Positions 1-64,000 of a DNA stretch of 64,000 nucleotides are shown here, piece after piece. Numbering within the stretch: the first letter of the stretch is position 1; each line of letters starts with the position of its first letter. The stretch is from Kordia antarctica (GTDB taxonomy: Bacteria > Bacteroidota > Bacteroidia > Flavobacteriales > Flavobacteriaceae). The notes beneath the pieces were generated by a model. That model was not told the origin of the DNA and did no database searches. It saw only the letters and a program-made list of their open reading frames with translations. Location of the stretch: positions 3,439,501 through 3,503,500 of the forward strand of contig NZ_CP019288.1 of NCBI RefSeq assembly GCF_009901525.1, in the 5' to 3' direction. The position numbers and the translations under genes are program-made.

Positions 1-1674
1 CTGAAAGAACGTTTAGAACGTCAACAAAAAGAATTAGAAAAGAATGAAAAGTTGATGGAAGAATTGAAGAAACTCGCTGAAAAAATAAGCGAAGAAGAAC
101 TTTCTGAAAAACTGGAGCAACTCGCAAAAAAACAACAAAACAGCAAAAAGAATTTACAGCAAATTGTAGAATTGACGAAACGCTTTTATGTAACGAAAAA
201 AGCGGAAAAGATTCAAAAGGAACTTGCTGAACTTGCGAAAGAACAAAAAGAACTTTCAGAAAAAAGTGGTGATGAAAACACCAAAGAGAAGCAAGAAGAG
301 CTCAATAAAAAGTTTGAAGATTTGCAAAAGCAAATGGACGATTTGGACAAAGAAAATGAGGAACTTAAAAAGCCAATTGATTTAGAACGTAAAAAAGAAG
401 AAGAAGAAGACATCAAAAAAGAGCAGGAAGATGCTTCTGATGATTTAGAAGAAAGTGAAAAATCTGAAGCAGAACAACAGAAAAGCGATAAACAAAAAAG
501 CGCCAAAAGCAAACAAAAGAAAGCTGCTCAAAAAATGCAGCGTATGAGTAAAGCGATGCAAAGTTCTATGCAAATGAGTGGCGAAGAAGGCATGAAAGAA
601 GACGCAGAAATGTTGCGCCAAATTTTAGATAATTTGGTTTTATTCTCGTTTGATGAAGAAAAACTAATGAAAGGTTTTCAAGAAATTGACAACACAAATG
701 CGAGTTATGCATCCAAGTTAAAACGTCAACAAGAACTTCGAAAAATGTTTGAACATGTAGATGATAGCTTGTTTGCATTGTCGTTGCGTCAGCCAAAAAT
801 CTCGGAACAAATTAATGGAGAAATTACAGATATCTATTTCAACATTGACAAATCAATGGAGTTATTAGCGGAAAACAATGTATATCGCGGTGTTGGAGCG
901 CAACAATATGCACTAACTGCTACCAATAAACTTGCCGATTTTCTAAGTAGCGCATTGGACAATATGCAACAAAGCATGGGACAAGGTCAAGGACAAGGTT
1001 CTTCTGGAATGGGACAAAGTGGACAAAACCAAGGGCAAGGAAAAGGGTTTCAGTTGCCTGATTTAATTCAGTCGCAAGAAGAATTGAACAAGCAAATGAA
1101 AGAAGGAGCAAAGCAAGAAGGTCAAGGAAAAGATGGAAAAGGCGGTAAGAAAGATGGCAAAGAAGAAGGCGAATCTGGTAAAGGTGGAAAAGACGGTAAA
1201 TCCGGAGAAAATGGTCAACAAGGTGGCGGATCTGGAAGCGGCGATGAAGATTCTTCAGGAAAACTATATGATATTTACAAACAACAACAAGCGTTGCGCG
1301 GTCAATTAGAACAGCAATTAAAAGATAAATACGGCGAGAAAATTGACAATCCACAAGCGAAAGAATTGCTAAAGCAAATGGAGCAAGTTGAAACGGAATT
1401 GCTAGAAAAAGGGTTCAATGATGAAACGATGAAAAAGATGATTGAACTCAAGTATAAATTGCAAAAACTGGATAAAGCTGCCTTCGAACAAGAAAAAGAA
1501 AACAAACGAGAATCTTCCTCAAATCGCAAGGATTTTACCAATACTACAAACGAGAAAATGCCTGATGTTAGACAGTATTTCAATCAAATTGAGATATTAA
1601 ACAGACAAGTATTACCTTTGCGCAATAATTACAAAAAGAAAGTACAAGAGTATTTCAAGAAAAAAGATGATTAG
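1..1674 (+). CDS. DUF4175 family protein, C-terminal part (5' end outside the window)
   Basis: The frame is open from base 1, so the gene starts upstream and only the last 557 codons are visible. The first 190 or so codons are Lys/Glu/Gln-rich and heptad-like, typical of long coiled coils. A Gly/Gln/Lys/Ser low-complexity stretch covers codons 324-417, followed by another charged helical region. Position directly before ybeY and mnmG, and the composition, match the large flavobacterial DUF4175 proteins (about 1,100 residues with N-terminal membrane helices, from family knowledge; those helices are not in this window). Molecular function is unknown. The stop codon region overlaps the ybeY start by 8 bases, so the two are probably co-transcribed. 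The family call rests on context and composition. Confidence 0.75.
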   Translation: MKERLERQQKELEKNEKLMEELKKLAEKISEEELSEKLEQLAKKQQNSKKNLQQIVELTKRFYVTKKAEKIQKELAELAKEQKELSEKSGDENTKEKQEELNKKFEDLQKQMDDLDKENEELKKPIDLERKKEEEEDIKKEQEDASDDLEESEKSEAEQQKSDKQKSAKSKQKKAAQKMQRMSKAMQSSMQMSGEEGMKEDAEMLRQILDNLVLFSFDEEKLMKGFQEIDNTNASYASKLKRQQELRKMFEHVDDSLFALSLRQPKISEQINGEITDIYFNIDKSMELLAENNVYRGVGAQQYALTATNKLADFLSSALDNMQQSMGQGQGQGSSGMGQSGQNQGQGKGFQLPDLIQSQEELNKQMKEGAKQEGQGKDGKGGKKDGKEEGESGKGGKDGKSGENGQQGGGSGSGDEDSSGKLYDIYKQQQALRGQLEQQLKDKYGEKIDNPQAKELLKQMEQVETELLEKGFNDETMKKMIELKYKLQKLDKAAFEQEKENKRESSSNRKDFTNTTNEKMPDVRQYFNQIEILNRQVLPLRNNYKKKVQEYFKKKDD

Positions 1675-2089
1675 TTTTAACTATGAAACCCAATTTGAAC
1701 TTCCAAATGAAGCGCAAATTGAATACTGGATTCGCAAGGTAATTGCATCGGAAAGTAAGCGTGAAGGAGAAATCAATTATATATTTTGTGACGATGCATA
1801 TTTGCACAAACTTAATGTAGAATTCCTCAATCATGATACGTTAACTGATATTATTAGTTTCGATAATACTGTGGGAAACGAATTACACGGAGACATTTTT
1901 ATTTCAGTAGAACGTGTTGCTGAAAATGCGAAAGATTTTGATGTTTTGTTCGATGAAGAACTCAAAAGAGTCATGGTTCACGGTGTATTACATTACTGTG
2001 GATTTAAAGATAAAACTGAAGAAGATCAGGCTGAAATGACAGCAAAGGAAAATGAAAAACTTGAAATGTTCCACGTGGAACAATCGTAA
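1667..2089 (+). CDS. ybeY: Endoribonuclease YbeY, rRNA maturation factor
   Basis: YbeY is a metal-dependent single-strand endoribonuclease acting in 16S rRNA 3' processing and ribosome quality control. The 140-residue length fits the family. The hallmark appears near residue 105 as HGVLHYCGFKD: two of the three metal-binding histidines are present, and the third position of the classic HGxLHxxGYDH motif is occupied by Asp. To my knowledge Bacteroidota members often show this form. The DISFD segment near residue 65 is also conserved. The start overlaps the end of the preceding gene. The last codons, encoding MFHVEQS, coincide with a perfect parS palindrome, so the C-terminal tail is dictated by a DNA site rather than by enzyme function. 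Confidence 0.93.
   Translation: MISFNYETQFELPNEAQIEYWIRKVIASESKREGEINYIFCDDAYLHKLNVEFLNHDTLTDIISFDNTVGNELHGDIFISVERVAENAKDFDVLFDEELKRVMVHGVLHYCGFKDKTEEDQAEMTAKENEKLEMFHVEQS
2067..2082. other. parS-like ParB binding site 1 (inside ybeY 3' end)
   Basis: TGTTCCACGTGGAACA is a perfect 16-bp palindrome. It differs from the consensus parS (TGTTTCACGTGAAACA) only at the symmetric T/C position and equals a variant known from other phyla. It lies within the last codons of ybeY. Two identical copies follow within 3 kb. Confidence 0.85.
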
Positions 2090-2148
2090 ATATCACTTAG
2101 AATACTTTCGAAAATTATATAAAAGTAAAGAAATTCAATCGTTAAGAT

Positions 2149-4020
2149 ATGTTTGAAAATGAATATGATGTAATCGTTGTTGGAGCAGGACATGCAGGTT
2201 CAGAAGCCGCAGCTGCAGCCGCAAACATGGGAAGCTCAACGTTACTTATTACAATGAACTTGCAAAACATTGCGCAAATGTCTTGTAATCCCGCGATGGG
2301 CGGAATTGCCAAAGGACAAATTGTGCGCGAAATTGATGCACTTGGTGGATATAGTGGAATTGTTACCGATGCATCTGCGATTCAATTTAAGATGCTAAAT
2401 AAATCTAAAGGTCCTGCAATGTGGTCGCCAAGAGCGCAAAGTGACCGAATGCGATTTGCAGAAGAATGGCGTTTGAAACTAGAATCAACTGAGAATTTAG
2501 ACTTTTATCAAGAAATGGTAAAAGGCTTAATCATTGAAGGCGGAAAAATTAAAGGTGTAAAAACTTCTTTAGGATTAGAAATAAGATCGAAAACTGTTGT
2601 CTTAACTAACGGAACTTTCCTAAACGGATTGATTCATATTGGAGATAAAAACTTCGGTGGTGGAAGAGCAGGAGAAAGAGCTGCCACAGGAATTACGGAA
2701 GAATTAGTAGCACTTGGGTTTGAATCGGGAAGAATGAAAACAGGAACGCCGCCACGAGTTGATGGACGTTCGTTAGATTATTCCAAGATGATAATTCAAC
2801 CTGGAGATGCAATTCCAGATAAGTTTTCATACTTAAAAGAAAGTAAACCTTTAGTAGAACAACGCGCATGCCACATGACACATACAAGTACTTTGGTGCA
2901 TGATTTATTGCGTGAAGGTTTTGACAGATCGCCAATGTTTAACGGAAGAATTCAATCGGTTGGACCAAGATATTGTCCTTCTATTGAAGATAAAATAAAT
3001 CGTTTTGCTGATAAAGATCGTCATCAATTATTCGTAGAACCAGAAGGTTGGAATACCTGTGAAGTTTATGTAAATGGGTTTTCTACTTCTTTGCCAGAAG
3101 ATGTTCAATTTAAAGCATTGCGTTCTGTGGTAGGATTTGAAAAGGTGAAGTTTTTTAGACCTGGTTATGCAATAGAATACGATTACTTTCCGCCAACACA
3201 ATTAAAGCATACATTAGAAACAAAGTTGGTTAACGGATTGTTTTTTGCAGGACAAATTAACGGAACAACTGGTTATGAAGAAGCAGCTTCTCAAGGATTA
3301 ATGGCTGGAATAAATGCTGCTTTGCAAGTGCAAGAAAGAGATGAATTTATCCTAAAAAGAAACGAAGCATATATTGGAGTTTTGGTTGATGATCTCATCA
3401 CAAAAGGAACTGAAGAACCTTATAGAATGTTTACTTCTCGAGCGGAATATAGAACATTATTGCGCCAAGATAATGCCGATTTTAGGTTAACTCCAGTTGG
3501 ACATAAACTCGGTTTAGCGAGTGAAGAAAGATTAAAAGCGATGGAACATAAGAAGACTTCCTCAGATGCTTTTATCCGATTTTTTCAAGAAACAAGTGTA
3601 AAACCAGAAGAAATTAATCCTGTTTTAGAAGCTAAAGATTCTGCTAAAGTGAAGCAGCAAGATAAGATGTTTAAGATATTTTCGCGTCCCAATATTAGTA
3701 TGGATGATATGAAACAAGTTGCTTCTGTTTCTCAATTTATTGAAGAACATCAATTGGATAAAGACGTCTTAGAACAGACAGAAGTTCAGATAAAATATGC
3801 TGGTTATATTAACAAAGAAAAGGCAAATGCTGATAAATTAAATAACCTCGATCGTGTCAAAATTCCAAAAGATTTTGAGTATGATGGTTTAACGAATTTG
3901 TCTTTAGAAGCACGCCAAAAGTTATCTAAAATACGTCCTGTAAACTTATCGCAAGCATCACGAATTAGTGGCGTTTCTCCAAGTGATATTAGTGTGATGT
4001 TAGTCTATTTGAAGAGATAA
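2149..4020 (+). CDS. mnmG: tRNA uridine-5-carboxymethylaminomethyl modification enzyme MnmG (GidA)
   Basis: MnmG, with MnmE, installs the cmnm5 group on U34 of several tRNAs using FAD, NADH and methylene-tetrahydrofolate. The 623 residues match the usual length of about 630. Visible are the FAD-binding GAGHAG at residues 13-18, the CNPAMGGIAKG segment with Cys46, the signature GGRAGERAATGI from about residue 173, the conserved Cys276 in YCPSIEDK, and the second signature GLFFAGQINGTTGYEEA near residue 365. The start 59 bases after ybeY is supported by the immediate Rossmann strand. In many bacteria gidA lies near oriC; here parS sites before and after the gene fit that. Confidence 0.97.
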   Translation: MFENEYDVIVVGAGHAGSEAAAAAANMGSSTLLITMNLQNIAQMSCNPAMGGIAKGQIVREIDALGGYSGIVTDASAIQFKMLNKSKGPAMWSPRAQSDRMRFAEEWRLKLESTENLDFYQEMVKGLIIEGGKIKGVKTSLGLEIRSKTVVLTNGTFLNGLIHIGDKNFGGGRAGERAATGITEELVALGFESGRMKTGTPPRVDGRSLDYSKMIIQPGDAIPDKFSYLKESKPLVEQRACHMTHTSTLVHDLLREGFDRSPMFNGRIQSVGPRYCPSIEDKINRFADKDRHQLFVEPEGWNTCEVYVNGFSTSLPEDVQFKALRSVVGFEKVKFFRPGYAIEYDYFPPTQLKHTLETKLVNGLFFAGQINGTTGYEEAASQGLMAGINAALQVQERDEFILKRNEAYIGVLVDDLITKGTEEPYRMFTSRAEYRTLLRQDNADFRLTPVGHKLGLASEERLKAMEHKKTSSDAFIRFFQETSVKPEEINPVLEAKDSAKVKQQDKMFKIFSRPNISMDDMKQVASVSQFIEEHQLDKDVLEQTEVQIKYAGYINKEKANADKLNNLDRVKIPKDFEYDGLTNLSLEARQKLSKIRPVNLSQASRISGVSPSDISVMLVYLKR

Positions 4021-4029
4021 ATTACTAAG

Positions 4030-4045
4030 TGTTCCACGTGGAACA
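4030..4045. other. parS-like ParB binding site 2 (mnmG / GNAT intergenic)
   Basis: A second perfect TGTTCCACGTGGAACA palindrome, 9 bases after the mnmG stop and 8 bases before the next start codon. It occupies nearly the whole 33-base gap between the two genes. Confidence 0.85.
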
Positions 4046-4053
4046 ATCTACAT

Positions 4054-4881
4054 ATGAAAATACAATCATTAGAAAACACGCCTGTTGAAGAGATCATAAA
4101 GACCTTGAATCTGGCGTTTTCTGATTATTTAATCCCTATCAATTTTACGCTCGATTATGTGAACGAACGCTGGACAGCTTCCGGCGTAGATTACAGTTTG
4201 TCGTTTGGTGTTTTTGACAATGAGAAATTAGTCGGGTTCATCATTCATGCGATAAATAGGTATGGAGATTCGAAAGTCGCGTTTAACGCTTCTACAGGAA
4301 TTATTCCGACACATCGTAGAAAAGGCCTGTTGACGAAATTATATTCAACCGCGATTCCAACGTTAAAAGAAAATGGAATTCAAGTAAGCACATTGGAAGT
4401 AATTACAGAAAATGAACGCGCCATTTTAGCATATCAAAAAGTAGGTTTCAAAATTGATCGTCAATATAAATTATACAAATTCAATTGGGAACAAAAAGAA
4501 ATTGAATCGGAACTCGAAGTTGAAATGAATGCTGATTTCGATTTTGAAACATTCGAACATTTACAAAACTATTTTCCTTCATTAGAAAATCAAAATCATT
4601 GTTTGGAAAAGCTTAAAAAAAGTTTAGTTTCGATTTCAATTTTTGATAAAAAAGAAATCGTTGCATATTTAATTTTTCATAAAACTTCAAATAGAATTCA
4701 TCGATTAGGTGTAAAAGAAAATGATTGGAATAGTTTTGGTGAAATTTTATTTTCAGGGTTGGCATCAGGAAATTATAATATTATAAATATTGACACTAAT
4801 AATAATAATATTCACAGTTTTTTCAAAAAGATGAAGTTCGAAAATTACATTGATCAATATGATATGAGTCTGGAATTTTGA
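4054..4881 (+). CDS. GNAT family N-acetyltransferase
   Basis: A 275-residue protein whose N-terminal half is a GNAT fold: the acetyl-CoA pyrophosphate loop appears as PTHRRKGLL at about residues 85-93, followed by a helix and then ENERAILAYQKVGF at about residues 120-135, the usual end of the fold. The C-terminal half from about residue 150 is more diverged and may be a second, degenerate acetyltransferase domain, since it ends in a similar FFKKMKFE segment. The substrate cannot be told from sequence. It follows mnmG by 33 bases containing a parS site and is probably read through from upstream. Confidence 0.8.
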   Translation: MKIQSLENTPVEEIIKTLNLAFSDYLIPINFTLDYVNERWTASGVDYSLSFGVFDNEKLVGFIIHAINRYGDSKVAFNASTGIIPTHRRKGLLTKLYSTAIPTLKENGIQVSTLEVITENERAILAYQKVGFKIDRQYKLYKFNWEQKEIESELEVEMNADFDFETFEHLQNYFPSLENQNHCLEKLKKSLVSISIFDKKEIVAYLIFHKTSNRIHRLGVKENDWNSFGEILFSGLASGNYNIINIDTNNNNIHSFFKKMKFENYIDQYDMSLEF

Positions 4882-5066
4882 ATTATAAATGATGAATTAT
4901 AAATTTTGTTTGTTGAATAATTATTAAATAGAATTTTACAGAATAGAGGATTTGAATAACAATTATCAAATCGTTTTAGATTATTAAATAATCAACTTTG
5001 AACCTAAAACTTTAAACCTTGAATTTTATAAGTTAATTTGAGATTGACGATATATAAAACATCAAT

Positions 5067-5082
5067 TGTTCCACGTGGAACA
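5067..5082. other. parS-like ParB binding site 3 (upstream of the methyltransferase)
   Basis: The third perfect TGTTCCACGTGGAACA, 29 bases before the next start codon, in an AT-rich 230-base gap. Spacings between the three sites are 1,963 and 1,037 bp. I found no other perfect copy in the remaining 59 kb. Confidence 0.85.
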
Positions 5083-5111
5083 ATTCAATAAAAAAATAGA
5101 AGCAATAAAAA

Positions 5112-5954
5112 ATGGATAACATTACGGTAAAAGATCATTCTGTTTCTGGTGAAGAATTTCAGCTTGTGTTTGACGACGTTTTGGAAATGTACAAAACCGA
5201 ACCGCAACCAAGTTTGGACAAATTACCTTCCTATTACCAAAGCGAAGATTATATTTCACATACCGATACGAAGCGGAATTTATTCGAAAAAATATACCAT
5301 TGGGTTCGTACATATATGCTTTCTAAAAAAATGGCGTTGGTAGATTTGCATACGAATAGTGATGGAAAAAAAGTGCTAGATATTGGTTGCGGAACTGGAG
5401 ACTTTTTGGCAATGGCTCAAAAATACAACTGGAATATTTCTGGTGTTGAACCTGACGCTGAAGCTCGGAAAATTGCTTCTGAGAAAACATCAATCGAGAT
5501 TCATGACAACAATTGGCTTTCCAAAATTTCCGACGATAGTTTTGATGCAATTACCATGTGGCATGTGTTAGAACATGTTCCTAACTTAGAGGAACAAATT
5601 GCGATGCTGAAACGAATTGTAAAACCAACTGGAAGTATTTTCATTGCCGTTCCAAATTTTAAAAGTCATGATGCAACTCATTACAAAGAACTTTGGGCAG
5701 CGTTTGATGTGCCGAGACACCTTTGGCATTTCTCACAAAAATCTATCACAGAACTATTTTCAAAGGAAAACATGAAAGTAGTAAAAATCTTACCAATGAA
5801 ATTTGATGCGTATTATGTGAGTTTACTTTCTGAAAAACACAAAACCGGAAAGATGAATCCTGTAAAAGCATTTTATAGAGGATTTGTCTCAAATTTTAAA
5901 GCGATGAATAGTTCGGAGTATTCTTCATTGATTTACGTAATCAAGAACGACTAA
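5112..5954 (+). CDS. Class I SAM-dependent methyltransferase
   Basis: The 280-residue protein has the SAM-binding motif I VLDIGCGTGDFL at residues 88-99 and a post-motif II/III block with DAITMWHVLEHVPN near residue 145, typical of the methyltransferase-11 type. About 80 residues precede the SAM domain and carry YYQSEDYISH, a feature shared with the Bacteroidota group whose members modify small molecules or cell-surface lipids and sugars. The exact substrate is unknown. It is preceded by parS site 3, and the 304-base gap downstream separates it from the OmpH-like gene. Confidence 0.85.
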   Translation: MDNITVKDHSVSGEEFQLVFDDVLEMYKTEPQPSLDKLPSYYQSEDYISHTDTKRNLFEKIYHWVRTYMLSKKMALVDLHTNSDGKKVLDIGCGTGDFLAMAQKYNWNISGVEPDAEARKIASEKTSIEIHDNNWLSKISDDSFDAITMWHVLEHVPNLEEQIAMLKRIVKPTGSIFIAVPNFKSHDATHYKELWAAFDVPRHLWHFSQKSITELFSKENMKVVKILPMKFDAYYVSLLSEKHKTGKMNPVKAFYRGFVSNFKAMNSSEYSSLIYVIKND

Positions 5955-6143
5955 AAACGCAATTAGAGCTACTTTAAGCATATTTCATCACTGAAACTAT
6001 ATAATGTGCTGACTTTTATTAGAAATGGTTTTAAACACCTAAAAAAACAGATGTATTTTAATTAGTATTATTTATAGTTTCAATAATTAACATAAATATT
6101 ATTTATAGTTTTGATTTTGTGGAAATTCATTCAATATTCACAA

Positions 6144-6173
6144 TTTGTTATTTCAACTTTATTTCTATTTTTG
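6144..6173 (+). promoter_or_regulatory. Promoter for the OmpH-like gene (TTTG - 18 bp - TATTTTTG)
   Basis: TTTG at 6144-6147 and TATTTTTG at 6166-6173 fit the Bacteroidota primary sigma consensus (TTTG, about 19 bp, TAnnTTTG). Transcription would start near 6180. Confidence 0.6.
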
Positions 6174-6178
6174 CGCCA

Positions 6179-6241
6179 ATGAAAATGATAGAAAACGGAA
6201 TGATGTCGTTTTATCAATTTTTCAAAATAAATAGATACTAA
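6179..6241 (+). CDS. Possible 20-residue leader peptide upstream of the OmpH-like gene
   Basis: An ATG at 6179 opens a 20-codon frame (MKMIENGMMSFYQFFKINRY) ending with TAA, 17 bases before the next gene. The -7 box ends at 6173, so a transcript would begin at or next to this ATG and the peptide would be translated from an almost leaderless mRNA. It contains four Met and several aromatic codons. Nothing else argues for function, and it may be chance in a 5' untranslated region. Confidence 0.25.
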   Translation: MKMIENGMMSFYQFFKINRY

Positions 6242-6258
6242 TTTAAAAACTCATACAC

Positions 6259-6780
6259 ATGAAAAAATTAATCGTTTTGGCAATTGCCGCACTCGGATTG
6301 TATTCTTGTCAGGAATCTGCAAAAATTGCTTTTGTTGACAATTCTGAATTAATCAACGAATACCAAGAGAAAAAAGATTTAGAAGGAAAGTTTACTACAA
6401 TTATTGACGGTTTCAATAAAAGAAAAGACAGCATGCAACAAATGTTTAATCTTGAATTGAAACAAGCGCAAGAAACTGCTGCAAAAGCTTCTCCAAAAAA
6501 ACAACAAGAATTATCGGTTAAAATTCAACAATTGGGTGAACGTTTGGATCAGCAAATCAAAATTGAGCAAAATCGTATTTCTGAAGAGAGCAGAACGCAA
6601 AATGATTCTTTGGTAAGCAGCGTGAAAAAATTTGTTGCCGAATACGGAGAAACAAATGGATACGATTATATTTTAGGTAAAAATGAATTTACAGGAAATA
6701 TGTATTACGGAAAAGAAAAGCATGATATTACGAAAGCTGTTTTAGAAGCGTTGAATAAAAAGTACGCAGATAAAAAGTAA
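6259..6780 (+). CDS. OmpH/Skp family periplasmic chaperone-like lipoprotein
   Basis: The N-terminus is a lipoprotein signal: Lys-Lys, a hydrophobic core and the lipobox LYSC with Cys17. The mature part begins KIAFVDNSELINEY, the short beta strand that opens OmpH/Skp proteins, followed by a long Gln/Lys/Glu-rich coiled coil (about residues 45-125) and a C-terminal GYDYILGKNE segment typical of the family. Length 173 fits Skp-like proteins (160-180). Skp holds unfolded outer-membrane proteins; a lipid-anchored form would act at a membrane face. It has its own promoter and a terminator 24 bases after the stop, so it is monocistronic. Confidence 0.85.
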   Translation: MKKLIVLAIAALGLYSCQESAKIAFVDNSELINEYQEKKDLEGKFTTIIDGFNKRKDSMQQMFNLELKQAQETAAKASPKKQQELSVKIQQLGERLDQQIKIEQNRISEESRTQNDSLVSSVKKFVAEYGETNGYDYILGKNEFTGNMYYGKEKHDITKAVLEALNKKYADKK

Positions 6781-6803
6781 TTCGTTTTACATTATAAATA
6801 GTT

Positions 6804-6835
6804 AAAGGCTTCCATTGCGGAAGTCTTTTTGTTTT
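6804..6835 (+). terminator. Intrinsic terminator after the OmpH-like gene
   Basis: Stem AAAGGCTTCC / GGAAGTCTTT with a 5-base loop (one G-T pair), followed by a T-rich run. It is shared with, or close to, the end of the convergent nucleotidyltransferase gene. Confidence 0.8.
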
Positions 6836-6853
6836 TGTGAAACTGAAATTTTG

Positions 6854-7549
6854 TTATAATTCGAGTATTTTTTGAAGCTTATCAATAATTAATTCTCTTC
6901 GGTCTTTCGCTGTATAAGGATTTATATGACACTCTATAATTTCATTTCTGGAAGAATGAAATAGTATATGTTCACTCATTTCTTTCAAAAATACTTGAAC
7001 GTCTTCTTCTGCATTTTTCACATCTTTAAGTAAGTCAATATTATTGTCAATTATATGGATTATATCTTCAAAGTCATGACTTGTTCTATGATCTTTTCCT
7101 CTGCCTTTAAATGCTTCCCATTTTGTAGCTAGAAATAAACTAACGGGTAAAATGTGAATCTCTGCATTGCCAATTTTAACTGGATACGCTTTTTCAAAAC
7201 CAGGTTTTAACCAACTATTTGTTGGCCCAAGAGCAGTTTGTTCCCACGGAATAAAATCAATCAGTATTTTATCATACGTATAACGATATATTACAGTTTC
7301 AGTTTGTGCTGGATAAATCTTTTTAGTAGCTAATTTTTCTCTCAGTTCTTCCATTTGAGAATACGTACTTATTTGAACAGAAATGTCAATATCTTTAGTT
7401 GGTCTTGGTTGTTCTGCACTTTCATCTGTAACATACAAACTCACTACAGCGCCGCCAACATAAATAACTTCTTTATTAAGTTCTCCTAATGCTAAAGCAA
7501 CTTTTTCAACTACTTTTAAGTTTATTATTTGATTTTTAAGCATGCTCAA
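6854..7549 (-). CDS. AbiEii-like nucleotidyltransferase, putative toxin
   Basis: The 231-residue protein has the nucleotidyltransferase beta-fold signature: VGGAVVSLYV (Gly32-Gly33) followed by KDIDISV with Asp53 and Asp55, and a likely third acidic residue Asp98 in ILIDFIPWE. A later block, ATKWEAF with Lys143 and then SHDFEDI around residue 160, matches the K...(R/K)DxxD pattern of AbiEii/AbiGii-type (DUF1814-related) enzymes. Known AbiEii toxins modify tRNA or other targets and are held in check by a winged-HTH partner. Here the gene starts inside the end of such an HTH gene (14-base overlap), so the two are translationally coupled. Toxicity is inference from family and layout. Confidence 0.7.
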   Translation of the reverse strand: MSMLKNQIINLKVVEKVALALGELNKEVIYVGGAVVSLYVTDESAEQPRPTKDIDISVQISTYSQMEELREKLATKKIYPAQTETVIYRYTYDKILIDFIPWEQTALGPTNSWLKPGFEKAYPVKIGNAEIHILPVSLFLATKWEAFKGRGKDHRTSHDFEDIIHIIDNNIDLLKDVKNAEEDVQVFLKEMSEHILFHSSRNEIIECHINPYTAKDRRELIIDKLQKILEL

Positions 7550-8054
7550 TTCTTTCTTTTAATAAATTAAAAGCAATAGTTTGCTCCCTAACTTTTCCAA
7601 TTCTTATAGCGTCTGTTAAAGCCATTAATTCGTAATATTTTTTGTCTTTTAGACAAGCTTCAGGTGTTTTTGGATGAAGCGGCTCAATGACCTGACCTCT
7701 TATTTTTCCTTGTCCATAAGCCCAAACAAATCGGTCAACACTTACAATTTCATTATTCAATGGACTTGCAGAAATAGAAGTGCCAATACCTCTAACCATT
7801 GCGCCTGGACGTTGTGGATACACATATCGTAACCCAGATTTCAGAAAATCTAAAAGTGCTAACTTATGAAGTGTTTTTTTATCACTACTAATTAAACCTC
7901 CAATTACTGATCGGTTTATACTTTCGCTTATTTCGCTAGAACTAATATGAAGTTCATACGCCAAGTCTTTCATGTACCATTTTTCTTGTCCTTTACTTGC
8001 AATTTTGAGAAGAATAGCAATGTCGTGAGGACGCATACCATTATGCTGTTTCAT
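7536..8054 (-). CDS. Small winged-HTH protein, putative antitoxin and autorepressor
   Basis: I place the start at ATG 8054 (172 residues). A longer TTG-started reading from 8078 would begin inside the promoter -7 box, so I reject it. The N-terminal 70 residues form a MarR/winged-HTH-like fold (WYMKDLAYELHISSSEISESINR, quoted in part as LAYELHISSSEIS, recognition helix following). The remaining 100 residues are of unknown fold and contain YVYPQRPGAMVRGIGT and an MALTDAIRIGKVRE helix. It precedes and overlaps the nucleotidyltransferase gene, as AbiEi precedes AbiEii. A 26-bp palindrome covers the region just upstream of its promoter. Function as antitoxin and repressor is inferred from this layout. 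Confidence 0.65.
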   Translation of the reverse strand: MKQHNGMRPHDIAILLKIASKGQEKWYMKDLAYELHISSSEISESINRSVIGGLISSDKKTLHKLALLDFLKSGLRYVYPQRPGAMVRGIGTSISASPLNNEIVSVDRFVWAYGQGKIRGQVIEPLHPKTPEACLKDKKYYELMALTDAIRIGKVREQTIAFNLLKERIEHA

Positions 8055-8075
8055 AACTTGAATCTTTATTCTTAT

Positions 8076-8083
8076 CAAAGATA
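8076..8083 (-). promoter_or_regulatory. -7 box (TATCTTTG) of the HTH-nucleotidyltransferase operon
   Basis: On the minus strand TATCTTTG matches TAnnTTTG exactly. Transcription would begin near 8069, about 15 bases before the ATG at 8054. Confidence 0.5.
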
Positions 8084-8098
8084 CAAATAATTATTTGC

Positions 8099-8124
8099 AA
8101 TTCGCGATTCGCGAATCGCGAATT
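8099..8124. promoter_or_regulatory. 26-bp perfect palindrome, candidate operator of the HTH protein
   Basis: Positions 8099-8124 read the same on both strands. The palindrome holds three TCGCGA hexamers with a 7-bp period, flanked by AAT/ATT ends. It sits immediately upstream of the -7 box of the HTH-nucleotidyltransferase operon, where a bound repressor would block the -33 region. Its GC-rich core stands out in an AT-rich gap. Confidence 0.7.
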
Positions 8125-8207
8125 TAGTTCTATTTGAAAAATCAAATTATTTCAAGCTTGAAATTTTAAAAAAGTCTCTCGAGCAAGCTCTTAATTTATA
8201 ATAAACA

Positions 8208-8801
8208 CTAATCTTTACAAGGTTTCCCTTTGAGTTTCACACTATATAATTTATCCCAAATTGCATGATCCAATTCTTTTTGAGAGAAGTAAAACAGCAC
8301 CATTGATTTCTTTTTTTCTTTACAATAATACTGCTTTACAGTGCAATTTAACATCATAACATCTTTGGTGTGGAATGAATTGTAAATTTGAAGTTTTCCG
8401 ACAAATTCAAATGCTTTGTTTGTGGTTTCTTTTTTGAGAAATAACGCAATGGTTTTTGGTAAAATCTTTCCCTTGTCTTTATTAACGCCATCCATTAAAC
8501 CATCAAAATAATATTGTAAATAGTTTTCTAAATCGGTTGCAGACAATTCTTTATTCAAATCAATGTCCCAAACAAATGCGTACGTCCAAAAACCGTCACT
8601 TTCTTTCTTTGACCAATCTGGTGAAAAGCGAATTTCTTCAATACCTTTGTACGGAATTTGTGGCGCAAAATGTATTGGCATCGGAATGATTTCTTTTCCC
8701 CAAGAAGCGTCAGAAATTAACAAATCAGCTTCCTTTTTTTCTTGTCCAAAAGCCAAAAAAGCTTGTAAACATAATACGATGAGCAGTAAATTATTTTTCA
8801 T
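8208..8801 (-). CDS. Secreted protein of unknown function, third gene of the YceI operon
   Basis: The 197-residue protein starts with a Sec signal peptide (about residues 1-20, ending AFLAFGQ) and has no lipobox or membrane helix in the mature part. I recognise no domain. It is rich in aromatic and Lys residues, with two Cys (in MLNCTVKQYYC) and a third near the C-terminus that could form a disulfide outside the cytoplasm. It begins 10 bases after the yceI-like gene, so it is almost certainly part of the same operon and subject to the same divergent regulator. Confidence 0.7.
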   Translation of the reverse strand: MKNNLLLIVLCLQAFLAFGQEKKEADLLISDASWGKEIIPMPIHFAPQIPYKGIEEIRFSPDWSKKESDGFWTYAFVWDIDLNKELSATDLENYLQYYFDGLMDGVNKDKGKILPKTIALFLKKETTNKAFEFVGKLQIYNSFHTKDVMMLNCTVKQYYCKEKKKSMVLFYFSQKELDHAIWDKLYSVKLKGKPCKD

Positions 8802-8811
8802 ATCTATTTAA

Positions 8812-9390
8812 TTATAAAATTATTTTTACTTCAAAACCAATTGCGTCCGAAATCGCTTTATCTTTCAGTTTACTATTATAATTAACTCCCCAAAGTGTTC
8901 TATCAATCTTAAATTTTGTGGTCATGATTTTCTTTTCAAAATTAAGTTGGGCTTGAAACTTTACAGGTTGCGTAACACCTTTTATCGTCATAGTTGCGTT
9001 TGCTTCAAAATGTGTTGCATCGTGGTAACGAATACTTGTAATCACAATTGTTGCGGTTGGAAATTTTTTCACTTCAAAGAAATCAGCATCTTTCAAATGA
9101 TCGCTCAAACTTTGATTTCCTTCTTCGTTCATGTCTTGCGCAATCAAAGTATTCAGGTCAATACTAAAAGTTCCGCCAGTAATTTTCCCTTCCGATTTTA
9201 AAAAATGTCCTTCTTTGAACTTTACAATTCCAAAATGTCCACTAAAATAAAAGCTATAATCGCACGACCATTTTATTTCACTTTTAGAAGTGTTAATTGG
9301 AAGTTGTTCTTGTCCATAGATTTCTTCTTGTGCATTTGAAAACGCTACTGAAAATATCGCGAAAGCGAATGCTAAAATATATTTTTTCAT
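8812..9390 (-). CDS. YceI family periplasmic protein
   Basis: A 192-residue protein with a signal peptide ending at about residue 20 (FSNAQ). The mature sequence has the YceI lipocalin-like pattern: SEIKWSCDYSFYFSGHFGIVKF near the start, FSIDLNTL in the middle, DADFFEVKKFPTATI at about residue 100 and TMTIKGVTQPVKF at about residue 135, ending in FEVKIIL. YceI proteins form a beta-barrel that binds polyisoprenoids or other long lipids, and many respond to stress. It is the middle gene of a three-gene operon (gaps of 17 and 10 bases). Confidence 0.9.
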   Translation of the reverse strand: MKKYILAFAFAIFSVAFSNAQEEIYGQEQLPINTSKSEIKWSCDYSFYFSGHFGIVKFKEGHFLKSEGKITGGTFSIDLNTLIAQDMNEEGNQSLSDHLKDADFFEVKKFPTATIVITSIRYHDATHFEANATMTIKGVTQPVKFQAQLNFEKKIMTTKFKIDRTLWGVNYNSKLKDKAISDAIGFEVKIIL

Positions 9391-9407
9391 CTGTATCTTT
9401 TTTAGAA

Positions 9408-9938
9408 TTACTTTTTAACGGTTACTTTTTTGATTTCTAATTTTCCAGCTTTACGAGAAATGGTAAAATGTACTTTTTCTAGCGTGCAACGTGGTTCAAT
9501 CGTAAATTGAATGAAGCCAGAAACTTCAAAATCATTTGTATCGGAAATGGTAAATTGTTGCGTATGCGTTGTGTTTTCTCGCACAAAATTTACAGGACCG
9601 TGATTCCAAGGATCAACACTTTCTTCTGATAGTGGACTTTCTGAAAACTTCCCAATCATTTGAAGTTTCGTATTCTTATCCATAATCATGGTAAAAATCC
9701 CTAAATAATCACCTTTAGAATTTGGAGAAACATAATGCGCATCTTTCTTTAATTCCATTTTAATAATTAAATTATAGGTGTCATTTTTCAATCTTTTAAC
9801 TTGAAGCGAAAGATCATACGGTTCTTCATGTTTGCTAATTTTTTCACCTGAAATAATATTTGGATTCGTATCAACTTGATGATTTGTGTCATAGTTCATA
9901 TTAAAAAGAACGATGATGAGTGTGATAATTTTGTTCAT
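9408..9938 (-). CDS. Exported protein of unknown function, first gene of the YceI operon
   Basis: I choose the ATG at 9938 (176 residues), which gives a hydrophobic N-terminus typical of export (MNKIITLIIVLF). A longer reading to 10070 would run through the regulatory repeats and overlap the divergent gene, so I reject it. The mature part is predicted all-beta (YDLSLQVKRLKNDTYNLII, GDYLGIFTMIMD), with a single Cys near residue 150. No family recognised. As first gene of the operon it lies nearest to the divergent regulator. Confidence 0.65.
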   Translation of the reverse strand: MNKIITLIIVLFNMNYDTNHQVDTNPNIISGEKISKHEEPYDLSLQVKRLKNDTYNLIIKMELKKDAHYVSPNSKGDYLGIFTMIMDKNTKLQMIGKFSESPLSEESVDPWNHGPVNFVRENTTHTQQFTISDTNDFEVSGFIQFTIEPRCTLEKVHFTISRKAGKLEIKKVTVKK

Positions 9939-9990
9939 TTTTTGAATGTTTTGATTTTGAAGTAAAACTAGATCGAACACGTAGCAAAAA

Positions 9991-10047
9991 GTGTCAAAAA
10001 ATTGTAAAAGAAGTGTCAACAGTTGTAAAATGTCCTGAAATTGTATG
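9991..10047. promoter_or_regulatory. Three direct repeats between the YceI operon and its regulator
   Basis: GTGTCAAAAAATTGTAAAA (9991-10009), GTGTCAACAGTTGTAAAA (10013-10030) and TGTCCTGAAATTGTATG (10031-10047) share TGTC, 5-6 variable bases and TTGTA. Direct repeats of this kind are the normal target of OmpR/PhoB-type winged helices, the fold encoded by the gene on the right. Confidence 0.6.
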
Positions 10048-10062
10048 TTATTTACACCAATT

Positions 10063-10926
10063 ATGAGCAAAAAACGTATTTATTCATACAGCGGATTAAT
10101 TCTGATTATCTTCCTTACTTGGTTATTTTCAAAACCGAGCCAGGAACAAACGGAGTTTTCCGAGAAGGTAAAAATTGCTTTGCGCGATGTTGGAAACAAA
10201 TTATTATTGACAAATAAAGATTCGACGTCATTGATTTTTCCTGTGAAAGAAATTGGCAATTCAAAATATGAAGTGTCCTTTGAAAGTAAGCTTACATTTG
10301 AGCCAACTGCATTCGTTTCTATTGTAGAAAAAAGTTTCAAAAAGTCACAATTACCCGAAGAATATCGTGTGGAAGTTATTCAATGTACGGACAAAGAAGT
10401 TGCGTATAGTTACGAGATAAGTCAGCAAGAAGAAAACACAATTATTCCGTGTGCCGGACGATTTTTGCCAAGCAATTGCTATACGATTCAAGTGCGATTT
10501 ACTGAAATTAAAGCTTCTTTTTTTAGCGCTTCAACTTTTATATATCTATTTCTTTTGATTATTTTCATTCTGATGGAAGTGTTCTTTTTCAAGAAGAAGC
10601 AACCCGAAAAACCGCGAGAAGGTTCAGATATTTATGAATCTATCGGAAGTTTTCATTTCTATCCAGAACAGAATAAATTAGTGAAGCAACTGATGGAAAT
10701 TAATCTTTCTAGAAAAGAATGTGAATTGTTACAAATTTTTGTGGCGAACCCAAATCAAATCGTAACTCGTGACGAACTCACCAAAAAAGTTTGGGAAGAT
10801 AACGGCGTTATTGTTGGCAGAAGTTTAGACACGTATATTTCCAAACTCCGCAAAAAGCTAAAAGACGACGAAACCATTAAATTAACTAATGTGCATGGCG
10901 TTGGTTATAAATTGGAGATATCTTAG
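10063..10926 (+). CDS. Membrane-anchored one-component regulator with OmpR-type winged helix
   Basis: I take ATG 10063 as start (287 residues; an in-frame ATG at 10045 lies inside the third direct repeat). Order: a short cytoplasmic end, a membrane helix at about residues 8-24 (GLILIIFLTWLF), an extracytoplasmic sensor region of about 130 residues with two Cys, a second helix at about residues 160-178, and a C-terminal OmpR/PhoB winged helix (about 190-285) with LSRKECELLQIF, IVTRDELTKKVWED and the wing motif NVHGVGYKL. No receiver domain or kinase is present, so sensing would be direct, as in ToxR/CadC but with the DNA-binding domain at the other end. Divergent from the YceI operon, its likely target. 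Confidence 0.8.
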   Translation: MSKKRIYSYSGLILIIFLTWLFSKPSQEQTEFSEKVKIALRDVGNKLLLTNKDSTSLIFPVKEIGNSKYEVSFESKLTFEPTAFVSIVEKSFKKSQLPEEYRVEVIQCTDKEVAYSYEISQQEENTIIPCAGRFLPSNCYTIQVRFTEIKASFFSASTFIYLFLLIIFILMEVFFFKKKQPEKPREGSDIYESIGSFHFYPEQNKLVKQLMEINLSRKECELLQIFVANPNQIVTRDELTKKVWEDNGVIVGRSLDTYISKLRKKLKDDETIKLTNVHGVGYKLEIS

Positions 10927-11295
10927 ATGCGCTTCGCTGTCAGATCGCTATCGCTTTTAGAATCGGCTACGCCTGTTAGCATATTAGATTTTTTGTGTTT
11001 GTCATTTCTATTAACTTATTGAGCGGAATTGAAGTAAGGCAATAAACTAATTTCTATAGTAAGTATTAAAAATCTTATTCTTTACTTTCACCTAAGCTTG
11101 CCTGTAAAAAAATAGGTTTGGTTAGAATGAAAATATATCGAACTTGATATGCCCACATGTTTACAATATTAATAAACAACTTCATATTAAATAATTTTAC
11201 TAGATTTGTTTTATGTGACTGTTATGTGACTAAACTAATTAATTTTTATTTAAGTATTTGATTTAAAGTGCTTTAAAATTTTTATTTATGTGATT
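10927..11295. other. Intergenic region upstream of the AlbA_2 gene
   Basis: The first 60 bases are relatively GC-rich and resemble scattered repeat fragments. The rest is AT-rich and ends with the TGTGACTGTTATGTGACTA repeat at 11214-11232. I see no gene, tRNA or clear terminator. Confidence 0.4.
11214..11232 (+). repeat. Left copy of a 19-bp direct repeat flanking the AlbA_2 gene
   Basis: TGTGACTGTTATGTGACTA here and TGTGATTGTTATGTGACTA at 12751-12769 differ at one base. A further partial copy, TATGTGACTAAACG, follows at 12814-12827. The repeats lie on either side of the isolated gene. Confidence 0.65.
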
Positions 11296-12744
11296 ATGAG
11301 TGAAAATGAATTAAAAATCCTGTTAAGTGAACTTCGTTCTCTTGTGAATGAAACAGAATGGGTTGAATTTAAGGCAAATAATGCAATAGAAATAGGAGAG
11401 TATATTTCTGCTTTATCTAATTCAGCTTGTGTACATGATAAAGATTATGGATATGTTGTATTTGGAATTGATGACAAAACCCATAGAATAATAGGAACTA
11501 CTTTCTTATCAAATCAAAAAGCAAAAGGAAATGAAGATTTGATACCTTGGCTTGCTCGATTACTCAACCCTAGAATCAATTTTAATTTTTACGAATTTGA
11601 AGTCGAAGGAAAAAATATAGTTCTTTTAAGAATTAAAGCAACACAAAACACTCCTGTCAAATTTAAAGGAATTCCATACATTAGAATTGGTTCTTCAAAA
11701 AAGAAACTAGATGATTACCCAGAAAAAGAGAGGTCTATTTGGACTAAAAGCCCAACAGAAAGTTTTGAAAATGAGATTGCTGTTTACAACTTAAAACCTG
11801 ATGAAGTTTTAAAACTAATAGATTATCCTTCTTATTTTGAGCTAACGAATTCTCCTCTACCAGAAAATAGAGATGCCATATTTGAAAAATTTCAACAAGA
11901 AAGATTAATCACAAAACATGGAAACCACTATAACATAACCAATCTATGCGCAATACTTTTCGCAAGAAAATTATATGAGTTTGAAAATCTTGAAAGAAAA
12001 GCTATAAGAGTTATAATTTATCAAGGAAAAAATAAATTACGTACCAAAAAAGAACAACTCGGACAAAAAGGCTATGCTTCTGGTTTTAAAGGCTTAGTTA
12101 ATTATATTAATGACCAATTACCATCTAATGAAGAAATTGGAAAAGTTTTTAGAAAAGAAGTAAAAATGTATCCTGAATTAGCAATAAGAGAGTTGGTTGC
12201 AAATGCTATAATTCATCAAGATTTTAGTGAGACTGGAACTTCTCCAATGGTAGAAATTTTTCAAGATAGAGTAGAAATAACTAACCCTGGAAAACCTTTA
12301 ATAAGCACAATGAGGTTTGTTGACCATAATCCACAATCTAGAAATGAAAAACTAGCTCATTTTATGAGAAGACTAAGTATTTGTGAAGAAAGAGGAAGTG
12401 GTATTGATAAAGTTATTTTTGAATGTGAATATTTTCAATTACCAGCTCCTAAATTTATAGAAGGAGATAATTATACTCGTGTAATTATTTATTCTCATAA
12501 AACATTAAGGCAAATGGATAAAGAAGATAAAGTTAGAGCTTGTTACCTTCACTCTTGCTTAAAATATGTGTCGGGAGAGCATATGACTAATCATTCACTA
12601 AGAGAAAGATTTGGAATTGAAGAAAAAAATTATTCTATGGCTTCAAGAATAATATCAGAAGCTATTAAATCGGGTCAAATAAAAGATTATGACCCAGAAA
12701 ATAAATCCAAAAAACATTCTAAATATGTACCGTATTGGGCTTAA
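11296..12744 (+). CDS. AlbA_2 (Schlafen-like) plus C-terminal ATPase-fold protein
   Basis: About 482 residues from ATG 11296 (a GTG two codons earlier is possible). The N-terminal 125 residues fit AlbA_2, formerly AAA_4: ETEWVEFKANN near the start and DYGYVVFGIDDKTHRIIG near residue 55. The C-terminal half fits the HATPase_c_4-like domain of so-called RecG-like proteins: AIRELVANAIIHQDF around residue 300 and ERGSGIDKVIFE around residue 375. A helical tail follows. Such proteins are often called transcriptional regulators or putative DNA-binding proteins, and relatives occur in defence islands. It stands alone and uses AGA and ATA codons heavily, unlike its neighbours, and is flanked by direct repeats, which suggests transfer. 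Confidence 0.8.
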   Translation: MSENELKILLSELRSLVNETEWVEFKANNAIEIGEYISALSNSACVHDKDYGYVVFGIDDKTHRIIGTTFLSNQKAKGNEDLIPWLARLLNPRINFNFYEFEVEGKNIVLLRIKATQNTPVKFKGIPYIRIGSSKKKLDDYPEKERSIWTKSPTESFENEIAVYNLKPDEVLKLIDYPSYFELTNSPLPENRDAIFEKFQQERLITKHGNHYNITNLCAILFARKLYEFENLERKAIRVIIYQGKNKLRTKKEQLGQKGYASGFKGLVNYINDQLPSNEEIGKVFRKEVKMYPELAIRELVANAIIHQDFSETGTSPMVEIFQDRVEITNPGKPLISTMRFVDHNPQSRNEKLAHFMRRLSICEERGSGIDKVIFECEYFQLPAPKFIEGDNYTRVIIYSHKTLRQMDKEDKVRACYLHSCLKYVSGEHMTNHSLRERFGIEEKNYSMASRIISEAIKSGQIKDYDPENKSKKHSKYVPYWA

Positions 12745-12750
12745 ATCTTC

Positions 12751-12769
12751 TGTGATTGTTATGTGACTA
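12751..12769 (+). repeat. Right copy of the 19-bp direct repeat flanking the AlbA_2 gene
   Basis: TGTGATTGTTATGTGACTA begins 7 bases after the stop codon of the AlbA_2 gene and matches the copy at 11214-11232 with one mismatch, 1,537 bp away. Confidence 0.65.
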
Positions 12770-12878
12770 TAAGATATGAAAACAAGTGTTTATAGCTATT
12801 AACAAGGAAAAACTATGTGACTAAACGTTTGACAAGAATAGACGTAAAAACAAAATTACCACACAAAATACACTCACA

Positions 12879-13328
12879 TCACAAAACCGCCTCAACAACA
12901 AAACTCTGATCTCTAAACGAAACCTTTTCACCAACTTTTTTGCCTAATAATAATTTCCCAATGGGCGTATTGGAAGCAATTGCGTAGAAATTTTCATTGT
13001 TTGCAGAAATTTCGCCAACACTTACCGAAATAAAATAATTGGCTTGCGAAGTGTACACAATACTACCCAAACAACCTTGTTCGGCAACTAATTTCGGATT
13101 TACCTTAAAGAGAATTTCTTTTACTTTCTGAATTTCCGCCAACTGATTGCCTAACTTTTCACGTTCTATTTGCAACATAGCGCGTCCAGTTTCATGCTTA
13201 TCGCCAGCCGAACTTTTGGTTTCAGACAACATCGCTTCTTGAATGCTTGCGAAGTTTGCTTCAATATTTGCGTGTCGTTCGTTGACAATTTTCAGGCATA
13301 AATTATATAAGGTTTCTTTCAAATTCAT
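12879..13328 (-). CDS. GreA/GreB-like transcription factor with coiled-coil N-terminus
   Basis: The 149-residue protein has a helical N-terminal half (about residues 1-75) with the acidic/Lys-rich pattern of a coiled coil, and a C-terminal FKBP-like half ending in NTPIGKLLLGKKVGEKVSF, which is the GreA/GreB C-terminal signature. GreA/GreB bind RNA polymerase and stimulate cleavage of backtracked RNA. In database annotations flavobacterial homologues are frequently mislabelled as 3-oxoacyl-ACP synthase. The start overlaps the stop of the upstream FAD oxidoreductase gene by 4 bases, so the pair forms an operon. True cleavage activity is uncertain. Confidence 0.7.
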   Translation of the reverse strand: MNLKETLYNLCLKIVNERHANIEANFASIQEAMLSETKSSAGDKHETGRAMLQIEREKLGNQLAEIQKVKEILFKVNPKLVAEQGCLGSIVYTSQANYFISVSVGEISANNENFYAIASNTPIGKLLLGKKVGEKVSFRDQSFVVEAVL

Positions 13329-14437
13329 GTCAATTGTGCTAATTCTTTTCCAACCAAACTACCAATTGCAATGCCCATTCCGCCTAAGCGAACGCCACAA
13401 AATACATGATTAGAAAGTGGTTTTACAATGGCTTTTTTCTGTGTTCCAACGCCCATAATTCCGCTCCAGCGATGTTCTACTTCAAAAGGTATATTTGGTA
13501 AAATAGTCGTTTTTAATAAATTTTCCAGCTTCCGCTGAATGATCTCAGTTTGATTAAATTCAGTAGTTTCTTCACCTTTAAAATCCAAATTTCGTCCGCC
13601 GCCGAATAGAATACGATCGTCAATATTCCTAAAATAATAATAGCCTTTATCCAAATGAAAAGTTCCTTTTATGTGTAAATCAGGAATTGGCTTGGTAATT
13701 AATACTTGTGCGCGTGCAGGTTTTACTTTTTCGTCTAATAATTGGGAAGCAAATCCGTTGGTTGCAATTAAGAGTTTTTTGGTATTCAACTCAAAATGAT
13801 TGGTTTTTATGTGAACCGAATTTCCACTTTCCGTGAAATCTTCTACCGTAACCGAATTTAAGATTAAAATATTCTCTGATAAGACTTTCTGCAAAAGCGA
13901 ATTCATCATTTTCCCTGTATCAATTTGTCCTTCAAACTGATTAAAAATATACGTTGATTGAATCTGTTGAAATTGAAATTTATTGTCAACTTCACTAAAT
14001 ACATTTCCTTTAAAAATTGGCTTCAATAACTGATTGATGATTTCCTTTTCCGCCAAACATGATTCGTACAAATCTGAATCTTCTTGTGTAAACAATTCAT
14101 AACCGCCTAATTGTTGAAAATCGATGTTGGAATCGCCTAAAGTTGAGCGAAGCAACGCTAAACCATTACAACGTCTTTTAACGAGTTCTAAAACTTCTTG
14201 CTTAGAATGTGTGTGTAAATCGTCTAAAATCTCTGAGAGACTTCCAAAACAAGCAAATCCAGCATTTTTTGTGCTTGCGCCTTGCGGCAGAATTCCTTTT
14301 TCGAGCACAATAATTTTTGCAGTTGGATATTGATTTCGAAGTTGCAACGCACAATTGAGTCCAACAATGCCGCTTCCAACAATAGTGAAATCAACATTTG
14401 ATAACCACGTTTTATATTCCCAATAGCTAAGATTCAT
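13325..14437 (-). CDS. FAD-dependent oxidoreductase, DAO family
   Basis: A 370-residue protein with the dinucleotide-binding motif GSGIVG at residues 21-26 and the ribose-binding Glu46 in IIVLEKG. GASTKNAGFACFGSLSE follows at about residues 54-70, a pattern of the glycine oxidase/sarcosine oxidase-like DAO family. The segment KARAQVLITKP-type block near residue 240 and the C-terminal GVRLGGMGIAIGSLVG (FAD-contacting Gly loop) are also typical. It probably oxidises an amino acid or other amine, but the substrate is not evident. It is first in a two-gene operon with the GreA-like gene. No signal peptide, so cytoplasmic. Confidence 0.82.
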   Translation of the reverse strand: MNLSYWEYKTWLSNVDFTIVGSGIVGLNCALQLRNQYPTAKIIVLEKGILPQGASTKNAGFACFGSLSEILDDLHTHSKQEVLELVKRRCNGLALLRSTLGDSNIDFQQLGGYELFTQEDSDLYESCLAEKEIINQLLKPIFKGNVFSEVDNKFQFQQIQSTYIFNQFEGQIDTGKMMNSLLQKVLSENILILNSVTVEDFTESGNSVHIKTNHFELNTKKLLIATNGFASQLLDEKVKPARAQVLITKPIPDLHIKGTFHLDKGYYYFRNIDDRILFGGGRNLDFKGEETTEFNQTEIIQRKLENLLKTTILPNIPFEVEHRWSGIMGVGTQKKAIVKPLSNHVFCGVRLGGMGIAIGSLVGKELAQLT

Positions 14438-14630
14438 TGGTTTTTTCAGTTAATTTTATGTTTCAATTTAGATAAAGTATAAAGATATATAAATAGTAGT
14501 TATTGCGAGAATTTTGAAAAAATTTGTGGCAATCTGTTTTTTTCAACAAGTAATTTGATTACTAGATTACTTCGGCACAGCTCAGCACAAGAACTTCACT
14601 ATCGTTCGTAACAGCGTTACAATAAAGCAT

Positions 14631-14661
14631 AAAAAAAGCTCCTAATCTTAGGAGCTTTTTT
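14631..14661 (-). terminator. Strong bidirectional terminator after accC
   Basis: Stem AAAAAGCTCCTAA / TTAGGAGCTTTTT with a 2-base loop, 10 bases beyond the accC stop; T-runs occur on both strands. Confidence 0.9.
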
Positions 14662-14670
14662 CTATATAAT

Positions 14671-16020
14671 TTATTCTTCTTCTTCTTTCATTACGAAATC
14701 TTCCATAAATTTCGTTGTGTAGTTTCCGGCGACATAATCTGGATGATCCATTAATTGTCTGTGGAAAGGAATTGTAGTTTTTATTCCTTCAATTACAAAC
14801 TCATCTAACGCGCGTTTCATCTTATTGATAGCTTCTTCACGTGTTTGCGCTGTTGTAATCAACTTTGCAATCATAGAATCGTAGTTTGGTGGAATTGAAT
14901 ACCCAGCATATACATGCGTATCTAAACGAATTCCGTGTCCGCCTGGCGCGTGTAATACTGTAATTCTTCCTGGAGAAGGTCTAAAGTTATTGTATGGATC
15001 TTCCGCATTAATTCTACATTCGATAGAGTGTAATTTAGGCGTATAATTTTTTCCTGAGATTGGCACACCAGCCGCAACTAAGATTTGCTCACGAATTAAA
15101 TCGAAATCAATTACTTGTTCCGTAATTGGATGTTCTACTTGGATACGCGTATTCATTTCCATGAAGTAGAAGTTTCTGTGTTTATCTACCAAAAATTCGA
15201 CCGTTCCAGCACCTTCATATTTAATGAATTCCGCAGCTTTTACCGCAGCATCTCCCATAGCTTTTCTAAGCTTATCAGTCATGAATGGAGAAGGAACTTC
15301 TTCGGTTAGTTTTTGGTGACGACGTTGTATAGAGCAGTCGCGCTCAGATAAGTGACATGCTTTTCCTGAAGAATCTCCAACTATTTGAATTTCAATATGT
15401 CTTGGCTCTTCAATGAGTTTTTCCATGTACATGTCATTATTCCCAAAAGCGGCTTTTGATTCTTGTCGAGCATCATCCCAAGCGTCTCTTAAGTCTTCTG
15501 GTTTCCAAACGGCGCGCATTCCTTTTCCACCACCACCAGCAGTTGCTTTTAGCATTACAGGATATCCTGTTTCTACGGCTAGTTTTTCACATTCTTCAAA
15601 ATCTTCAATGATTCCTTCACTTCCTGGAACACAAGGAACGCCTGCAGCTTTCATGGTAGATTTTGCAGAAGCTTTGTCTCCCATTTTATCAATCATATCA
15701 GCAGAAGCGCCAATAAATTTGATGTTATGCTCTTCACAGATTTTTGAGAATTTGGCGTTTTCAGATAAGAATCCGTATCCTGGATGTATGGCGTCTGCAT
15801 TTGTAATTTCTGCAGCAGCAATGATATTTGCCATTTTTAGGTATGACTCGCTACTTGGCGCGGGTCCTATACAAACTGCTTCATCAGCAAATCGTACGTG
15901 TAAGCTATCAATGTCTGCTGTAGAATATACAGCAACTGTTTTGATACCCATTTCTTTGCAGGTTCTAATAACTCTAAGTGCTATTTCACCTCTGTTTGCA
16001 ACTAATATTTTTTTGAACAT
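14671..16020 (-). CDS. accC: Acetyl-CoA carboxylase, biotin carboxylase subunit
   Basis: AccC carboxylates biotin on AccB with ATP and bicarbonate, the first half-reaction of fatty-acid synthesis. The 449 residues match the family. Visible are the N-terminal [15 protein letters not shown], the ATP-grasp glycine-rich loop [14 protein letters not shown] near residue 160, the SIQRRHQKL block near residue 235, the active-site [14 protein letters not shown] near residue 290, and [11 protein letters not shown] near residue 365. It lies 91 bases after accB and ends the fabH-accB-accC transcript at a strong terminator. The carboxyltransferase subunits are not in this window. Confidence 0.97.
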
Positions 16021-16111
16021 CTCTTGAAATTTTAAATTTTGAAATTAAAATCAATAACTTTTTGAATCGCTCAGAATTTCTTCTTTTGCTTCAAGTGTTA
16101 TTTAAAATTTC

Positions 16112-16597
16112 TTATGATGGATCTACCAAGAATAATGGTTGATCAAATTCTACTGGTGAAGAGTCGTCTACTAAGACTTTCACTATTTTTCCTGAAACTT
16201 CTGATTCAATTTCATTGAAAAGTTTCATTGCTTCAATCACACAAAGTACATCTCCTTCGGAAATAGTGCTTCCAATTTCAACAAATAAAGGTTTGTCTGG
16301 AGCGGGTTTTCTGTAAAAAGTACCAATGATTGGCGATTTTATAATAATAAATTTAGCGTTTTCGTCAGCTACTTGCGCTTCCGCTGCTGTTGGAACTGCT
16401 GCTTGTGCTATTGGAGCTACGGCAGTGTGTTGTTGCGGCATTCCGCCCATAGGAATTTGCTGTACTAAAGTTGTCGTTTCGCCTTTTGCATCTCCAGTTT
16501 TAATGGTGATTTTTACATCTTCCATTTCAAGTTTTACTTCACTTGCGCCAGATTTAGCAACGAATTTGATTAAGTTCTGAATTTCTTTTAAATCCAT
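16112..16597 (-). CDS. accB: Acetyl-CoA carboxylase biotin carboxyl carrier protein
   Basis: AccB carries the biotin moved between the biotin carboxylase and carboxyltransferase. The 161 residues show an N-terminal helical region (1-35), an Ala/Pro/Gln-rich flexible linker (about 45-80) and the biotinyl domain (about 82-160) with the biotinylation site EAMKLFNEIE, Lys125. The eight-residue thumb-like insertion near SPIIGTFYRKPAPDKP is typical of acetyl-CoA carboxylase carriers. It sits between fabH (23 bases upstream) and accC. Confidence 0.97.
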   Translation of the reverse strand: MDLKEIQNLIKFVAKSGASEVKLEMEDVKITIKTGDAKGETTTLVQQIPMGGMPQQHTAVAPIAQAAVPTAAEAQVADENAKFIIIKSPIIGTFYRKPAPDKPLFVEIGSTISEGDVLCVIEAMKLFNEIESEVSGKIVKVLVDDSSPVEFDQPLFLVDPS

Positions 16598-16620
16598 GAT
16601 TGATATAGGTTTTAGTCGTT

Positions 16621-17619
16621 TTAGTTTGAATTATATGCCCATTTAAGATAGATAGCTCCCCATGTGAATCCGCCACCAAAAGCAGCAAAGATAAGGTTAT
16701 CTCCTTTTTTGAGTTGTTTTTCATAGTCATGTAAACAAAGTGGCAATGTCCCAGAAGTTGTATTTCCGTAACGTTGAATGTTTACCATTACTTTACTTTC
16801 ATCTACACCCATACGCCTTGCGGTGGCGTCAATGATGCGTTTATTGGCTTGGTGAGGCACCAACCATTGCACATCTTCGTTTGTCAGGTTATTATCTTCC
16901 ATAATTTTTGCACTTATATCTGCCATTTTAGATACTGCAAATTTGAAGACTGTTTTCCCGTCTTGAATTACGGTATGTTGTTTGTTTTTTACGGTTTCTT
17001 CAGAAGCAGGTAAGATAGATCCGCCTGCGTCAATTTTTAAGAAGTCGCGACCATTACCATCACTTCTAAGGTATTCGTCTTGCAATCCTAATCCTTCTTC
17101 ATTTGGTTCAAATAATATAGCACCTGCGCCATCACCAAATATGATACACGTTGATCTGTCTGTGTAATCAACAATTGACGACATTTTATCAGCACCAATT
17201 AATAGCACTTTTTTGTAACGTCCAGATTGTATATAACTTGCTGCCGTAGACATTCCGTATAAGAAACTAGAACACGCTGCTTGCAAGTCAAATGCAAATG
17301 CATTGGTTGCACCAATTTTAGTTGCGGTATACACTGCTGTAGATGCTACAGGCATATCAGGTGTTGCCGTGGCAACAATTACGAGGTCTATTTCTTTTGG
17401 ATCTAAGTTTTTCTTTGCGAGTAAGTTTTTCGCAGCTTTGATAGCTAAATATGAAGTTCCAGCTCCTTCTTTTTTAAGAATTCTGCGTTCTTTGATACCT
17501 GTTCGAGTCGTGATCCACTCATCATTAGTATCAACCATTGTTTCAAGGATCTTGTTGGTTAATACGTATTCAGGAATATAGGCTCCTACAGCTGTTATTG
17601 CTGCTGTGATTTTGGTCAT
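16621..17619 (-). CDS. fabH: Beta-ketoacyl-ACP synthase III
   Basis: FabH condenses an acyl-CoA primer with malonyl-ACP to start fatty-acid synthesis. In Flavobacteria branched primers are common (family knowledge). The 332 residues contain the catalytic Cys116 in DLQAACSSFLYG, the histidine in WLVPHQANKRII near residue 258 and the asparagine in RYGNTTSGT near residue 288. The C-terminal GGGFTWGAIYLKW is also standard. It leads the fabH-accB-accC operon and is separated from rpmF by a terminator, unlike genomes in which rpmF and fabH are continuous. Confidence 0.97.
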   Translation of the reverse strand: MTKITAAITAVGAYIPEYVLTNKILETMVDTNDEWITTRTGIKERRILKKEGAGTSYLAIKAAKNLLAKKNLDPKEIDLVIVATATPDMPVASTAVYTATKIGATNAFAFDLQAACSSFLYGMSTAASYIQSGRYKKVLLIGADKMSSIVDYTDRSTCIIFGDGAGAILFEPNEEGLGLQDEYLRSDGNGRDFLKIDAGGSILPASEETVKNKQHTVIQDGKTVFKFAVSKMADISAKIMEDNNLTNEDVQWLVPHQANKRIIDATARRMGVDESKVMVNIQRYGNTTSGTLPLCLHDYEKQLKKGDNLIFAAFGGGFTWGAIYLKWAYNSN

Positions 17620-17746
17620 ACCTTAACGTTGGTTTTTTTTGTTTTTTTAACAAAAATTCATTAGAAACTAAACGAAATTACTAAAATTCTGTGATAATCT
17701 CGGCAAAATATATCGTTTTTACATTTTTAACAAAAAATTGAACAAA

Positions 17747-17771
17747 TAAAAAACTCTCACGAAAGTGAGAG
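17747..17771 (-). terminator. Intrinsic terminator after rpmF
   Basis: Stem CTCTCAC / GTGAGAG (17754-17760 and 17765-17771) with a GAAA loop. On the minus strand it is followed by a run of T. It lies 24 bases past the rpmF stop. Confidence 0.85.
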
Positions 17772-17794
17772 CTTTTATGACTAAACATTAAATA

Positions 17795-17995
17795 TTATGC
17801 TAAGTTTTCTTCAGTTGTATTGTCAATTAATACTTTTCCTCTGTAGTATAGCTTTCCTTCGTGCCAATGAGCTCTGTGATATAAGTGTGCTTCACCAGTA
17901 GTTGAGCACGTAGCGATTTGAGGAACTGTCGCTTTGTAATGTGTTCTTCTCTTATCTCTTCTTGTTTTGGAGATTTTTCTCTTTGGATGTGCCAT
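17795..17995 (-). CDS. rpmF: 50S ribosomal protein L32
   Basis: The 66-residue protein begins [21 protein letters not shown], quoted in part as [14 protein letters not shown], the unmistakable L32 N-terminus. It continues with the basic [15 protein letters not shown] segment and ends in an acidic tail. Only one Cys is visible, so this is the zinc-free (C-minus) form. It is 8 bases after the yceD-like gene, the usual pairing, and is followed by a terminator. Confidence 0.97.
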
Positions 17996-18003
17996 TTTGT
18001 ATG

Positions 18004-18552
18004 TTATTTATTATCCGTTAATAGTTTTTTTAATGTATTCCAACGAGGATCTGTTTCCTCTTCAGTTTCTTTTTTTCCTGTACCAGGTTGTAATTCTTCT
18101 AATTTTTCTAATATTTCAGACTCTAATGTTCCATCTTCAATACCAGGATGTATTCTTTTTGAAGGCATTGCTAACACAATCATTTCATATATGTATTGTG
18201 CAACATTGATTTCGTACTCTCCGTGTGTAACGATGAGAATTTCTTCATTTTCATCATTGTATTCGTTTCCGAATTGCACAATCAAGTCCAAATTGCTTTC
18301 AATTGGCTGCTCATAAGGCTCATTCGTCAAATCACAATTTACATTTACAGTTCCTATTGCATTGAAGGTTAATTCAAGCATGGTTGCTTTTTTGTGAAAT
18401 TCTAACGTAGCTTTTATAGCAGTTTCATTGAATTCATCAAAGTCAAAAAGTTTAAAGAACGAATTATCAATTTGATATTCGAATTGGTGCTTTCCTTCTT
18501 TTAATCCCGTAAAAGGAATATTAAAGTCCTTTAGTTCCATCATCTTAAACAT
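18004..18552 (-). CDS. YceD/DUF177 family protein
   Basis: The 182-residue protein carries the DUF177 core: [30 protein letters not shown] (segment [15 protein letters not shown] at about residues 76-90) and a C-terminal [22 protein letters not shown], where DPRWNxLKKL is the signature immediately preceding L32. YceD is needed for normal 23S rRNA levels in bacteria and plants; its mechanism is unclear. It is co-transcribed with rpmF. In-frame Met codons at positions 4 and 5 are equally possible starts. Confidence 0.9.
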
Positions 18553-18617
18553 CAGTTTCGAGCGTGCAAAGATATAAATTTTTCTTAATGTACGTTAAGT
18601 TGTTAACATTTTTTTGT

Positions 18618-19664
18618 TTATATCTTGGGAAGCTGCTTTTTTAATGGGTTTTTTGCAATTACTTTATAGGTTTCTCTAGTCCTAAAAATCTGTATTCCAG
18701 TGAATACTGCTTCTTTGAAAGAGTTATGATCTGCCTGGTTTTTCCCAGCAATTTCATACGCAGTTCCATGATCTGGTGATGTACGTACTCTATTAAGTCC
18801 TGCCGTGAAATTCACGCCTTGTCCAAAAGATAACGTTTTAAACGGAATTAATCCTTGATCGTGATATGCTGCTAAAATGGCGTCAAAGTTTTTGTAATTG
18901 CTTGATGCAAAAAAACTATCTGCCGCATACGGACCAAAAACTAATTTTCCTGAATTTTTAATCTTTTCCAGTGTTGGTTTTAATATTTCATCATCTTCCA
19001 CACCAATAACACCATTATCTCCAACATGTGGATTAATGCCTAAAACAGCAATTTTCGGTTTGCTAATTCCGAAATCTTGTTTCAAAGTATTATAGATAAT
19101 GTCTACTTTTTTCTGAATGAGTTCTGGCGTAATCGCTGCCGAAACATCTTTTACAGCAACATGATCTGTTAACAATCCAACTCTTAAAGAATCATTTACC
19201 ATTAACATCAAACTATCGCCTTCTAAAACTTGTCCTAAATAATCTGTATGTCCTGGAAACTTAAAATCTTCCGATTGTACATTATGTTTGTTAATTGGCG
19301 CTGTCACCAAAATATCAATGGTTCCTTCTTTCAGTGCGTTGGTTGCTTCTACAAACGATTCAATGGCAAACTTTCCAGCTTGTTCCGTTGATTTTCCGTA
19401 TTCAATATCCATAGAATCTTTCCAAATGTTTACCACATTTACTTTGCCATCTAGCGCTTTGTCGGCACTTGGAATTCCATGAAAATTTGTTTGTATGTTG
19501 AATTGCTTCTTCTGAAATGATAAAATTTTAGTAGATCCAAAAATAACAGGCGTACACAATTCTAGCATCCTGCTATCTTCAAATGTCTTCAGAATTACTT
19601 CTGTTCCTATACCATTCAAATCACCAACCGAAATCCCTACTTTTATTTTTTCCTCTTTCTTCAT
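18618..19664 (-). CDS. pdxA: 4-hydroxythreonine-4-phosphate dehydrogenase
   Basis: PdxA oxidises 4-phosphohydroxy-L-threonine in DXP-dependent pyridoxal phosphate synthesis. The 348 residues fit. Three metal-ligand histidine segments are visible: FPGHTDYLGQ near residue 140, AAYHDQGLIPFK near residue 270 and RTSPDHGTAYEIAGK near residue 320. The N-terminal KVGISVGDLNGIGTEVI is also typical. It is separated from the yceD gene by 65 bases and divergent from ribE, whose start is 57 bases away. Confidence 0.95.
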   Translation of the reverse strand: MKKEEKIKVGISVGDLNGIGTEVILKTFEDSRMLELCTPVIFGSTKILSFQKKQFNIQTNFHGIPSADKALDGKVNVVNIWKDSMDIEYGKSTEQAGKFAIESFVEATNALKEGTIDILVTAPINKHNVQSEDFKFPGHTDYLGQVLEGDSLMLMVNDSLRVGLLTDHVAVKDVSAAITPELIQKKVDIIYNTLKQDFGISKPKIAVLGINPHVGDNGVIGVEDDEILKPTLEKIKNSGKLVFGPYAADSFFASSNYKNFDAILAAYHDQGLIPFKTLSFGQGVNFTAGLNRVRTSPDHGTAYEIAGKNQADHNSFKEAVFTGIQIFRTRETYKVIAKNPLKKQLPKI

Positions 19665-19721
19665 TTAGGTATTAAAACTTTTTATTTCTAATTTTACATG
19701 CAAATTTAACCAAATAAATAG

Positions 19722-20318
19722 ATGTTTACAGGGATTATTGAAGAATTAGGTGTGATTACACATCTAGAGAGCGAAAAAGAAAACCTCCACATCACAGTTC
19801 GGAGTAGTTTAACGGAGGAATTAAAAATTGATCAAAGCGTTGCACACAATGGTGTTTGCTTGACTGTTGTCGATAGAAATTTGGATGAGAAGACGTATGT
19901 CGTTACAGCAATTCAAGAAACTTTAGAAAAAACAAATGTGAGAACTTGGCAAGTAAATGATCGTATTAATTTGGAACGCGCTATGAAATTGGGCGATCGT
20001 TTAGACGGACATATTGTGCAAGGACATGTAGATCAGGTTGGAACATGTATTTCTATTAAAGAAAGTGATGGAAGTTGGTATTATACATTTGAGTATGACG
20101 AATCTTTAAGCAACATTACTATTGAAAAAGGTTCAGTTACGATAAACGGTACAAGTCTTACTGTCGTAAACTCGGGAAACAATACATTTTCAGTTGCTAT
20201 TATTCCATACACGTATGGCCACACCACTTTTCAATATTTGAAAGTTGGGTCGCTTATAAATCTAGAATTTGATGTTATAGGAAAATATGTAGCAAGACTT
20301 CAGGGGCGATTGAAGTAG
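19722..20318 (+). CDS. ribE: Riboflavin synthase, alpha subunit type
   Basis: Riboflavin synthase dismutates two 6,7-dimethyl-8-ribityllumazine molecules to riboflavin. The protein begins with the diagnostic MFTGIIEELG and has two similar beta-barrel halves: GVCLTVVDR near residue 45 with HIVQGHVDQVG near residue 97, and SVTINGTSLTVV near residue 140 with IPYTYGHTTF near residue 165. Length 198 is typical. No FMN riboswitch is seen in the 57 bases upstream. Confidence 0.96.
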   Translation: MFTGIIEELGVITHLESEKENLHITVRSSLTEELKIDQSVAHNGVCLTVVDRNLDEKTYVVTAIQETLEKTNVRTWQVNDRINLERAMKLGDRLDGHIVQGHVDQVGTCISIKESDGSWYYTFEYDESLSNITIEKGSVTINGTSLTVVNSGNNTFSVAIIPYTYGHTTFQYLKVGSLINLEFDVIGKYVARLQGRLK

Positions 20319-20513
20319 TTACTTATTCATTTTTTTCCTTATACCATACAAAAGTCCAGCAACTAAAACACCTATAAGTCCAGCATCTATCGGGAATCCC
20401 GGTGGAGGCGGCGGTCCAGGTGGCGGTGGTACGATTTGGGCGTGTGTTAATGTCAAAAAAGCTAAAGCGATTATAACAAAGCACACCAGGGTCTTTTGGT
20501 TCACTTTTGCCAT
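20319..20513 (-). CDS. PID-CTERM-type sorting-signal mini-protein
   Basis: I use the ATG at 20513 (64 residues): MAKVNQKTLVCFVIIALAFLTLTHAQ is a signal peptide, ending LTLTHAQ. Almost nothing follows except a Pro/Gly stretch (PPPPGPPPPPGF) and then PIDAGLIGVLVAGLLYGIRK, a hydrophobic tail with a basic end. The PID...G...YGxRK tail matches the PID-CTERM putative sorting signal of Bacteroidota. The mature peptide between the two signals would be only about 15 residues. It converges on ribE with no intergenic base. Function unknown. Confidence 0.7.
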   Translation of the reverse strand: MAKVNQKTLVCFVIIALAFLTLTHAQIVPPPPGPPPPPGFPIDAGLIGVLVAGLLYGIRKKMNK

Positions 20514-20794
20514 TACGGTGTAAAAGTATAAAATTATAGGGTTCAAAAAAATGTTTTACGTTATATCATTGCTAAATTATCTATGAAATGACTAAAAACA
20601 ACGTCAAACACGTATTTTCACTAAGGTTATTTCGCATAATTTTTAAAAATAGCTACTTGAAAAGTAGTTAAAATGCAACAAATACAAAATAATTAATAAC
20701 TGTTTTACAATAATTGTGCCTTAAATAATTCTAATCAAGTTACATTTCATACGATATTAAGCTTTTTTTAAGAGTTTAAAAGTAAACTAATGGA

Positions 20795-20802
20795 TAAATT
20801 TG
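20795..20802 (+). promoter_or_regulatory. -7 box (TAAATTTG) for the RND efflux operon
   Basis: TAAATTTG fits TAnnTTTG and lies 30 bases before the adaptor start codon. The -33 element is not clear. Confidence 0.45.
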
Positions 20803-20832
20803 CAGTCTAACCATCTAAAATAATCCCGCCAA

Positions 20833-21999
20833 ATGCGAAAAATTATACTTTCGGTTCTTGGAGTCCTCATTATCGTAGGAGCTTTTTTATCTGCAAAAAA
20901 TATGATTGCAAACAAAAATAAGCCAAGACCTGTTCCTGAAAAAGTAGTAAAAACGGTGTATACTGATACTGTTCAGAATACAACAATACCAATTGTAATT
21001 CCTGCAAATGGAAGCCTTGTGGCAAAACGGCGTGTGGAATTATACGCTGAGGTACAAGGAATTTTTAAAACTAGCGGAAAATTATTCAAGCCAGGACAAA
21101 AATACCGTCAAGGAGAAACACTCATTCGTATTGATGCTGCCGAATATTACGCAGGCGTACAATCAGCTAAAAGTAATTTGTACAACGCTATTGCAGCCAT
21201 TATGCCCGATTTGCGACTCGATTTTCCAGAAGTATTTCAAAAATGGCAAACCTATCTGAATAATTTCGATTTAAACAAAACAACGCCAACCTTACCTGAG
21301 TTGACTTCCGACAAGGAAAAATACTTTATTACAGGTCGCGGAATTGTATCAAACTATTATACCGTAAAAAACCAAGAGCAACGATTGGCAAAATATACCA
21401 TCCGAGCACCATTCTCTGGAATTTTAACACAAGTATTGCTCACAGAAGGTTCATTGGTTAGAAGTGGACAAAAATTAGGAGAGTTCATTGATGATTCTGT
21501 TTACGAAATGGAAGTTGCTTTAAGCAAAACCTACGCAAGTTTATTAAAAGTGGGCGAAAAAGTTGCCTTGAACAATCTTGAAAATACCGAAAATTATTCC
21601 GGAGTCGTTTCCCGTGTCAACGGAAGTATTGATCCAACTACACAAACGATTACGGCTTTTATAGAAGTTAAAAATGAGAAGTTGAAAGAAGGAATGTATT
21701 TAGAAGCCAACTTAAATGCAAAAGAAGAAACAGACGCTATTCAAATTAATAGAAATTTATTGTTAGAAAGCGAGCAAATTTATGTTGTAAAAGATAGCAT
21801 TTTAGACGTTATTGACGTAAAACCTGTCTATTTTTCAGATACGAAAGTTGTGCTGAAAAATGTGCCAAACGGAACAATTATACTTTCCAATCCTGTTCCT
21901 GGAGCATACGCTGGAATGGCTGTAAAACCATTTAAAGTTGCTTCAGAAAAAGACGAAACAACGACTACCAATGACGATACTAAAAAAGCTAAACAATAG
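20833..21999 (+). CDS. RND efflux periplasmic adaptor subunit (HlyD/MFP family)
   Basis: A 388-residue adaptor linking an inner-membrane RND pump to a TolC-like duct. It has an N-terminal membrane helix or signal (VLGVLIIVGAFLSA), a lipoyl-like half motif VELYAEVQGIFK...GQKYRQGETLIRID at about residues 65-100, a short hairpin region, the second half YTIRAPFSGILTQVLLTEGSLVRSGQKL near residue 195 (quoted here as APFSGILTQ and GSLVRSGQKL), and a beta-barrel domain with LKEGMYLEANL near residue 290. The C-terminus is acidic and Thr-rich. The pump gene starts 3 bases after the stop. Substrates cannot be deduced. Confidence 0.92.
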   Translation: MRKIILSVLGVLIIVGAFLSAKNMIANKNKPRPVPEKVVKTVYTDTVQNTTIPIVIPANGSLVAKRRVELYAEVQGIFKTSGKLFKPGQKYRQGETLIRIDAAEYYAGVQSAKSNLYNAIAAIMPDLRLDFPEVFQKWQTYLNNFDLNKTTPTLPELTSDKEKYFITGRGIVSNYYTVKNQEQRLAKYTIRAPFSGILTQVLLTEGSLVRSGQKLGEFIDDSVYEMEVALSKTYASLLKVGEKVALNNLENTENYSGVVSRVNGSIDPTTQTITAFIEVKNEKLKEGMYLEANLNAKEETDAIQINRNLLLESEQIYVVKDSILDVIDVKPVYFSDTKVVLKNVPNGTIILSNPVPGAYAGMAVKPFKVASEKDETTTTNDDTKKAKQ

Positions 22000-22002
22000 G
22001 TT

Positions 22003-25000
22003 ATGAGAAAACTAATTGCCTATTTCATTAGGTATCACGTTGCGGTAAATGTATTTATCATTGCATTTTTTGCGTTTGGTATTTTAGGCGCGTGGTCGTT
22101 AAAATCTTCCTTTTTTCCATTGGTAGATTCTAAAATTATCAATGTAAATATTGCATATCCTGGCGCGTCTCCACAAGAGATTGAAGAAGGAATTGTGCTT
22201 CAAATAGAAGATAATCTCAAAGGCTTAAAAGGTGTAGATCGTGTGACATCAACTTCGCGTGAAAACAGCGGAACGATTACCGTTGAGATTGAAAAAGGAG
22301 AAAATATTGACTTCATGTTACTAGAAGTCAAAAATGCTGTTGATCGTGTTCCGTCGTTTCCAACAGGAATGGAACCGTTGGTTGTTGCCAAACAAGAAGC
22401 TGTTAGAGAAACGATTTCATTCGCGCTAAGCGGAAAAAATGTTCCGTTAACAACTTTAAAACAAATTGGTCGCCAAGTTGAAAATGATTTGCGCGCCATT
22501 GACGGAATTTCGCAAGTTGCCATTTCTGGATATCCTGCGGAAGAAATTGAAATTGCTGTCAACGAAGCCAATTTATTAGCTTATAATTTGACGTTTGCAG
22601 AAGTTGCCGCAGCCGTGAGTTCGTCAAATATTTTGGTGACTGGTGGAAATATAAAAACAGACGCTGAAGAATATTTAATTCGTGCCAATAATCGTTCGTA
22701 TTATGGTGATGAATTGTCAAATCTTGTCATTCGTGCTACGCCAGATGGGAAAACTGTTCGGTTAAAAGATATTGCCATTGTACGCGATCGTTTTTCTGAA
22801 ACGCCAAATGCTACGTATTTCAATCAAAATTTATCGGTTAACATTTCTATCACAAGTACAAATAATGAAGATTTAATCACTTCGGCAGATAAAGTAAAAG
22901 AATACATTGAAGATTATAATCACAAGTACGAAAATGTGCGTTTGGATGTTGTGCGCGATTTATCGATTACGCTAAACCAACGTACAACACTTTTATTTTG
23001 GAATGCTTTATCAGGAATTGCGCTAGTATTAATCTTTCTATCCATATTTCTAAACGTACGTTTGGCATTTTGGGTAGCGTTTGGATTGCCAATTTCATTC
23101 TTGGGAATGTTCATTTTTGCAGGTCAATTTGATGTCACTATCAATGTATTATCACTTTTCGGAATGATCATCGTGATTGGTATTTTGGTGGATGATGGAA
23201 TTGTCATTGCAGAAAATATTTATCAACATTATGAAAAAGGAAAAACGCCCGTTCAAGCAGCAATTGATGGAACTATGGAAGTAATTCCGCCAGTAGTTTC
23301 CGCGATTATTACAACGTTATTAGCGTTTTCACTATTTTTATTTTTAGATAGTAGAATTGGCGAATTTTTCAGTGAAGTCTCCGTTGTCGTAATCTTGACT
23401 TTGCTTGTTTCATTGGTGGAAGCTTTAATCATTTTGCCTGCGCATTTGGCACATTCCAAAGCATTGAGAAAACAAAAAGTAGACGAAAATCCTTCGAAAT
23501 TGAAGCAATTCTTCTCAAAAATGCGTGTTGTTAATGAGTTTGGAGATAATTTTATGAGCTATTTGCGAGACAAATTATATACACCAATTTTAGGATTTGT
23601 ATTGCGATTTAAAATATTCTCGTTAGGTGTTTTTATTGCGTTATTAATTCTAACTGTTGGTGCTACAATGGGAGGCACAATTGGTGTTACGTTATTTCCA
23701 TCTATTGCGAGTGATCGTGTTTCTATTGAATTAGACATGCCAAACGGAACCAACGTACAGATTACAGATTCTATCATTTCGATGATTGAAGAAAAATCAT
23801 TTATCGTTAATAAAGAATTTACAGAAAAATATTTAAAAGGAACTGATAAAGAATTGTTTGAAAACACAATTTTGACCTTAAATAGTAGTTCTAGCGCACG
23901 ATTGGTTATTAATTTGTTGCCAGGGCAAGAACGTCCAGATGCCGTTAAATCTTCTTTAGTTGCCAACCGATTGAGAGAATTAGTCGGTCCAGTGATTGGA
24001 ACAGAACGTTTAATTTTCGGTTCAGGTGGAAACTTCGGCGGAAGCCCAGTTTCTGTAGCATTACTAGGAAATAATATCACGGAACTGAAAGCGGCAAAAG
24101 AAGCATTGAAACAGGTTTTAAGCGATAATCCGCTTTTAAAAGATGTGGAAGACACAGATCCGGCAGGAATTAAAGAAATTCGTTTAAAACTCAAAGAAAG
24201 TGCTTATTTACTTGGTTTAGACTTGCGTACGGTAATGTCGCAAGTACGTTCAGGATTTTTTGGTACACAAGCGCAACGTTTTCAGCGTGGACAAGATGAA
24301 ATTAGAGTTTGGGTTCGATACGATCGGAGCAATAGAGCTTCTATCAATGATTTGGATGACATGCGAATTGTAACGCCAAGCGGCGAACGCGTAACGTTGA
24401 AAGATATTGCTTCGTACACTATTGAACGTGGAGAAGTTGCTATTAATCATTTAGAAGGACAACGTGAAATTCGTATTTCGGCAGATTTAAAAAATCCAAG
24501 CGCAAGTTCGACAGATATTTTAGATGATCTTAAAAACAACACAATTCCAGATTTGCAATCAAAATACCCAACAATTACTGCTGCTTTTGAAGGACAAAAT
24601 AGAGAGAAAGATAAATTATTAGGTTCATTATGGGATGCGGGAATTCCAATATTAATCTTAATTTATATTACAATTGCGTTCACGTTCCGAAGTTACAGTC
24701 AGCCAATATTATTGATACTTTTAGTACCTTTTAGCTTAACGGCTGTTGCTTGGGGACATTGGTTATTAGATTTTTCTGTAAATATTTTATCACTTTTAGG
24801 AATCATCGCGTTAATCGGAATTATGGTGAACGATGGTTTGGTGCTCATTGGAAAATTCAACACGAATTTAAAAGAAGGCATGAAATTCGATTTGGCTTTA
24901 AGCGAAGCTGGAAAATCACGATTTAGAGCAATTTTCTTAACGTCATTAACAACAATTGCGGGTTTAGCGCCATTATTATTAGAAAAAAGTAGACAAGCGC

Positions 25001-25293
25001 AATTTTTAAAACCAATGGCAATTTCTATCTCGTTCGGAATTGGTTATGCAACAATTTTAACATTACTCGTTTTGCCATTATTCTTATCGTTCAGTAACAG
25101 TATTAAGAAAAATGGAAAATGGTTGCTCACAGGAAAAGATGTGACGAAAGAAGAAGTAGAACGCGCAATTAAAGAACAGCGCGAAGGAGAACATCTTTCG
25201 GAAGAAAAAGAAGATTTTGCAGCAATAAAAGACGAAGAAGTACACACATTTGATGAACAAAACGAAAACGAACATAAGACGGATGAACAATAA
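22003..25293 (+). CDS. RND efflux transporter permease subunit (AcrB-like)
   Basis: A 1,096-residue proton-driven pump. Visible are the first helix (VFIIAFFAFGILGAW), FFPLVDSKIINVNIAYPGASPQEIEEGI (part: AYPGASPQEIEEGI) typical of RND porter domains, and the transmembrane block ISFLGMFIFAGQFDVTINVLSLFGMIIVIGILVDDGIVIAEN, quoted as GILVDDGIVIAEN at about residue 400, with the paired Asp residues that relay protons. The second half repeats the pattern (NILSLLGIIALIGIMVNDGLVLIGK at about 925), with Asn replacing one Asp. The last 48 residues are an unusual acidic Glu/Lys tail. Middle gene of the operon. Confidence 0.94.
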   Translation: MRKLIAYFIRYHVAVNVFIIAFFAFGILGAWSLKSSFFPLVDSKIINVNIAYPGASPQEIEEGIVLQIEDNLKGLKGVDRVTSTSRENSGTITVEIEKGENIDFMLLEVKNAVDRVPSFPTGMEPLVVAKQEAVRETISFALSGKNVPLTTLKQIGRQVENDLRAIDGISQVAISGYPAEEIEIAVNEANLLAYNLTFAEVAAAVSSSNILVTGGNIKTDAEEYLIRANNRSYYGDELSNLVIRATPDGKTVRLKDIAIVRDRFSETPNATYFNQNLSVNISITSTNNEDLITSADKVKEYIEDYNHKYENVRLDVVRDLSITLNQRTTLLFWNALSGIALVLIFLSIFLNVRLAFWVAFGLPISFLGMFIFAGQFDVTINVLSLFGMIIVIGILVDDGIVIAENIYQHYEKGKTPVQAAIDGTMEVIPPVVSAIITTLLAFSLFLFLDSRIGEFFSEVSVVVILTLLVSLVEALIILPAHLAHSKALRKQKVDENPSKLKQFFSKMRVVNEFGDNFMSYLRDKLYTPILGFVLRFKIFSLGVFIALLILTVGATMGGTIGVTLFPSIASDRVSIELDMPNGTNVQITDSIISMIEEKSFIVNKEFTEKYLKGTDKELFENTILTLNSSSSARLVINLLPGQERPDAVKSSLVANRLRELVGPVIGTERLIFGSGGNFGGSPVSVALLGNNITELKAAKEALKQVLSDNPLLKDVEDTDPAGIKEIRLKLKESAYLLGLDLRTVMSQVRSGFFGTQAQRFQRGQDEIRVWVRYDRSNRASINDLDDMRIVTPSGERVTLKDIASYTIERGEVAINHLEGQREIRISADLKNPSASSTDILDDLKNNTIPDLQSKYPTITAAFEGQNREKDKLLGSLWDAGIPILILIYITIAFTFRSYSQPILLILLVPFSLTAVAWGHWLLDFSVNILSLLGIIALIGIMVNDGLVLIGKFNTNLKEGMKFDLALSEAGKSRFRAIFLTSLTTIAGLAPLLLEKSRQAQFLKPMAISISFGIGYATILTLLVLPLFLSFSNSIKKNGKWLLTGKDVTKEEVERAIKEQREGEHLSEEKEDFAAIKDEEVHTFDEQNENEHKTDEQ

Positions 25294-26602
25294 CATATAT
25301 CTTACCTGGATCTTCCTTTTCTTCGGAATCTACGCAAATGCGCAAGAACAAGTTTTAACGCCAGAAGAAGCTATTCAGTTGACGTTGGAACACAATTATG
25401 GAATTAAAATTGCTAATAATACGGTAAAAGTTGCCGAAAATAATACGAGTATTTTTAACTCAGGTTATTTGCCAACCTTAACGGGAAATGCTGGCGCAAC
25501 GTATAATTTGGATAATACGGAAGCCGAATTTTCAAATGGAACAACAACGACGTTAAATTCTGCAGAAAGTTCACGTTACAATGCTTCTTTAAATTTAAAC
25601 TATACACTTTTTGATGGTTTAGGTCGAAAGTACAATTACAAACGTTTAAAAGAGCAATATCAATTATCGGAATTGGAAGCACGTGAAACTATTGAAAATA
25701 CAGTATTGCAACTATTTTCAGTATATTATTCGGTAGCGCAACTTTCAGAAAATACGTCAGCGATTATGGAAACGTTTGAAATTTCTAAAGATCGATTGAC
25801 AAGATCAGAATATCAATTTGAATATGGTCAGAATACAAAATTGGAAGTTTTAAATGCGCAAGTAGATATCAATAATGATAGTATTACAATTGTTAATACG
25901 GAACAACAATTGAGAAATACCAAGCGTGATTTAAACGTAATTCTTGGAAATAAGCTTACGCTAGATTTTAATGTTGATACAACTATTAACTTTGCGTTTG
26001 AGCTTGATAAAGAAGCGTTGTGGACAAAAACGAAAGCAACGAATGTTTCGCTCTTACAAGTAGAAAAAAATATTAATATTAGCTCGTTAGATGTAAAATC
26101 GAACCGATCTCAATATTTGCCAACAGTTGGTTTGACAGGAACGTACGGTTGGAACAAAAATAACAACAATGCAGCTTCGTTTGTGGCAGTTTCTACCAAC
26201 ACAGGATTATCTGGCGGAATTAATTTAAGTTGGAATTTGTTCGATGGCGGAAGCACGTTAATTAGTGTAAAAAATGCAAAAATTACACTAGAAAATCAAC
26301 AATTGCAAAAAGAGCAAATTCTGATTGATATTGAACGTAATTTTAACAATGCTTGGGACGATTATCAGAATAAAATCTTGATTTACGAATTGCAAGAAAG
26401 AAATATTAAAACGTCACAAAACAATTTTGATCGTACCAAGGAAAAATTCAAAATAGGACAAGTAAACTCTATCGAATTTCGTCAAGCACAATTGAATTTA
26501 TTAAATGCGGAACTCAGCAGAAACCAAGCAAAATACAACGCAAAACTTGCGGAATTGGTTATTTTACAATTGAGCGGCGATTTGTTGAATGTGAAGTTTT
26601 AG
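25283..26602 (+). CDS. TolC family outer-membrane efflux protein
   Basis: I place the start at ATG 25283, which overlaps the pump stop by 11 bases and begins directly with a signal peptide (YLTWIFLFFGIYANAQ). The mature part of about 420 residues has the TolC pattern of long helices and two beta hairpin regions: LTPEEAIQLTLEHNYGIKIANN near residue 25 (part: EEAIQLTLEHNYGIK), GYLPTLTGNAGATYN, YLPTVGLTGTYGW near residue 280 and a final FKIGQVNSIEFRQAQLNLLNAE (part: GQVNSIEFRQAQ). It would complete the tripartite efflux system. A terminator lies 216 bases downstream. Confidence 0.93.
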   Translation: MNNNIYLTWIFLFFGIYANAQEQVLTPEEAIQLTLEHNYGIKIANNTVKVAENNTSIFNSGYLPTLTGNAGATYNLDNTEAEFSNGTTTTLNSAESSRYNASLNLNYTLFDGLGRKYNYKRLKEQYQLSELEARETIENTVLQLFSVYYSVAQLSENTSAIMETFEISKDRLTRSEYQFEYGQNTKLEVLNAQVDINNDSITIVNTEQQLRNTKRDLNVILGNKLTLDFNVDTTINFAFELDKEALWTKTKATNVSLLQVEKNINISSLDVKSNRSQYLPTVGLTGTYGWNKNNNNAASFVAVSTNTGLSGGINLSWNLFDGGSTLISVKNAKITLENQQLQKEQILIDIERNFNNAWDDYQNKILIYELQERNIKTSQNNFDRTKEKFKIGQVNSIEFRQAQLNLLNAELSRNQAKYNAKLAELVILQLSGDLLNVKF

Positions 26603-26928
26603 AAACTAGATATTAGACCGCTTTTAGACTCCTTGGACTGGCTTTAAAACGTCATTACGGGAAGCATGACGAAGTAATCTGTTTCTTTTAATTAACGAAT
26701 TGTATTTAGCTTGTTTATCGGCACGAGTTGTGAAACTCGCGCTAGCGTTCAATGCTAGAAAAAGTCTAAAATTCCAATAATCCAAGCAAGTCTAAGAAGT
26801 CTTTTTCTTTGAAAAAGAAAACTCCAATACTTTAAAAGCATTGGAGTTTTGTATATTATTCTAATTATAAAATAGCTAGCGACACGTTTTTGTTCTTGAT
26901 TCTAAAAGCGCAGTGATCTTGTATCTTT
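26603..26928. other. 326-base intergenic region with three repeat families and a terminator
   Basis: In order it holds a CGTCATTACGG...GACGAAGTAATCTG repeat (26650-26682; relative at 60687), a CGAGTT/AACTCG hairpin repeat ending CGCTAGC (26712-26746; relatives at 45183 and 59392), the AATCCAAGCAAGTCTAAGAAG repeat (26778-26800), the terminator at 26818-26850 and the left border of the 4.57-kb duplication. Confidence 0.6.
26818..26850. terminator. Bidirectional terminator between tolC-like gene and FG-GAP protein A
   Basis: Stem AAAACTCCAAT / ATTGGAGTTTT (26818-26828, 26840-26850). It serves the convergent tolC-like and FG-GAP genes. An identical hairpin at 31380-31412 belongs to the duplication. 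Confidence 0.85.
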
Positions 26929-29900
26929 TTATCGTTTGATGAATTTCTGCGTGTATACTTTTCCATCAGATTCTAAACGTAGAATATAGTTTCCTTGACG
27001 TAAGTTTGAAACATCAATGGAATGTTCTGTCAATTTTAAGTTCATCATACGTTTTCCTTCAATGTTAAAGATCGTTGCAATTTTTCCAACTAAGTTGATC
27101 GGACTGTTGATATTCATCACTTTTCCAACAGGATTTGGATGAATTGTAATGCTTTCCAACAACGCTTCATCTTCAATACCTAATGCTTGTCCTTCAGTAA
27201 TTACATGATGCGTATTAATTGTAGGATTCAGCACATTATCAATAGCACCAGATGGCCAGTAAATAATAATATTTGTAATCGCAGTATCTGTTCCGATTCC
27301 GAAATGTGTATTTAATGTACTCATAAAACGGAATCCTTCTCCACTACGTACATCACGAATTTGAACTCCGGAAGCTGTATGAACTTCCACTCTAGCGCCA
27401 ATTCCGTTAATATTACTTCCAACTCCAGTCGTGGTAATTTTTATCCAATTATTAGTATTTGTATCGTTTGTGTATAATGTAGTTCCTGAAAGTGCATCAA
27501 TAAATCCGTCATTATTCATATCTCCAAAAGAACCATTATTTCCAGATAAAACCCCGTCATATACTGAAAATGTCATGTCGCCATTTCCGAATAGAATACT
27601 TCCGTTAGAAGCAACATCTAAGTTTCCGTCGTTGTCAAAATCGTACGTTGCATTTTCGATTCCTGTATTGGTTAAGTTTGGCAATATTCCAGAAGCGGCA
27701 GTTACATCGGTAAATGTACTGTTTCCGTTATTTCGCATCAGTTTGTGTGTTCCGTTTGAAGTAGAACTTGCACCTACAAAAACGTCCATATCGCCGTCGT
27801 TATCAAAATCTCCCCAAGCGGAAGACCACGTTTGTACTGGGTCAGCTAAACCTATGGTAGAAGCTACTTCTGTAAAAGTTCCAGTTCCGTCATTTTCATG
27901 CATTTCATTGATATTAATCGTAGAAGATCCTCCACGACATTTAGCAATAAACATGTCCATATCTCTATCATTATCATAATCAATCCAAACAGAACCATAG
28001 TTTCCTCCACCAGCAATATCTCCAAGTCCACCTTGGTTAAATACTAGGTTTCCACTTCCATCATTCAAATAATATACATTTGGATCAACATCATGACACA
28101 CAAAAGCATCTAAGTGTCCATCTTGGTTTAAATCAACAAAGTTTGAACGTTGTGAGAATACATATTCTGATCCAGAAATTTCAGTAAATCCTGTTCCTGT
28201 TGCATTTGCTCTCATAAAGGTAACACCATTTCCTCCACCATATAATAAATCGGTAAATCCGTTTCTATCAAAATCGGCAGCAGCCAAACTCCACGATGGC
28301 GTATTGTTTGCGCTTGTAGTTGTAATGTTTGTTGCCGTGCCGCTTAAACCTCCAACAGCTTGTTGATAAAAGATATTTACATTGGTTGTTCCAATGGAAA
28401 CAATATCGTCTAAAAAGTCACCATTCATATCTACGGCAGCTCTTTGTGTTCCTGAAGTTGCCACAGTAGATGTTGTAAATGTAGCTGGCGGTGGCGGCGC
28501 TAACGTTTCGAATGTTAATGGTCCGCCCCAAATACTAGCATCTAATCCGCAAATGGCACGAACATATACTTCGTAACTTGTTCCTGGATTTAAGGACGTT
28601 ATATTTACAGTTGTTGACGTTGCAGCAGTTCCTGGACCTGTTGGAATTCCTGTTCCGGCTGGCTGTATTACATATTCCCAAGCTGTTTCTCCGTTGTTTG
28701 CTGCCCAAGAAACGGTTGCTGAGGTTTGTGTGATTGCAGAAGCGGCTAAACTTGAAGGTGCAATACAAAACGATCCACATGTTTCTACACGTACATAATC
28801 TATAGACATATCTCCTTGAAAACCTGTTCCTGTTCCTGTATGGCTAAATTCTAAGTAAATTACTTGCCCTATGTATGTATCTAAATTGACACCAACAGAA
28901 ACCCAAGCTTCTGCTCCGCTTGTTTGTAATTCTCCAGTTTGTGTAAATACTGTAGTAAAAGGTCCTGAAGCAGACGTACCAACTTTTACGTTTAAAGTTC
29001 CCATATCATCTCCAAAAGCATGTAAGTAGAATGAAAGTTCAGCGCCATCTGTCGCTGATGATAAATCTATTGCTGGACTTACTGCGGAACCTGTAGATGT
29101 AGTATTTCCTGAAGCTTCAAAATTCATAAAGTTTGCACCACTAAACGCAGTGTCTGGTCCAGTTCCAGTAGATCCAGAAGCGTTAGGAATTTCCCAACTT
29201 CCGTTTCCAGTATTTAAGTTTCCTGTCCATCCAGAAACAGTATCAAATTCTTCTGTAAAGATAAACGTAGAAGCTCCTGAACCACACGTTATACCAACTG
29301 GCGGCGGCGGCGGACAGTTACTTTGCGTAAGCGAAGTACTATTTACGTTACAGTTTGTATCTTGATCATTTAGAATAGAAATTACAACGTCAGTTGCATT
29401 TGTAAATGGTCCAAACTGAACTGTTCCAGCTGTATTTAAAGATTGCGTAGCACTTGATTGATTATCCGAAACGGTTAAAGAAGTCGCACTTCCAAGGTTA
29501 GAAACGTTGACATCTACTAAAAACCCGCCACTTGTAGCACAATCATTTACAACAGTATACGTAGCTGTTGGGTTGGTACAGGTTGCACAGTTTACATCAA
29601 AATCCCACGATGTATATCCGTTACCACTACAATTAATAGTTCCATCAGAATTGATAGAAACCGTAATCGTATCTCCAGTTGATTGAAATGTAAGACCTGT
29701 TAAGTCTCCAGCATTTCCATATCCGTTGTATAATTCAGTTCCGTTTGTATCCAATACGATGAGTTCATCCCAAGTATTTTCTACTTCACCTGCGTTAAAG
29801 GTGACTTGTAAATCTGATCCATCAGAACTTACAAAAACAAAACTTGTAGTATCATTATTTACATAACAATACGTTGTATTTACAGGACCAACTAAGCAGT

Positions 29901-29970
29901 CAACTGTTGTTTGTGCGCCTGCAAAAAAGCAGGAAGCTATCAAACTTATTAGTAACATAATTTTTTTCAT
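26929..29970 (-). CDS. T9SS-secreted FG-GAP/VCBS, ASPIC/UnbV protein, copy A
   Basis: A 1,013-residue surface protein. Order: signal peptide (1-20, ending FAGAQ), a CUB-like beta domain with Cys pairs (about 21-130), a linker domain (135-220), a MAM/jelly-roll-like domain (about 235-398, SGWTGNLNTGNGSWEIP, ending VRVETCG), a fibronectin III domain (400-490), FG-GAP/VCBS beta-propeller repeats with Ca-binding DxNxDG-type loops (about 497-860, e.g. DYDNDRDMDMF, DFDNDGDMDVF), an ASPIC/UnbV domain (860-925, DVRSGEGF) and a type A T9SS sorting tail (940-1013, ending KVYTQKFIKR). Downstream of the cytochrome-like lipoprotein gene with a 57-base gap, so probably one operon. Ligand unknown. Confidence 0.9.
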   Translation of the reverse strand: MKKIMLLISLIASCFFAGAQTTVDCLVGPVNTTYCYVNNDTTSFVFVSSDGSDLQVTFNAGEVENTWDELIVLDTNGTELYNGYGNAGDLTGLTFQSTGDTITVSINSDGTINCSGNGYTSWDFDVNCATCTNPTATYTVVNDCATSGGFLVDVNVSNLGSATSLTVSDNQSSATQSLNTAGTVQFGPFTNATDVVISILNDQDTNCNVNSTSLTQSNCPPPPPVGITCGSGASTFIFTEEFDTVSGWTGNLNTGNGSWEIPNASGSTGTGPDTAFSGANFMNFEASGNTTSTGSAVSPAIDLSSATDGAELSFYLHAFGDDMGTLNVKVGTSASGPFTTVFTQTGELQTSGAEAWVSVGVNLDTYIGQVIYLEFSHTGTGTGFQGDMSIDYVRVETCGSFCIAPSSLAASAITQTSATVSWAANNGETAWEYVIQPAGTGIPTGPGTAATSTTVNITSLNPGTSYEVYVRAICGLDASIWGGPLTFETLAPPPPATFTTSTVATSGTQRAAVDMNGDFLDDIVSIGTTNVNIFYQQAVGGLSGTATNITTTSANNTPSWSLAAADFDRNGFTDLLYGGGNGVTFMRANATGTGFTEISGSEYVFSQRSNFVDLNQDGHLDAFVCHDVDPNVYYLNDGSGNLVFNQGGLGDIAGGGNYGSVWIDYDNDRDMDMFIAKCRGGSSTININEMHENDGTGTFTEVASTIGLADPVQTWSSAWGDFDNDGDMDVFVGASSTSNGTHKLMRNNGNSTFTDVTAASGILPNLTNTGIENATYDFDNDGNLDVASNGSILFGNGDMTFSVYDGVLSGNNGSFGDMNNDGFIDALSGTTLYTNDTNTNNWIKITTTGVGSNINGIGARVEVHTASGVQIRDVRSGEGFRFMSTLNTHFGIGTDTAITNIIIYWPSGAIDNVLNPTINTHHVITEGQALGIEDEALLESITIHPNPVGKVMNINSPINLVGKIATIFNIEGKRMMNLKLTEHSIDVSNLRQGNYILRLESDGKVYTQKFIKR

Positions 29971-30027
29971 ATGCTGGATTTTATACTACAAATACATAAA
30001 GAATTCATAGTGTTATTTTAGTTATTA

Positions 30028-31125
30028 TTAATCGCATTCGGTGGTTAATCCATCAATCCATTGACCAATAAGAGTGACGGCTTCTTCGTGAATAATAGTT
30101 CGTCCAAGTAAAGGCATTCTAAATTCTTCAGCTGTTGTATTGATTCTATAATACATAACTGAGCGTTCTTTTAAGGAAGGTGTTACAATATTTACCATTC
30201 CAACAATTTCTGTATCAGGATCTACACAAACACCTAAGTTTGTTTCGTCAGCAGATTCATCAAACGCAAAACGCACAGGTCTGTAGTCACAATGTGATAA
30301 TTCTGAATGACAATGTGCACAATTGATATCAATATATGAGCGAACGCGTAAGTCAATTGGTTGCGTTGCATCGCTCCAATCTACAACCGTATTAATCGTT
30401 GTTGGTAAGTTATCTTCTAAATAACCTTCATCAACTAGCTTTTGTAATTGATTCTGAGAACCATCTGTGTACCCGAATAAACTATTTAAGTTTTGCGGTT
30501 TTACACCAATAGGAACAGAGTTTGTACCTTGTTTATGACAAGTAAAGCATTCCACACTGGAAGGAATTCTGTAGTTTGTGCTTTTTGCAACGCCATTTTC
30601 CAGAAAGTCTACATTTGTAAATGAACCTGTTAGACTAAATGTCGCTTCCGTTTGCTCATCATTCCAAACGTAATCGGCAAAATACCAATCGTCTGCTTTT
30701 TTTAGCATTAAGCGAGTTTCAATAATACGCGTATTATTAGCAGGTTGTACGTTGTTGTAATAAAACGTTTTGATGAGTAATGTTCCGACAGGAAATTCAA
30801 TAAGTTCATTGTCAGCAACATAGGTTGCTTGCACATCGCTTGGCATCCAAACGAACCTTTTCTTTTTGGCGTAGTCTGTAAATAAATTTGAAATTGGCTT
30901 GTATGGAATGACACCTAAAACAGGTTCTTGATCCTTTATTTCGCCTTCAAAAAAGTTGTATTCTGAAAGTGTGTCAAAAGGAAAGGCGTCCATATCTAAT
31001 ACAACTGGCGACACAGGAATTGGTACATAATCGTCGTCTGTAACGGGATTTTCATCATCAGAACAAGAGAAAAGCATAGCAAAAAGTAGTGCTATACTAG
31101 CAATTTTTGTTAGTTTGGTAATCAT
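30028..31125 (-). CDS. Diheme c-type cytochrome-like lipoprotein, copy A
   Basis: A 365-residue lipoprotein: signal with lipobox LFSC (Cys21) and an Asp/Glu-rich start to the mature chain. Two covalent heme-attachment motifs are visible, CFTCH (residues 193-197) and CAHCH (269-273), the latter in DINCAHCHSELSHCDYRP. This resembles the SO2930/HNE_0200 type of diheme proteins, which in other phyla often sit beside secreted repeat proteins. The first 170 residues contain VVLDMDAFPFDTLSEY and FVWMPSD blocks found in that group. It would be anchored in the periplasm or outer membrane as an electron carrier. It precedes FG-GAP protein A in the same direction. Confidence 0.82.
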   Translation of the reverse strand: MITKLTKIASIALLFAMLFSCSDDENPVTDDDYVPIPVSPVVLDMDAFPFDTLSEYNFFEGEIKDQEPVLGVIPYKPISNLFTDYAKKKRFVWMPSDVQATYVADNELIEFPVGTLLIKTFYYNNVQPANNTRIIETRLMLKKADDWYFADYVWNDEQTEATFSLTGSFTNVDFLENGVAKSTNYRIPSSVECFTCHKQGTNSVPIGVKPQNLNSLFGYTDGSQNQLQKLVDEGYLEDNLPTTINTVVDWSDATQPIDLRVRSYIDINCAHCHSELSHCDYRPVRFAFDESADETNLGVCVDPDTEIVGMVNIVTPSLKERSVMYYRINTTAEEFRMPLLGRTIIHEEAVTLIGQWIDGLTTECD

Positions 31126-31487
31126 GCGGTTGATTGATTAAGGCACTAATATAACAAATTTATTGCATGTTATATTTGATTTTTAGTGAGTTACTCTTTA
31201 TATATAACAACTGAATGTACTTTTGTCCTACCTTTTGGTGAGTTTTGTTTTGAAACACTATCTATTTTGTAGCAATTTACAAATGAGCATTTACTGTTAT
31301 GAGAAGCTAAACTTGATTCAGCCTAACGAAAAAGTCTAACAATCCAAGCAAGTCTAAGAAGTTTATTTCTTTGAAAAAGAAAACTCCAATACTTTAAAAG
31401 CATTGGAGTTTTGTATATTATTCTAATTATAAAATAGCTAGCGACACGTTTTTGTTCTTGATTCTAAAAGCGCAGCGATCTTGCTTT
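31126..31487. other. 362-base region at the duplication junction
   Basis: The right part of copy A (promoter side of the cytochrome-like gene, with -7 box TAAATTTG on the minus strand at 31155-31162) runs to about 31254. Unique sequence follows, then copy B starts at about 31335 with the AATCCAAGCAAGTCTAAGAAG repeat and its terminator (31380-31412). Confidence 0.6.
31380..31412 (-). terminator. Terminator after FG-GAP protein B
   Basis: Same stem as at 26818-26850 (AAAACTCCAAT / ATTGGAGTTTT). It separates FG-GAP gene B from the cytochrome-like gene A that follows in the same direction, so the two copies form separate transcription units. Confidence 0.8.
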
Positions 31488-34400
31488 TTATCGTTTGATG
31501 AATTTCTGAGTATATACTTTTCCATCAGATTCTAAACGTAAAATATAATTTCCTTGGCGTAAGTTTGAAACATCAATTGAATGTTCTGTCAATTTTAAGT
31601 TCATCATACGTTTTCCTTCAATGTTAAAGATCGTTGCAATTTTCCCAACCAAATTAACGGGACTATTAATATTCATCACTTTCCCAACAGGATTTGGATG
31701 AATAGCAATACTTTCTAAGGTTTCATCTTCAACACCTAAGGTTTGTCCTTCGGTAACCATATGATGTGTATTGGTCGAAGGATTCAACATATTATCAATA
31801 GCTCCAGATGGCCAGTAAATGATAATATTTGTAATTGCAGTATCTGTTCCGATTCCGAAATGTGTATTTAATGTACTCATAAAACCGAATCCTTCTCCAC
31901 TACGTACATCACGAATTTGAACTCCGGAAGCTGTATGAACTTCCACTCTAGCACCAATTCCGTTAATATTACTTCCAACTCCAGTCGTGGTAATTTTCAC
32001 CCAATTGTTAGTGTTTGTATTGTTTGTGTATAATGTAGTCCCCGAAACTGCATCAATGAATCCATCATTGTTTAGATCACCAAAAGAACCATTATCACCT
32101 GCTAACACATTTTCATATACTGTAAACGTTAAATCACCATTTCCAAATAGAACACTTCCGTTAGAAGCAATGTCTAAATTTCCATCATTATCAAAATCGT
32201 ACGTTGCGTTTTCAATTCCTAAGTTTGTTAAGTCTGGCAATATTCCAGAAGCAGCAGTTACATCGGTAAATGTACTGTTTCCGTTATTTCGCATCAGTTT
32301 GTGTGTTCCGTTAGACAGAGAACTTGCGCCAACAAAAACGTCCATATCTCCGTCGTTATCAAAATCTCCCCAAGCGGAAGACCACGTTTGTATTTGATCT
32401 GCTAAACCTAGCGTAGAAGCTACTTCTGTATAAGTACCAGTACCATCATTTTCGTGCATTTCATTAATGTTAATCGTAGAAAAACCTCCACGACATTTTG
32501 CAATGAACATATCTAAATCTCTATCGTTATCATAATCAATCCAAACAGAACCATAGTTTCCTCCACCAGCAATATCTCCAAGTCCACCTTGGTTAAATAC
32601 GAGGTTTCCACTTCCGTCATTCAAATAATATACATTTGGATCTAGATCATGACACACAAAAGCATCTAAGTGTCCATCTTGATTCACATCAACAAAATTT
32701 GAACGTTGACAGAATACATATTCAGGTCCTGAAATTTCAGTAAATCCTGTTCCTGTTGCATTTGCTCTCATAAAGGTAACTCCATTTTGTCCACCATATA
32801 AAAGATCTGTAAATCCATTTCTATCGTAATCGCCAGCAGCCAAACTCCAAGCAGGCGGAAAGTCTGCAGTTGTAGTAGTAATATCTGTAGCTGTTCCACT
32901 TAAACCACCAACAGTTTGCTGATAGAAAATATTGATATTTGTAGCTCCAATAGAAACGACGTCATCCAAAAAGTCACCATTCATATCAACGGAAGCTTTA
33001 TGCGTTCCCACAGTAGAAATCGTTGATGTTGTAAAGTTCGCTGGCGGTGGCGGCGCTAAGGTTTCAAATGTTAAAGGTCCAGCCCAAGTACTAGCATCTG
33101 ATCCGCAAATAGTACGCACATATACTTCGTAATTTGTTCCTGGGTTTAAGGACGTTATATTTACAGTTGTTGACGTTGCAGCAGTTCCTGGACCTGTTGG
33201 AATTCCTGTTCCGGCTGGCTGTATTACATATTCCCAAGCTGTTTCTCCGTTATTTTCTGTCCAAGAAACGGTTGCTGAGTCTTGTGTAATTGCAGAAACG
33301 GCTAAACCTGAAGGTTCAATACAAAACGATCCACATGTTTCTACACGTACATAATCAATAGCCATGTCTCCTTCAATCCCTGTTCCTGTTCCTGTATGGC
33401 TAAATTCTATATAAATTACTTGTCCTATGTATGTATCTAAGTTGACACCAACAGGAACCCAAGCTTCTGCTCCGCTTGTTTGTAATTCTCCAGTTTGTGT
33501 AAATACTGTTGTAAAAGGCCCTGAAGCAGACGTACCAACTTTTACATTTAAAGTTCCCATATCGGCTCCATAAGCGTGCATGTAGAATGATAATTCAGCA
33601 CCACTTGTTGCTGTTGATAAATCTATTGCTGGACTTACTGCTGAAGCCGTTGCTGTTGTATCTCCAGAAGCTTCAAAATTCATAAAGTTTGCACCACTAA
33701 ACGCAGTGTTTGGACCAGTTCCAATAGATGTAGAACCATCAGGAATTTCCCATGAACCGTCATCAATGTTTAAGTTTCCTGTCCATCCAGAAACAATATC
33801 AAATTCTTCTGTAAAGACAAACGTAGAAGTTCCTAAACCACACGTTACACCAACTGGCACTGGCGGCGGACAACCACTTTGCGTAATTGAAGTACTGTTT
33901 ACACTACAGTTTAAATCTTGATCATTTTGGATAGAAATAACAATGCCTGCTGTGTTCGGAAACGGTCCAAATTGAACCGTTCCGGGAGCACTTAAAGCTT
34001 GTGTAGGACTCGATCTGTTGTCAGAAATTGTTAATGAAGAAGCTGAACCAAGGTCAGAAACATTGACATCTACTAAAAACCCGCCACTTGTAGCACAATC
34101 ATTTACAACAGTATACGTAGCTGTCGGATTGATACAAGTTGCACAGCTTACATTAAAATCCCACGAATCAAAAGCGTTATTATTACTAGTGCAATTAATT
34201 GTTACATCAGAATTGATAGAAACCGTAATCATGTTTCCATTAGACTGAAATGTAAGACCTGTTAAGTCTCCAGCATTTCCATATCCGTTGTATAATTCAG
34301 TTCCGTTTGTATCCAATACGATGAGTTCATCCCAAGTGTCTTCTACTTCACCTGCGTTAAAGGTGACTTGTAAATCTGATCCATCAGAACTTACAAAAAC

Positions 34401-34532
34401 AAAACTTGTAGTATCATTATTTACATAACAATACGTTGTATTTACAGGACCAACTGAGCAGTCAACTGTTGTTTGTGCGCCTGCAAAAAAGCAGGAAGCT
34501 ATTAAACTTATTAGTAACGTAATTTTTTTCAT
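31488..34532 (-). CDS. T9SS-secreted FG-GAP/VCBS, ASPIC/UnbV protein, copy B
   Basis: A 1,014-residue paralogue of the protein at 26929-29970 with the same domain order: signal peptide, CUB-like domain, linker, MAM-like domain, fibronectin III, FG-GAP propeller, ASPIC/UnbV and type A T9SS tail (ending KVYTQKFIKR). Differences are mostly conservative: one residue less near the sorting tail (EDETLESIAI against EDEALLESITI) and two more around residue 120. Both reading frames are open, so both are probably functional. It follows the cytochrome-like gene B by 76 bases. Confidence 0.9.
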   Translation of the reverse strand: MKKITLLISLIASCFFAGAQTTVDCSVGPVNTTYCYVNNDTTSFVFVSSDGSDLQVTFNAGEVEDTWDELIVLDTNGTELYNGYGNAGDLTGLTFQSNGNMITVSINSDVTINCTSNNNAFDSWDFNVSCATCINPTATYTVVNDCATSGGFLVDVNVSDLGSASSLTISDNRSSPTQALSAPGTVQFGPFPNTAGIVISIQNDQDLNCSVNSTSITQSGCPPPVPVGVTCGLGTSTFVFTEEFDIVSGWTGNLNIDDGSWEIPDGSTSIGTGPNTAFSGANFMNFEASGDTTATASAVSPAIDLSTATSGAELSFYMHAYGADMGTLNVKVGTSASGPFTTVFTQTGELQTSGAEAWVPVGVNLDTYIGQVIYIEFSHTGTGTGIEGDMAIDYVRVETCGSFCIEPSGLAVSAITQDSATVSWTENNGETAWEYVIQPAGTGIPTGPGTAATSTTVNITSLNPGTNYEVYVRTICGSDASTWAGPLTFETLAPPPPANFTTSTISTVGTHKASVDMNGDFLDDVVSIGATNINIFYQQTVGGLSGTATDITTTTADFPPAWSLAAGDYDRNGFTDLLYGGQNGVTFMRANATGTGFTEISGPEYVFCQRSNFVDVNQDGHLDAFVCHDLDPNVYYLNDGSGNLVFNQGGLGDIAGGGNYGSVWIDYDNDRDLDMFIAKCRGGFSTININEMHENDGTGTYTEVASTLGLADQIQTWSSAWGDFDNDGDMDVFVGASSLSNGTHKLMRNNGNSTFTDVTAASGILPDLTNLGIENATYDFDNDGNLDIASNGSVLFGNGDLTFTVYENVLAGDNGSFGDLNNDGFIDAVSGTTLYTNNTNTNNWVKITTTGVGSNINGIGARVEVHTASGVQIRDVRSGEGFGFMSTLNTHFGIGTDTAITNIIIYWPSGAIDNMLNPSTNTHHMVTEGQTLGVEDETLESIAIHPNPVGKVMNINSPVNLVGKIATIFNIEGKRMMNLKLTEHSIDVSNLRQGNYILRLESDGKVYTQKFIKR

Positions 34533-34608
34533 AGGTTAACTTTTTTTATAAATTGGTTTTTTTATACTACAAATACATAAAGAATTCATAGTATTGGTTT
34601 AATTATTA

Positions 34609-35706
34609 TTAATCGCATTCAGTGGTTAATCCATCAATCCATTCCCCAATAAGATTGACAGCTTCTTCGTGAATAATAGTTCGTCCAAGTAAAGGCATTC
34701 TAAATTCTTCAGCTGTTGTATTGATTCTATAATACATCACTGAGCGTTCTTTTAAGGAAGGTGTTACAATATTTACCATTCCAACAATTTCTGTGTCAGG
34801 ATCTACACACACACCTAAGTTTGTTTCGTCAGCAGATTCATCAAACGCAAAACGCACAGGTCTGTAATCACAATGTGATAATTCTGAATGACAGTGTGCA
34901 CAATTGATATCAATATATGAGCGAACGCGTAAGTCAATTGGTTGCGTTTGGTCACTCCACTTTACAACAGTATTAATCGTTGTTGGTAAGTTATCTTCTA
35001 AATAGCCTTCCGCAATAAGCTTTTCTAACTGATTTTGAGAACCATCTGTGTACCCGAATAAACTATTTAAGTTTTGTGGTTTTACACCAATAGGAACAGA
35101 GTTTGTACCTTGTTTGTGACAAGTAAAGCATTCCACACTGGAAGGAATTCTGTAGTTTGTGCTTTTTGCAACGCCATTTTCCAGAAAGTCTACATTTGTA
35201 AATGAACCTTCCAAACTAAAAGTAGCTTCGGTTTGATCGTCATTCCAGATATAATCAGCAAAATACCAATCGTCTGCTTTTCTTAGCATTAAGCGAGTTT
35301 CAATAATACGCGTATTGTTAGCAGGTTGTACATTGTTGTAATAAAATGTTTTGATCAAGATTGTTCCCACGGGAAAATCTATAAGTTCATTATCAGCTGC
35401 ATACGTTGCTTGCACATCGCTTGGCATCCAAACAAAGCGTTTCTTTTTGGCGTAGTCTGTAAATAGTCCTGAAATTGGCTCGTACGGAATAACGCCTAAT
35501 ACAGGTTCTTGCTCTTTCATATCACCTTCAAAAAAGTTGTATTCTGAAAGTGTGTCAAAAGGAAAAGCGTCCATATCTAATACAACTGGCGACATAGGAA
35601 TTGGCACATAATCGTCATCAACAGCGGTATCGGTATCATCAGCACAAGAAAAAAGTGTAGCAAAAAGTAGTGCTACACTAGCAATTTTAAGTAGGTTTTT
35701 GAACAT
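34609..35706 (-). CDS. Diheme c-type cytochrome-like lipoprotein, copy B
   Basis: A 365-residue paralogue of the protein at 30028-31125. The lipobox (LFSC, Cys21) and both heme motifs, CFTCH at about 193 and CAHCH at about 269, are retained. The signal peptide and the first 10 mature residues are the least conserved part, while the C-terminal half is nearly identical. Upstream, the -7 box of copy A is replaced by an A/T run, so expression may differ. It leads the copy B operon. Confidence 0.82.
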   Translation of the reverse strand: MFKNLLKIASVALLFATLFSCADDTDTAVDDDYVPIPMSPVVLDMDAFPFDTLSEYNFFEGDMKEQEPVLGVIPYEPISGLFTDYAKKKRFVWMPSDVQATYAADNELIDFPVGTILIKTFYYNNVQPANNTRIIETRLMLRKADDWYFADYIWNDDQTEATFSLEGSFTNVDFLENGVAKSTNYRIPSSVECFTCHKQGTNSVPIGVKPQNLNSLFGYTDGSQNQLEKLIAEGYLEDNLPTTINTVVKWSDQTQPIDLRVRSYIDINCAHCHSELSHCDYRPVRFAFDESADETNLGVCVDPDTEIVGMVNIVTPSLKERSVMYYRINTTAEEFRMPLLGRTIIHEEAVNLIGEWIDGLTTECD

Positions 35707-35923
35707 GGTTTTAATTAATTAAAGCATCTAATATAACAAAAAAATAAACGGTTAGTTTGATTTTTAGTGGATTACTTTTTATATAGAACAACTCAATCTA
35801 TTTTTTCCCTATCTTTTGGTGGGTTTTGAGGTAGTATTTTGATTGTAGTAGTTTTATTAATTAGCAATAAATTTTGAACTACACCTTTCATTGTTATACC
35901 TTTAAGAGATTGAAAGTGATCTC

Positions 35924-36203
35924 ATGGAAGAAGATAAAGCAAGTTATGAAGCACTTGAACAGGAAAACAAAGAACTTAAAGAAAAATTAGACAATATAGA
36001 AAAGTTTAAGGAGTTTCAAAGAAAAGCTGCCAAGTGGACACTTCGAAAAGGCGCTGGTGTTTTTTTGGGAAAAGGGTTGAAAGATGCAATCAAGCAAACT
36101 TTTACAGAGTTTAACACGAACAGGTATATATTATTATACTGATAATGGAGTTGTTAAGGAATATGAAAACTTTAAAAAACCAATTAATCTAGTTAAAAAC
36201 TAA
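35924..36203 (+). pseudogene. Small coiled-coil protein gene with an apparent frameshift
   Basis: The ATG frame gives 72 residues: an acidic coiled coil (ALEQENKELKEKLDNIEKF), then a basic region with GAGVFLGKGLKDAIKQTFTEF, ending oddly in NTNRYILLY. A +1 shift around 36115-36120 opens a frame that continues sensibly as TGIYYYTDNGVVKEYENF and stops at 36203, giving about 98 residues in total. The shifted part is low in hydrophobic runs and coding-like. Either the gene is broken, or there is a sequencing error or programmed shift. The true frame would overlap the end of the convergent ABC gene by 15 bases. No family recognised. Confidence 0.5.
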
Positions 36204-37142
36204 CTCCAACCCAACTTCAACACCAATTTCCAACACACATAAACTCTCAAAAAACACCTCAATTCCTCCATACCTTGCAACAACTAAATACTGACTTCCT
36301 TTAAAATAACTTTGTTGTACTATTACTTTGAAATCAAAAGTTTCGTTTACTTTTAATTGATGTGGATAAATCAGAACAGTTTCTTGTGAAGTTTTTATAC
36401 TTGGAAACAAATTCGCTGGCAATTCATTGACTTCACCAAAAAGTGACGCAATATATTTATTGGTAGGATTCTCGTATAAATCTTTAGGTGCGCTTTGCGC
36501 TATGAGTTTTCCTTGTTTTAACACAAGTGTCATATCTGCAAAGGAAAGCGCGTCTGTGCTATCGTGTGTAGCAACGATACAAGTAATGTGCTGCTTTTTG
36601 AGATATGCAAAGAGGTTTCTACGAAGCTTGTTTTTTCGGAAATTATCTATGTGACTGAAAGGTTCATCTAACAATAAAACTTCAGGTTCACGCGCAACTG
36701 CTTTTGCCAATGCGACACGTTGTTGTTGTCCGCCACTGAGTAATTTTGCTTTTACATTCGCGAATGCGGACATTTCAACCATTTCTAGCAATTCCGAAAT
36801 GCGTGCTTTTTTTTCTTCAGGATAGAAATTGGACAAATAACTTCCAACGTTTTCCGCAACCGTAATATATGGCATTAAATCAAAATCTTGCGCTAAGTAT
36901 TTCATCTTTTCATGTCCTGGAACGAGATGATAACTTGGCCCTAAAACTTGTTTTTCTTTCCAGAGAATTTCTCCTGCATTCAAATCATATAAACCGTAGA
37001 TAAGTTTTAATAAGGTACTTTTTCCGCAACCGCTTTCGCCAATAATTGACACATGTGTTCCTTCGGGAATTTTAAAAGAAATATCCTTTAGAATCGGTGT
37101 GTTTTTAAGATAGGAAAAAGAAACGTTTTGGGCGTGAAGCAT
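36189..37142 (-). CDS. ABC transporter ATP-binding protein
   Basis: I take ATG 37142 as the start (317 residues); a longer frame to 37247 runs into intergenic repeat DNA and has no ABC similarity. From the start: a beta strand NVSFSYLKNTPILKDISF, Walker A GESGCGKST near residue 40, the Q-loop AQDFDLMPYITVAENV near residue 85, signature LSGGQQQRVALAKAVA near residue 135, Walker B VLLLDEPFSHID near residue 160 and the H-loop VATHDSTDALSFAD near residue 195. About 90 further residues form a beta-rich TOBE-like tail, as in sulfate/molybdate/spermidine-type importers. No permease gene is adjacent. Confidence 0.88.
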   Translation of the reverse strand: MLHAQNVSFSYLKNTPILKDISFKIPEGTHVSIIGESGCGKSTLLKLIYGLYDLNAGEILWKEKQVLGPSYHLVPGHEKMKYLAQDFDLMPYITVAENVGSYLSNFYPEEKKARISELLEMVEMSAFANVKAKLLSGGQQQRVALAKAVAREPEVLLLDEPFSHIDNFRKNKLRRNLFAYLKKQHITCIVATHDSTDALSFADMTLVLKQGKLIAQSAPKDLYENPTNKYIASLFGEVNELPANLFPSIKTSQETVLIYPHQLKVNETFDFKVIVQQSYFKGSQYLVVARYGGIEVFFESLCVLEIGVEVGLELVFN

Positions 37143-37280
37143 AGTGAATTGTTGAGGTGCAAAAATAGGGAGATTGTGGTAGAAAAGATGATTGAGTAGT
37201 TGAAAAGTTAAGAATTTTTCTTCGTCATGCTGAACTTGATTCAGCATCTCACAAGAGAAGATTACGATGATATCTTAAAG

Positions 37281-37334
37281 GAATCTCGATACAATTTTTC
37301 TCCATTTCATTTCGAAAAACCACTCGATTTGACG
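37281..37334. repeat. TCGAG-type palindromic repeat unit (isolated copy)
   Basis: ATCTCGATACAATTTTTC ... CACTCGATTTGACG is the reverse form of the palindrome clustered at 53.4-54.5 kb. It lies in the ABC/prolyl-oligopeptidase gap, which also contains an ATTCCTGCCTACGCAGGAAT hairpin at 37375-37394. Confidence 0.7.
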
Positions 37335-37393
37335 TTTGAGAACTAAACTGATGTATTCGTGGCAATTTTTAAATTCCTGCCTACGCAGGAATG

Positions 37394-37430
37394 AAAAACC
37401 GCCAAACTGAATTTCAATTTGGTGGTTTTT
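37394..37430 (-). terminator. Terminator after the prolyl oligopeptidase gene
   Basis: Stem AAAAACCGCCAAA / TTTGGTGGTTTTT (one G-T pair), 94 bases beyond the stop codon, with T-runs on both strands. Confidence 0.75.
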
Positions 37431-37523
37431 GTAAATTTATTTTACCAGACTCCGTTCTTCAACGGAGTTAGTTCAACTTTCAATTTTGAATGCGCCTTTC
37501 GGGCTTTTCAAAATCGAGTTTCA

Positions 37524-39683
37524 CTAATCCTTAAATTTCTCTAAAACTGCTTTGTTTGGCAATTCCTTGAAGCCCATATTGTACAGCGTGAAACCGAACA
37601 TATCAGCATATTGCTCAATGGTTTTTGTAATTGGCGTTCCTGCGCCGTGACCTGCATCTGTCTCAATACGAATTAACGTAGGATTGTTTCCTGATTGTTT
37701 TGCTTGCAATTCGGCAGCAAATTTAAAACTGTGCGCTGGCACAACTCTGTCGTCATGATCGCCCGTAGTTACCATTGTCGCAGGATATGAAACACCAGCT
37801 TTTACATTGTGCACTGGCGAATATCCTTTTAGATATTCAAACATTTCTTTGCTATCTTCGGCAGTTCCGTAATCGTACGCCCAACCTGCGCCCGCAGTAA
37901 ATGTGTGGTAACGTAACATGTCTAAAACGCCAACTGCTGGCAACGCAACTTTCATTAAATCTGGGCGTTGCGTCATGGTTGCACCAACTAACAATCCGCC
38001 GTTGGATCCACCACGAATGGCTAAAAAGTCACTTGAAGTATATTTCTTTTCGATTAGATATTCCGCTGCAGCGATAAAATCATCAAATACATTTTGCTTT
38101 AACATTTTTGTTCCAGCATCGTGCCATTTTTTACCGTATTCGCCGCCGCCACGTAAATTTGGCACTGCGTAAATTCCGCCTTGTTCCATCCAAACAACGT
38201 TGGCAACACTAAAAGATGGTGTTAATGAAATGTTGAAACCTCCATAACCATACAGAATTGTTGGATTCTTTCCGTCCATTTTCAATCCTTTTTTGTGTGT
38301 AATAATCATTGGAACTTTTGTGCCATCTTTTGACGTATAAAATACCTGATTGCTTTCATATTCATCTGGATCAAAGTCAATGCCTGGTTTTCTGAATACT
38401 TTAGAAGTTCCATCTTTCGGATTGTACGTATAGGTTGTTCCTGGAGTTTTATAGTTTGAGAACGAATAATACAATATTTCATCTTCTTTTTCGCCACCAA
38501 ATCCGCCAGCGCTTCCAACGCCTGGCAATTTGACTTCACGCACTAATTTTCCATCGTAATCATATTGTAATACTTTAGAAACTGCATTTACCATATATTC
38601 TGCAAATATATAGCCTGAACCAGTTGATGGACTTAATACATTTTCAGTTTCTGGAATGAAATCTACCCAGTTTTCAGGAGCAGGATTTGACGCATCAACA
38701 GTTACTATTTTTTGGTTTGGCGCGTTCCTGTTAGTCATGATATACAATTTTGAACCTACATTTTCTATTACTCTTGAATCTGAATCTGTAGTGTTTAAAA
38801 TTGTTATTATTTTACTATTTGGTTTTGTCAAATCTTTCATGAATAACCTATTTCCCGACGTAGAGACTGCTCCATTAATAAATAAATAGTTTCCGTCTTC
38901 AGTAACTCCGCCACCAATATATCGATGTTTTTCTGCCGCTGTTCCGCCAAAAATTACTTTATCTTCTTTTTGAGAAGTTCCTAATTTATGATAGTATAAT
39001 TTATGTTGATCTGTCTTTGCAGATAATTCACTTCCTTTAGGTTTGTCGTAGCTAGAATAGTAGAATCCGTCATTTTCTTTCCAAGAAATTCCTGAGAATT
39101 TGATGTCTACCAATGTATCTTCAACAATTTCTTTCGTTTCTACATCTTTAATAATTACTTTTCGCCAGTCGCTTCCGCCAATTGAGATTGGATAAGCAAC
39201 GATTTTTTTATCTTTTGAAAAGCTCAATCCGCCACCGAGCGAAATAGTGCCATCTTCTGAAAATTTATTAGGATCTAGAAAAACTTCAGGTTCTTCATCA
39301 CCTTTTTGTCTGTAAATGACAGATTGATTTTGCAATCCGTCATTTTTAGAGAAATAGCTAAATTCACCTTCTTTTTTAGGCGCACTAATTTTTTCATAAT
39401 TCATTAATTGAGTATATCGTTTTTTTAACGCTTCGCGGAATGGAATACTGTCTAAATATTCGAAGGTAGTTTTATTTTGTTCTTCTACCCAAGCTTCTGT
39501 TTCTGGCGAACGATCATCTTCAAGCCAACGATACGGATCTTTTACTTCAGTACCAAACAAGGTATCTATTACTTCTTTTTGTTGCGTTTCTGGGTATGTC
39601 ACTACTATTTCTTTTTTTTCGGGTTCTTTCTCGCAAGAGAAGAAAAACACTGCGAGACAACTAATTTTTAACAACTGTTTCAT
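37524..39683 (-). CDS. Prolyl oligopeptidase family serine peptidase (lipoprotein)
   Basis: A 719-residue peptidase that cleaves short peptides after proline. A lipoprotein signal (FFSC, Cys17) directs it out of the cytoplasm. The mature N-terminal segment starts with the S9A pattern [22 protein letters not shown] (part: [13 protein letters not shown], residue 51 on). A seven-bladed propeller follows (about 110-430), then the alpha/beta-hydrolase domain with the nucleophile in [13 protein letters not shown] near residue 560, Asp in [13 protein letters not shown] near 645 and His in [10 protein letters not shown] near 680. Monocistronic between two terminators. Confidence 0.93.
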
Positions 39684-39810
39684 CTTTTTATATTTTATTG
39701 TTTTTGTCTGATAGAATTTGCATACGAATCATTTCAGTTAGTATTGAAATTTCTATTTATGCTCATTTCAAAAAACACAGGATTGGTTTTAGTTCAAATT
39801 TAATCTAAAA

Positions 39811-39842
39811 AAAACCACTTCAAAACAATTAGAAGTGGTTTT
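39811..39842 (-). terminator. Terminator after the DoxX-like gene
   Basis: Stem AAAACCACTTC / GAAGTGGTTTT with a 10-base loop; a T-run follows on the minus strand. Confidence 0.85.
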
Positions 39843-39922
39843 AACATATTGGAGTCGTTTTTTATAGCTTTTCAACGTACAATTTTGAGTTCGTTTTTTA
39901 GATTTCTCAAAATGGAGTTTCA

Positions 39923-40306
39923 CTAATAAAACAAGGGTTTAAATTGTGGCCAATGTTTGTAAATTAAGATTCCGTTTAGAAGTGCAACAATAAATGCACC
40001 AATCATTCCGCCAGATAAATCTAGGAAAATGTGAAACAGTAAAATATTTACAGATATCGGCGCAAGTAAGATTAACGCAAAAGGCACCCATTTTTTTAGA
40101 ACGAGTAAGATTCCAATGTAAACTTCTAGCGCGCCAACTACAGGAAGAATGTACCCTATGGTACTAAACGATTCTGTAAATGTAGACATTTTTAACGCTG
40201 GCATAAAACCAGTTCCATTGAAAATCATGAGGAGCTTATTAGCACCAAACACGATGAGAATTATTCCTAATACAAAACGGATAATTTTGGTAAAGTTAGA
40301 ATTCAT
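39923..40306 (-). CDS. DoxX-like integral membrane protein
   Basis: A 127-residue protein with four predicted membrane helices (around residues 8-25, 47-68, 72-93 and 98-118). The first helix, IIRFVLGIILIVFGANKL, and the YILPVVGALEVYIGILLVL segment are typical of the DoxX/SURF4-like fold. Function of this group is not settled; some members take part in redox or quinone-linked membrane processes. It stands alone with its own terminator 81 bases downstream. Confidence 0.75.
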   Translation of the reverse strand: MNSNFTKIIRFVLGIILIVFGANKLLMIFNGTGFMPALKMSTFTESFSTIGYILPVVGALEVYIGILLVLKKWVPFALILLAPISVNILLFHIFLDLSGGMIGAFIVALLNGILIYKHWPQFKPLFY

Positions 40307-40487
40307 ATTGCGAGACTTTTGGTTAGTGTACTCTTAAATATATGAAAAAGATGTTGACTTTACTAACTATTTCGTTGATCGTCAGGATAATTACTTTGTA
40401 ATAAGAAACTGATTAATAGTATTTTGAAGTAGAAAGGCACTTCGACTTCGCTCAGTGCCCGTTATTTTATGTTTTATTTTATTTAGA

Positions 40488-41477
40488 TTACACTAAGTTG
40501 TTGTCTACTAAATATTGTGCAATTTGAACTGTATTTGTTGCGGCACCTTTTCGTAAGTTATCGGCAACAATCCACATATTTAAACTATTTGGTTGCGAAC
40601 CGTCACGGCGAATTCGTCCCACAAATACTTCATCTTTTCCTTCTGCGTAAATTGGCATTGGATATACGTTTACATCAGGATTGTCTTGTACAATGATTCC
40701 TGGCGATTCGTGCAATAGTTTACGAACTTCAGCAACATCAAAATCGTTTTCAAATTCAACATTTACACTTTCAGAATGTCCGCCAACTACAGGAATCCGA
40801 ATGGCAGTTGCCGTAATAGCAATTGTATTATCGCTTAGAATTTTCTGTGTTTCACGTACCAATTTCATTTCTTCTTTAGTATATCCGTTTTCTTCAAATA
40901 CATCACAATGTGGCAATGCATTTCTATGAATTGGATACGGATATGCCATTTCGCCTTTTTCGCCAGCATATTCGTTTTCTAGCTGTCTCACTGCTTTTAC
41001 GCCAGTTCCTGTGATAGATTGATAGGTAGAAACTACAATCCGTTTTATTTTATATTTTTTGTGTAATGGCGCTAAAGCCACGACCATTTGAATTGTAGAA
41101 CAGTTAGGATTTGCAATGATTTTATCGGTTGCAGTCAATTCGTTTGCGTTGATTTCTGGGACAATTAATTTTTTGGAATGATCCATTCGCCAAGCAGATG
41201 AATTATCAATGACAGTCGTACCAACAGCTTCAAATTTTGGAGCCCATTCTAGCGACGTATTTCCGCCAGCAGAAAATAAAGCAATATCTGGTTTGGCGTC
41301 AATAGCATCTTGCATACTTACAATAGGATATGCTTTTCCTTGATACGTGATTTCTTTTCCAATAGATTTTTCAGAAGCTACTGGAATTAAGGTTGAAACG
41401 GGAAATTTTTGCTCTGCTAATACTTTTAACATTACAGTTCCTACCATTCCTGTTGCGCCAACGACTGCTATTTTCAT
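40488..41477 (-). CDS. asd: Aspartate-semialdehyde dehydrogenase
   Basis: Asd reduces beta-aspartyl phosphate to aspartate semialdehyde for lysine/diaminopimelate, methionine and threonine synthesis. The 329 residues contain the NADP loop GATGMVG at residues 8-14, the catalytic Cys126 in ANPNCSTIQ, the substrate-binding block around QLENEYAGEKGEMAYPYPIHRNALPH (part: YPYPIHRNALPHCD) and the base His in RIPVVGGHSESVNVEF near residue 233. The C-terminal WIVADNLRKGAATN is also standard. No operon partner is evident. Confidence 0.96.
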   Translation of the reverse strand: MKIAVVGATGMVGTVMLKVLAEQKFPVSTLIPVASEKSIGKEITYQGKAYPIVSMQDAIDAKPDIALFSAGGNTSLEWAPKFEAVGTTVIDNSSAWRMDHSKKLIVPEINANELTATDKIIANPNCSTIQMVVALAPLHKKYKIKRIVVSTYQSITGTGVKAVRQLENEYAGEKGEMAYPYPIHRNALPHCDVFEENGYTKEEMKLVRETQKILSDNTIAITATAIRIPVVGGHSESVNVEFENDFDVAEVRKLLHESPGIIVQDNPDVNVYPMPIYAEGKDEVFVGRIRRDGSQPNSLNMWIVADNLRKGAATNTVQIAQYLVDNNLV

Positions 41478-41896
41478 GTTTTTATTTTTAATATTTTTTA
41501 TCTGTCAGATAGAACATTCAGATACTCATTTTTTAGTGGAACTAAATTTTAGCAATAAATGTTTCATTTGTTTACTTATACCAATTATCACTTAAAATGC
41601 ACCTAATAACTTGTTTCTATTGCGCCCATACTTCGACTAGGCTCAGTACATGTATTTCAATATAAAATAAAACCGTAGCGATGCTATGCTTTTCTACTTC
41701 ATCTGGACACACTATAATTCAAATTATTTTAGGCTCCTTTTAAATAACAATTAGTATTACTTAGCAAAACTAGGAATAATTATAGCACGATTTATATAAA
41801 ACTTTAGAAATATCAAAAGTGCAACAAAAAGTTATATATAACACAAAAGTCACTCGTTTCGGAGTGACTTTTGATATATTATTTTATACAGAAAAA
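41478..41896. other. 419-base intergenic region between mscL and asd
   Basis: It contains the mscL terminator (41845-41872), a fragment CTTCGACTAGGCTCAGTAC (41632-41650) resembling one at 40441-40460 near the asd 3' end, and AT-rich promoter-like sequence. I find no gene or RNA in it. Confidence 0.45.
41845..41872 (-). terminator. Terminator after mscL
   Basis: Stem AAAAGTCACTC / GAGTGACTTTT with a 6-base loop, 24 bases after the mscL stop. Confidence 0.9.
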
Positions 41897-42313
41897 TTAA
41901 GCTTGTTTTTTCAATAAATCTCTAATATCTGCTAATAATTCTTCTTGTGTTGGTCCAGGAGGCGGAGCTGGAGCAGGAACTTCTTCTTTCTTTTTTGTTT
42001 TATTATATGCTTTTATAATCATGAACATTACAAATCCTACAATGATTAAGTTTACAATGGTGTTTATCCAACTTCCCCACATAATTGCATTTTCGGGCGT
42101 AATTACTTTTCCTGTTGCATCCACAACAGCATCAGATAAAATAATCTTTTTATCTGCAAAGTCAGTTCCACCTGTAAAATATCCTACGCAAGGCATTACA
42201 ATATTGCTTACAAATCCTTTTACAACGGCGCCAATTGCACCAGCCATAATAACAGCAACTGCTAAATCAACGACATTTCCTGTCATGATAAAACTTTTAA
42301 ATTCTTTGAACAT
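41897..42313 (-). CDS. mscL: Large-conductance mechanosensitive channel
   Basis: MscL opens under membrane tension to release solutes in osmotic downshock. The 138-residue protein starts FKEFKSFIMTGNVVDLAVAVIMAGAIGAVVKGFV (part: GNVVDLAVAVIMAGAIG, residues 13-29), the amphipathic N-terminal helix and pore-lining TM1. A periplasmic loop with a short Thr/Asp-rich insert follows, then TM2 (about residues 80-105) and a charged, Pro-rich tail ending in a Leu-rich cytoplasmic helix (EELLADIRDLLKKQ). Length is typical. Monocistronic. Confidence 0.97.
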   Translation of the reverse strand: MFKEFKSFIMTGNVVDLAVAVIMAGAIGAVVKGFVSNIVMPCVGYFTGGTDFADKKIILSDAVVDATGKVITPENAIMWGSWINTIVNLIIVGFVMFMIIKAYNKTKKKEEVPAPAPPPGPTQEELLADIRDLLKKQA

Positions 42314-42398
42314 ACTATTTATTATTAGTTAATAATTGAATGTAAATTAAGAAAAAATTAACAGTTTTTCAGACACTTACCCAGGGTATTTTATCAAA

Positions 42399-43508
42399 TT
42401 ACCGAAGAAACACACGTTTTATTCGTTGAGATACTGCTGTAAGCAATTCGTAAGAGATGGTATTTATCTTGGCAGCCAATTCTTCGGCACTTTGTCCTTC
42501 ACCAAAAATGATCACTTCATCGCCTTCATTGCATTTGATCTTGGTAACATTAACCATAATCATATCCATACACACATTTCCGATTATTGGCGCAAGTTTT
42601 CCGTTGATCACAACACTTCCAACACCATTTCCAAATTGTCTACTGATTCCGTCAGCATGACCAATTGGAATTGTTGCAGTTGTCGTGTTCTTTTTTGCTA
42701 CAAACGCACGATTGTATCCGACACTTTCGCCTTTTTCAATACGATGTATTTGTGAAATGACAGACTTTAACGAAGCTACAGGTTGCAATTTTTTGTCAAA
42801 CTTTGGATCATTTCCAAAACCATACAAACCAATTCCTGTACGAATCATATCAAAATGCGCTTCTGGATAGTTAAAAACGCCAGAAGTATTTGTCATGTGT
42901 AAGATAGGTTTGTAGTTCAATGCTTTTTCAAAAGATGTACAAATTTCTTTGAAGGTTGCGATTTGATTTTGGGTAAATTCTTTTTCATTCGCAGCTTCAG
43001 AAGCTACCATATGTGAAAATATAGAAGTTACTTTTATCTGTGAGAGCGTTTTGAGCTTTTGAAGTATGTAATCGGTATCCGTGTGAAAAAACCCTAAGCG
43101 ATTTAATCCGGTGTTGAATTTTAAATGTACAGGATACTCCTTTTTTCCTTGTATTGCCGCTTCTTTGGCAAACGCACTAAATATGCGATCGTTGTACAAA
43201 CTCGGTTCTAAATTGTACGCAATGGCGTGTTTCAGATTTACAATCTGCGGATGCAATACCAAAATAGGTGTCGTAATTCCTGCGGCTCGCAAATAAGCGC
43301 CTTCACGAATATACGCTACTGCAAAATAGTCTACTTGAAGTTCATCTTGTAAAAATTTGGCAACTTCAACAGCATCACTTCCATAGCCAAACGCTTTTAC
43401 AACGGCTAAAACTTTAGTTCCTGTTTTGGTTTTGGATTTTATAAATTCAAAGTTTTGTTGTAAGGCTTTGAAATTGATTTCTAGAACAGATTCTTGTATG
43501 TGTAACAT
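42399..43508 (-). CDS. alr: Alanine racemase
   Basis: A PLP enzyme that makes D-alanine for peptidoglycan. The 369 residues include the PLP lysine Lys38 in VLAVVKAFGYGSD, the HLKFNTGLNRLGF segment near residue 130, MIRTGIGLYG near residue 220, the second active-site region VGYNRAFVAKK near residue 260 and GNVCMDMIMVNVT near residue 315. It follows tdk by 8 bases, so the two are co-transcribed. Confidence 0.96.
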   Translation of the reverse strand: MLHIQESVLEINFKALQQNFEFIKSKTKTGTKVLAVVKAFGYGSDAVEVAKFLQDELQVDYFAVAYIREGAYLRAAGITTPILVLHPQIVNLKHAIAYNLEPSLYNDRIFSAFAKEAAIQGKKEYPVHLKFNTGLNRLGFFHTDTDYILQKLKTLSQIKVTSIFSHMVASEAANEKEFTQNQIATFKEICTSFEKALNYKPILHMTNTSGVFNYPEAHFDMIRTGIGLYGFGNDPKFDKKLQPVASLKSVISQIHRIEKGESVGYNRAFVAKKNTTTATIPIGHADGISRQFGNGVGSVVINGKLAPIIGNVCMDMIMVNVTKIKCNEGDEVIIFGEGQSAEELAAKINTISYELLTAVSQRIKRVFLR

Positions 43509-43516
43509 TATGGTAG

Positions 43517-44161
43517 TTAATTGTCAGATTGTTGTTTTGGAATGATTTCTTCCGCATCGTCAACTTCAATCTCTTTCACTGATTCTTTTAGCATTGCTTT
43601 GTAATAAGCAGCTCTACTTAGTGGCTCGTATTCGTCAGTTTCTCCTAGCAAGACTAAATCATCGCTTTGGGATTTTCTAAAACTGTATTGTGCTAAGTTT
43701 CCTGTTCGTGTGCAAACGGCATGTACTTTGGTAACATATTCGGCGGTAGCCATTAATGCGGGCATTGGCCCAAAAGGATTTCCTTTAAAATCCATATCAA
43801 GTCCTGCAACAATAACTCTGATTCCTTTGTTGGCTAAGTCATTACAAACGGAAATAATTCCATCGTCAAAAAACTGAGCTTCATCAATTCCAACAACATC
43901 ACAATCATGGGCTAATAAACGTATATTGGCGGCGGCGGGAACTGGTGTAGAGCGAATTTCATTTGCATCATGCGATACAACTTTTTCATCATCATATCGG
44001 ACATCAACAGAAGGTTTGAAGATTTCCACTTTTTGCTTGGCAAACTGTGCTCTTTTGAGTCTTCGGATCAATTCTTCGGTTTTTCCTGAGAACATTGAAC
44101 CGCAAATAACTTCAATCCAACCAAATTGTTCTTTCTGATTTACTGTATTTTCGAGAAACAT
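43517..44161 (-). CDS. tdk: Thymidine kinase
   Basis: Thymidine kinase salvages thymidine to dTMP. The 214-residue protein has the P-loop [10 protein letters not shown] at residues 21-30, the Walker B-like [13 protein letters not shown] near residue 90 with the catalytic Glu, and [14 protein letters not shown] near residue 145 with a possible Zn-ligand Cys. The usual second pair of zinc-binding Cys is not evident, as in other Bacteroidota forms. It heads the tdk-alr transcript and is divergent from the conserved hypothetical at 44265. Confidence 0.95.
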
Positions 44162-44264
44162 TTTGTAATTTTCAAGTCGAAAACGAATTTATACTCGTTT
44201 TTGTAAAGGTGGAACAAATTTATTAAAAAACCAAAGGTTATACAACGACATTAGTTTAAATATT

Positions 44265-45035
44265 ATGAAGAAAAAATTAGAAGGAGATTTGATGAGTATT
44301 GCACATCGCATCCTAAAGTTAAAGGGTAGAGAAGACGTAGTTGCGTTACATAAAGAAGCAAAGGAAGTTTTTGAAAAATTGTCGGTATTATTGTTTTTTG
44401 AAGAACAATTTAAAGATTCCGTACCCGATTATGCAGATTCTTCTTTTTTCCAAACCTTAGAGAATGTGTACAATCACGATAAGGTAGAACAAAATGCCGA
44501 AGACGACGATATTATTCGTCATAGTTTGGTAGCAGAAGATCCTGAGCAAGACGAATTGATTCAACCATTAATGGAAACTATTCGAAATATGGTTGCCGAA
44601 ATGCCAGAAGATGAAGAAGAGGAAGCAGCAGAAATTCCAGCAAAACCAGCAGCAAGACGAGAAACCTTAGAAGATATTTTGGCAGATGTATTGCCACAAC
44701 CAACGTTTGTAAAAAGTGATGAAGTAGCCAAAGAAATGGTGGCAAAAGCAGTTGCTCCAAAAGTTGAGGTAGATGTGAAATCAAAATCATTAAATGACCG
44801 ATTAAATACAGGAATTTCTATTGGATTGAACGATCGTTTGGCATTTACAAAACACTTATTTGATGGAAATCAAGAAGATTATAACAGAGTAATTTCGCAA
44901 TTAAATACGTCTGAATCAGAAGCAGAAGCGAAAGACTTTATTTATAATATGATAAAGCCAGAGTATAATAATTGGACAGGAAAAGAAGAATACGAAACGC
45001 GCTTTTTGGAAATTATTGAGCGTAAGTTTGCGTAG
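44265..45035 (+). CDS. Conserved hypothetical protein, acidic
   Basis: A 256-residue cytoplasmic protein with no signal peptide or membrane helix. The N-terminal 70 residues are helical (LKLKGREDVVALHKEAKEVFEKLSVLL, part HKEAKEVFEKLSVLLFF). A long acidic, Ala/Pro-rich linker follows (about residues 85-165). The C-terminal 90 residues form a compact helical unit containing SLNDRLNTGISIGLNDRLAFTKHLFDG (part: GISIGLNDRLAFTKHLFDG). That last segment, NDRLAFTKHLFDGN, is widely shared among flavobacterial hypotheticals as far as I recall. Function is unknown. Divergent from tdk. Confidence 0.75.
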   Translation: MKKKLEGDLMSIAHRILKLKGREDVVALHKEAKEVFEKLSVLLFFEEQFKDSVPDYADSSFFQTLENVYNHDKVEQNAEDDDIIRHSLVAEDPEQDELIQPLMETIRNMVAEMPEDEEEEAAEIPAKPAARRETLEDILADVLPQPTFVKSDEVAKEMVAKAVAPKVEVDVKSKSLNDRLNTGISIGLNDRLAFTKHLFDGNQEDYNRVISQLNTSESEAEAKDFIYNMIKPEYNNWTGKEEYETRFLEIIERKFA

Positions 45036-45040
45036 TTTTT

Positions 45041-45216
45041 TTGGACTTGCTTAGATTGTTGGATTGCTTAGACTTCTTAGATTTACAGTACGTCACTTCG
45101 AGTGAATTTGTATAACAAATTTGTATCGAGAAGTGCTTTGAAGCAATCTCTTTTTGCCACGAATGCACGAATATTTTTAGTTTGTTTATCGTCACGAGTT
45201 GAAAAACTCGCGCTAG
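45041..45216. repeat. Three adjacent repeat elements after the acidic hypothetical gene
   Basis: From left to right: an inverted copy of the AAGTCTAAGCAATCCAAC-type repeat (45041-45081), a TCGAG palindrome unit (45091-45134, CGTCACTTCGAGTGAATTTG...TATCGAGAAGTGC) and a GCCACGAATGCACGAAT / CGAGTTGAAAAACTCG hairpin repeat (45155-45216). All three families recur elsewhere in the window. Confidence 0.75.
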
Positions 45217-45321
45217 CTGAGAGATGCTGTATTTCGGCTCCGCTCATTGCGCTTTGATTCGTTTCATAACAACTTTCGTTTTTTACATTTTCAATCGTAG
45301 TACATTGAGCTTGTCGAAATG

Positions 45322-48300
45322 TTAATAATTCAAATAAACCCAACCTGTTTTTTCAATCGTATTTCCTTGTAATTTTAAAATGTAGAAATAGGTACCAATA
45401 GGTAATTTTTGATTTTTATCAAAAAGAGCAGTTCCTTGGTTTGCAACTCCATTCCAGTCGTTTGCGTAGTTTCTTGTTTTGTACACAACAGTTCCTAATC
45501 TGTTGAAAATTACCAATTCATTATCTGAAAAATTAGCTAAACATTCAATTTCCCACAAATCGTTCACGTTGTCATCATTTGGCGAAAAACCACTTGGAAT
45601 TGCTAAACAATCAGGGAATGTGATCGCTTCCGCAGAATTGTTTGTGCTATCTAAGTCCGTTTGAGCTTGACTCAGTATCTGCACAACATTCATATAATTA
45701 TCGGCTCTTAATACCGTAACATTGATTGTTAACGTTGCAGAACTTCCTGCCGTTAGGGTTGAAAGTGTCCACAGTTGCGAAATGTTGTCGTACAAACCAA
45801 CTGTTGTCATGTGTGAAACATATTCGTAGCCATTTGGAAGCATTTCTTCTACTATAATATTGGTCGCGTCTAAGTTGCTATTATTGGTAATTGTAATTGT
45901 AAATTGAATCGTTTCACCAATAGAAGGCATATTAATATCAACTACTTTTTCAATTCCTAAATCAATACATTCAATTGTTGTAACTGTGACGGTTTCTCGT
46001 GCAATTCCAGGGCAATTATTTTCATTGATAATTTCAATTTCATAGGTTGTATTTGCTGTAATTATTGGCGTTTCAAACGAAGTTCCTGTAAATACAATTT
46101 GCGCAGGATTCGAACTTTCATACCAATTATATGTATATGCAATTGTCGGATTGTCAATAATTAACGTCGTCGATGTTCCAAGACAAACTTCTGCATCAGC
46201 GATTCCTAAATTTATATCGGTATGAATTTCAAAAACCGTGACTTGAATTTCAGTTTCGTCGTCATCAGCCAATCCGTCAGCTAAATCATCTACATTAAAA
46301 CTTGTGGCAACATCGCTATCCAAATCTTGAATACTTGTGGCGGTAATTTCCGCAGTCGTTTCAAACTGATTCGTAATTGCAGTGTCAATAGCTAAAATAG
46401 TTGTCGTAATTTCTGCTGTAAATGTGTTGTTTCCAGCGAAAGCTGAAATACTAATAGTAGAAAGTTCCCAAATTCCTGTTGCATTTGTGTATGTTCCGCC
46501 AGCATTATCAGATAGATATGTAAACCCTAAAGGATTCAAATAGTGTTCCACTGCAACATTTGTGACAGCATCCGGGCCATTATTTGTAATTGTTAGCGTA
46601 AATATAGCTTCATCGCCTTCACAATATTGCGTTTGATTTGGCGTCAACGAAATTTCTAAATCGGCACTTGGCGGAATTGGCAATACATTTAATGTAGCAA
46701 AAGCACTTGTTGCATCTATATTATTTAAGTTTGAAAAATTACTGAAATCGTTCGTATAAAAATCAGGAACAGACGATGTTACTAACACAGAAAATGTACA
46801 ATTGGCAACTCCATTAGGAAATACCAAATTGGCAATTCCGACAAAATCATCATTCGTTAAACCAACAAAATCAGCCGTACAGCCATTACTTTGCACCCAA
46901 GCTGGATCGCCTGCTAATACAATTCCCGCAGGTAAATTATCGGTAAACGAAATACCAGATTGCGCGGCATTTCCAGGAATATTAGTAATCGTAAATGTCA
47001 ATAAAGAGGTTTGTGAAGCCATAATTTCGTCTGGTACAAAACTTTTACTCACAAGCGGAGAAATGACTTGCACACTAGAAATAGAAATATTGGTACTTGG
47101 ATCAAATTCGCCATTATTGGCAGGATCGGGCTGAACTTCGGCTATATTATTAAACGAACCTCCAAAATTTGGCGCGACGACAGGAATTCGTAATTGAATT
47201 GTTGCATCAGGATCTAATAACGGAATAACGCCAGAAACGACATTTCCAACAATATTAAATGTAGTTACACACGTAGCATTTCCGCTCGTAACTGTACATG
47301 TTGGCGTTCCTGTAATGGTAAATGCATTATTGACAGTTGTAGTAAACGTGGCGTCTGTAGCTGTTGAACTGATAACACTATTGGTAATATCTACAACCCA
47401 TTCAAAGTTACTATTGATCGGAACCGTTGGCGCAGAAGGAAATGTTTGTACAATTAAATCTACGCAAGGCGTTAAATAACTTGTAGCAAACGAAGTTTTT
47501 GAAATGCCTTGTCCGTCTGTAATAGCTCCGATTACGCCGTTACTTACAGAAGTTACAGTACTAGAACATGTTGGTGTCCAATTGACAACTACTTCAAAGG
47601 TAATAGAACTTTCTGCGGGAAGTTCCCAATTTTCAGCATCGGTAATTTCCCAAAAAACATCGTTTACTTGCGTGTATTCAATGCCAATATTTGGATTAAT
47701 AATATCATAACAAGTTGCAGTTCCTGTCGTGGAAACACAATTAACCGATTGTAAAATGGCAGTTACACCACTACTTCCCGTTGAATTTCCGTAAAAGTCT
47801 GCTAGCATTAACGGAATTGCTATTAAATTATCGTTCGTTACTGTAATTTCATAGGTAATATCGCCCCACGGAATTGGGTCATTTGCAGAACCACCTAAAG
47901 GTAATGTTGGATTTATTTGTGTTTTGGTAATGCTAAAATCGGTAGCGCTAATACATTGATTCGTTCCAACGGCTTGCGGAAGAATGATATTACTGAATTC
48001 ATTATTATCGTCAGGAAAACAATCAACATGTTCTATCATATTAATGGTGCTTCTATAATTAGAAACAATTACAGTATCGGTAGCGCAAATAGGTTCCAAA
48101 TAACGGACTACGGTTCTTGTTACAACTTGTCCGCCGTTAGGAATCATATAATCTTCTACAGACCAAAATTGATTTGTAGCTCCAAGTATGTAATTTGTTG
48201 TTCCGCAATTTAATCCGCCAGTAGCGCTAATACATTCCACCGAAATAATTTCCCACTGAAGTCCTAAATTTTGAAAAAAGAAGCGAATAGTTGTATCTAA

Positions 48301-49392
48301 TGGTCCATTATTAGTAACGGTAGTTTCAAACGTTACGGTTTGGGTATAATCTGCAATAATTGCGCCGCCAGAAGGATCTGTTTGAACAGTTGTAATGGAA
48401 ACATCCGTACACGGACAAAGTGTTGATAACAATAAATCTGTAATTTCTGTATTTGATTGACTCGATGAAGTCGTATTATTTGCCAATGCAATACGCACAT
48501 AACTTCTCGTTTTAATCAAGCTCGATTCAAATCCGCATTCGCCTTCAAAATAAGCATACACAACTCTAAACGTAATGCTTGATTGAGACGGAAAAATAAT
48601 TTGGTTGTCAAACGAATACATCTGTTGCGTCGGAACAATAACAGTTTGCGGTCCAGAAGTAACACCTAAATCTGCGGGACATGAAACGCCATTAGTCGTT
48701 CCAATACATTCCAAAGAAACTAATTGTACCAATGCAGTTCCATTATCTGCGTTTGATAACATTCCTTGAAACAAGTTAAAACTATCAATCGGATATTCAA
48801 TAGTACTATTATTTGTAATGGTAAATTCAAACGTAACTTGGTCGCCCCAAGCGGAAATTGCGGTTCCTGATGGCGGCGAAATTTGCTGATAATCAATTAT
48901 AAAATCTAACGGAACATTATTTACGTCCATAGAGACGATGGAAATATTACTAGCGGGCATTGTATCTGTTGTGCCTGTCGGCGGAAAAACCTCAGCAGTT
49001 GTTGAAATTCCTCCTAATTGAGTTGGCGCTCTTAAGTTAATTCGAACCTGAACGCTAGAACTTGTAGGCATATTAGGAAGCAATCCTGTAATAGTATTTA
49101 GAGTAGGATTATAAGTTAAATTTATAGCCAAAGCTGCGCCACCAAGCGGATTAATGCTTTCAATGGAAACAACAGTAACGTTTTGATTCAATACTTGTGA
49201 AAATGTAGCGTTACTTACAGCATTCCCTGAATTACTTATGGTAGTAACATAGCTAAACTCTTGGAATAAAAATACATTTGGAATTGTTGTGCCAGTATCA
49301 TCAGTAACTTCGATGCTTATAGATAAATCTGTGGTTTGTCCCCACAAAGTGGCAGATACTAACAGGAAAAAAAGGTAAGAAAAATGTTTCAT
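45322..49392 (-). CDS. Large DUF11-repeat surface protein with T9SS type B C-terminal domain
   Basis: A 1,356-residue exported protein. It has a signal peptide (1-18, ending SATLWGQ), then a succession of DUF11-like beta-sandwich repeats recognised by phrases such as VTFEFTITNNSTIEYPI, FTLTITNNGPDAVTNV and IQFTITITNNSNLDATNI spaced at about 120-170 residues. The repeats contain many conserved Cys pairs (e.g. SVECISATGGLNC). An Ig-like segment (about 1085-1140) precedes the last repeat. The final 90 residues are the gliding-motility-associated domain: IPSGFSPNDDNVND, LVIFNRLGTVVY and GTYFYILKL, the type B T9SS signal. Probably an adhesin or matrix protein; ligand unknown. Confidence 0.9.
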   Translation of the reverse strand: MKHFSYLFFLLVSATLWGQTTDLSISIEVTDDTGTTIPNVFLFQEFSYVTTISNSGNAVSNATFSQVLNQNVTVVSIESINPLGGAALAINLTYNPTLNTITGLLPNMPTSSSVQVRINLRAPTQLGGISTTAEVFPPTGTTDTMPASNISIVSMDVNNVPLDFIIDYQQISPPSGTAISAWGDQVTFEFTITNNSTIEYPIDSFNLFQGMLSNADNGTALVQLVSLECIGTTNGVSCPADLGVTSGPQTVIVPTQQMYSFDNQIIFPSQSSITFRVVYAYFEGECGFESSLIKTRSYVRIALANNTTSSSQSNTEITDLLLSTLCPCTDVSITTVQTDPSGGAIIADYTQTVTFETTVTNNGPLDTTIRFFFQNLGLQWEIISVECISATGGLNCGTTNYILGATNQFWSVEDYMIPNGGQVVTRTVVRYLEPICATDTVIVSNYRSTINMIEHVDCFPDDNNEFSNIILPQAVGTNQCISATDFSITKTQINPTLPLGGSANDPIPWGDITYEITVTNDNLIAIPLMLADFYGNSTGSSGVTAILQSVNCVSTTGTATCYDIINPNIGIEYTQVNDVFWEITDAENWELPAESSITFEVVVNWTPTCSSTVTSVSNGVIGAITDGQGISKTSFATSYLTPCVDLIVQTFPSAPTVPINSNFEWVVDITNSVISSTATDATFTTTVNNAFTITGTPTCTVTSGNATCVTTFNIVGNVVSGVIPLLDPDATIQLRIPVVAPNFGGSFNNIAEVQPDPANNGEFDPSTNISISSVQVISPLVSKSFVPDEIMASQTSLLTFTITNIPGNAAQSGISFTDNLPAGIVLAGDPAWVQSNGCTADFVGLTNDDFVGIANLVFPNGVANCTFSVLVTSSVPDFYTNDFSNFSNLNNIDATSAFATLNVLPIPPSADLEISLTPNQTQYCEGDEAIFTLTITNNGPDAVTNVAVEHYLNPLGFTYLSDNAGGTYTNATGIWELSTISISAFAGNNTFTAEITTTILAIDTAITNQFETTAEITATSIQDLDSDVATSFNVDDLADGLADDDETEIQVTVFEIHTDINLGIADAEVCLGTSTTLIIDNPTIAYTYNWYESSNPAQIVFTGTSFETPIITANTTYEIEIINENNCPGIARETVTVTTIECIDLGIEKVVDINMPSIGETIQFTITITNNSNLDATNIIVEEMLPNGYEYVSHMTTVGLYDNISQLWTLSTLTAGSSATLTINVTVLRADNYMNVVQILSQAQTDLDSTNNSAEAITFPDCLAIPSGFSPNDDNVNDLWEIECLANFSDNELVIFNRLGTVVYKTRNYANDWNGVANQGTALFDKNQKLPIGTYFYILKLQGNTIEKTGWVYLNY

Positions 49393-49531
49393 ATAGTATA
49401 AATGATACAGAAAACCTGAAAAGGTTGCGTATATATAACAATAAAGATACAGTAAATACGACTTATATTTTTTTAATAGTTATTTTTGATTCGAAATTTA
49501 ACGCAAACTTCAACCTCTAAAACACGCATTA

Positions 49532-50200
49532 ATGAAACTTTATATTGTGCCAACGCCTATCGGAAATTTACAAGATATGACCTTTAGAGCTGTGGAGGTT
49601 TTAAAAACTGTCGATCTAATTTTGGCAGAAGATACACGCACGAGCGGAAAACTCTTAAAGCATTTCGAAATCGGTACACACATGCAAAGTCATCACATGC
49701 ATAACGAGCATAAAACGATAGAAACTTTAATAAAACGCATGCAGGCTGGAGAAACATTTGCTTTGATTAGCGATGCTGGAACGCCTGCAATTTCTGATCC
49801 TGGGTTTTTACTAACACGTGAATGTATTGCCAATAATATTCCTGTGGAATGTTTGCCTGGTGCAACCGCTTTTGTGCCTGCTTTAGTAAATAGCGGATTG
49901 CCAAATGATAAATTTGTCTTTGAAGGATTTTTGCCTGTAAAAAAGGGCAGACAAACACGTTTTAAAATTTTGGCAGAAGAAACGCGCACCATGATTTTTT
50001 ATGAATCGCCACATAAATTAGTCAAAACGTTGGGACATTTCTGTGAATATTTCGGCGAAGACCGACAACTTTGTGTTTCCCGTGAACTCACAAAACTCTA
50101 CGAAGAAAACATTCGCGGAACCGCGAAAGAAGTTTTAGCGCACTATGAAAATAAACCACCAAAAGGGGAAATTGTGGTTGTTGTTGATGGGAGAAAGTAG
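49532..50200 (+). CDS. rsmI: 16S rRNA 2'-O-ribose cytidine-1402 methyltransferase
   Basis: RsmI methylates the ribose of C1402 in 16S rRNA with SAM, tuning decoding. The 222-residue protein belongs to the tetrapyrrole-methylase fold: LYIVPTPIGNLQDMTFRA at residues 3-20, the ILAEDTRTSGKLLKH block near residue 32, ALISDAGTPAISDPG near residue 78 and VECLPGATAFVPALVNSGL near residue 107. It is shorter than the E. coli enzyme (286), lacking the extra C-terminal region, as is common in Bacteroidota. Divergent from the DUF11 gene. Confidence 0.95.
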   Translation: MKLYIVPTPIGNLQDMTFRAVEVLKTVDLILAEDTRTSGKLLKHFEIGTHMQSHHMHNEHKTIETLIKRMQAGETFALISDAGTPAISDPGFLLTRECIANNIPVECLPGATAFVPALVNSGLPNDKFVFEGFLPVKKGRQTRFKILAEETRTMIFYESPHKLVKTLGHFCEYFGEDRQLCVSRELTKLYEENIRGTAKEVLAHYENKPPKGEIVVVVDGRK

Positions 50201-50249
50201 TTTATTTTTTATAAGCGTAATAATGTTTTTTTTCTATTACTATTATATA

Positions 50250-50257
50250 TAAATTTG
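50250..50257 (+). promoter_or_regulatory. -7 box (TAAATTTG) for the C5 methyltransferase gene
   Basis: TAAATTTG fits TAnnTTTG. Transcription would begin near 50264, supporting an ATG start at 50283 or 50289. Confidence 0.45.
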
Positions 50258-50282
50258 TAACCAATGTTTAAGGTTGTATAAC

Positions 50283-51554
50283 ATGGTTATGAAAGATTAT
50301 TATTCGCTGTCAGAAGCTTCTGAAATTTTAGGAAAAAGTAAAGAAACACTACGTAGATGGGACAATTCTGGTAAATTTTCTGCTGCCCGAGAACCTATTA
50401 GCAATTACAGAATTTATAAAAAAGATGAAATAGAATCGCTGTTAGAATTATTTCCTGTTGATATTAACGATTCTATAGATAATTTTGTAGTTCCGTTACA
50501 AGAATACAAAGTTTTAGAACTTTTTGCAGGAGCTGGCGGATTGGCTATAGGATTGGAAAAATCTGGAATAAAATGTGCAGCTTTAAACGAAATAGATAAA
50601 TGGGCTTGTCAAACGTTAAGAGAAAATAGACCAAATTGGAATGTGTTAGAAGGTGATATTAAGACATTTGATTTTACTAATTATAGAGATAAAGTTGAAG
50701 TTGTTACTGGCGGATTTCCATGTCAAGCTTTTAGTTATGCTGGAAAAAAACTTGGTTTAGAAGATGCTAGAGGAACTTTATTTTATGAATTTGCTAGAGC
50801 AGTAAAAGAAGTTCAACCTTTAATCTGTATTGGAGAAAATGTAAAAGGATTACGTTCTCATGAAAAAGGAAAAACATTAGAAGGAATGATTTCTATTTTG
50901 GATGAAATAGGATATAATGTAGTTCCTGTTCAGGTTTTAAAAGCAATAAATTATAGAGTTCCACAAAAACGAGAACGATTGATATTAGTTGGAGTTCGAA
51001 AGGATATTGATATCAAATATGAATATCCGAATCCGCATGAAAAAATATATAACCTTGTAGATGCCTTAAAAAAAGGAGAATTATTTGATAGCAATGTTCC
51101 AAAATCAGAAGGTTCTAAATATCCTGAGCATAAAAAAGAGATTCTTGATATGATACCACCAAAAGGATATTGGAGAGATTTACCTCTTGAACTTCAAAAA
51201 TCATACATGGGAAAAAGTTTTTATTTAGGTGGCGGAAAAACAGGAATGGCACGAAGAATAGGTTGGGACGAGCCAAGTTTAACGCTTACTTGTAGTCCAG
51301 CTCAAAAACAAACAGAACGATGTCATCCAGATGAAACGCGTCCGTTTACCGTTAGAGAATATGCTAGAATTCAAACTTTTCCAGACAATTGGAAATTTAT
51401 AGGTTCAGTTTCGCAACAATACAAGCAAATTGGAAATGCAGTTCCATGCAACTTGGGAGAAGAAATAGGATATTCTGTAATAAAGTTTTTGAATCAATAC
51501 TATTCGAAATCGAATAAATCGGAAGACTCAATTTCTTTAGCCAACGCCATATAA
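50283..51554 (+). CDS. DNA (cytosine-5) methyltransferase with N-terminal MerR-like HTH
   Basis: About 423 residues. Residues 1-60 form a MerR/excisionase-like HTH (YYSLSEASEILGKSKETLRRWDNSGKF) quoted as SEASEILGKSKETLRRWD. The C5 methyltransferase domain follows: motif I VLELFAGAGGLAIGLE (FAGAGG at about 81-86), the catalytic PCQ in TGGFPCQAFSYAG (Cys147), motif VI IGENVKGL near residue 200 and motif VIII RVPQKRERLI near residue 225. A target-recognition region comes next, and the ending QIGNAVPCNLGEEIG is motif X. Protection of host DNA is the likely role; the HTH may let it regulate its own gene. AGA/ATA-rich codon use suggests transfer. Confidence 0.93.
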   Translation: MVMKDYYSLSEASEILGKSKETLRRWDNSGKFSAAREPISNYRIYKKDEIESLLELFPVDINDSIDNFVVPLQEYKVLELFAGAGGLAIGLEKSGIKCAALNEIDKWACQTLRENRPNWNVLEGDIKTFDFTNYRDKVEVVTGGFPCQAFSYAGKKLGLEDARGTLFYEFARAVKEVQPLICIGENVKGLRSHEKGKTLEGMISILDEIGYNVVPVQVLKAINYRVPQKRERLILVGVRKDIDIKYEYPNPHEKIYNLVDALKKGELFDSNVPKSEGSKYPEHKKEILDMIPPKGYWRDLPLELQKSYMGKSFYLGGGKTGMARRIGWDEPSLTLTCSPAQKQTERCHPDETRPFTVREYARIQTFPDNWKFIGSVSQQYKQIGNAVPCNLGEEIGYSVIKFLNQYYSKSNKSEDSISLANAI

Positions 51555-52216
51555 CCTTGCTTGAAGAAATCTTCAGTATCAATATCTAAAATCATAGTAT
51601 CTAAATTAACTACAAGCTTATCATAAAATTCAGCAAAACCAGTGAGTCTATGCCAAAATTCTTTACCAATAATTACTGGAAATTGAGCATCTATTTTTCT
51701 GTAATGTTGACTTAATTGATCTTCTTCTCCGTACAAAACACCTAAAATTAAATCTGAGTTATTCAAATTCATAGCATTTGTTCTGGCTAAATTGGTAACC
51801 GTTGAAAATTTCTTCAATAAAGGATTTACATCTTCTGAATTTATTGTATTTGGACCAGATTTTAATTGACACCACTTTTTCCTTCCATCAATTTTATCTG
51901 TAAATTCTATATCCATTCCTTTAATCAAAGAACCACTGGCAAGATTCAATTCTACGAACATATTCTGTATTCTAGTACCAAAAGAAGTATTAATAGAAGT
52001 GCCCAAAATTCTAGGATAATACAAGGCTTTTGCAATTCCTAAAGGAGAAAAATCATCTTCAAGTATCTTTGATAAATACTTTACAAGAATTGGATTTATT
52101 TTATAAGACTTAAGCTTCGAATGCGTTTTTAAAGAATTAATTTTATGATTCTCAAAGATCTTATCTTTAAAATAGGTGGTTATAATCTCTATAAGTTTGG
52201 CTTCGTCCATATTCAA
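51500..52216 (-). CDS. Type II restriction endonuclease, Eco47II-like
   Basis: A 238-residue protein with the segment KKWCQLKSGPNTINSEDVNPLL (part: WCQLKSGPNTINSEDV) near residue 120, in which Asp/Glu upstream (DIEFTD) and QLKSG form the PD-(D/Q)xK-like nuclease core. This segment is the one I associate with the Eco47II family, which cuts GGNCC; I cannot confirm specificity. It partners the C5 methyltransferase: the genes converge and their 3' ends overlap by 55 bases. N-terminal Met1 or Met3 could be the start. AT-rich codon use matches the methyltransferase and differs from neighbours, so the pair probably arrived together. Confidence 0.78.
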   Translation of the reverse strand: MNMDEAKLIEIITTYFKDKIFENHKINSLKTHSKLKSYKINPILVKYLSKILEDDFSPLGIAKALYYPRILGTSINTSFGTRIQNMFVELNLASGSLIKGMDIEFTDKIDGRKKWCQLKSGPNTINSEDVNPLLKKFSTVTNLARTNAMNLNNSDLILGVLYGEEDQLSQHYRKIDAQFPVIIGKEFWHRLTGFAEFYDKLVVNLDTMILDIDTEDFFKQGYMALAKEIESSDLFDFE

Positions 52217-52266
52217 ATATAAATATTTTCTTTAAAACTTAATGAGTTTAAAATGACGTATTCTAA

Positions 52267-52300
52267 AAACCCTCACTATTTCTAGCAAGGGTTTCTGTTT
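52267..52300 (-). terminator. Terminator between the AhpD-like and restriction genes
   Basis: Stem AAACCCT / AGGGTTT (52267-52273, 52288-52294), 20 bases after the AhpD-like stop. On the minus strand the stem is followed by A/T-rich sequence with several T. Confidence 0.55.
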
Positions 52301-52319
52301 TATAAAATTTTCAAAGAAT

Positions 52320-52910
52320 TTACACGTGTTTCCCTTTTTCCCAACCGTGTTTTCCTAAATATTGATCTCCGCTTTCTACAGCGCCTTCTTCAATAGAAGT
52401 TCCCATACTATCGTTCCAACGATTTAAATATCCAAATAATGAAATAACACCAAGCATTTCTACAATTTCGCCTTCATTCCAATACTTATACAATTCGGTT
52501 TTAATAGCTGAATTTACTGCATTTGGAATAATAGAAGCTGCCAACGAAAAATCTAACGCGGCACGTTCAGCATCTGAAAACGCAGGATGTGTTTTATATT
52601 CCCAAACATTATCCAATTGTTCTTGTTCTGCGCCGTAACGTTCTGCGGCTCTAATGGCGTGTGCCTGGCAATATCTGCAACCTGTGGCGTTGCTACTTAC
52701 CCAAGCAATCAATCGTTTCAAAGCCGAAGTTACACGACCTTCATTTGCCATCACAGCTTTATTTAAGTTGATAAATGCCTTCGAAATGGCTGGTCTGCGT
52801 TGCATCGTTAAGACAGAATTTGGGCAAAACCCAAGTGTTTCGTTAAAAAATTCTGCTAATTCTTTCGTTTCTGAATCGTGATCTGGATTCAATGGCGTTA
52901 CTAACGGCAT
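52320..52910 (-). CDS. Carboxymuconolactone decarboxylase/AhpD-like protein
   Basis: A 196-residue protein with an AhpD-type redox site: NATGCRYCQAHAIRAAERYG, where Cys78-x-x-Cys81 and His84 match the CxxCxxxH core of peroxidase-related alkylhydroperoxidases. The flanking helices (LKRLIAWVSSNATGC before, AERAALDFSLAASI after at about 128-142) and the C-terminal GVISLFGYLNRWNDSMG fit the family. It probably reduces peroxides or related substrates. The divergent neighbour is an OsmC-like protein, another thiol peroxidase family, which supports a shared oxidative-stress role. Confidence 0.87.
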   Translation of the reverse strand: MPLVTPLNPDHDSETKELAEFFNETLGFCPNSVLTMQRRPAISKAFINLNKAVMANEGRVTSALKRLIAWVSSNATGCRYCQAHAIRAAERYGAEQEQLDNVWEYKTHPAFSDAERAALDFSLAASIIPNAVNSAIKTELYKYWNEGEIVEMLGVISLFGYLNRWNDSMGTSIEEGAVESGDQYLGKHGWEKGKHV

Positions 52911-52974
52911 AATCGTATATTTTTAAATTAATTACTTGTATTTTTGAATTCACAAGAAACGAAAAACTTCAGAC

Positions 52975-53397
52975 ATGGCAGATAAAATCACAACACAATG
53001 GAAAGGAAATATGTTATTCGAATCGGATAATCCAAGCGGAAACAGTGTATTAATGGACACTTCACCTCAAAATGGTGGAAACTATGACGGATTGGGTCCA
53101 AAAGCAATGATGTTATCTTCGTTGGCAGGTTGCTCAGGATTGGATATAATTTCAATTCTAAACAAAATGAAAACCTCAGTTGCTGATTTTAAAATGGAAG
53201 TTGTTGGTGAACTCACAGAGCAACATCCAAAATACTATCATTCTGTAAAAGTTGATTATCATTTTTATGGAACTGATTTAGATGAAAATAAAATTCAAAG
53301 AGCCGTTGATTTATCTGTAGAAACTTATTGTGGCGTCATGGAAATGTTCCGTCGTTTTGCAAAAGTGGAAACGAATACGTATTTTCACAGCAGCTAA
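52975..53397 (+). CDS. OsmC family protein
   Basis: A 140-residue OsmC/Ohr-like protein. The two reactive cysteines are visible: Cys53 in LAGCSGLDIISILNKM and Cys119 in DLSVETYCGVMEMF. GPKAMMLSSLAGC and VDYHFYGTDLDENKIQRAVDLS (part: DLDENKIQRAVDLS) are family-typical. OsmC-type enzymes reduce organic hydroperoxides. The start is 64 bases from that of the divergent AhpD-like gene, so the two may share a control region. Confidence 0.92.
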   Translation: MADKITTQWKGNMLFESDNPSGNSVLMDTSPQNGGNYDGLGPKAMMLSSLAGCSGLDIISILNKMKTSVADFKMEVVGELTEQHPKYYHSVKVDYHFYGTDLDENKIQRAVDLSVETYCGVMEMFRRFAKVETNTYFHSS

Positions 53398-54542
53398 CAA
53401 TCTTATTTAGTTATAGTAAATCGTCATTTCGAGTAATTTTCTAGAGAAAATTGTATCGAGAAAAGGTTTTTAACATTGTAGTATAATTTTCCTCAGTTTA
53501 ATTCACACACGTCACTTCGAGTAATTCGCCAAAGCGAATTGTATCGAGAAGTACTTGGAAACGTAAAGTTTTTTTATCAAATATGATCTCGATACAAAAA
53601 ACGTTATCACGTTTTCCACTCGATCTGACGTAAGTAATTCAAACCGTCACTTCGAGTGAATTTGTACAACAAATTTATATCGAGAAGACTCTGAAACGAT
53701 ACCTTAAATTAGGAAAATGAAAGTATCGTATGTATATATATTGAAATGTTCTGATGACTCTTATTATACTGGAGTTACAAGCAACCTTGAAAAACGTTTT
53801 CAACAACATCAAAATGGTTTTCACAAAGAAAGTTATACATACTTTAGAAGACCTTTAATATTGGTTTTTTATGCTTCTTTTACAGATATAAATATTGCAA
53901 TAGATAAAGAGAAACAAATCAAAAAATGGTCGCGTGCTAAAAAGGAAGCTTTGATTGATGATAGATATGAAGCATTACCTAATTTAGCGAAGAAGAAATT
54001 TAGAACAAGAAAGTAGATCTCGATACAAAATTCTTCCAGAATTTTACTCGATCTGATGCCTTTGTAGCCCAAAATGTCACTTTGAGTAATTTTAGAAAAA
54101 ATTGTATTTATAAGTATTTAAAAATGAAAAACATATTATAATATTGACTTATAATTGATCTAACGCCTTTGTAACTAAAAATGTTACTTATAGTTTCATC
54201 AGTCGTCAATTGTTCAAAACGTCACTTCGAGTAATTTTCGCAGAAAATTGTATCGAGAAGTGCTTTGAAGTAAAAAACAACATTATGATTATTGAATTAG
54301 ATCTCGATACAAAAAACTCTACGAGTTTTCACTCGATCTGACGATAGTAGTAGAATAATAAGCAACCTGTAAAATTAGATTTCGATACTGAATTCTTATA
54401 AAATTTCACTCAATCTGACACCTTTTTAACAAAATATTGTTTTGTTATCCAAAACGTCACTTCGAGTGATTTTCGGAGAAAATTGTATCGAGAAGTACTC
54501 TGAAACCAAAAAAGTACATTAAAAATCTAAACCAAAAAAACC
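53398..54542. repeat. Cluster of about 11 TCGAG palindromic units around the GIY-YIG gene
   Basis: Between osmC and recJ the non-coding DNA consists mostly of units of about 43 bp of the form CGTCACTTCGAG-TAATTTTC...GAAAATTG-TATCGAGAAGT, each able to fold into a hairpin. Forward units start near 53422, 53511, 53645, 54075 (decayed), 54220 and 54455. Reverse units start near 53585, 54016, 54155 (decayed), 54300 and 54377. The inner arms differ (AATTCG/CGAATT, AATTTTC/GAAAATT, AATTTGT/ACAAATT) but pair within each unit, so pairing is conserved while sequence varies. Confidence 0.85.
53717..54016 (+). CDS. Small GIY-YIG nuclease domain protein
   Basis: A 99-residue single-domain protein. It opens with YVYILKCSDDSYYTGVTSNLEKRF, quoted in part as YVYILKCSDDSYYTGVT: YVY stands for GIY and YYTG for YIG, with the catalytic Arg in EKRFQQHQNG. 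The metal-binding Glu is in IAIDKEKQIKKWSR near residue 66. A basic tail (KKKFRTRK) may bind nucleic acid. Such UPF0213/YhbQ-like proteins are numerous in Bacteroidota. The gene starts 29 bases after one palindromic unit, and its stop codon touches the next one at 54016, so it is embedded in the repeat cluster. Confidence 0.9.
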   Translation: MKVSYVYILKCSDDSYYTGVTSNLEKRFQQHQNGFHKESYTYFRRPLILVFYASFTDINIAIDKEKQIKKWSRAKKEALIDDRYEALPNLAKKKFRTRK

Positions 54543-56231
54543 ATGCGTTGGACATTAAAACCAAAACCAGAAACACATAAAATTGAGCATTTAGTAGACG
54601 TATTGCAAGTCAATGAAACGGTTGCAACACTACTATTGCAACGTGGAATTGAAACCTATGAAGATGCCAAAAACTTTTTTCGTCCTTCGTTAGAACATAT
54701 TCACGATCCGTTTTTAATGAAAGATATGAATCTCGCTGTCGCGCGAATTGACAAAGCAATAACCAATGGCGAAAATATAATGGTGTATGGCGATTATGAT
54801 GTAGACGGAACAACTTCGGTTGCGTTGGTTTCTTCATACTTAAAAACCATTTATCTAAATGTAGCTACTTATATTCCAGATAGATATGAAGAAGGTTACG
54901 GACTTTCCTTTTTAGGAATTGACTTTGCAGAAGACAATGATATTTCATTAATTATCACACTCGATTGTGGCATAAAAGCCGTTGATAAAGTTGCATACGC
55001 AAACGAAAAAAACATTGATATCATCATTTGCGATCATCACAGACCTGGAAACGAATTGCCAAAAGCGGTTGCAATTTTAGATCCAAAACGAGATGATTGT
55101 AATTATCCGTATGACGAATTGTGCGGTTGTGGCGTTGGCTTCAAACTCATTCAAGCATTAGGCTCAAAAAGAGGGCAAACCATTACTGATTTATTTCCGT
55201 ATTTAGATTTAGTCGCAACAGCAATTGGAGCAGACATTGTTCCGCTTACAGGCGAAAACAGAATCTTAGCACATTTTGGAATGCAAGTCATTAATTCGGC
55301 ACCAAGAGCAGGATTTAAAGCAATTATAGATCAACTAAAAAAGAAAGAATTAACAATTACAGATGTTGTTTTTGTAATAGCTCCAAGAATTAACGCTGCA
55401 GGAAGAATAAGTCAAGGGTTACATGCGGTTGAATTACTTACGGAGAACGATTTGGAAGTTGCCAAACAATACGCAGCGTCCATTGAAACCTACAACACAG
55501 AACGTCGCGCGCTCGATCAAGAAATTACAACAGCCGCTTTTCAACAAATAGAAAAATTACAAGAACAAGAACGTTTTACAACGGTTGTGTACGATGAAAA
55601 CTGGCATAAAGGCGTCATCGGAATTGTCGCTTCACGCTTAATAGAAACCTATTATCGTCCAACATTAGTGTTCACAAAAAGTGGCAATAAATTAGCCGCT
55701 TCTGCACGTTCTGTCAAAGGATTCGATGTTTACAATGCCTTAGAACAATGTCAGGAACATATCATACAATTTGGTGGACATAAATATGCCGCAGGATTAA
55801 CCTTGAAAGAAGAAAATTATCAAGCATTTAAAGATGCGTTTGAAGAAGTTGTGAAAAATTCGATTGATAAAAATCTGCTAACACCAGAAATTCTAATTGA
55901 TAAAGAAATCGCACTCAAAGAAATTACTCCAAAATTCTATAGAATCTTAAAACAATTTTCACCATTTGGTCCGCAAAATATGAGTCCGACTTTTATGAGT
56001 ACACAATTACAAGATACAGGTTGGGCAAAATGTGTTGGCGCAGAGGAAGATCATTTAAAAATAAAGGCGATACAACGAAAATCAAAGGCGATTTCTGGAA
56101 TCGGTTTCAATCTGGGCGAAAAACTTTCCAAAGTGCAAAACAAAAATCTATTTGACGCCGTATATTCCGTTGACGAAAACGAATGGAACGGAACTGTGAC
56201 TTTGCAATTACGTTTGAAAGATATTAGATAA
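54543..56231 (+). CDS. recJ: Single-stranded-DNA-specific exonuclease RecJ
   Basis: RecJ degrades single-stranded DNA 5' to 3' in recombination and mismatch repair. The 562 residues carry the DHH phosphoesterase motifs: VYGDYDVDGTTSV (Asp84, Asp86, Asp88) at 81-93, the aspartate in ITLDCGIKA near residue 141, DHH at residues 164-166 (ICDHHRPG), and a later LDLVATAIGADIVPL near residue 225. The DHHA1 domain follows (VKGFDVYNALEQC, QFGGHKYAAGLTL near 405-430) and then an OB-fold-like C-terminus. It directly follows the palindrome cluster. Confidence 0.96.
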   Translation: MRWTLKPKPETHKIEHLVDVLQVNETVATLLLQRGIETYEDAKNFFRPSLEHIHDPFLMKDMNLAVARIDKAITNGENIMVYGDYDVDGTTSVALVSSYLKTIYLNVATYIPDRYEEGYGLSFLGIDFAEDNDISLIITLDCGIKAVDKVAYANEKNIDIIICDHHRPGNELPKAVAILDPKRDDCNYPYDELCGCGVGFKLIQALGSKRGQTITDLFPYLDLVATAIGADIVPLTGENRILAHFGMQVINSAPRAGFKAIIDQLKKKELTITDVVFVIAPRINAAGRISQGLHAVELLTENDLEVAKQYAASIETYNTERRALDQEITTAAFQQIEKLQEQERFTTVVYDENWHKGVIGIVASRLIETYYRPTLVFTKSGNKLAASARSVKGFDVYNALEQCQEHIIQFGGHKYAAGLTLKEENYQAFKDAFEEVVKNSIDKNLLTPEILIDKEIALKEITPKFYRILKQFSPFGPQNMSPTFMSTQLQDTGWAKCVGAEEDHLKIKAIQRKSKAISGIGFNLGEKLSKVQNKNLFDAVYSVDENEWNGTVTLQLRLKDIR

Positions 56232-56387
56232 TGTATCAATGTATTAATTTGAAAATGTACCAATTTGAAGATTTGAAGATGGAAATTCAACTCCTAATTC
56301 AATATGTTTTAATGAAACATTAAGCATGTAATTTTTTCATTTTATAGAATTATCATCATTAAGTTAAACGATTTGTATTTTATAGTT

Positions 56388-56395
56388 TAATTTTG
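56388..56395 (+). promoter_or_regulatory. -7 box (TAATTTTG) for the MFS transporter gene
   Basis: TAATTTTG fits TAnnTTTG. Transcription would begin near 56402, just before the GTG at 56413, and no in-frame ATG lies between. Confidence 0.45.
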
Positions 56396-56412
56396 GCGAT
56401 AAATATTACAAA

Positions 56413-57681
56413 GTGCAAAAACTAGATCCGTACGCAGCATTGCGATTCAAAGAATTCAACATTTTTCTACTCGTTAGATTCTTCTTGGTTTTTGGTTGGT
56501 CTATGCAATTTATGGTGATTGAATGGCAAGTGTATTCTATTACCAAAGATCCATTATCATTAGCTTTTATTGGACTTACAGAAGCAATTCCTGCCGTTTC
56601 GATGGCATTATTTGCAGGACATATTGTAGATCAAAAAGAAAAACGAACCTTATTATCAATCTGTATTGGATTGTTCTCAATCATAAGTTTAGGATTATTT
56701 TTATTGACATGGCCTGAAGTAATTTCGGGTTGGGCTGAAAACACAGTTTTGTTAGGTATTTATGCAATGGTATTTTTTGGCGGTTTTTTGCGTTCGTTTT
56801 TTGGTCCAACTATCTTTTCTTTAGTTGCGTTAATTGTTCCTAAAAGAATATACCCAAATGCCGCAACGTGGAGCAGTTCTACATGGCAAATGGCGAGTAT
56901 TTTAGGGAAAGCTTTCGCTGGATTATCCATTTTTTGGATTGGTGTCCACTTTTCTTTATGTGTCGTATTTGTGCTTGTCGTATTATCATTTGGTCTTTTA
57001 TTATTAATTCCGAAGAAACCAATCATGAATCCTAAAATTGGAGAAAGTGTAAAAGAAAGTTTAAAAGAAGGCATCAATTTTGTGCGTAATGAACCAGCCG
57101 TTTTAGGCGCATTAACCTTAGATATGATTGCCGTTTTATTTGGTGGCGCAGTTGCCTTATTACCAATTTATGCCACGAAAATATTGAATGTAGGTTCGCT
57201 CGGATTTGGCTTGTTAAGTGCAGCAACTTCCGTTGGCGCGTTAATTACGATGTTGGTTACAGCGTATATTCCAATTACTAAAAATGCAGGAATGAAATTG
57301 CTCGTTGCCATCTTCGGATTTGGTATAAGTATCATCATTTTTGGAATCTCAGATATATTTTGGATTTCATTAGTAGCCTTATTCTTTAGTGGAATCACTG
57401 ATGGTGTTTCAATGGTAATTCGTCAAACCATATTACAACTAAAAACACCTGACGAAATGCGCGGACGCGTGGCTGCTGTAAACTCAATGTTTGTAGGTTC
57501 GTCTAATGAATTAGGAGCTTTTGAAAGTGGCGTTGCCGCAAAATTGATGGGAACAGTTACTGCTGTAGTTTTTGGCGGAACTATGACGTTAATTACAGTG
57601 CTTACTACAGGATTTGTTTCTCCATCGTTCAGAAATTTAGATTTAACTAAAGATATGGAAGCGCATTCTAAGGAAGAGTAG
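56413..57681 (+). CDS. MFS transporter
   Basis: A 422-residue protein with about 12 hydrophobic helices. The first runs from ILLVRFFLVFG at about residue 17, and the loop after helix 2 (GHIVDQKEKRTLL near residue 73) is the motif A-like sequence. A similar RMRGRV-type loop (EMRGRVAAVNSMFVG) occurs near residue 355. The layout resembles EntS-like exporters of the MFS_3 type. Substrate unknown. The GTG start is favoured by the promoter position and by the absence of another start codon before the first helix. Confidence 0.88.
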   Translation: MQKLDPYAALRFKEFNIFLLVRFFLVFGWSMQFMVIEWQVYSITKDPLSLAFIGLTEAIPAVSMALFAGHIVDQKEKRTLLSICIGLFSIISLGLFLLTWPEVISGWAENTVLLGIYAMVFFGGFLRSFFGPTIFSLVALIVPKRIYPNAATWSSSTWQMASILGKAFAGLSIFWIGVHFSLCVVFVLVVLSFGLLLLIPKKPIMNPKIGESVKESLKEGINFVRNEPAVLGALTLDMIAVLFGGAVALLPIYATKILNVGSLGFGLLSAATSVGALITMLVTAYIPITKNAGMKLLVAIFGFGISIIIFGISDIFWISLVALFFSGITDGVSMVIRQTILQLKTPDEMRGRVAAVNSMFVGSSNELGAFESGVAAKLMGTVTAVVFGGTMTLITVLTTGFVSPSFRNLDLTKDMEAHSKEE

Positions 57682-57770
57682 CTTTTTATAGCCTTTAGCT
57701 ATTTGCTTTTGGCTTTTAGTGCGTTTTGAAAAAATATGATATTTTAAAATAAATAGCAAAACTCGAAGTA

Positions 57771-57814
57771 TATCTCGATACTAAATTCTTTCAGAATTTC
57801 ACTCGACATGACGT
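57771..57814. repeat. TCGAG-type palindromic repeat unit (isolated copy)
   Basis: ATCTCGATACTAAATTC ... TTCACTCGACATGACG, a reverse unit of the cluster family, in the gap between the MFS gene and lpxH. A fragment of the AAAGTCTAACAATC repeat follows. Confidence 0.65.
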
Positions 57815-57863
57815 TTCTAAAAAGTCTAACAATCTACATTTCGGCTCCGCTCAATGTTCGCAG

Positions 57864-58619
57864 CTATTCATATTTCTTCAACGAAAGTACTTTCCCATCA
57901 AATTCTCCGTAGGTATAATAATGAATCCAATCGCCAAGATTTACGTAGCGACTTTTCTCGTTGAGGTCTATTTCTAAAGGCAAATGACGATGTCCAAAAA
58001 TAAAATAATCGTAGTGTTTAGTTTCAAGTTTTTGTTTCGCATATTGAACCAACCATTCGTTGTCTTCTCCTAAAAATTTAGCATCTTCATCACCTGAAAT
58101 CAGTTTATTTTTAACAGATAAATATTGTGCAATTCGCATGCCAATATCTGGATGCAACCAACGAAAACACCATTTGAAAAAAGGATTCGTAAATACCTTT
58201 TTCATGCGTTTGTATCCTTTATCTCCAGGACCTAATCCGTCACCGTGACCAATGAAAAATGTAGTATTGTTAAATGTAAATTCTTGTGGTTTGTGATATA
58301 CAGGAATGTTGAGTTCTTTCTCAAAATAATCATCCATCCATAAATCGTGATTTCCCACAAAAAAATGAATTTGAATGCCTTTATCACTCAGTTCAGCTAA
58401 TTTTCCAAGCGTTCGCACAAAGCCTTTTGGAACTACGGTTTTATATTCGAACCAAAAATCGAACAAATCGCCTAATAGAAAAATGGCGGCGGCATCGTGT
58501 TCAATTTCATTCAACCAAGCCACAAACTTTTTTTCTCTCGGAAAACTAGCTTCTGCCGTTGGCGCGCCTAAATGGTTGTCGGAAGAGAAGTATATTTTTT
58601 TTCCTTCGGGAATGTTCAT
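57864..58619 (-). CDS. lpxH: UDP-2,3-diacylglucosamine diphosphatase
   Basis: LpxH hydrolyses UDP-2,3-diacylglucosamine to lipid X in lipid A synthesis, at the inner face of the cytoplasmic membrane. The 251-residue protein has the calcineurin-like metallophosphoesterase motifs: FSSDNHLG near residue 10 (Asn replaces the usual second acidic/Asp of SDLHL, as in other Bacteroidota), LLGDLFDFWFEY near 47, FVGNHDLWMDDYF near 88, FFIGHGDGLGPGD near 128 and FIFGHRHLPLE near 205. The segment after GHGDGLGPGDKGYKRMKKVF is typical of LpxH rather than LpxG or LpxI. Confidence 0.92.
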   Translation of the reverse strand: MNIPEGKKIYFSSDNHLGAPTAEASFPREKKFVAWLNEIEHDAAAIFLLGDLFDFWFEYKTVVPKGFVRTLGKLAELSDKGIQIHFFVGNHDLWMDDYFEKELNIPVYHKPQEFTFNNTTFFIGHGDGLGPGDKGYKRMKKVFTNPFFKWCFRWLHPDIGMRIAQYLSVKNKLISGDEDAKFLGEDNEWLVQYAKQKLETKHYDYFIFGHRHLPLEIDLNEKSRYVNLGDWIHYYTYGEFDGKVLSLKKYE

Positions 58620-58700
58620 GGTGTAAATATAACAATTCTGTAATTCCTGCGTGTCACATTGAGTTAAATCGAAATGCAGGCAGGAATCTATTTCTACGTT

Positions 58701-58722
58701 GTTATGCGTTGAAACGCATAAC
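58701..58722. other. Perfect 10-bp-stem hairpin downstream of the QueD gene
   Basis: GTTATGCGTT and AACGCATAAC pair perfectly around two bases, between the lpxH start and the QueD stop. No T-run follows, so a terminator is doubtful. It may be another repeat-family hairpin. Confidence 0.5.
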
Positions 58723-58779
58723 TACTGTGCTCAGTGTTCAATTAATGAGATACTCAATCAAGTTGAGTACTGCGCTTCG

Positions 58780-59229
58780 CTAGTTATCACTCGCAAACCA
58801 TTCCGCGCATGACGAATCGGTTTCTTGTAAACGCAATGCAAATAGTTGAATGTCTTTTGGAAGTCTGCTTTTTATTTTCGCAGCAAAATCGATCACCATA
58901 TTTTCACTTGTTGGCTGATAATCTGCTAAAATTACATTATGTCCTTCGCCGCGCATTGTCATTGCCAACGAAGCATGTGGCGTATGTTTGTTAAACACAA
59001 TTGCGTGATCAAATACATCTACAACTTCTTCTTTTACGATTTTTTTAAGATCGCTAAAGTCGATGACCATTCCCCATTTTACGTTTGTATCGTCTGTAAT
59101 AGGATTTCCAATCACGGTTACCGAAAGTTTATAACTGTGTCCGTGTACGTTTTTACATTTCCCGTCATAACCGTATAAAGCATGACCGGTTTCAAAATTA
59201 AATTGCTTTGTAATGCGAATTTTGCTCAT
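58780..59229 (-). CDS. queD: 6-carboxytetrahydropterin synthase / PTPS family (QueD-type)
   Basis: The enzyme converts dihydroneopterin triphosphate to 6-carboxytetrahydropterin in queuosine (7-deazaguanine) synthesis. I start at ATG 59229 (149 residues); two Met codons further upstream (MKMKM) are less likely. Visible: FNFETGHALYGYDGKCKNVHGHSYKLSV, with zinc ligands His16, His29 and His31 and the catalytic Cys25, VIDFSDLKKIV near residue 60, and DHAIVFN near residue 80. The C-terminal LQETDSSCAEW contains the substrate-binding Glu. Related 6-pyruvoyltetrahydropterin synthases look similar, so the precise product is inferred. Confidence 0.88.
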   Translation of the reverse strand: MSKIRITKQFNFETGHALYGYDGKCKNVHGHSYKLSVTVIGNPITDDTNVKWGMVIDFSDLKKIVKEEVVDVFDHAIVFNKHTPHASLAMTMRGEGHNVILADYQPTSENMVIDFAAKIKSRLPKDIQLFALRLQETDSSCAEWFASDN

Positions 59230-59359
59230 TTTCATTTTCAATTAATGTGCAAAGATAGGATATTTTGTGTTTTTTCATTCCCGTCTTTCGATTTTACTCA
59301 AGATAAATTACGACGGGAATCTAGACTTTAGAGTCAATAATCAAGGTCTTGGACTTTTT

Positions 59360-59425
59360 TCGCCACGAATGCACGAATGTTTTTTTTAGTTAGTTTATCG
59401 TCACGAGTTAAAAACTCGCGCTAGC
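59360..59425. repeat. GCCACGAATGCACGAAT / CGAGTT hairpin repeat
   Basis: CGCCACGAATGCACGAATG (59360-59378) followed by TTTATCGTCACGAGTTAAAAACTCGCGCTAGC matches the element at 45155-45216 almost base for base; a shorter copy is at 26712-26746. The CGAGTT/AACTCG arms form a hairpin. Confidence 0.75.
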
Positions 59426-59445
59426 ATTCTAGCTAAACGAATCTT

Positions 59446-60633
59446 TTATTTTGCTTTTTTTACTTGTTCAAAATATGCTGCTGGAATTTGCTCTCTTATA
59501 TTTTTAAATGGAAATTCAACGTTTCCATCTGGAGATTCTTCAAAAGATAGAAAATGTGGAATGGAGTAGTGTCGTATACATTTATATGGATGTATAATTC
59601 TGATACTATCTTGCTGTGTTTCATCTAATTTATTAATAGAAACATTGAATAACGAAAGAGCTGTTTTATTTCGTTCTTCATCTAAAATAGTTTTATAAAT
59701 ACTAACAAATTCTAAGTAGCTTTTATAATTAGATTCTAAATCATACAACATCAACATAGGTTTCTTGTTTTTTATTGTGGTTTTCATATGTTCAGAAAAT
59801 GCTTGTTTTGAAAGCTTTTCTTTTCCAAAATAAAATTCATTTCCTATTAAGAATGTATATTGAAATGGTTCATTGTTTTCAACAAAAAAATTCATTTGAC
59901 CAAATCGATCAGGTAGATATTGTACAATATATTCCTTAATGTAGTTTGGATTTACATCTGGCAATAATTTTATTCTGTGGAACTCTTTATTTATAATATT
60001 GTTTCCTATTGGAGCTATAAAAGGTTGCTCTTGATTGTTTGCTAGAAAAATTGTGTAGAAACCAGAAAAACAACTGGTTAAGAAAATGGATTCTACATCT
60101 TTCATTTTTACATTTTTATCACAGTGTAGTACAACTTTATAAACATTACGATATACACTTTCACTATAATTCATATAGACGTCATGATGCGCATCTACTT
60201 GTAAAAGTGTATCATGATGTCGAATATAAAATTCGTCTGTAGTTGGTTTTTTTCCACAGTAAATATCTATTGTTTGATGAGTTAATAATAGTTCATCAAA
60301 GTAATATCCTTCAAGCTTTGGCAATTTAACTTCTATTGGATTTTTAAATTGAATTTTTTTATATGCTTGTCCATCAATCCACATTGAATCTTCTGAAATT
60401 GATGATTCAAAAGTTTGTTCAGAAAACGTTAGACTTCGATTTTTAATAGAAACTGGATAAGAACTCCAAATTACTTCATTCTGACTCAAAGCGATACTGT
60501 CTTGGTTTATTTTGATATAAATTGGCTTCTCATTGGGGAAATCAACGGCAACCCAATTTCCATAATACTGTTCTTTTTTAGAACAAGAAAGTAACAGAAA
60601 TAAAACAATAATACTTGGAATTATTTTTTTCAT
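59446..60633 (-). CDS. Lipoprotein of unknown function
   Basis: A 395-residue protein with a clear lipoprotein signal (LLLSC, Cys17) followed by SKKEQYYGNW. The rest has no family I recognise. It is beta-rich in its first third (residues 25-110, repeated aromatic/polar alternation, e.g. SIALSQNEVIWSSYPVSIKNRSLTF), followed by a mixed region with WIDGQAY and DIYCGKKPTTDEFYIRHHD. The middle and C-terminal parts have several Tyr/His clusters. Probably in the outer-membrane inner leaflet or on the surface. Low-complexity repeats flank the gene on both sides, and it has no operon partner. Confidence 0.7.
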   Translation of the reverse strand: MKKIIPSIIVLFLLLSCSKKEQYYGNWVAVDFPNEKPIYIKINQDSIALSQNEVIWSSYPVSIKNRSLTFSEQTFESSISEDSMWIDGQAYKKIQFKNPIEVKLPKLEGYYFDELLLTHQTIDIYCGKKPTTDEFYIRHHDTLLQVDAHHDVYMNYSESVYRNVYKVVLHCDKNVKMKDVESIFLTSCFSGFYTIFLANNQEQPFIAPIGNNIINKEFHRIKLLPDVNPNYIKEYIVQYLPDRFGQMNFFVENNEPFQYTFLIGNEFYFGKEKLSKQAFSEHMKTTIKNKKPMLMLYDLESNYKSYLEFVSIYKTILDEERNKTALSLFNVSINKLDETQQDSIRIIHPYKCIRHYSIPHFLSFEESPDGNVEFPFKNIREQIPAAYFEQVKKAK

Positions 60634-60686
60634 AAGAATAGAATTGATTTCTAAAAAGCATCAAATTTTATGCCTTTGTTTTGATC

Positions 60687-60842
60687 CGTCATTACAAGGA
60701 GTTTGCGACGAAGTAATCTGCTACTTGTCAACAGATAGCTTCATTTCGACTGCGCTCAATGTGAAACATTTCATTCGCTATGACGTTTTGCAATTTACAT
60801 TTTAAGATGACGATTATAGATTCCTGCCTTCGCAGGAATGAC
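60687..60842. repeat. Repeat pair upstream of the lipoprotein gene
   Basis: CGTCATTACAAGGAGTTTGCGACGAAGTAATCTG (quoted halves CGTCATTACAAGGAG and GACGAAGTAATCTG, 60687-60720) is related to 26650-26682. ATTCCTGCCTTCGCAGGAAT (60820-60839) is a hairpin also seen at 37375-37394 and, degenerate, near 58649-58690. Confidence 0.65.
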
Positions 60843-60848
60843 AAAAAA

Positions 60849-61616
60849 TCACTTCTTGAACTTCGCCAACGCCTTTTTAGTAAATTCAGATAAAACTAAG
60901 GTTCCAGAAAGTTCTGCGCGTTCGGCTAAGAGTTTGTCCCAATTTTCGGTGTCTTCCCACAATATTTTTTTCATTCCTGCTAATGCATCAGGATTGTACG
61001 AAGCAAGTTTTTTTGCGAAGAATTCTACTTCTGTATCCAACTCTTTTTGGTTTTCAAATACTTTGGCAAATAAGCCTTTTTCTTTTGCCCAATAGGCATT
61101 TTTCCATTCGCTTGGCGCGAGACTTAACTCAGAGAAACCTGCTTTTCCAATTCGGTTTTGAACCGCTGGCGCAATAACAAAAGGACCAATTCCGATAGTT
61201 AATTCGGAGAGTTTTATAGAAGCAGCTTCGGTTGCAAATGCATAATCACAGGCAGAAATTAATCCAACGCCGCCACCAACTGCTTTTCCTTGTACACGAC
61301 CAATTATTAATTTTCCACAGCTTCGCATTGCGTTGATTACGTTTGCAAAACCACTAAAAAATGTTTTTCCATCTTCTAAATTTTCAATCGCAACGAGTTC
61401 ATCAAAAGATGCGCCTGCACAAAATGCACGATCGCCTTCACTTTTGAGAATAATGACATGTACAGCGTCGTTTTCTCCGAGTTTCTTCAATTCGCTGGTC
61501 AATCGATCTAACAATTCGCCAGGAAAGGAATTGCTTGCAGGATGTCCAAATTCAATCGTTGCAATGTTGTTTCGAATATTTGTGTATAGACTTCCGTTGG
61601 TTCTTGTTGTGGTCAT
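60849..61616 (-). CDS. Enoyl-CoA hydratase/isomerase family protein
   Basis: I start at ATG 61616 (255 residues), because the longer reading adds 16 residues that look like intergenic sequence. The crotonase fold is shown by ASNSFPGELLDRLTSEL near residue 25, the CoA/oxyanion loop SEGDRAFCAGASFDEL near residue 60, the GKAVGGGVGLISACDYAFATE block near residue 105 and LSELTIGIGPFVIAPA near residue 130. The usual catalytic Glu positions are only partly matched, so hydratase, isomerase and other crotonase activities cannot be separated. Confidence 0.88.
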   Translation of the reverse strand: MTTTRTNGSLYTNIRNNIATIEFGHPASNSFPGELLDRLTSELKKLGENDAVHVIILKSEGDRAFCAGASFDELVAIENLEDGKTFFSGFANVINAMRSCGKLIIGRVQGKAVGGGVGLISACDYAFATEAASIKLSELTIGIGPFVIAPAVQNRIGKAGFSELSLAPSEWKNAYWAKEKGLFAKVFENQKELDTEVEFFAKKLASYNPDALAGMKKILWEDTENWDKLLAERAELSGTLVLSEFTKKALAKFKK

Positions 61617-61682
61617 GTTGTTTTGTTTTCGTTTGACAAATGTAGAATATATTTTTTGATTCAAATTTTATGGAAATAAGTA

Positions 61683-61830
61683 GTTCTCGATACAAATTTG
61701 CTTTGCAAATTTACTCGAACTGACGATTTGAAATTCATATTTATTAGGCAACTAATCTAAGTAAGTCTAACATGTCTAAAAATCCAAACAAGTCCAACAA
61801 TCCAAGAAGCGATGCAAGTCTAAACTTCGA
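61683..61830. repeat. TCGAG unit and AGTCTAA repeat cluster
   Basis: TCTCGATACAAATTTGCTTTGCAAATTTACTCGAACTGACG is one reverse unit of the cluster family (61683-61726), with a fully paired inner stem CAAATTTG. It is followed by several AAGTCTAA / TCCAACAATCCAAG motifs (61750-61830). Confidence 0.7.
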
Positions 61831-61848
61831 CTCCGCTCAGTTGCCTTT

Positions 61849-63183
61849 TCACTTTTTCTTAATTTTCGGAATAAATTCTCTTCGGAAGATGAAAATTAAT
61901 GGAAAACTACGAGCAGTCATCCAAAGTGTGAACGCAATCCAAACTGCGTATAACTTCAAATCGAGTTCATCTAAAATGAAAATTGTTGGGACAAATACCG
62001 CAAATGTTGACACTAATAATATGTTGCGAAGTGTTGCCATTTTGCCTAATCCTTTAAAGATTCCATCAAAAATAAAGGCAATGGCACAAATTGGTTGCAT
62101 GATAAGAATGATCCAGAAAACAGTATAAAATTCGTTTAAAACCGCTGGTTCTTCTGTAAAAATTCTCCCGATAGGATAGTATAATGTTCCGCCAATGAGT
62201 AACATCATAAAACCAATAATTATAGCATATTTGGTGAGTTTGACACTTAGTTTCACCAATTCTTCATAATTTTCTTCGCCATAAAGTTTTCCTGATAAAC
62301 TGTTTCCAGCACTAGAATATCCATCAATGAGAAATGCTCCAAAAAGCCAAATGTTTAATAAAATTGTATATGCGGCACTATATTCCGCGCCGTAAGCCGC
62401 CGAAAAAGATGTTGCGAAGTATAACGCCACATTTAATGCAATGGTTCGGATGACTAAGTTTACAATCATTACCGCAAGTTTTGGCAATTCGTGGTGTAAT
62501 GGGAATTGTATTTTTAGTGGAATTGACGTCTTTTTCAATACAAATATAACGGCTACTACTGCCATGAATATTTGCGAAATTAGACTTGCATACGCCGCGC
62601 CATCTACATTCATAGCAGGAATGTGTCCTTCTATTCCGTAGACCAAAGCAAAGTCTAAAGCAACATTTAGCAACGCGCCAACAATTGCAATAATCATTGG
62701 AATAAACGTATTTTGCAAACCTCCAAATATACCAAATATGGCAAATGTTAAGAGCGTAAAAGGCAATCCAAAGATTCGAATTCGGTAATACGAACTGCTG
62801 TATTCTAAAATGATGCCTTCTGCATTGTAGAAATTTAAAATGTATTCTGCAAAAGGATATGTGATCAGGATTAATATAAAACTTATGGTAAGAATGATTG
62901 CAATGGCTTGCGCTGGCAACGTTTTTATTTGCTCTAGTTTGTTCGCGCCTAAGTATTGTGATATTAATGCAGAAATTGCATTTCGGGTTTGTCCAAAAAC
63001 CCAAACTAACATAGAGATAAACGCGCCTGCAATTCCGACAGCACTTAACGCTTCCGTTGCGTTTATGTCAATATGTCCAACAACTGCCGTATCTGTGATA
63101 GATAATAACGGTTCTGCAATTCCGGCAATTAAAGCTGGAATTGCTAATTTATTGATTTGTGAAGTAGTGATTTGTGTTTTCAA
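61849..63183 (-). CDS. MATE family efflux transporter
   Basis: A 444-residue membrane protein with 12 hydrophobic segments. It opens with LAIPALIAGIAEPLLSITDTAVVGHID, quoted as AIPALIAGIAEPLLSI, the usual first helix of MATE antiporters (DinF/NorM-like), with VGHI in the loop and AFISMLVWVFGQTRNAISALISQYLGA (part: VFGQTRNAISALISQYLGA) for helix 2-3. The halves show internal similarity (e.g. GGLQNTFIPMIIAIVGALLNVALDF). It would export a cationic drug or metabolite with Na+ or H+. Its start overlaps the preceding GNAT gene by 4 bases, forming a pair. Confidence 0.92.
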   Translation of the reverse strand: MKTQITTSQINKLAIPALIAGIAEPLLSITDTAVVGHIDINATEALSAVGIAGAFISMLVWVFGQTRNAISALISQYLGANKLEQIKTLPAQAIAIILTISFILILITYPFAEYILNFYNAEGIILEYSSSYYRIRIFGLPFTLLTFAIFGIFGGLQNTFIPMIIAIVGALLNVALDFALVYGIEGHIPAMNVDGAAYASLISQIFMAVVAVIFVLKKTSIPLKIQFPLHHELPKLAVMIVNLVIRTIALNVALYFATSFSAAYGAEYSAAYTILLNIWLFGAFLIDGYSSAGNSLSGKLYGEENYEELVKLSVKLTKYAIIIGFMMLLIGGTLYYPIGRIFTEEPAVLNEFYTVFWIILIMQPICAIAFIFDGIFKGLGKMATLRNILLVSTFAVFVPTIFILDELDLKLYAVWIAFTLWMTARSFPLIFIFRREFIPKIKKK

Positions 63184-63689
63184 AGGATGCGTTCGTAACA
63201 GTAAAATGGATATACACTTTGTTTCGGAAAGTATATGTTTCCTAGTTTTTTATAGTTGCGAAGTTCGTAAAATTTTTGGTTTCTGAGGTTCTTACTAAAC
63301 GTATCTAATCTTATAGAACGATAATTATTTTCTATGGCGTGTGTTTCTGCAAATTGCATCAAGTATTGCGCGTACCCTTTTCCTTGTGCTTCTGGGTGAA
63401 TTGCCAATCGATGAATGTACACGCTTGTATTATCTGGCGAAAGCCAATTAACAGTTTTATATTCTTCATCCATGAACGTAGAGATTACAACACAACCTAT
63501 AATTTGAGAAGCTTCAATTAATACGTATAATTCATTTCGAGCGACATCAGTTGAAAACGCTTTTCTATTCGGATAATTTTCATTCCATTGAAATATTCCG
63601 TTGTGAATCATATGTTTAGCACATGCTTTGGCAATGTTTAGTAAAGTATCAATATCTTTTGAGGTTCCTGTGCGAATTTGTAAGCTCAT
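63180..63689 (-). CDS. GNAT family N-acetyltransferase
   Basis: A 169-residue GNAT protein: VYIHRLAIHPEAQGKGYAQYLMQFAE, quoted in part as AIHPEAQGKGYAQYL at about residues 95-110, is the acetyl-CoA loop with the QGKGYA motif, followed by SIRLDTFSKNLRNQKFYELRNYKKLG (part: NQKFYELRNYKK). Several such proteins in Bacteroidota acylate small molecules or protein N-termini; substrate unknown. It lies upstream of and overlaps the MATE gene by 4 bases, so a modification-plus-export role is conceivable but speculative. Confidence 0.85.
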   Translation of the reverse strand: MSLQIRTGTSKDIDTLLNIAKACAKHMIHNGIFQWNENYPNRKAFSTDVARNELYVLIEASQIIGCVVISTFMDEEYKTVNWLSPDNTSVYIHRLAIHPEAQGKGYAQYLMQFAETHAIENNYRSIRLDTFSKNLRNQKFYELRNYKKLGNIYFPKQSVYPFYCYERIL

Positions 63690-63715
63690 GAATTTTTTGG
63701 TGTGAATTGTTATTT

Positions 63716-64000
63716 TTAGTGCTTCTCTTTTGCTTGTATTTTAAAATATTTTGCAATGAGATTTAGTGATGGTTTGCCTTCAATAGTAAAATTGGTGTTA
63801 TTTCCATCTGATTTGCCATGACCTTGCCATTCCCAAATATGAATTCCATGAAACCAAGGTTCTTCCCAAATGGTATTGAAAAATGCCTGATAACACAACA
63901 GTTGTTCTTTTTTAGAGATTTTAGCATATAAATTTTGAACACCATTCCATTCCCAAGGTTTTTTTGAAGTTCCTTGAATAGATTTGTATCCGATTTCTGT
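63716..64000 (-). CDS. Glycoside hydrolase, GH113-like, C-terminal part (5' end outside the window)
   Basis: The open frame on the minus strand runs off the window edge. The visible 94 codons read TEIGYKSIQGTSKKPWEW near the start and then ISKKEQLLCYQAFFNTIW, EEPWFHGIHIWEWQGHG, and a C-terminus rich in Lys. The Glu in TEIGY is the expected nucleophile of a TIM-barrel beta-mannanase-like fold; EPWFHGIHIWEW is typical of its last strands. The whole enzyme would be about 300-370 residues. Family assignment is by motif only, and an exported form cannot be judged from this end. Confidence 0.75.
   Translation of the reverse strand, partial: TEIGYKSIQGTSKKPWEWNGVQNLYAKISKKEQLLCYQAFFNTIWEEPWFHGIHIWEWQGHGKSDGNNTNFTIEGKPSLNLIAKYFKIQAKEKH

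Follow-up and report, generated by a model that had tools for sequence, protein, structure and literature searches.

A likely origin-proximal parS centromere around mnmG in Kordia antarctica

In this study, we asked whether three identical palindromes surrounding mnmG in Kordia antarctica mark a chromosomal centromere and, with it, the region in which replication starts. The locus lies in a 64,000-nucleotide stretch of contig NZ_CP019288.1 (positions 3,439,501 to 3,503,500), here called the window, in which the 16-letter palindrome TGTTCCACGTGGAACA occurs in three perfect copies, at 2067-2082, 4030-4045 and 5067-5082. The preliminary description had listed these positions and no other perfect copy, which our search confirmed exactly; no further copy was found in the window at up to three mismatches either, and dinucleotide shuffles searched at that tolerance gave a mean of 0.25 and a maximum of 2 matches, with none of 100 reaching three. 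On the whole chromosome, a single contig of 5,500,985 bp, TGTTCCACGTGGAACA is found with up to two mismatches only at these three positions, and the reversed pattern, used as a control at the same tolerance, gave no match. The copies are thus not scattered evenly over the genome but all fall within 3,016 bp, for which the probability is about 9e-7 if three sites are placed independently on the chromosome, and the earlier judgement that chance is a negligible explanation holds. The parS consensus has been given as TGTTTCACGTGAAACA, with two mismatches allowed, in the text examined of PMC10197239, and all three exact copies of TGTTCCACGTGGAACA agree with it. On these grounds, and with the partition proteins described below, the palindromes very probably constitute the chromosomal parS centromere of a ParABS system.

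The first site (2067..2082; like the other two, without assigned strand) lies within the 3' end of ybeY (1667..2089, + strand), the gene for an rRNA maturation RNase (TIGR00043, 109 bits; PF02130) whose product terminates in MFHVEQS, and it falls inside the last codons, ATG TTC CAC GTG GAA CAA, read as MFHVEQ. Sites 1 and 2 stand on either side of mnmG, or gidA (2149..4020, + strand; NCBIfam TIGR00136, 848 bits), site 2 (4030..4045) being intergenic, just past the mnmG stop codon, in the gap before a GNAT acetyltransferase gene (4054..4881, + strand; PF00583). Site 3 (5067..5082) occupies the gap between this gene and a class I SAM methyltransferase gene (5112..5954, + strand; PF13489), beyond which lies an OmpH/Skp-like gene (6259..6780, + strand; PF03938). 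When 20-kb loci from 20 relatives were searched with tblastn, the methyltransferase gene was matched in all 20 and the OmpH/Skp-like gene in 16; the GNAT gene was matched in both loci from the same genus, and the 18 loci of other genera gave no match to it. Because its matches are confined to same-genus loci, the GNAT gene was probably inserted along with a third parS site. Three clustered sites are present in each of the 10 same-genus genomes (10/10). The nearest named relatives are themselves Kordia.

Across the order, 90 Flavobacteriales mnmG loci were compared for a 14-bp parS core: 71 carry it on both sides of mnmG, 81 have it within 1.5 kb on one side or both, and 78 within 1.5 kb downstream; among 80 named mnmG loci, which come partly from the same genomes, the core is present on at least one side in 79 and on both in 67. 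The nine of 90 loci without a core near mnmG are six of family f9, two of family f14 and that of genome G027, where three parS sites surround the methyltransferase and OmpH genes and mnmG is 278 kb away. The upstream site has been kept in either of two settings, inside ybeY (29 sites) or between ybeY and mnmG (47 sites); in genome G049 a stop codon directly precedes the site, which is hence counted in the second group. A motif-free word search of 18 family loci returned parS words as by far the most enriched among non-coding words, and the best words unrelated to parS stayed below 9-fold enrichment, measured against the Kordia antarctica genome only as background.

That the sites flank mnmG in most relatives, and that a same-strand ybeY match accompanies 87 of the 90 mnmG loci, could also be expected if the palindromes were operators through which a transcription factor regulates ybeY, mnmG and neighbouring genes. 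However, sites are found after as well as before mnmG, the upstream one lies inside the coding end of ybeY in 29 cases, and in G027 the sites surround the methyltransferase and OmpH genes, far from mnmG. Furthermore, these letters form the ParB palindrome, and a parS-type ParB is encoded in the genome. We therefore regard regulation by such a factor as very unlikely and take the sites as parS.

With regard to where replication starts, raw GC skew in 20-kb stretches is confounded by gene strand and unreadable, and for this reason we adopted a strand-corrected skew at 4-fold sites, for which about 30% of the genome was sampled. TA skew at these sites places the origin at 3.41 Mb (bootstrap 95% 3.32-3.47), with a score of 291 against a permutation maximum of 182, and the combined 4-fold skew places it at 3.42 Mb (475 against 312), compared with 3.44 Mb for parS. 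Neither GC skew alone (194.8 against 195.6; origin at 3.43 Mb, 95% 2.68-3.87) nor gene strand alone (219 against 231; 3.52 Mb, 95% 2.26-3.77) exceeded its permutation maximum, and all three measures jointly gave 3.37 Mb (95% 3.00-3.55). Across 183.5 kb the cumulative skew is noisy and places the switch no better than to tens of kb. In 17 genomes, 39 of 39 counted 16S matches are codirectional with replication from an origin at parS/mnmG, against 5 of 39 for dnaA and 14 of 39 for parB. A dif-like 28-mer, found with a dif consensus and with its ends set by analogy with the E. coli dif, lies at 564 kb, that is, 2.62 and 2.88 Mb from parS along the two arms. Its support does not come from the consensus search, which gave three matches against four for the reversed control, but from the one relative compared, G003 of the same genus, in which a counterpart with two mismatches lies 38 kb from the antipode of mnmG/parS and the next-best match has seven mismatches. 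Skew, 16S polarity and, in two genomes, a dif-like site roughly opposite parS agree in placing the parS cluster at the origin pole of the inferred replication axis. The skew origin lies near the locus, as the preliminary description had anticipated.

It could still be proposed that the sites are parS but that replication begins at dnaA, which is the usual origin marker in many bacteria and near which the contig begins. This is extremely unlikely, as only 5 of 39 16S matches are codirectional with such an origin, both skew sums are negative for it, and dnaA lies 0.56 Mb from the dif-like site rather than opposite to it. In K. antarctica dnaA is 2.06 Mb from the parS sites, and in the 19 single-contig genomes compared it is 0.47-0.99 of a half-chromosome away, so that the idea of dnaA as an origin neighbour does not apply to them. 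DnaA boxes, for which we assumed the consensus TTATCCACA with up to one mismatch, form no cluster in the 183.5 kb around the sites, where no 500-bp stretch holds more than two and a single exact copy of TTATCCACA is present. In the 20-kb loci of the 20 relatives, most box counts are at or near the level of shuffles (five for each locus): G054 has three boxes against a shuffle maximum of two and G057 three against three, and G074 (four boxes in 400 bp) and G027 (five) are clearly above theirs, each some kb from parS and at differing distances. The box search shows no cluster at the sites and the word search yields chiefly parS, and therefore our data place the origin region and not the exact oriC.

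A centromere of this kind calls for a cognate ParB. A single parB was found in the genome (one TIGR00180 match, above cut-off), encoded at 5.12 Mb, 1.68 Mb from the parS sites; its product of 301 aa has the N-terminal, helix-turn-helix and dimerisation domains and is adjoined by a 254-aa ParA (AAA_31). Absence of parB would have counted against the parS reading. Alignment to the Stage 0 sporulation protein J chain (6sdk) shows Arg and Gly at the two positions that discriminate ParB from Noc, the residues by which ParB is told apart from Noc, which has Gln and Arg there, in the text examined of PMC7383237; the protein thus carries parS-type specificity residues. That it is instead a Noc-type nucleoid-occlusion factor, with the sites serving division-site control rather than segregation, has practically no likelihood: its best NCBIfam match is the Noc model nucleoid_noc, but the 240 bits fall below the cut-off of 315, the discriminating residues are not those of Noc, the gene adjoins parA, and the sites have parS letters and are clustered rather than spread round the chromosome. 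The earlier proposal of a likely origin-proximal parS centromere is thus supported, since scattered copies, a missing parB and a distant skew origin were each looked for and none was found.

By analogy with known ParABS systems, ParB made from the distant parAB operon would bind each 16-mer through its helix-turn-helix and, once loaded in a CTP-dependent manner as a clamp, would slide into flanking DNA; ParA would move the ParB-DNA complex, and newly copied origins would separate. SMC loading at parS, which the preliminary description had mentioned for other phyla, is unsupported in K. antarctica because no SMC match exceeded the model cut-off. With SMC_prok_B none of five weak matches did so, the best (36.5 bits) being a Wadjet JetC, and SMC_hinge gave no match in a search that recovered 10 of 14 controls and missed Caulobacter; the search, which covered these two models, thus found no SMC of an SMC-ScpAB condensin to load. 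A wider scenario, which we offer tentatively and consider rather unlikely, is that the ancestral origin region was broken up in Flavobacteriales, leaving mnmG and parS as its sole classical members, with dnaA and parB mostly moved to the terminus half, no SMC loaded and parS the only cis element that the origin regions share; ParB-parS would then be the main origin landmark and might itself contribute to setting the start point of replication or of replisome loading.

In assemblies of Flavobacteriales dnaA is a misleading guide to the origin, and parS at mnmG offers a route to it from sequence only. The 3 kb that hold the sites also give experiments on ParB-parS in Kordia's class a defined target. 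A lineage with ParB-parS and with no SMC found so far could also be used to ask what ParB alone contributes to segregation.

In the model species Bacillus, Caulobacter and Pseudomonas, both parAB and dnaA are close to the origin. Kordia resembles their ParABS (Spo0J/ParB-parS) systems in the palindrome family, the parS-type ParB residues, the ParA partner and the origin cluster, but differs from them in the distances of parAB and dnaA from the sites and in having no SMC match over cut-off. The OMM12 gut bacteria belong to orders other than Flavobacteriales. According to the text examined of the Hi-C study of these bacteria, which include two Bacteroidetes, parS clusters are used to mark the origin, dnaA is not systematically found with it, and in the two Bacteroidetes no homologs of known condensins were found (PMC10197239); Kordia is similar in its parS-marked origin, separate dnaA and lack of an SMC match over cut-off, and bracketing of mnmG by parS is absent from that text. 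Within the Flavobacteriaceae, Ori-Finder predicts an oriC beside mnmG, as in Kordia, for both Mariniflexile (PMC11278836) and Algorimicrobium (PMC12843772), and dnaA is out of line with GC skew in Mariniflexile (PMC11278836); the examined text of both papers makes no mention of parS. A figure legend in PMC11278836 swaps oriC and ter relative to its text. Set beside these systems, the Kordia locus is a ParABS centromere of a known kind; less familiar is that it brackets mnmG, a long way from dnaA.

As judged from sequence, the three palindromes around mnmG form a true ParABS centromere close to the origin, of a kind already known. The palindrome TGTTCCACGTGGAACA is located at 2067-2082, 4030-4045 and 5067-5082 of the window, and no further copy is present there even with up to 3 mismatches, confirming the three perfect copies, and no other, that the preliminary description had reported. 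Throughout the whole genome (5,500,985 bp, a single contig, of which the window is 3439501-3503500) only these three matches are found at up to 2 mismatches, so that the sites are not scattered but all belong to the mnmG cluster. The first lies within the coding end of ybeY, whose product terminates in MFHVEQS, the second directly 3' of the stop codon of mnmG (closest named relative by MnmG: a Kordia sp., 91%), and the third in the gap that separates a GNAT gene from a class I SAM methyltransferase gene. Close to these sites, at 6854-8078 on the minus strand, there is a gene pair of which the first matches PF08843, the AbiEii family of nucleotidyltransferases, at 25.6 bits; its partner has no Pfam match, and the pair is possibly toxin-antitoxin-like.

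The parS-mnmG arrangement is shared by most of the order, to the extent that it was sampled. TGTTYCACGTGRAACA is present in 75 of 99 genomes, our own included, with three copies in 10 of 10 same-genus relatives. We read 90 mnmG loci, each with flanks of at most 1.5 kb, in two sets of 30 and 60; of the 98 genomes with mnmG, our own, three of family f14, G077 and three in which mnmG is cut by a contig end were omitted. The 14-bp core GTTYCACGTGRAAC is located upstream of mnmG in 74 and downstream in 78 of these loci; 71 have it on both sides and 81 on one side or both. In the window's family, the latter two counts are 56 and 57 of 58 loci. The nine loci with no core within 1.5 kb of mnmG are six from family f9, two from f14 and that of G027. 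Among 80 named MnmG loci, some from the same genomes, the core is found on at least one side in 79 and on both in 67, the sole locus without it being from a Capnocytophaga MAG. At locus L092 of the relative G068, two identical parS-like palindromes (1251 and 1478) have both outer letters swapped together, AGTTTCACGTGAAACT, which suggests that the outer letter pair of parS can change in the family of this genome.

Alternatively, the palindromes could be an operator of mnmG. This is less favoured than a centromere because the palindrome is retained in both of its upstream settings (of 76 upstream sites in loci with a ybeY match, 29 are within ybeY and 47 between ybeY and mnmG) and because the sites of G027 are far from mnmG. 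This genome provides a natural experiment on what parS sites follow: its cluster (locus L224, about 8.5-10.8 kb) lies 278 kb from mnmG, around the methyltransferase gene adjoining an OmpH/Skp-like gene. The GNAT gene is found between mnmG and the methyltransferase gene in both same-genus 20-kb loci and has no match in the 18 such loci of other genera, so that the third centromere site was probably acquired together with the GNAT insertion or as a result of it.

The parA (254 aa) and parB (301 aa) genes adjoin each other at ~5.12 Mb, 1.68 Mb from the palindromes. Against a ParB reading, the top NCBIfam match of the parB product is the Noc model, although its 240 bits are under the cut-off of 315. 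The protein has ParB_N, HTH_ParB and ParB_C domains, and its recognition region is GKKRSTIANYLRLLK...SMGHGR, as aligned to 6sdk, a chain of Stage 0 sporulation protein J from B. subtilis. At both positions that discriminate ParB from Noc, mapped by motif with the Caulobacter numbering of the stretch, it has Arg and Gly. These two positions are absolutely conserved in ParB, with Gln and Arg instead in Noc, according to PMC7383237.

Skew was taken at 4-fold degenerate sites, with the mean coding-strand bias subtracted, in the window and in 80 stretches each 20 kb long, which together cover ~30% of the genome; a two-breakpoint fit was made on 1,095 open frames with 300 permutations and bootstrap 95% intervals. 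The origin is placed at 3.41 Mb by TA skew (95% 3.32-3.47; score 290.9 vs a permutation maximum of 182.3), at 3.42 Mb by GC+TA skew (3.05-3.46; 475.0 vs 311.7) and at 3.37 Mb when gene strand is added to the latter (3.00-3.55); GC skew alone (194.8 vs 195.6) and gene strand alone (219 vs 231) are not significant. For 16S polarity, 43 matches were listed in 19 relatives. Five fragments of already counted genes were removed, as was the single match from a genome with two contigs, and the two genes of our own genome were added, which gives 39 matches (five partial) from 17 genomes. G003 and G097 gave no match; at most 12 candidates were scored per genome, so that the total may be an undercount. 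All 39 are codirectional if the origin is placed at mnmG (in G027, at its parS cluster instead), and 14 if it is placed at parB. Shifting the assumed origin by +0.05 of the genome leaves the count at 39, shifts of -0.05 and +0.10 lower it to 38, and half a turn brings it to 0. The probability that randomly placed origins accommodate every match is ~6e-8 if genomes are taken as independent, the true value being larger through relatedness. An origin at dnaA (single copy, genome coordinates 2838-4232) would leave just 5 of 39 codirectional and gives negative sums for both GC and TA skew. The origin-proximal centromere of the preliminary description thus stands, with clustering in the genome, parB beside parA, skew and 16S polarity in agreement.

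In 19 single-contig Flavobacteriales genomes, a count outside which five single-contig f14 genomes without DnaA over the cut-off stand, dnaA lies 0.47-0.99 half-chromosome from parS (mean 0.75), in 17 of them at >0.5, i.e. in the terminus half, and in the other two at its edge (KS p = 1.6e-4 vs uniform, with rounded genome sizes and without kinship correction). This may reflect either a gene order passed on by descent or selection that keeps dnaA dosage low. The distance of parB is 0.18-0.92 (mean 0.62; >0.5 in 16/19), the better of two matches being taken in G026 and G036. No DnaA-box cluster was found near parS in our own genome, and among 20 relatives the boxes of G074 and G027 were clearly above their shuffles; around the sites of 18 family loci (17 relatives and our own), no other non-coding words come near those of parS in enrichment. 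A dif-like 28-mer at 564,137, 2.62 and 2.88 Mb from parS along the two arms, falls within the skew-terminus interval (TA: 0.38-0.69 Mb). In G003, the sole relative tested, it recurs with 2 mismatches at 4,042,632, 38 kb off the mnmG/parS antipode, in the 400 kb around it; the second-best match had 7 mismatches there, and likewise in 1.6 Mb of sequence from our own genome. The 28-mer was first met in a consensus search, which did not outdo its reversed control.

SMC loading, which the preliminary description had attached to such clusters in other phyla, does not apply to our own genome as far as tested, since nothing in it scores above the SMC_prok_B cut-off. The best match (36.5 bits) is JetC of a Wadjet-type locus, a defence protein and not a chromosomal condensin; this locus (L207, ~2.14 Mb) encodes JetC and JetD (PADLOC JetC1 1060 bits, JetD1 330 bits). 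SMC_hinge had no match in the genome in a search that was positive in just 10 of 14 control genomes, Caulobacter not among the 10.

Among the matches listed from titles and abstract starts of the open-access literature, there were neither ParB binding data for Flavobacteriia nor a report of parS bracketing mnmG. According to PMC4755523, a long distance between oriC and dnaA is common in Bacteroidetes. Ori-Finder puts oriC at mnmG in two Flavobacteriaceae (PMC11278836 and PMC12843772). The text of PMC11278836 has oriC at mnmG and ter at leuB; its Figure 3 legend labels them reversed. PMC10197239 describes two Bacteroidetes in which known condensins were not found, and parS clusters that serve as origin markers.
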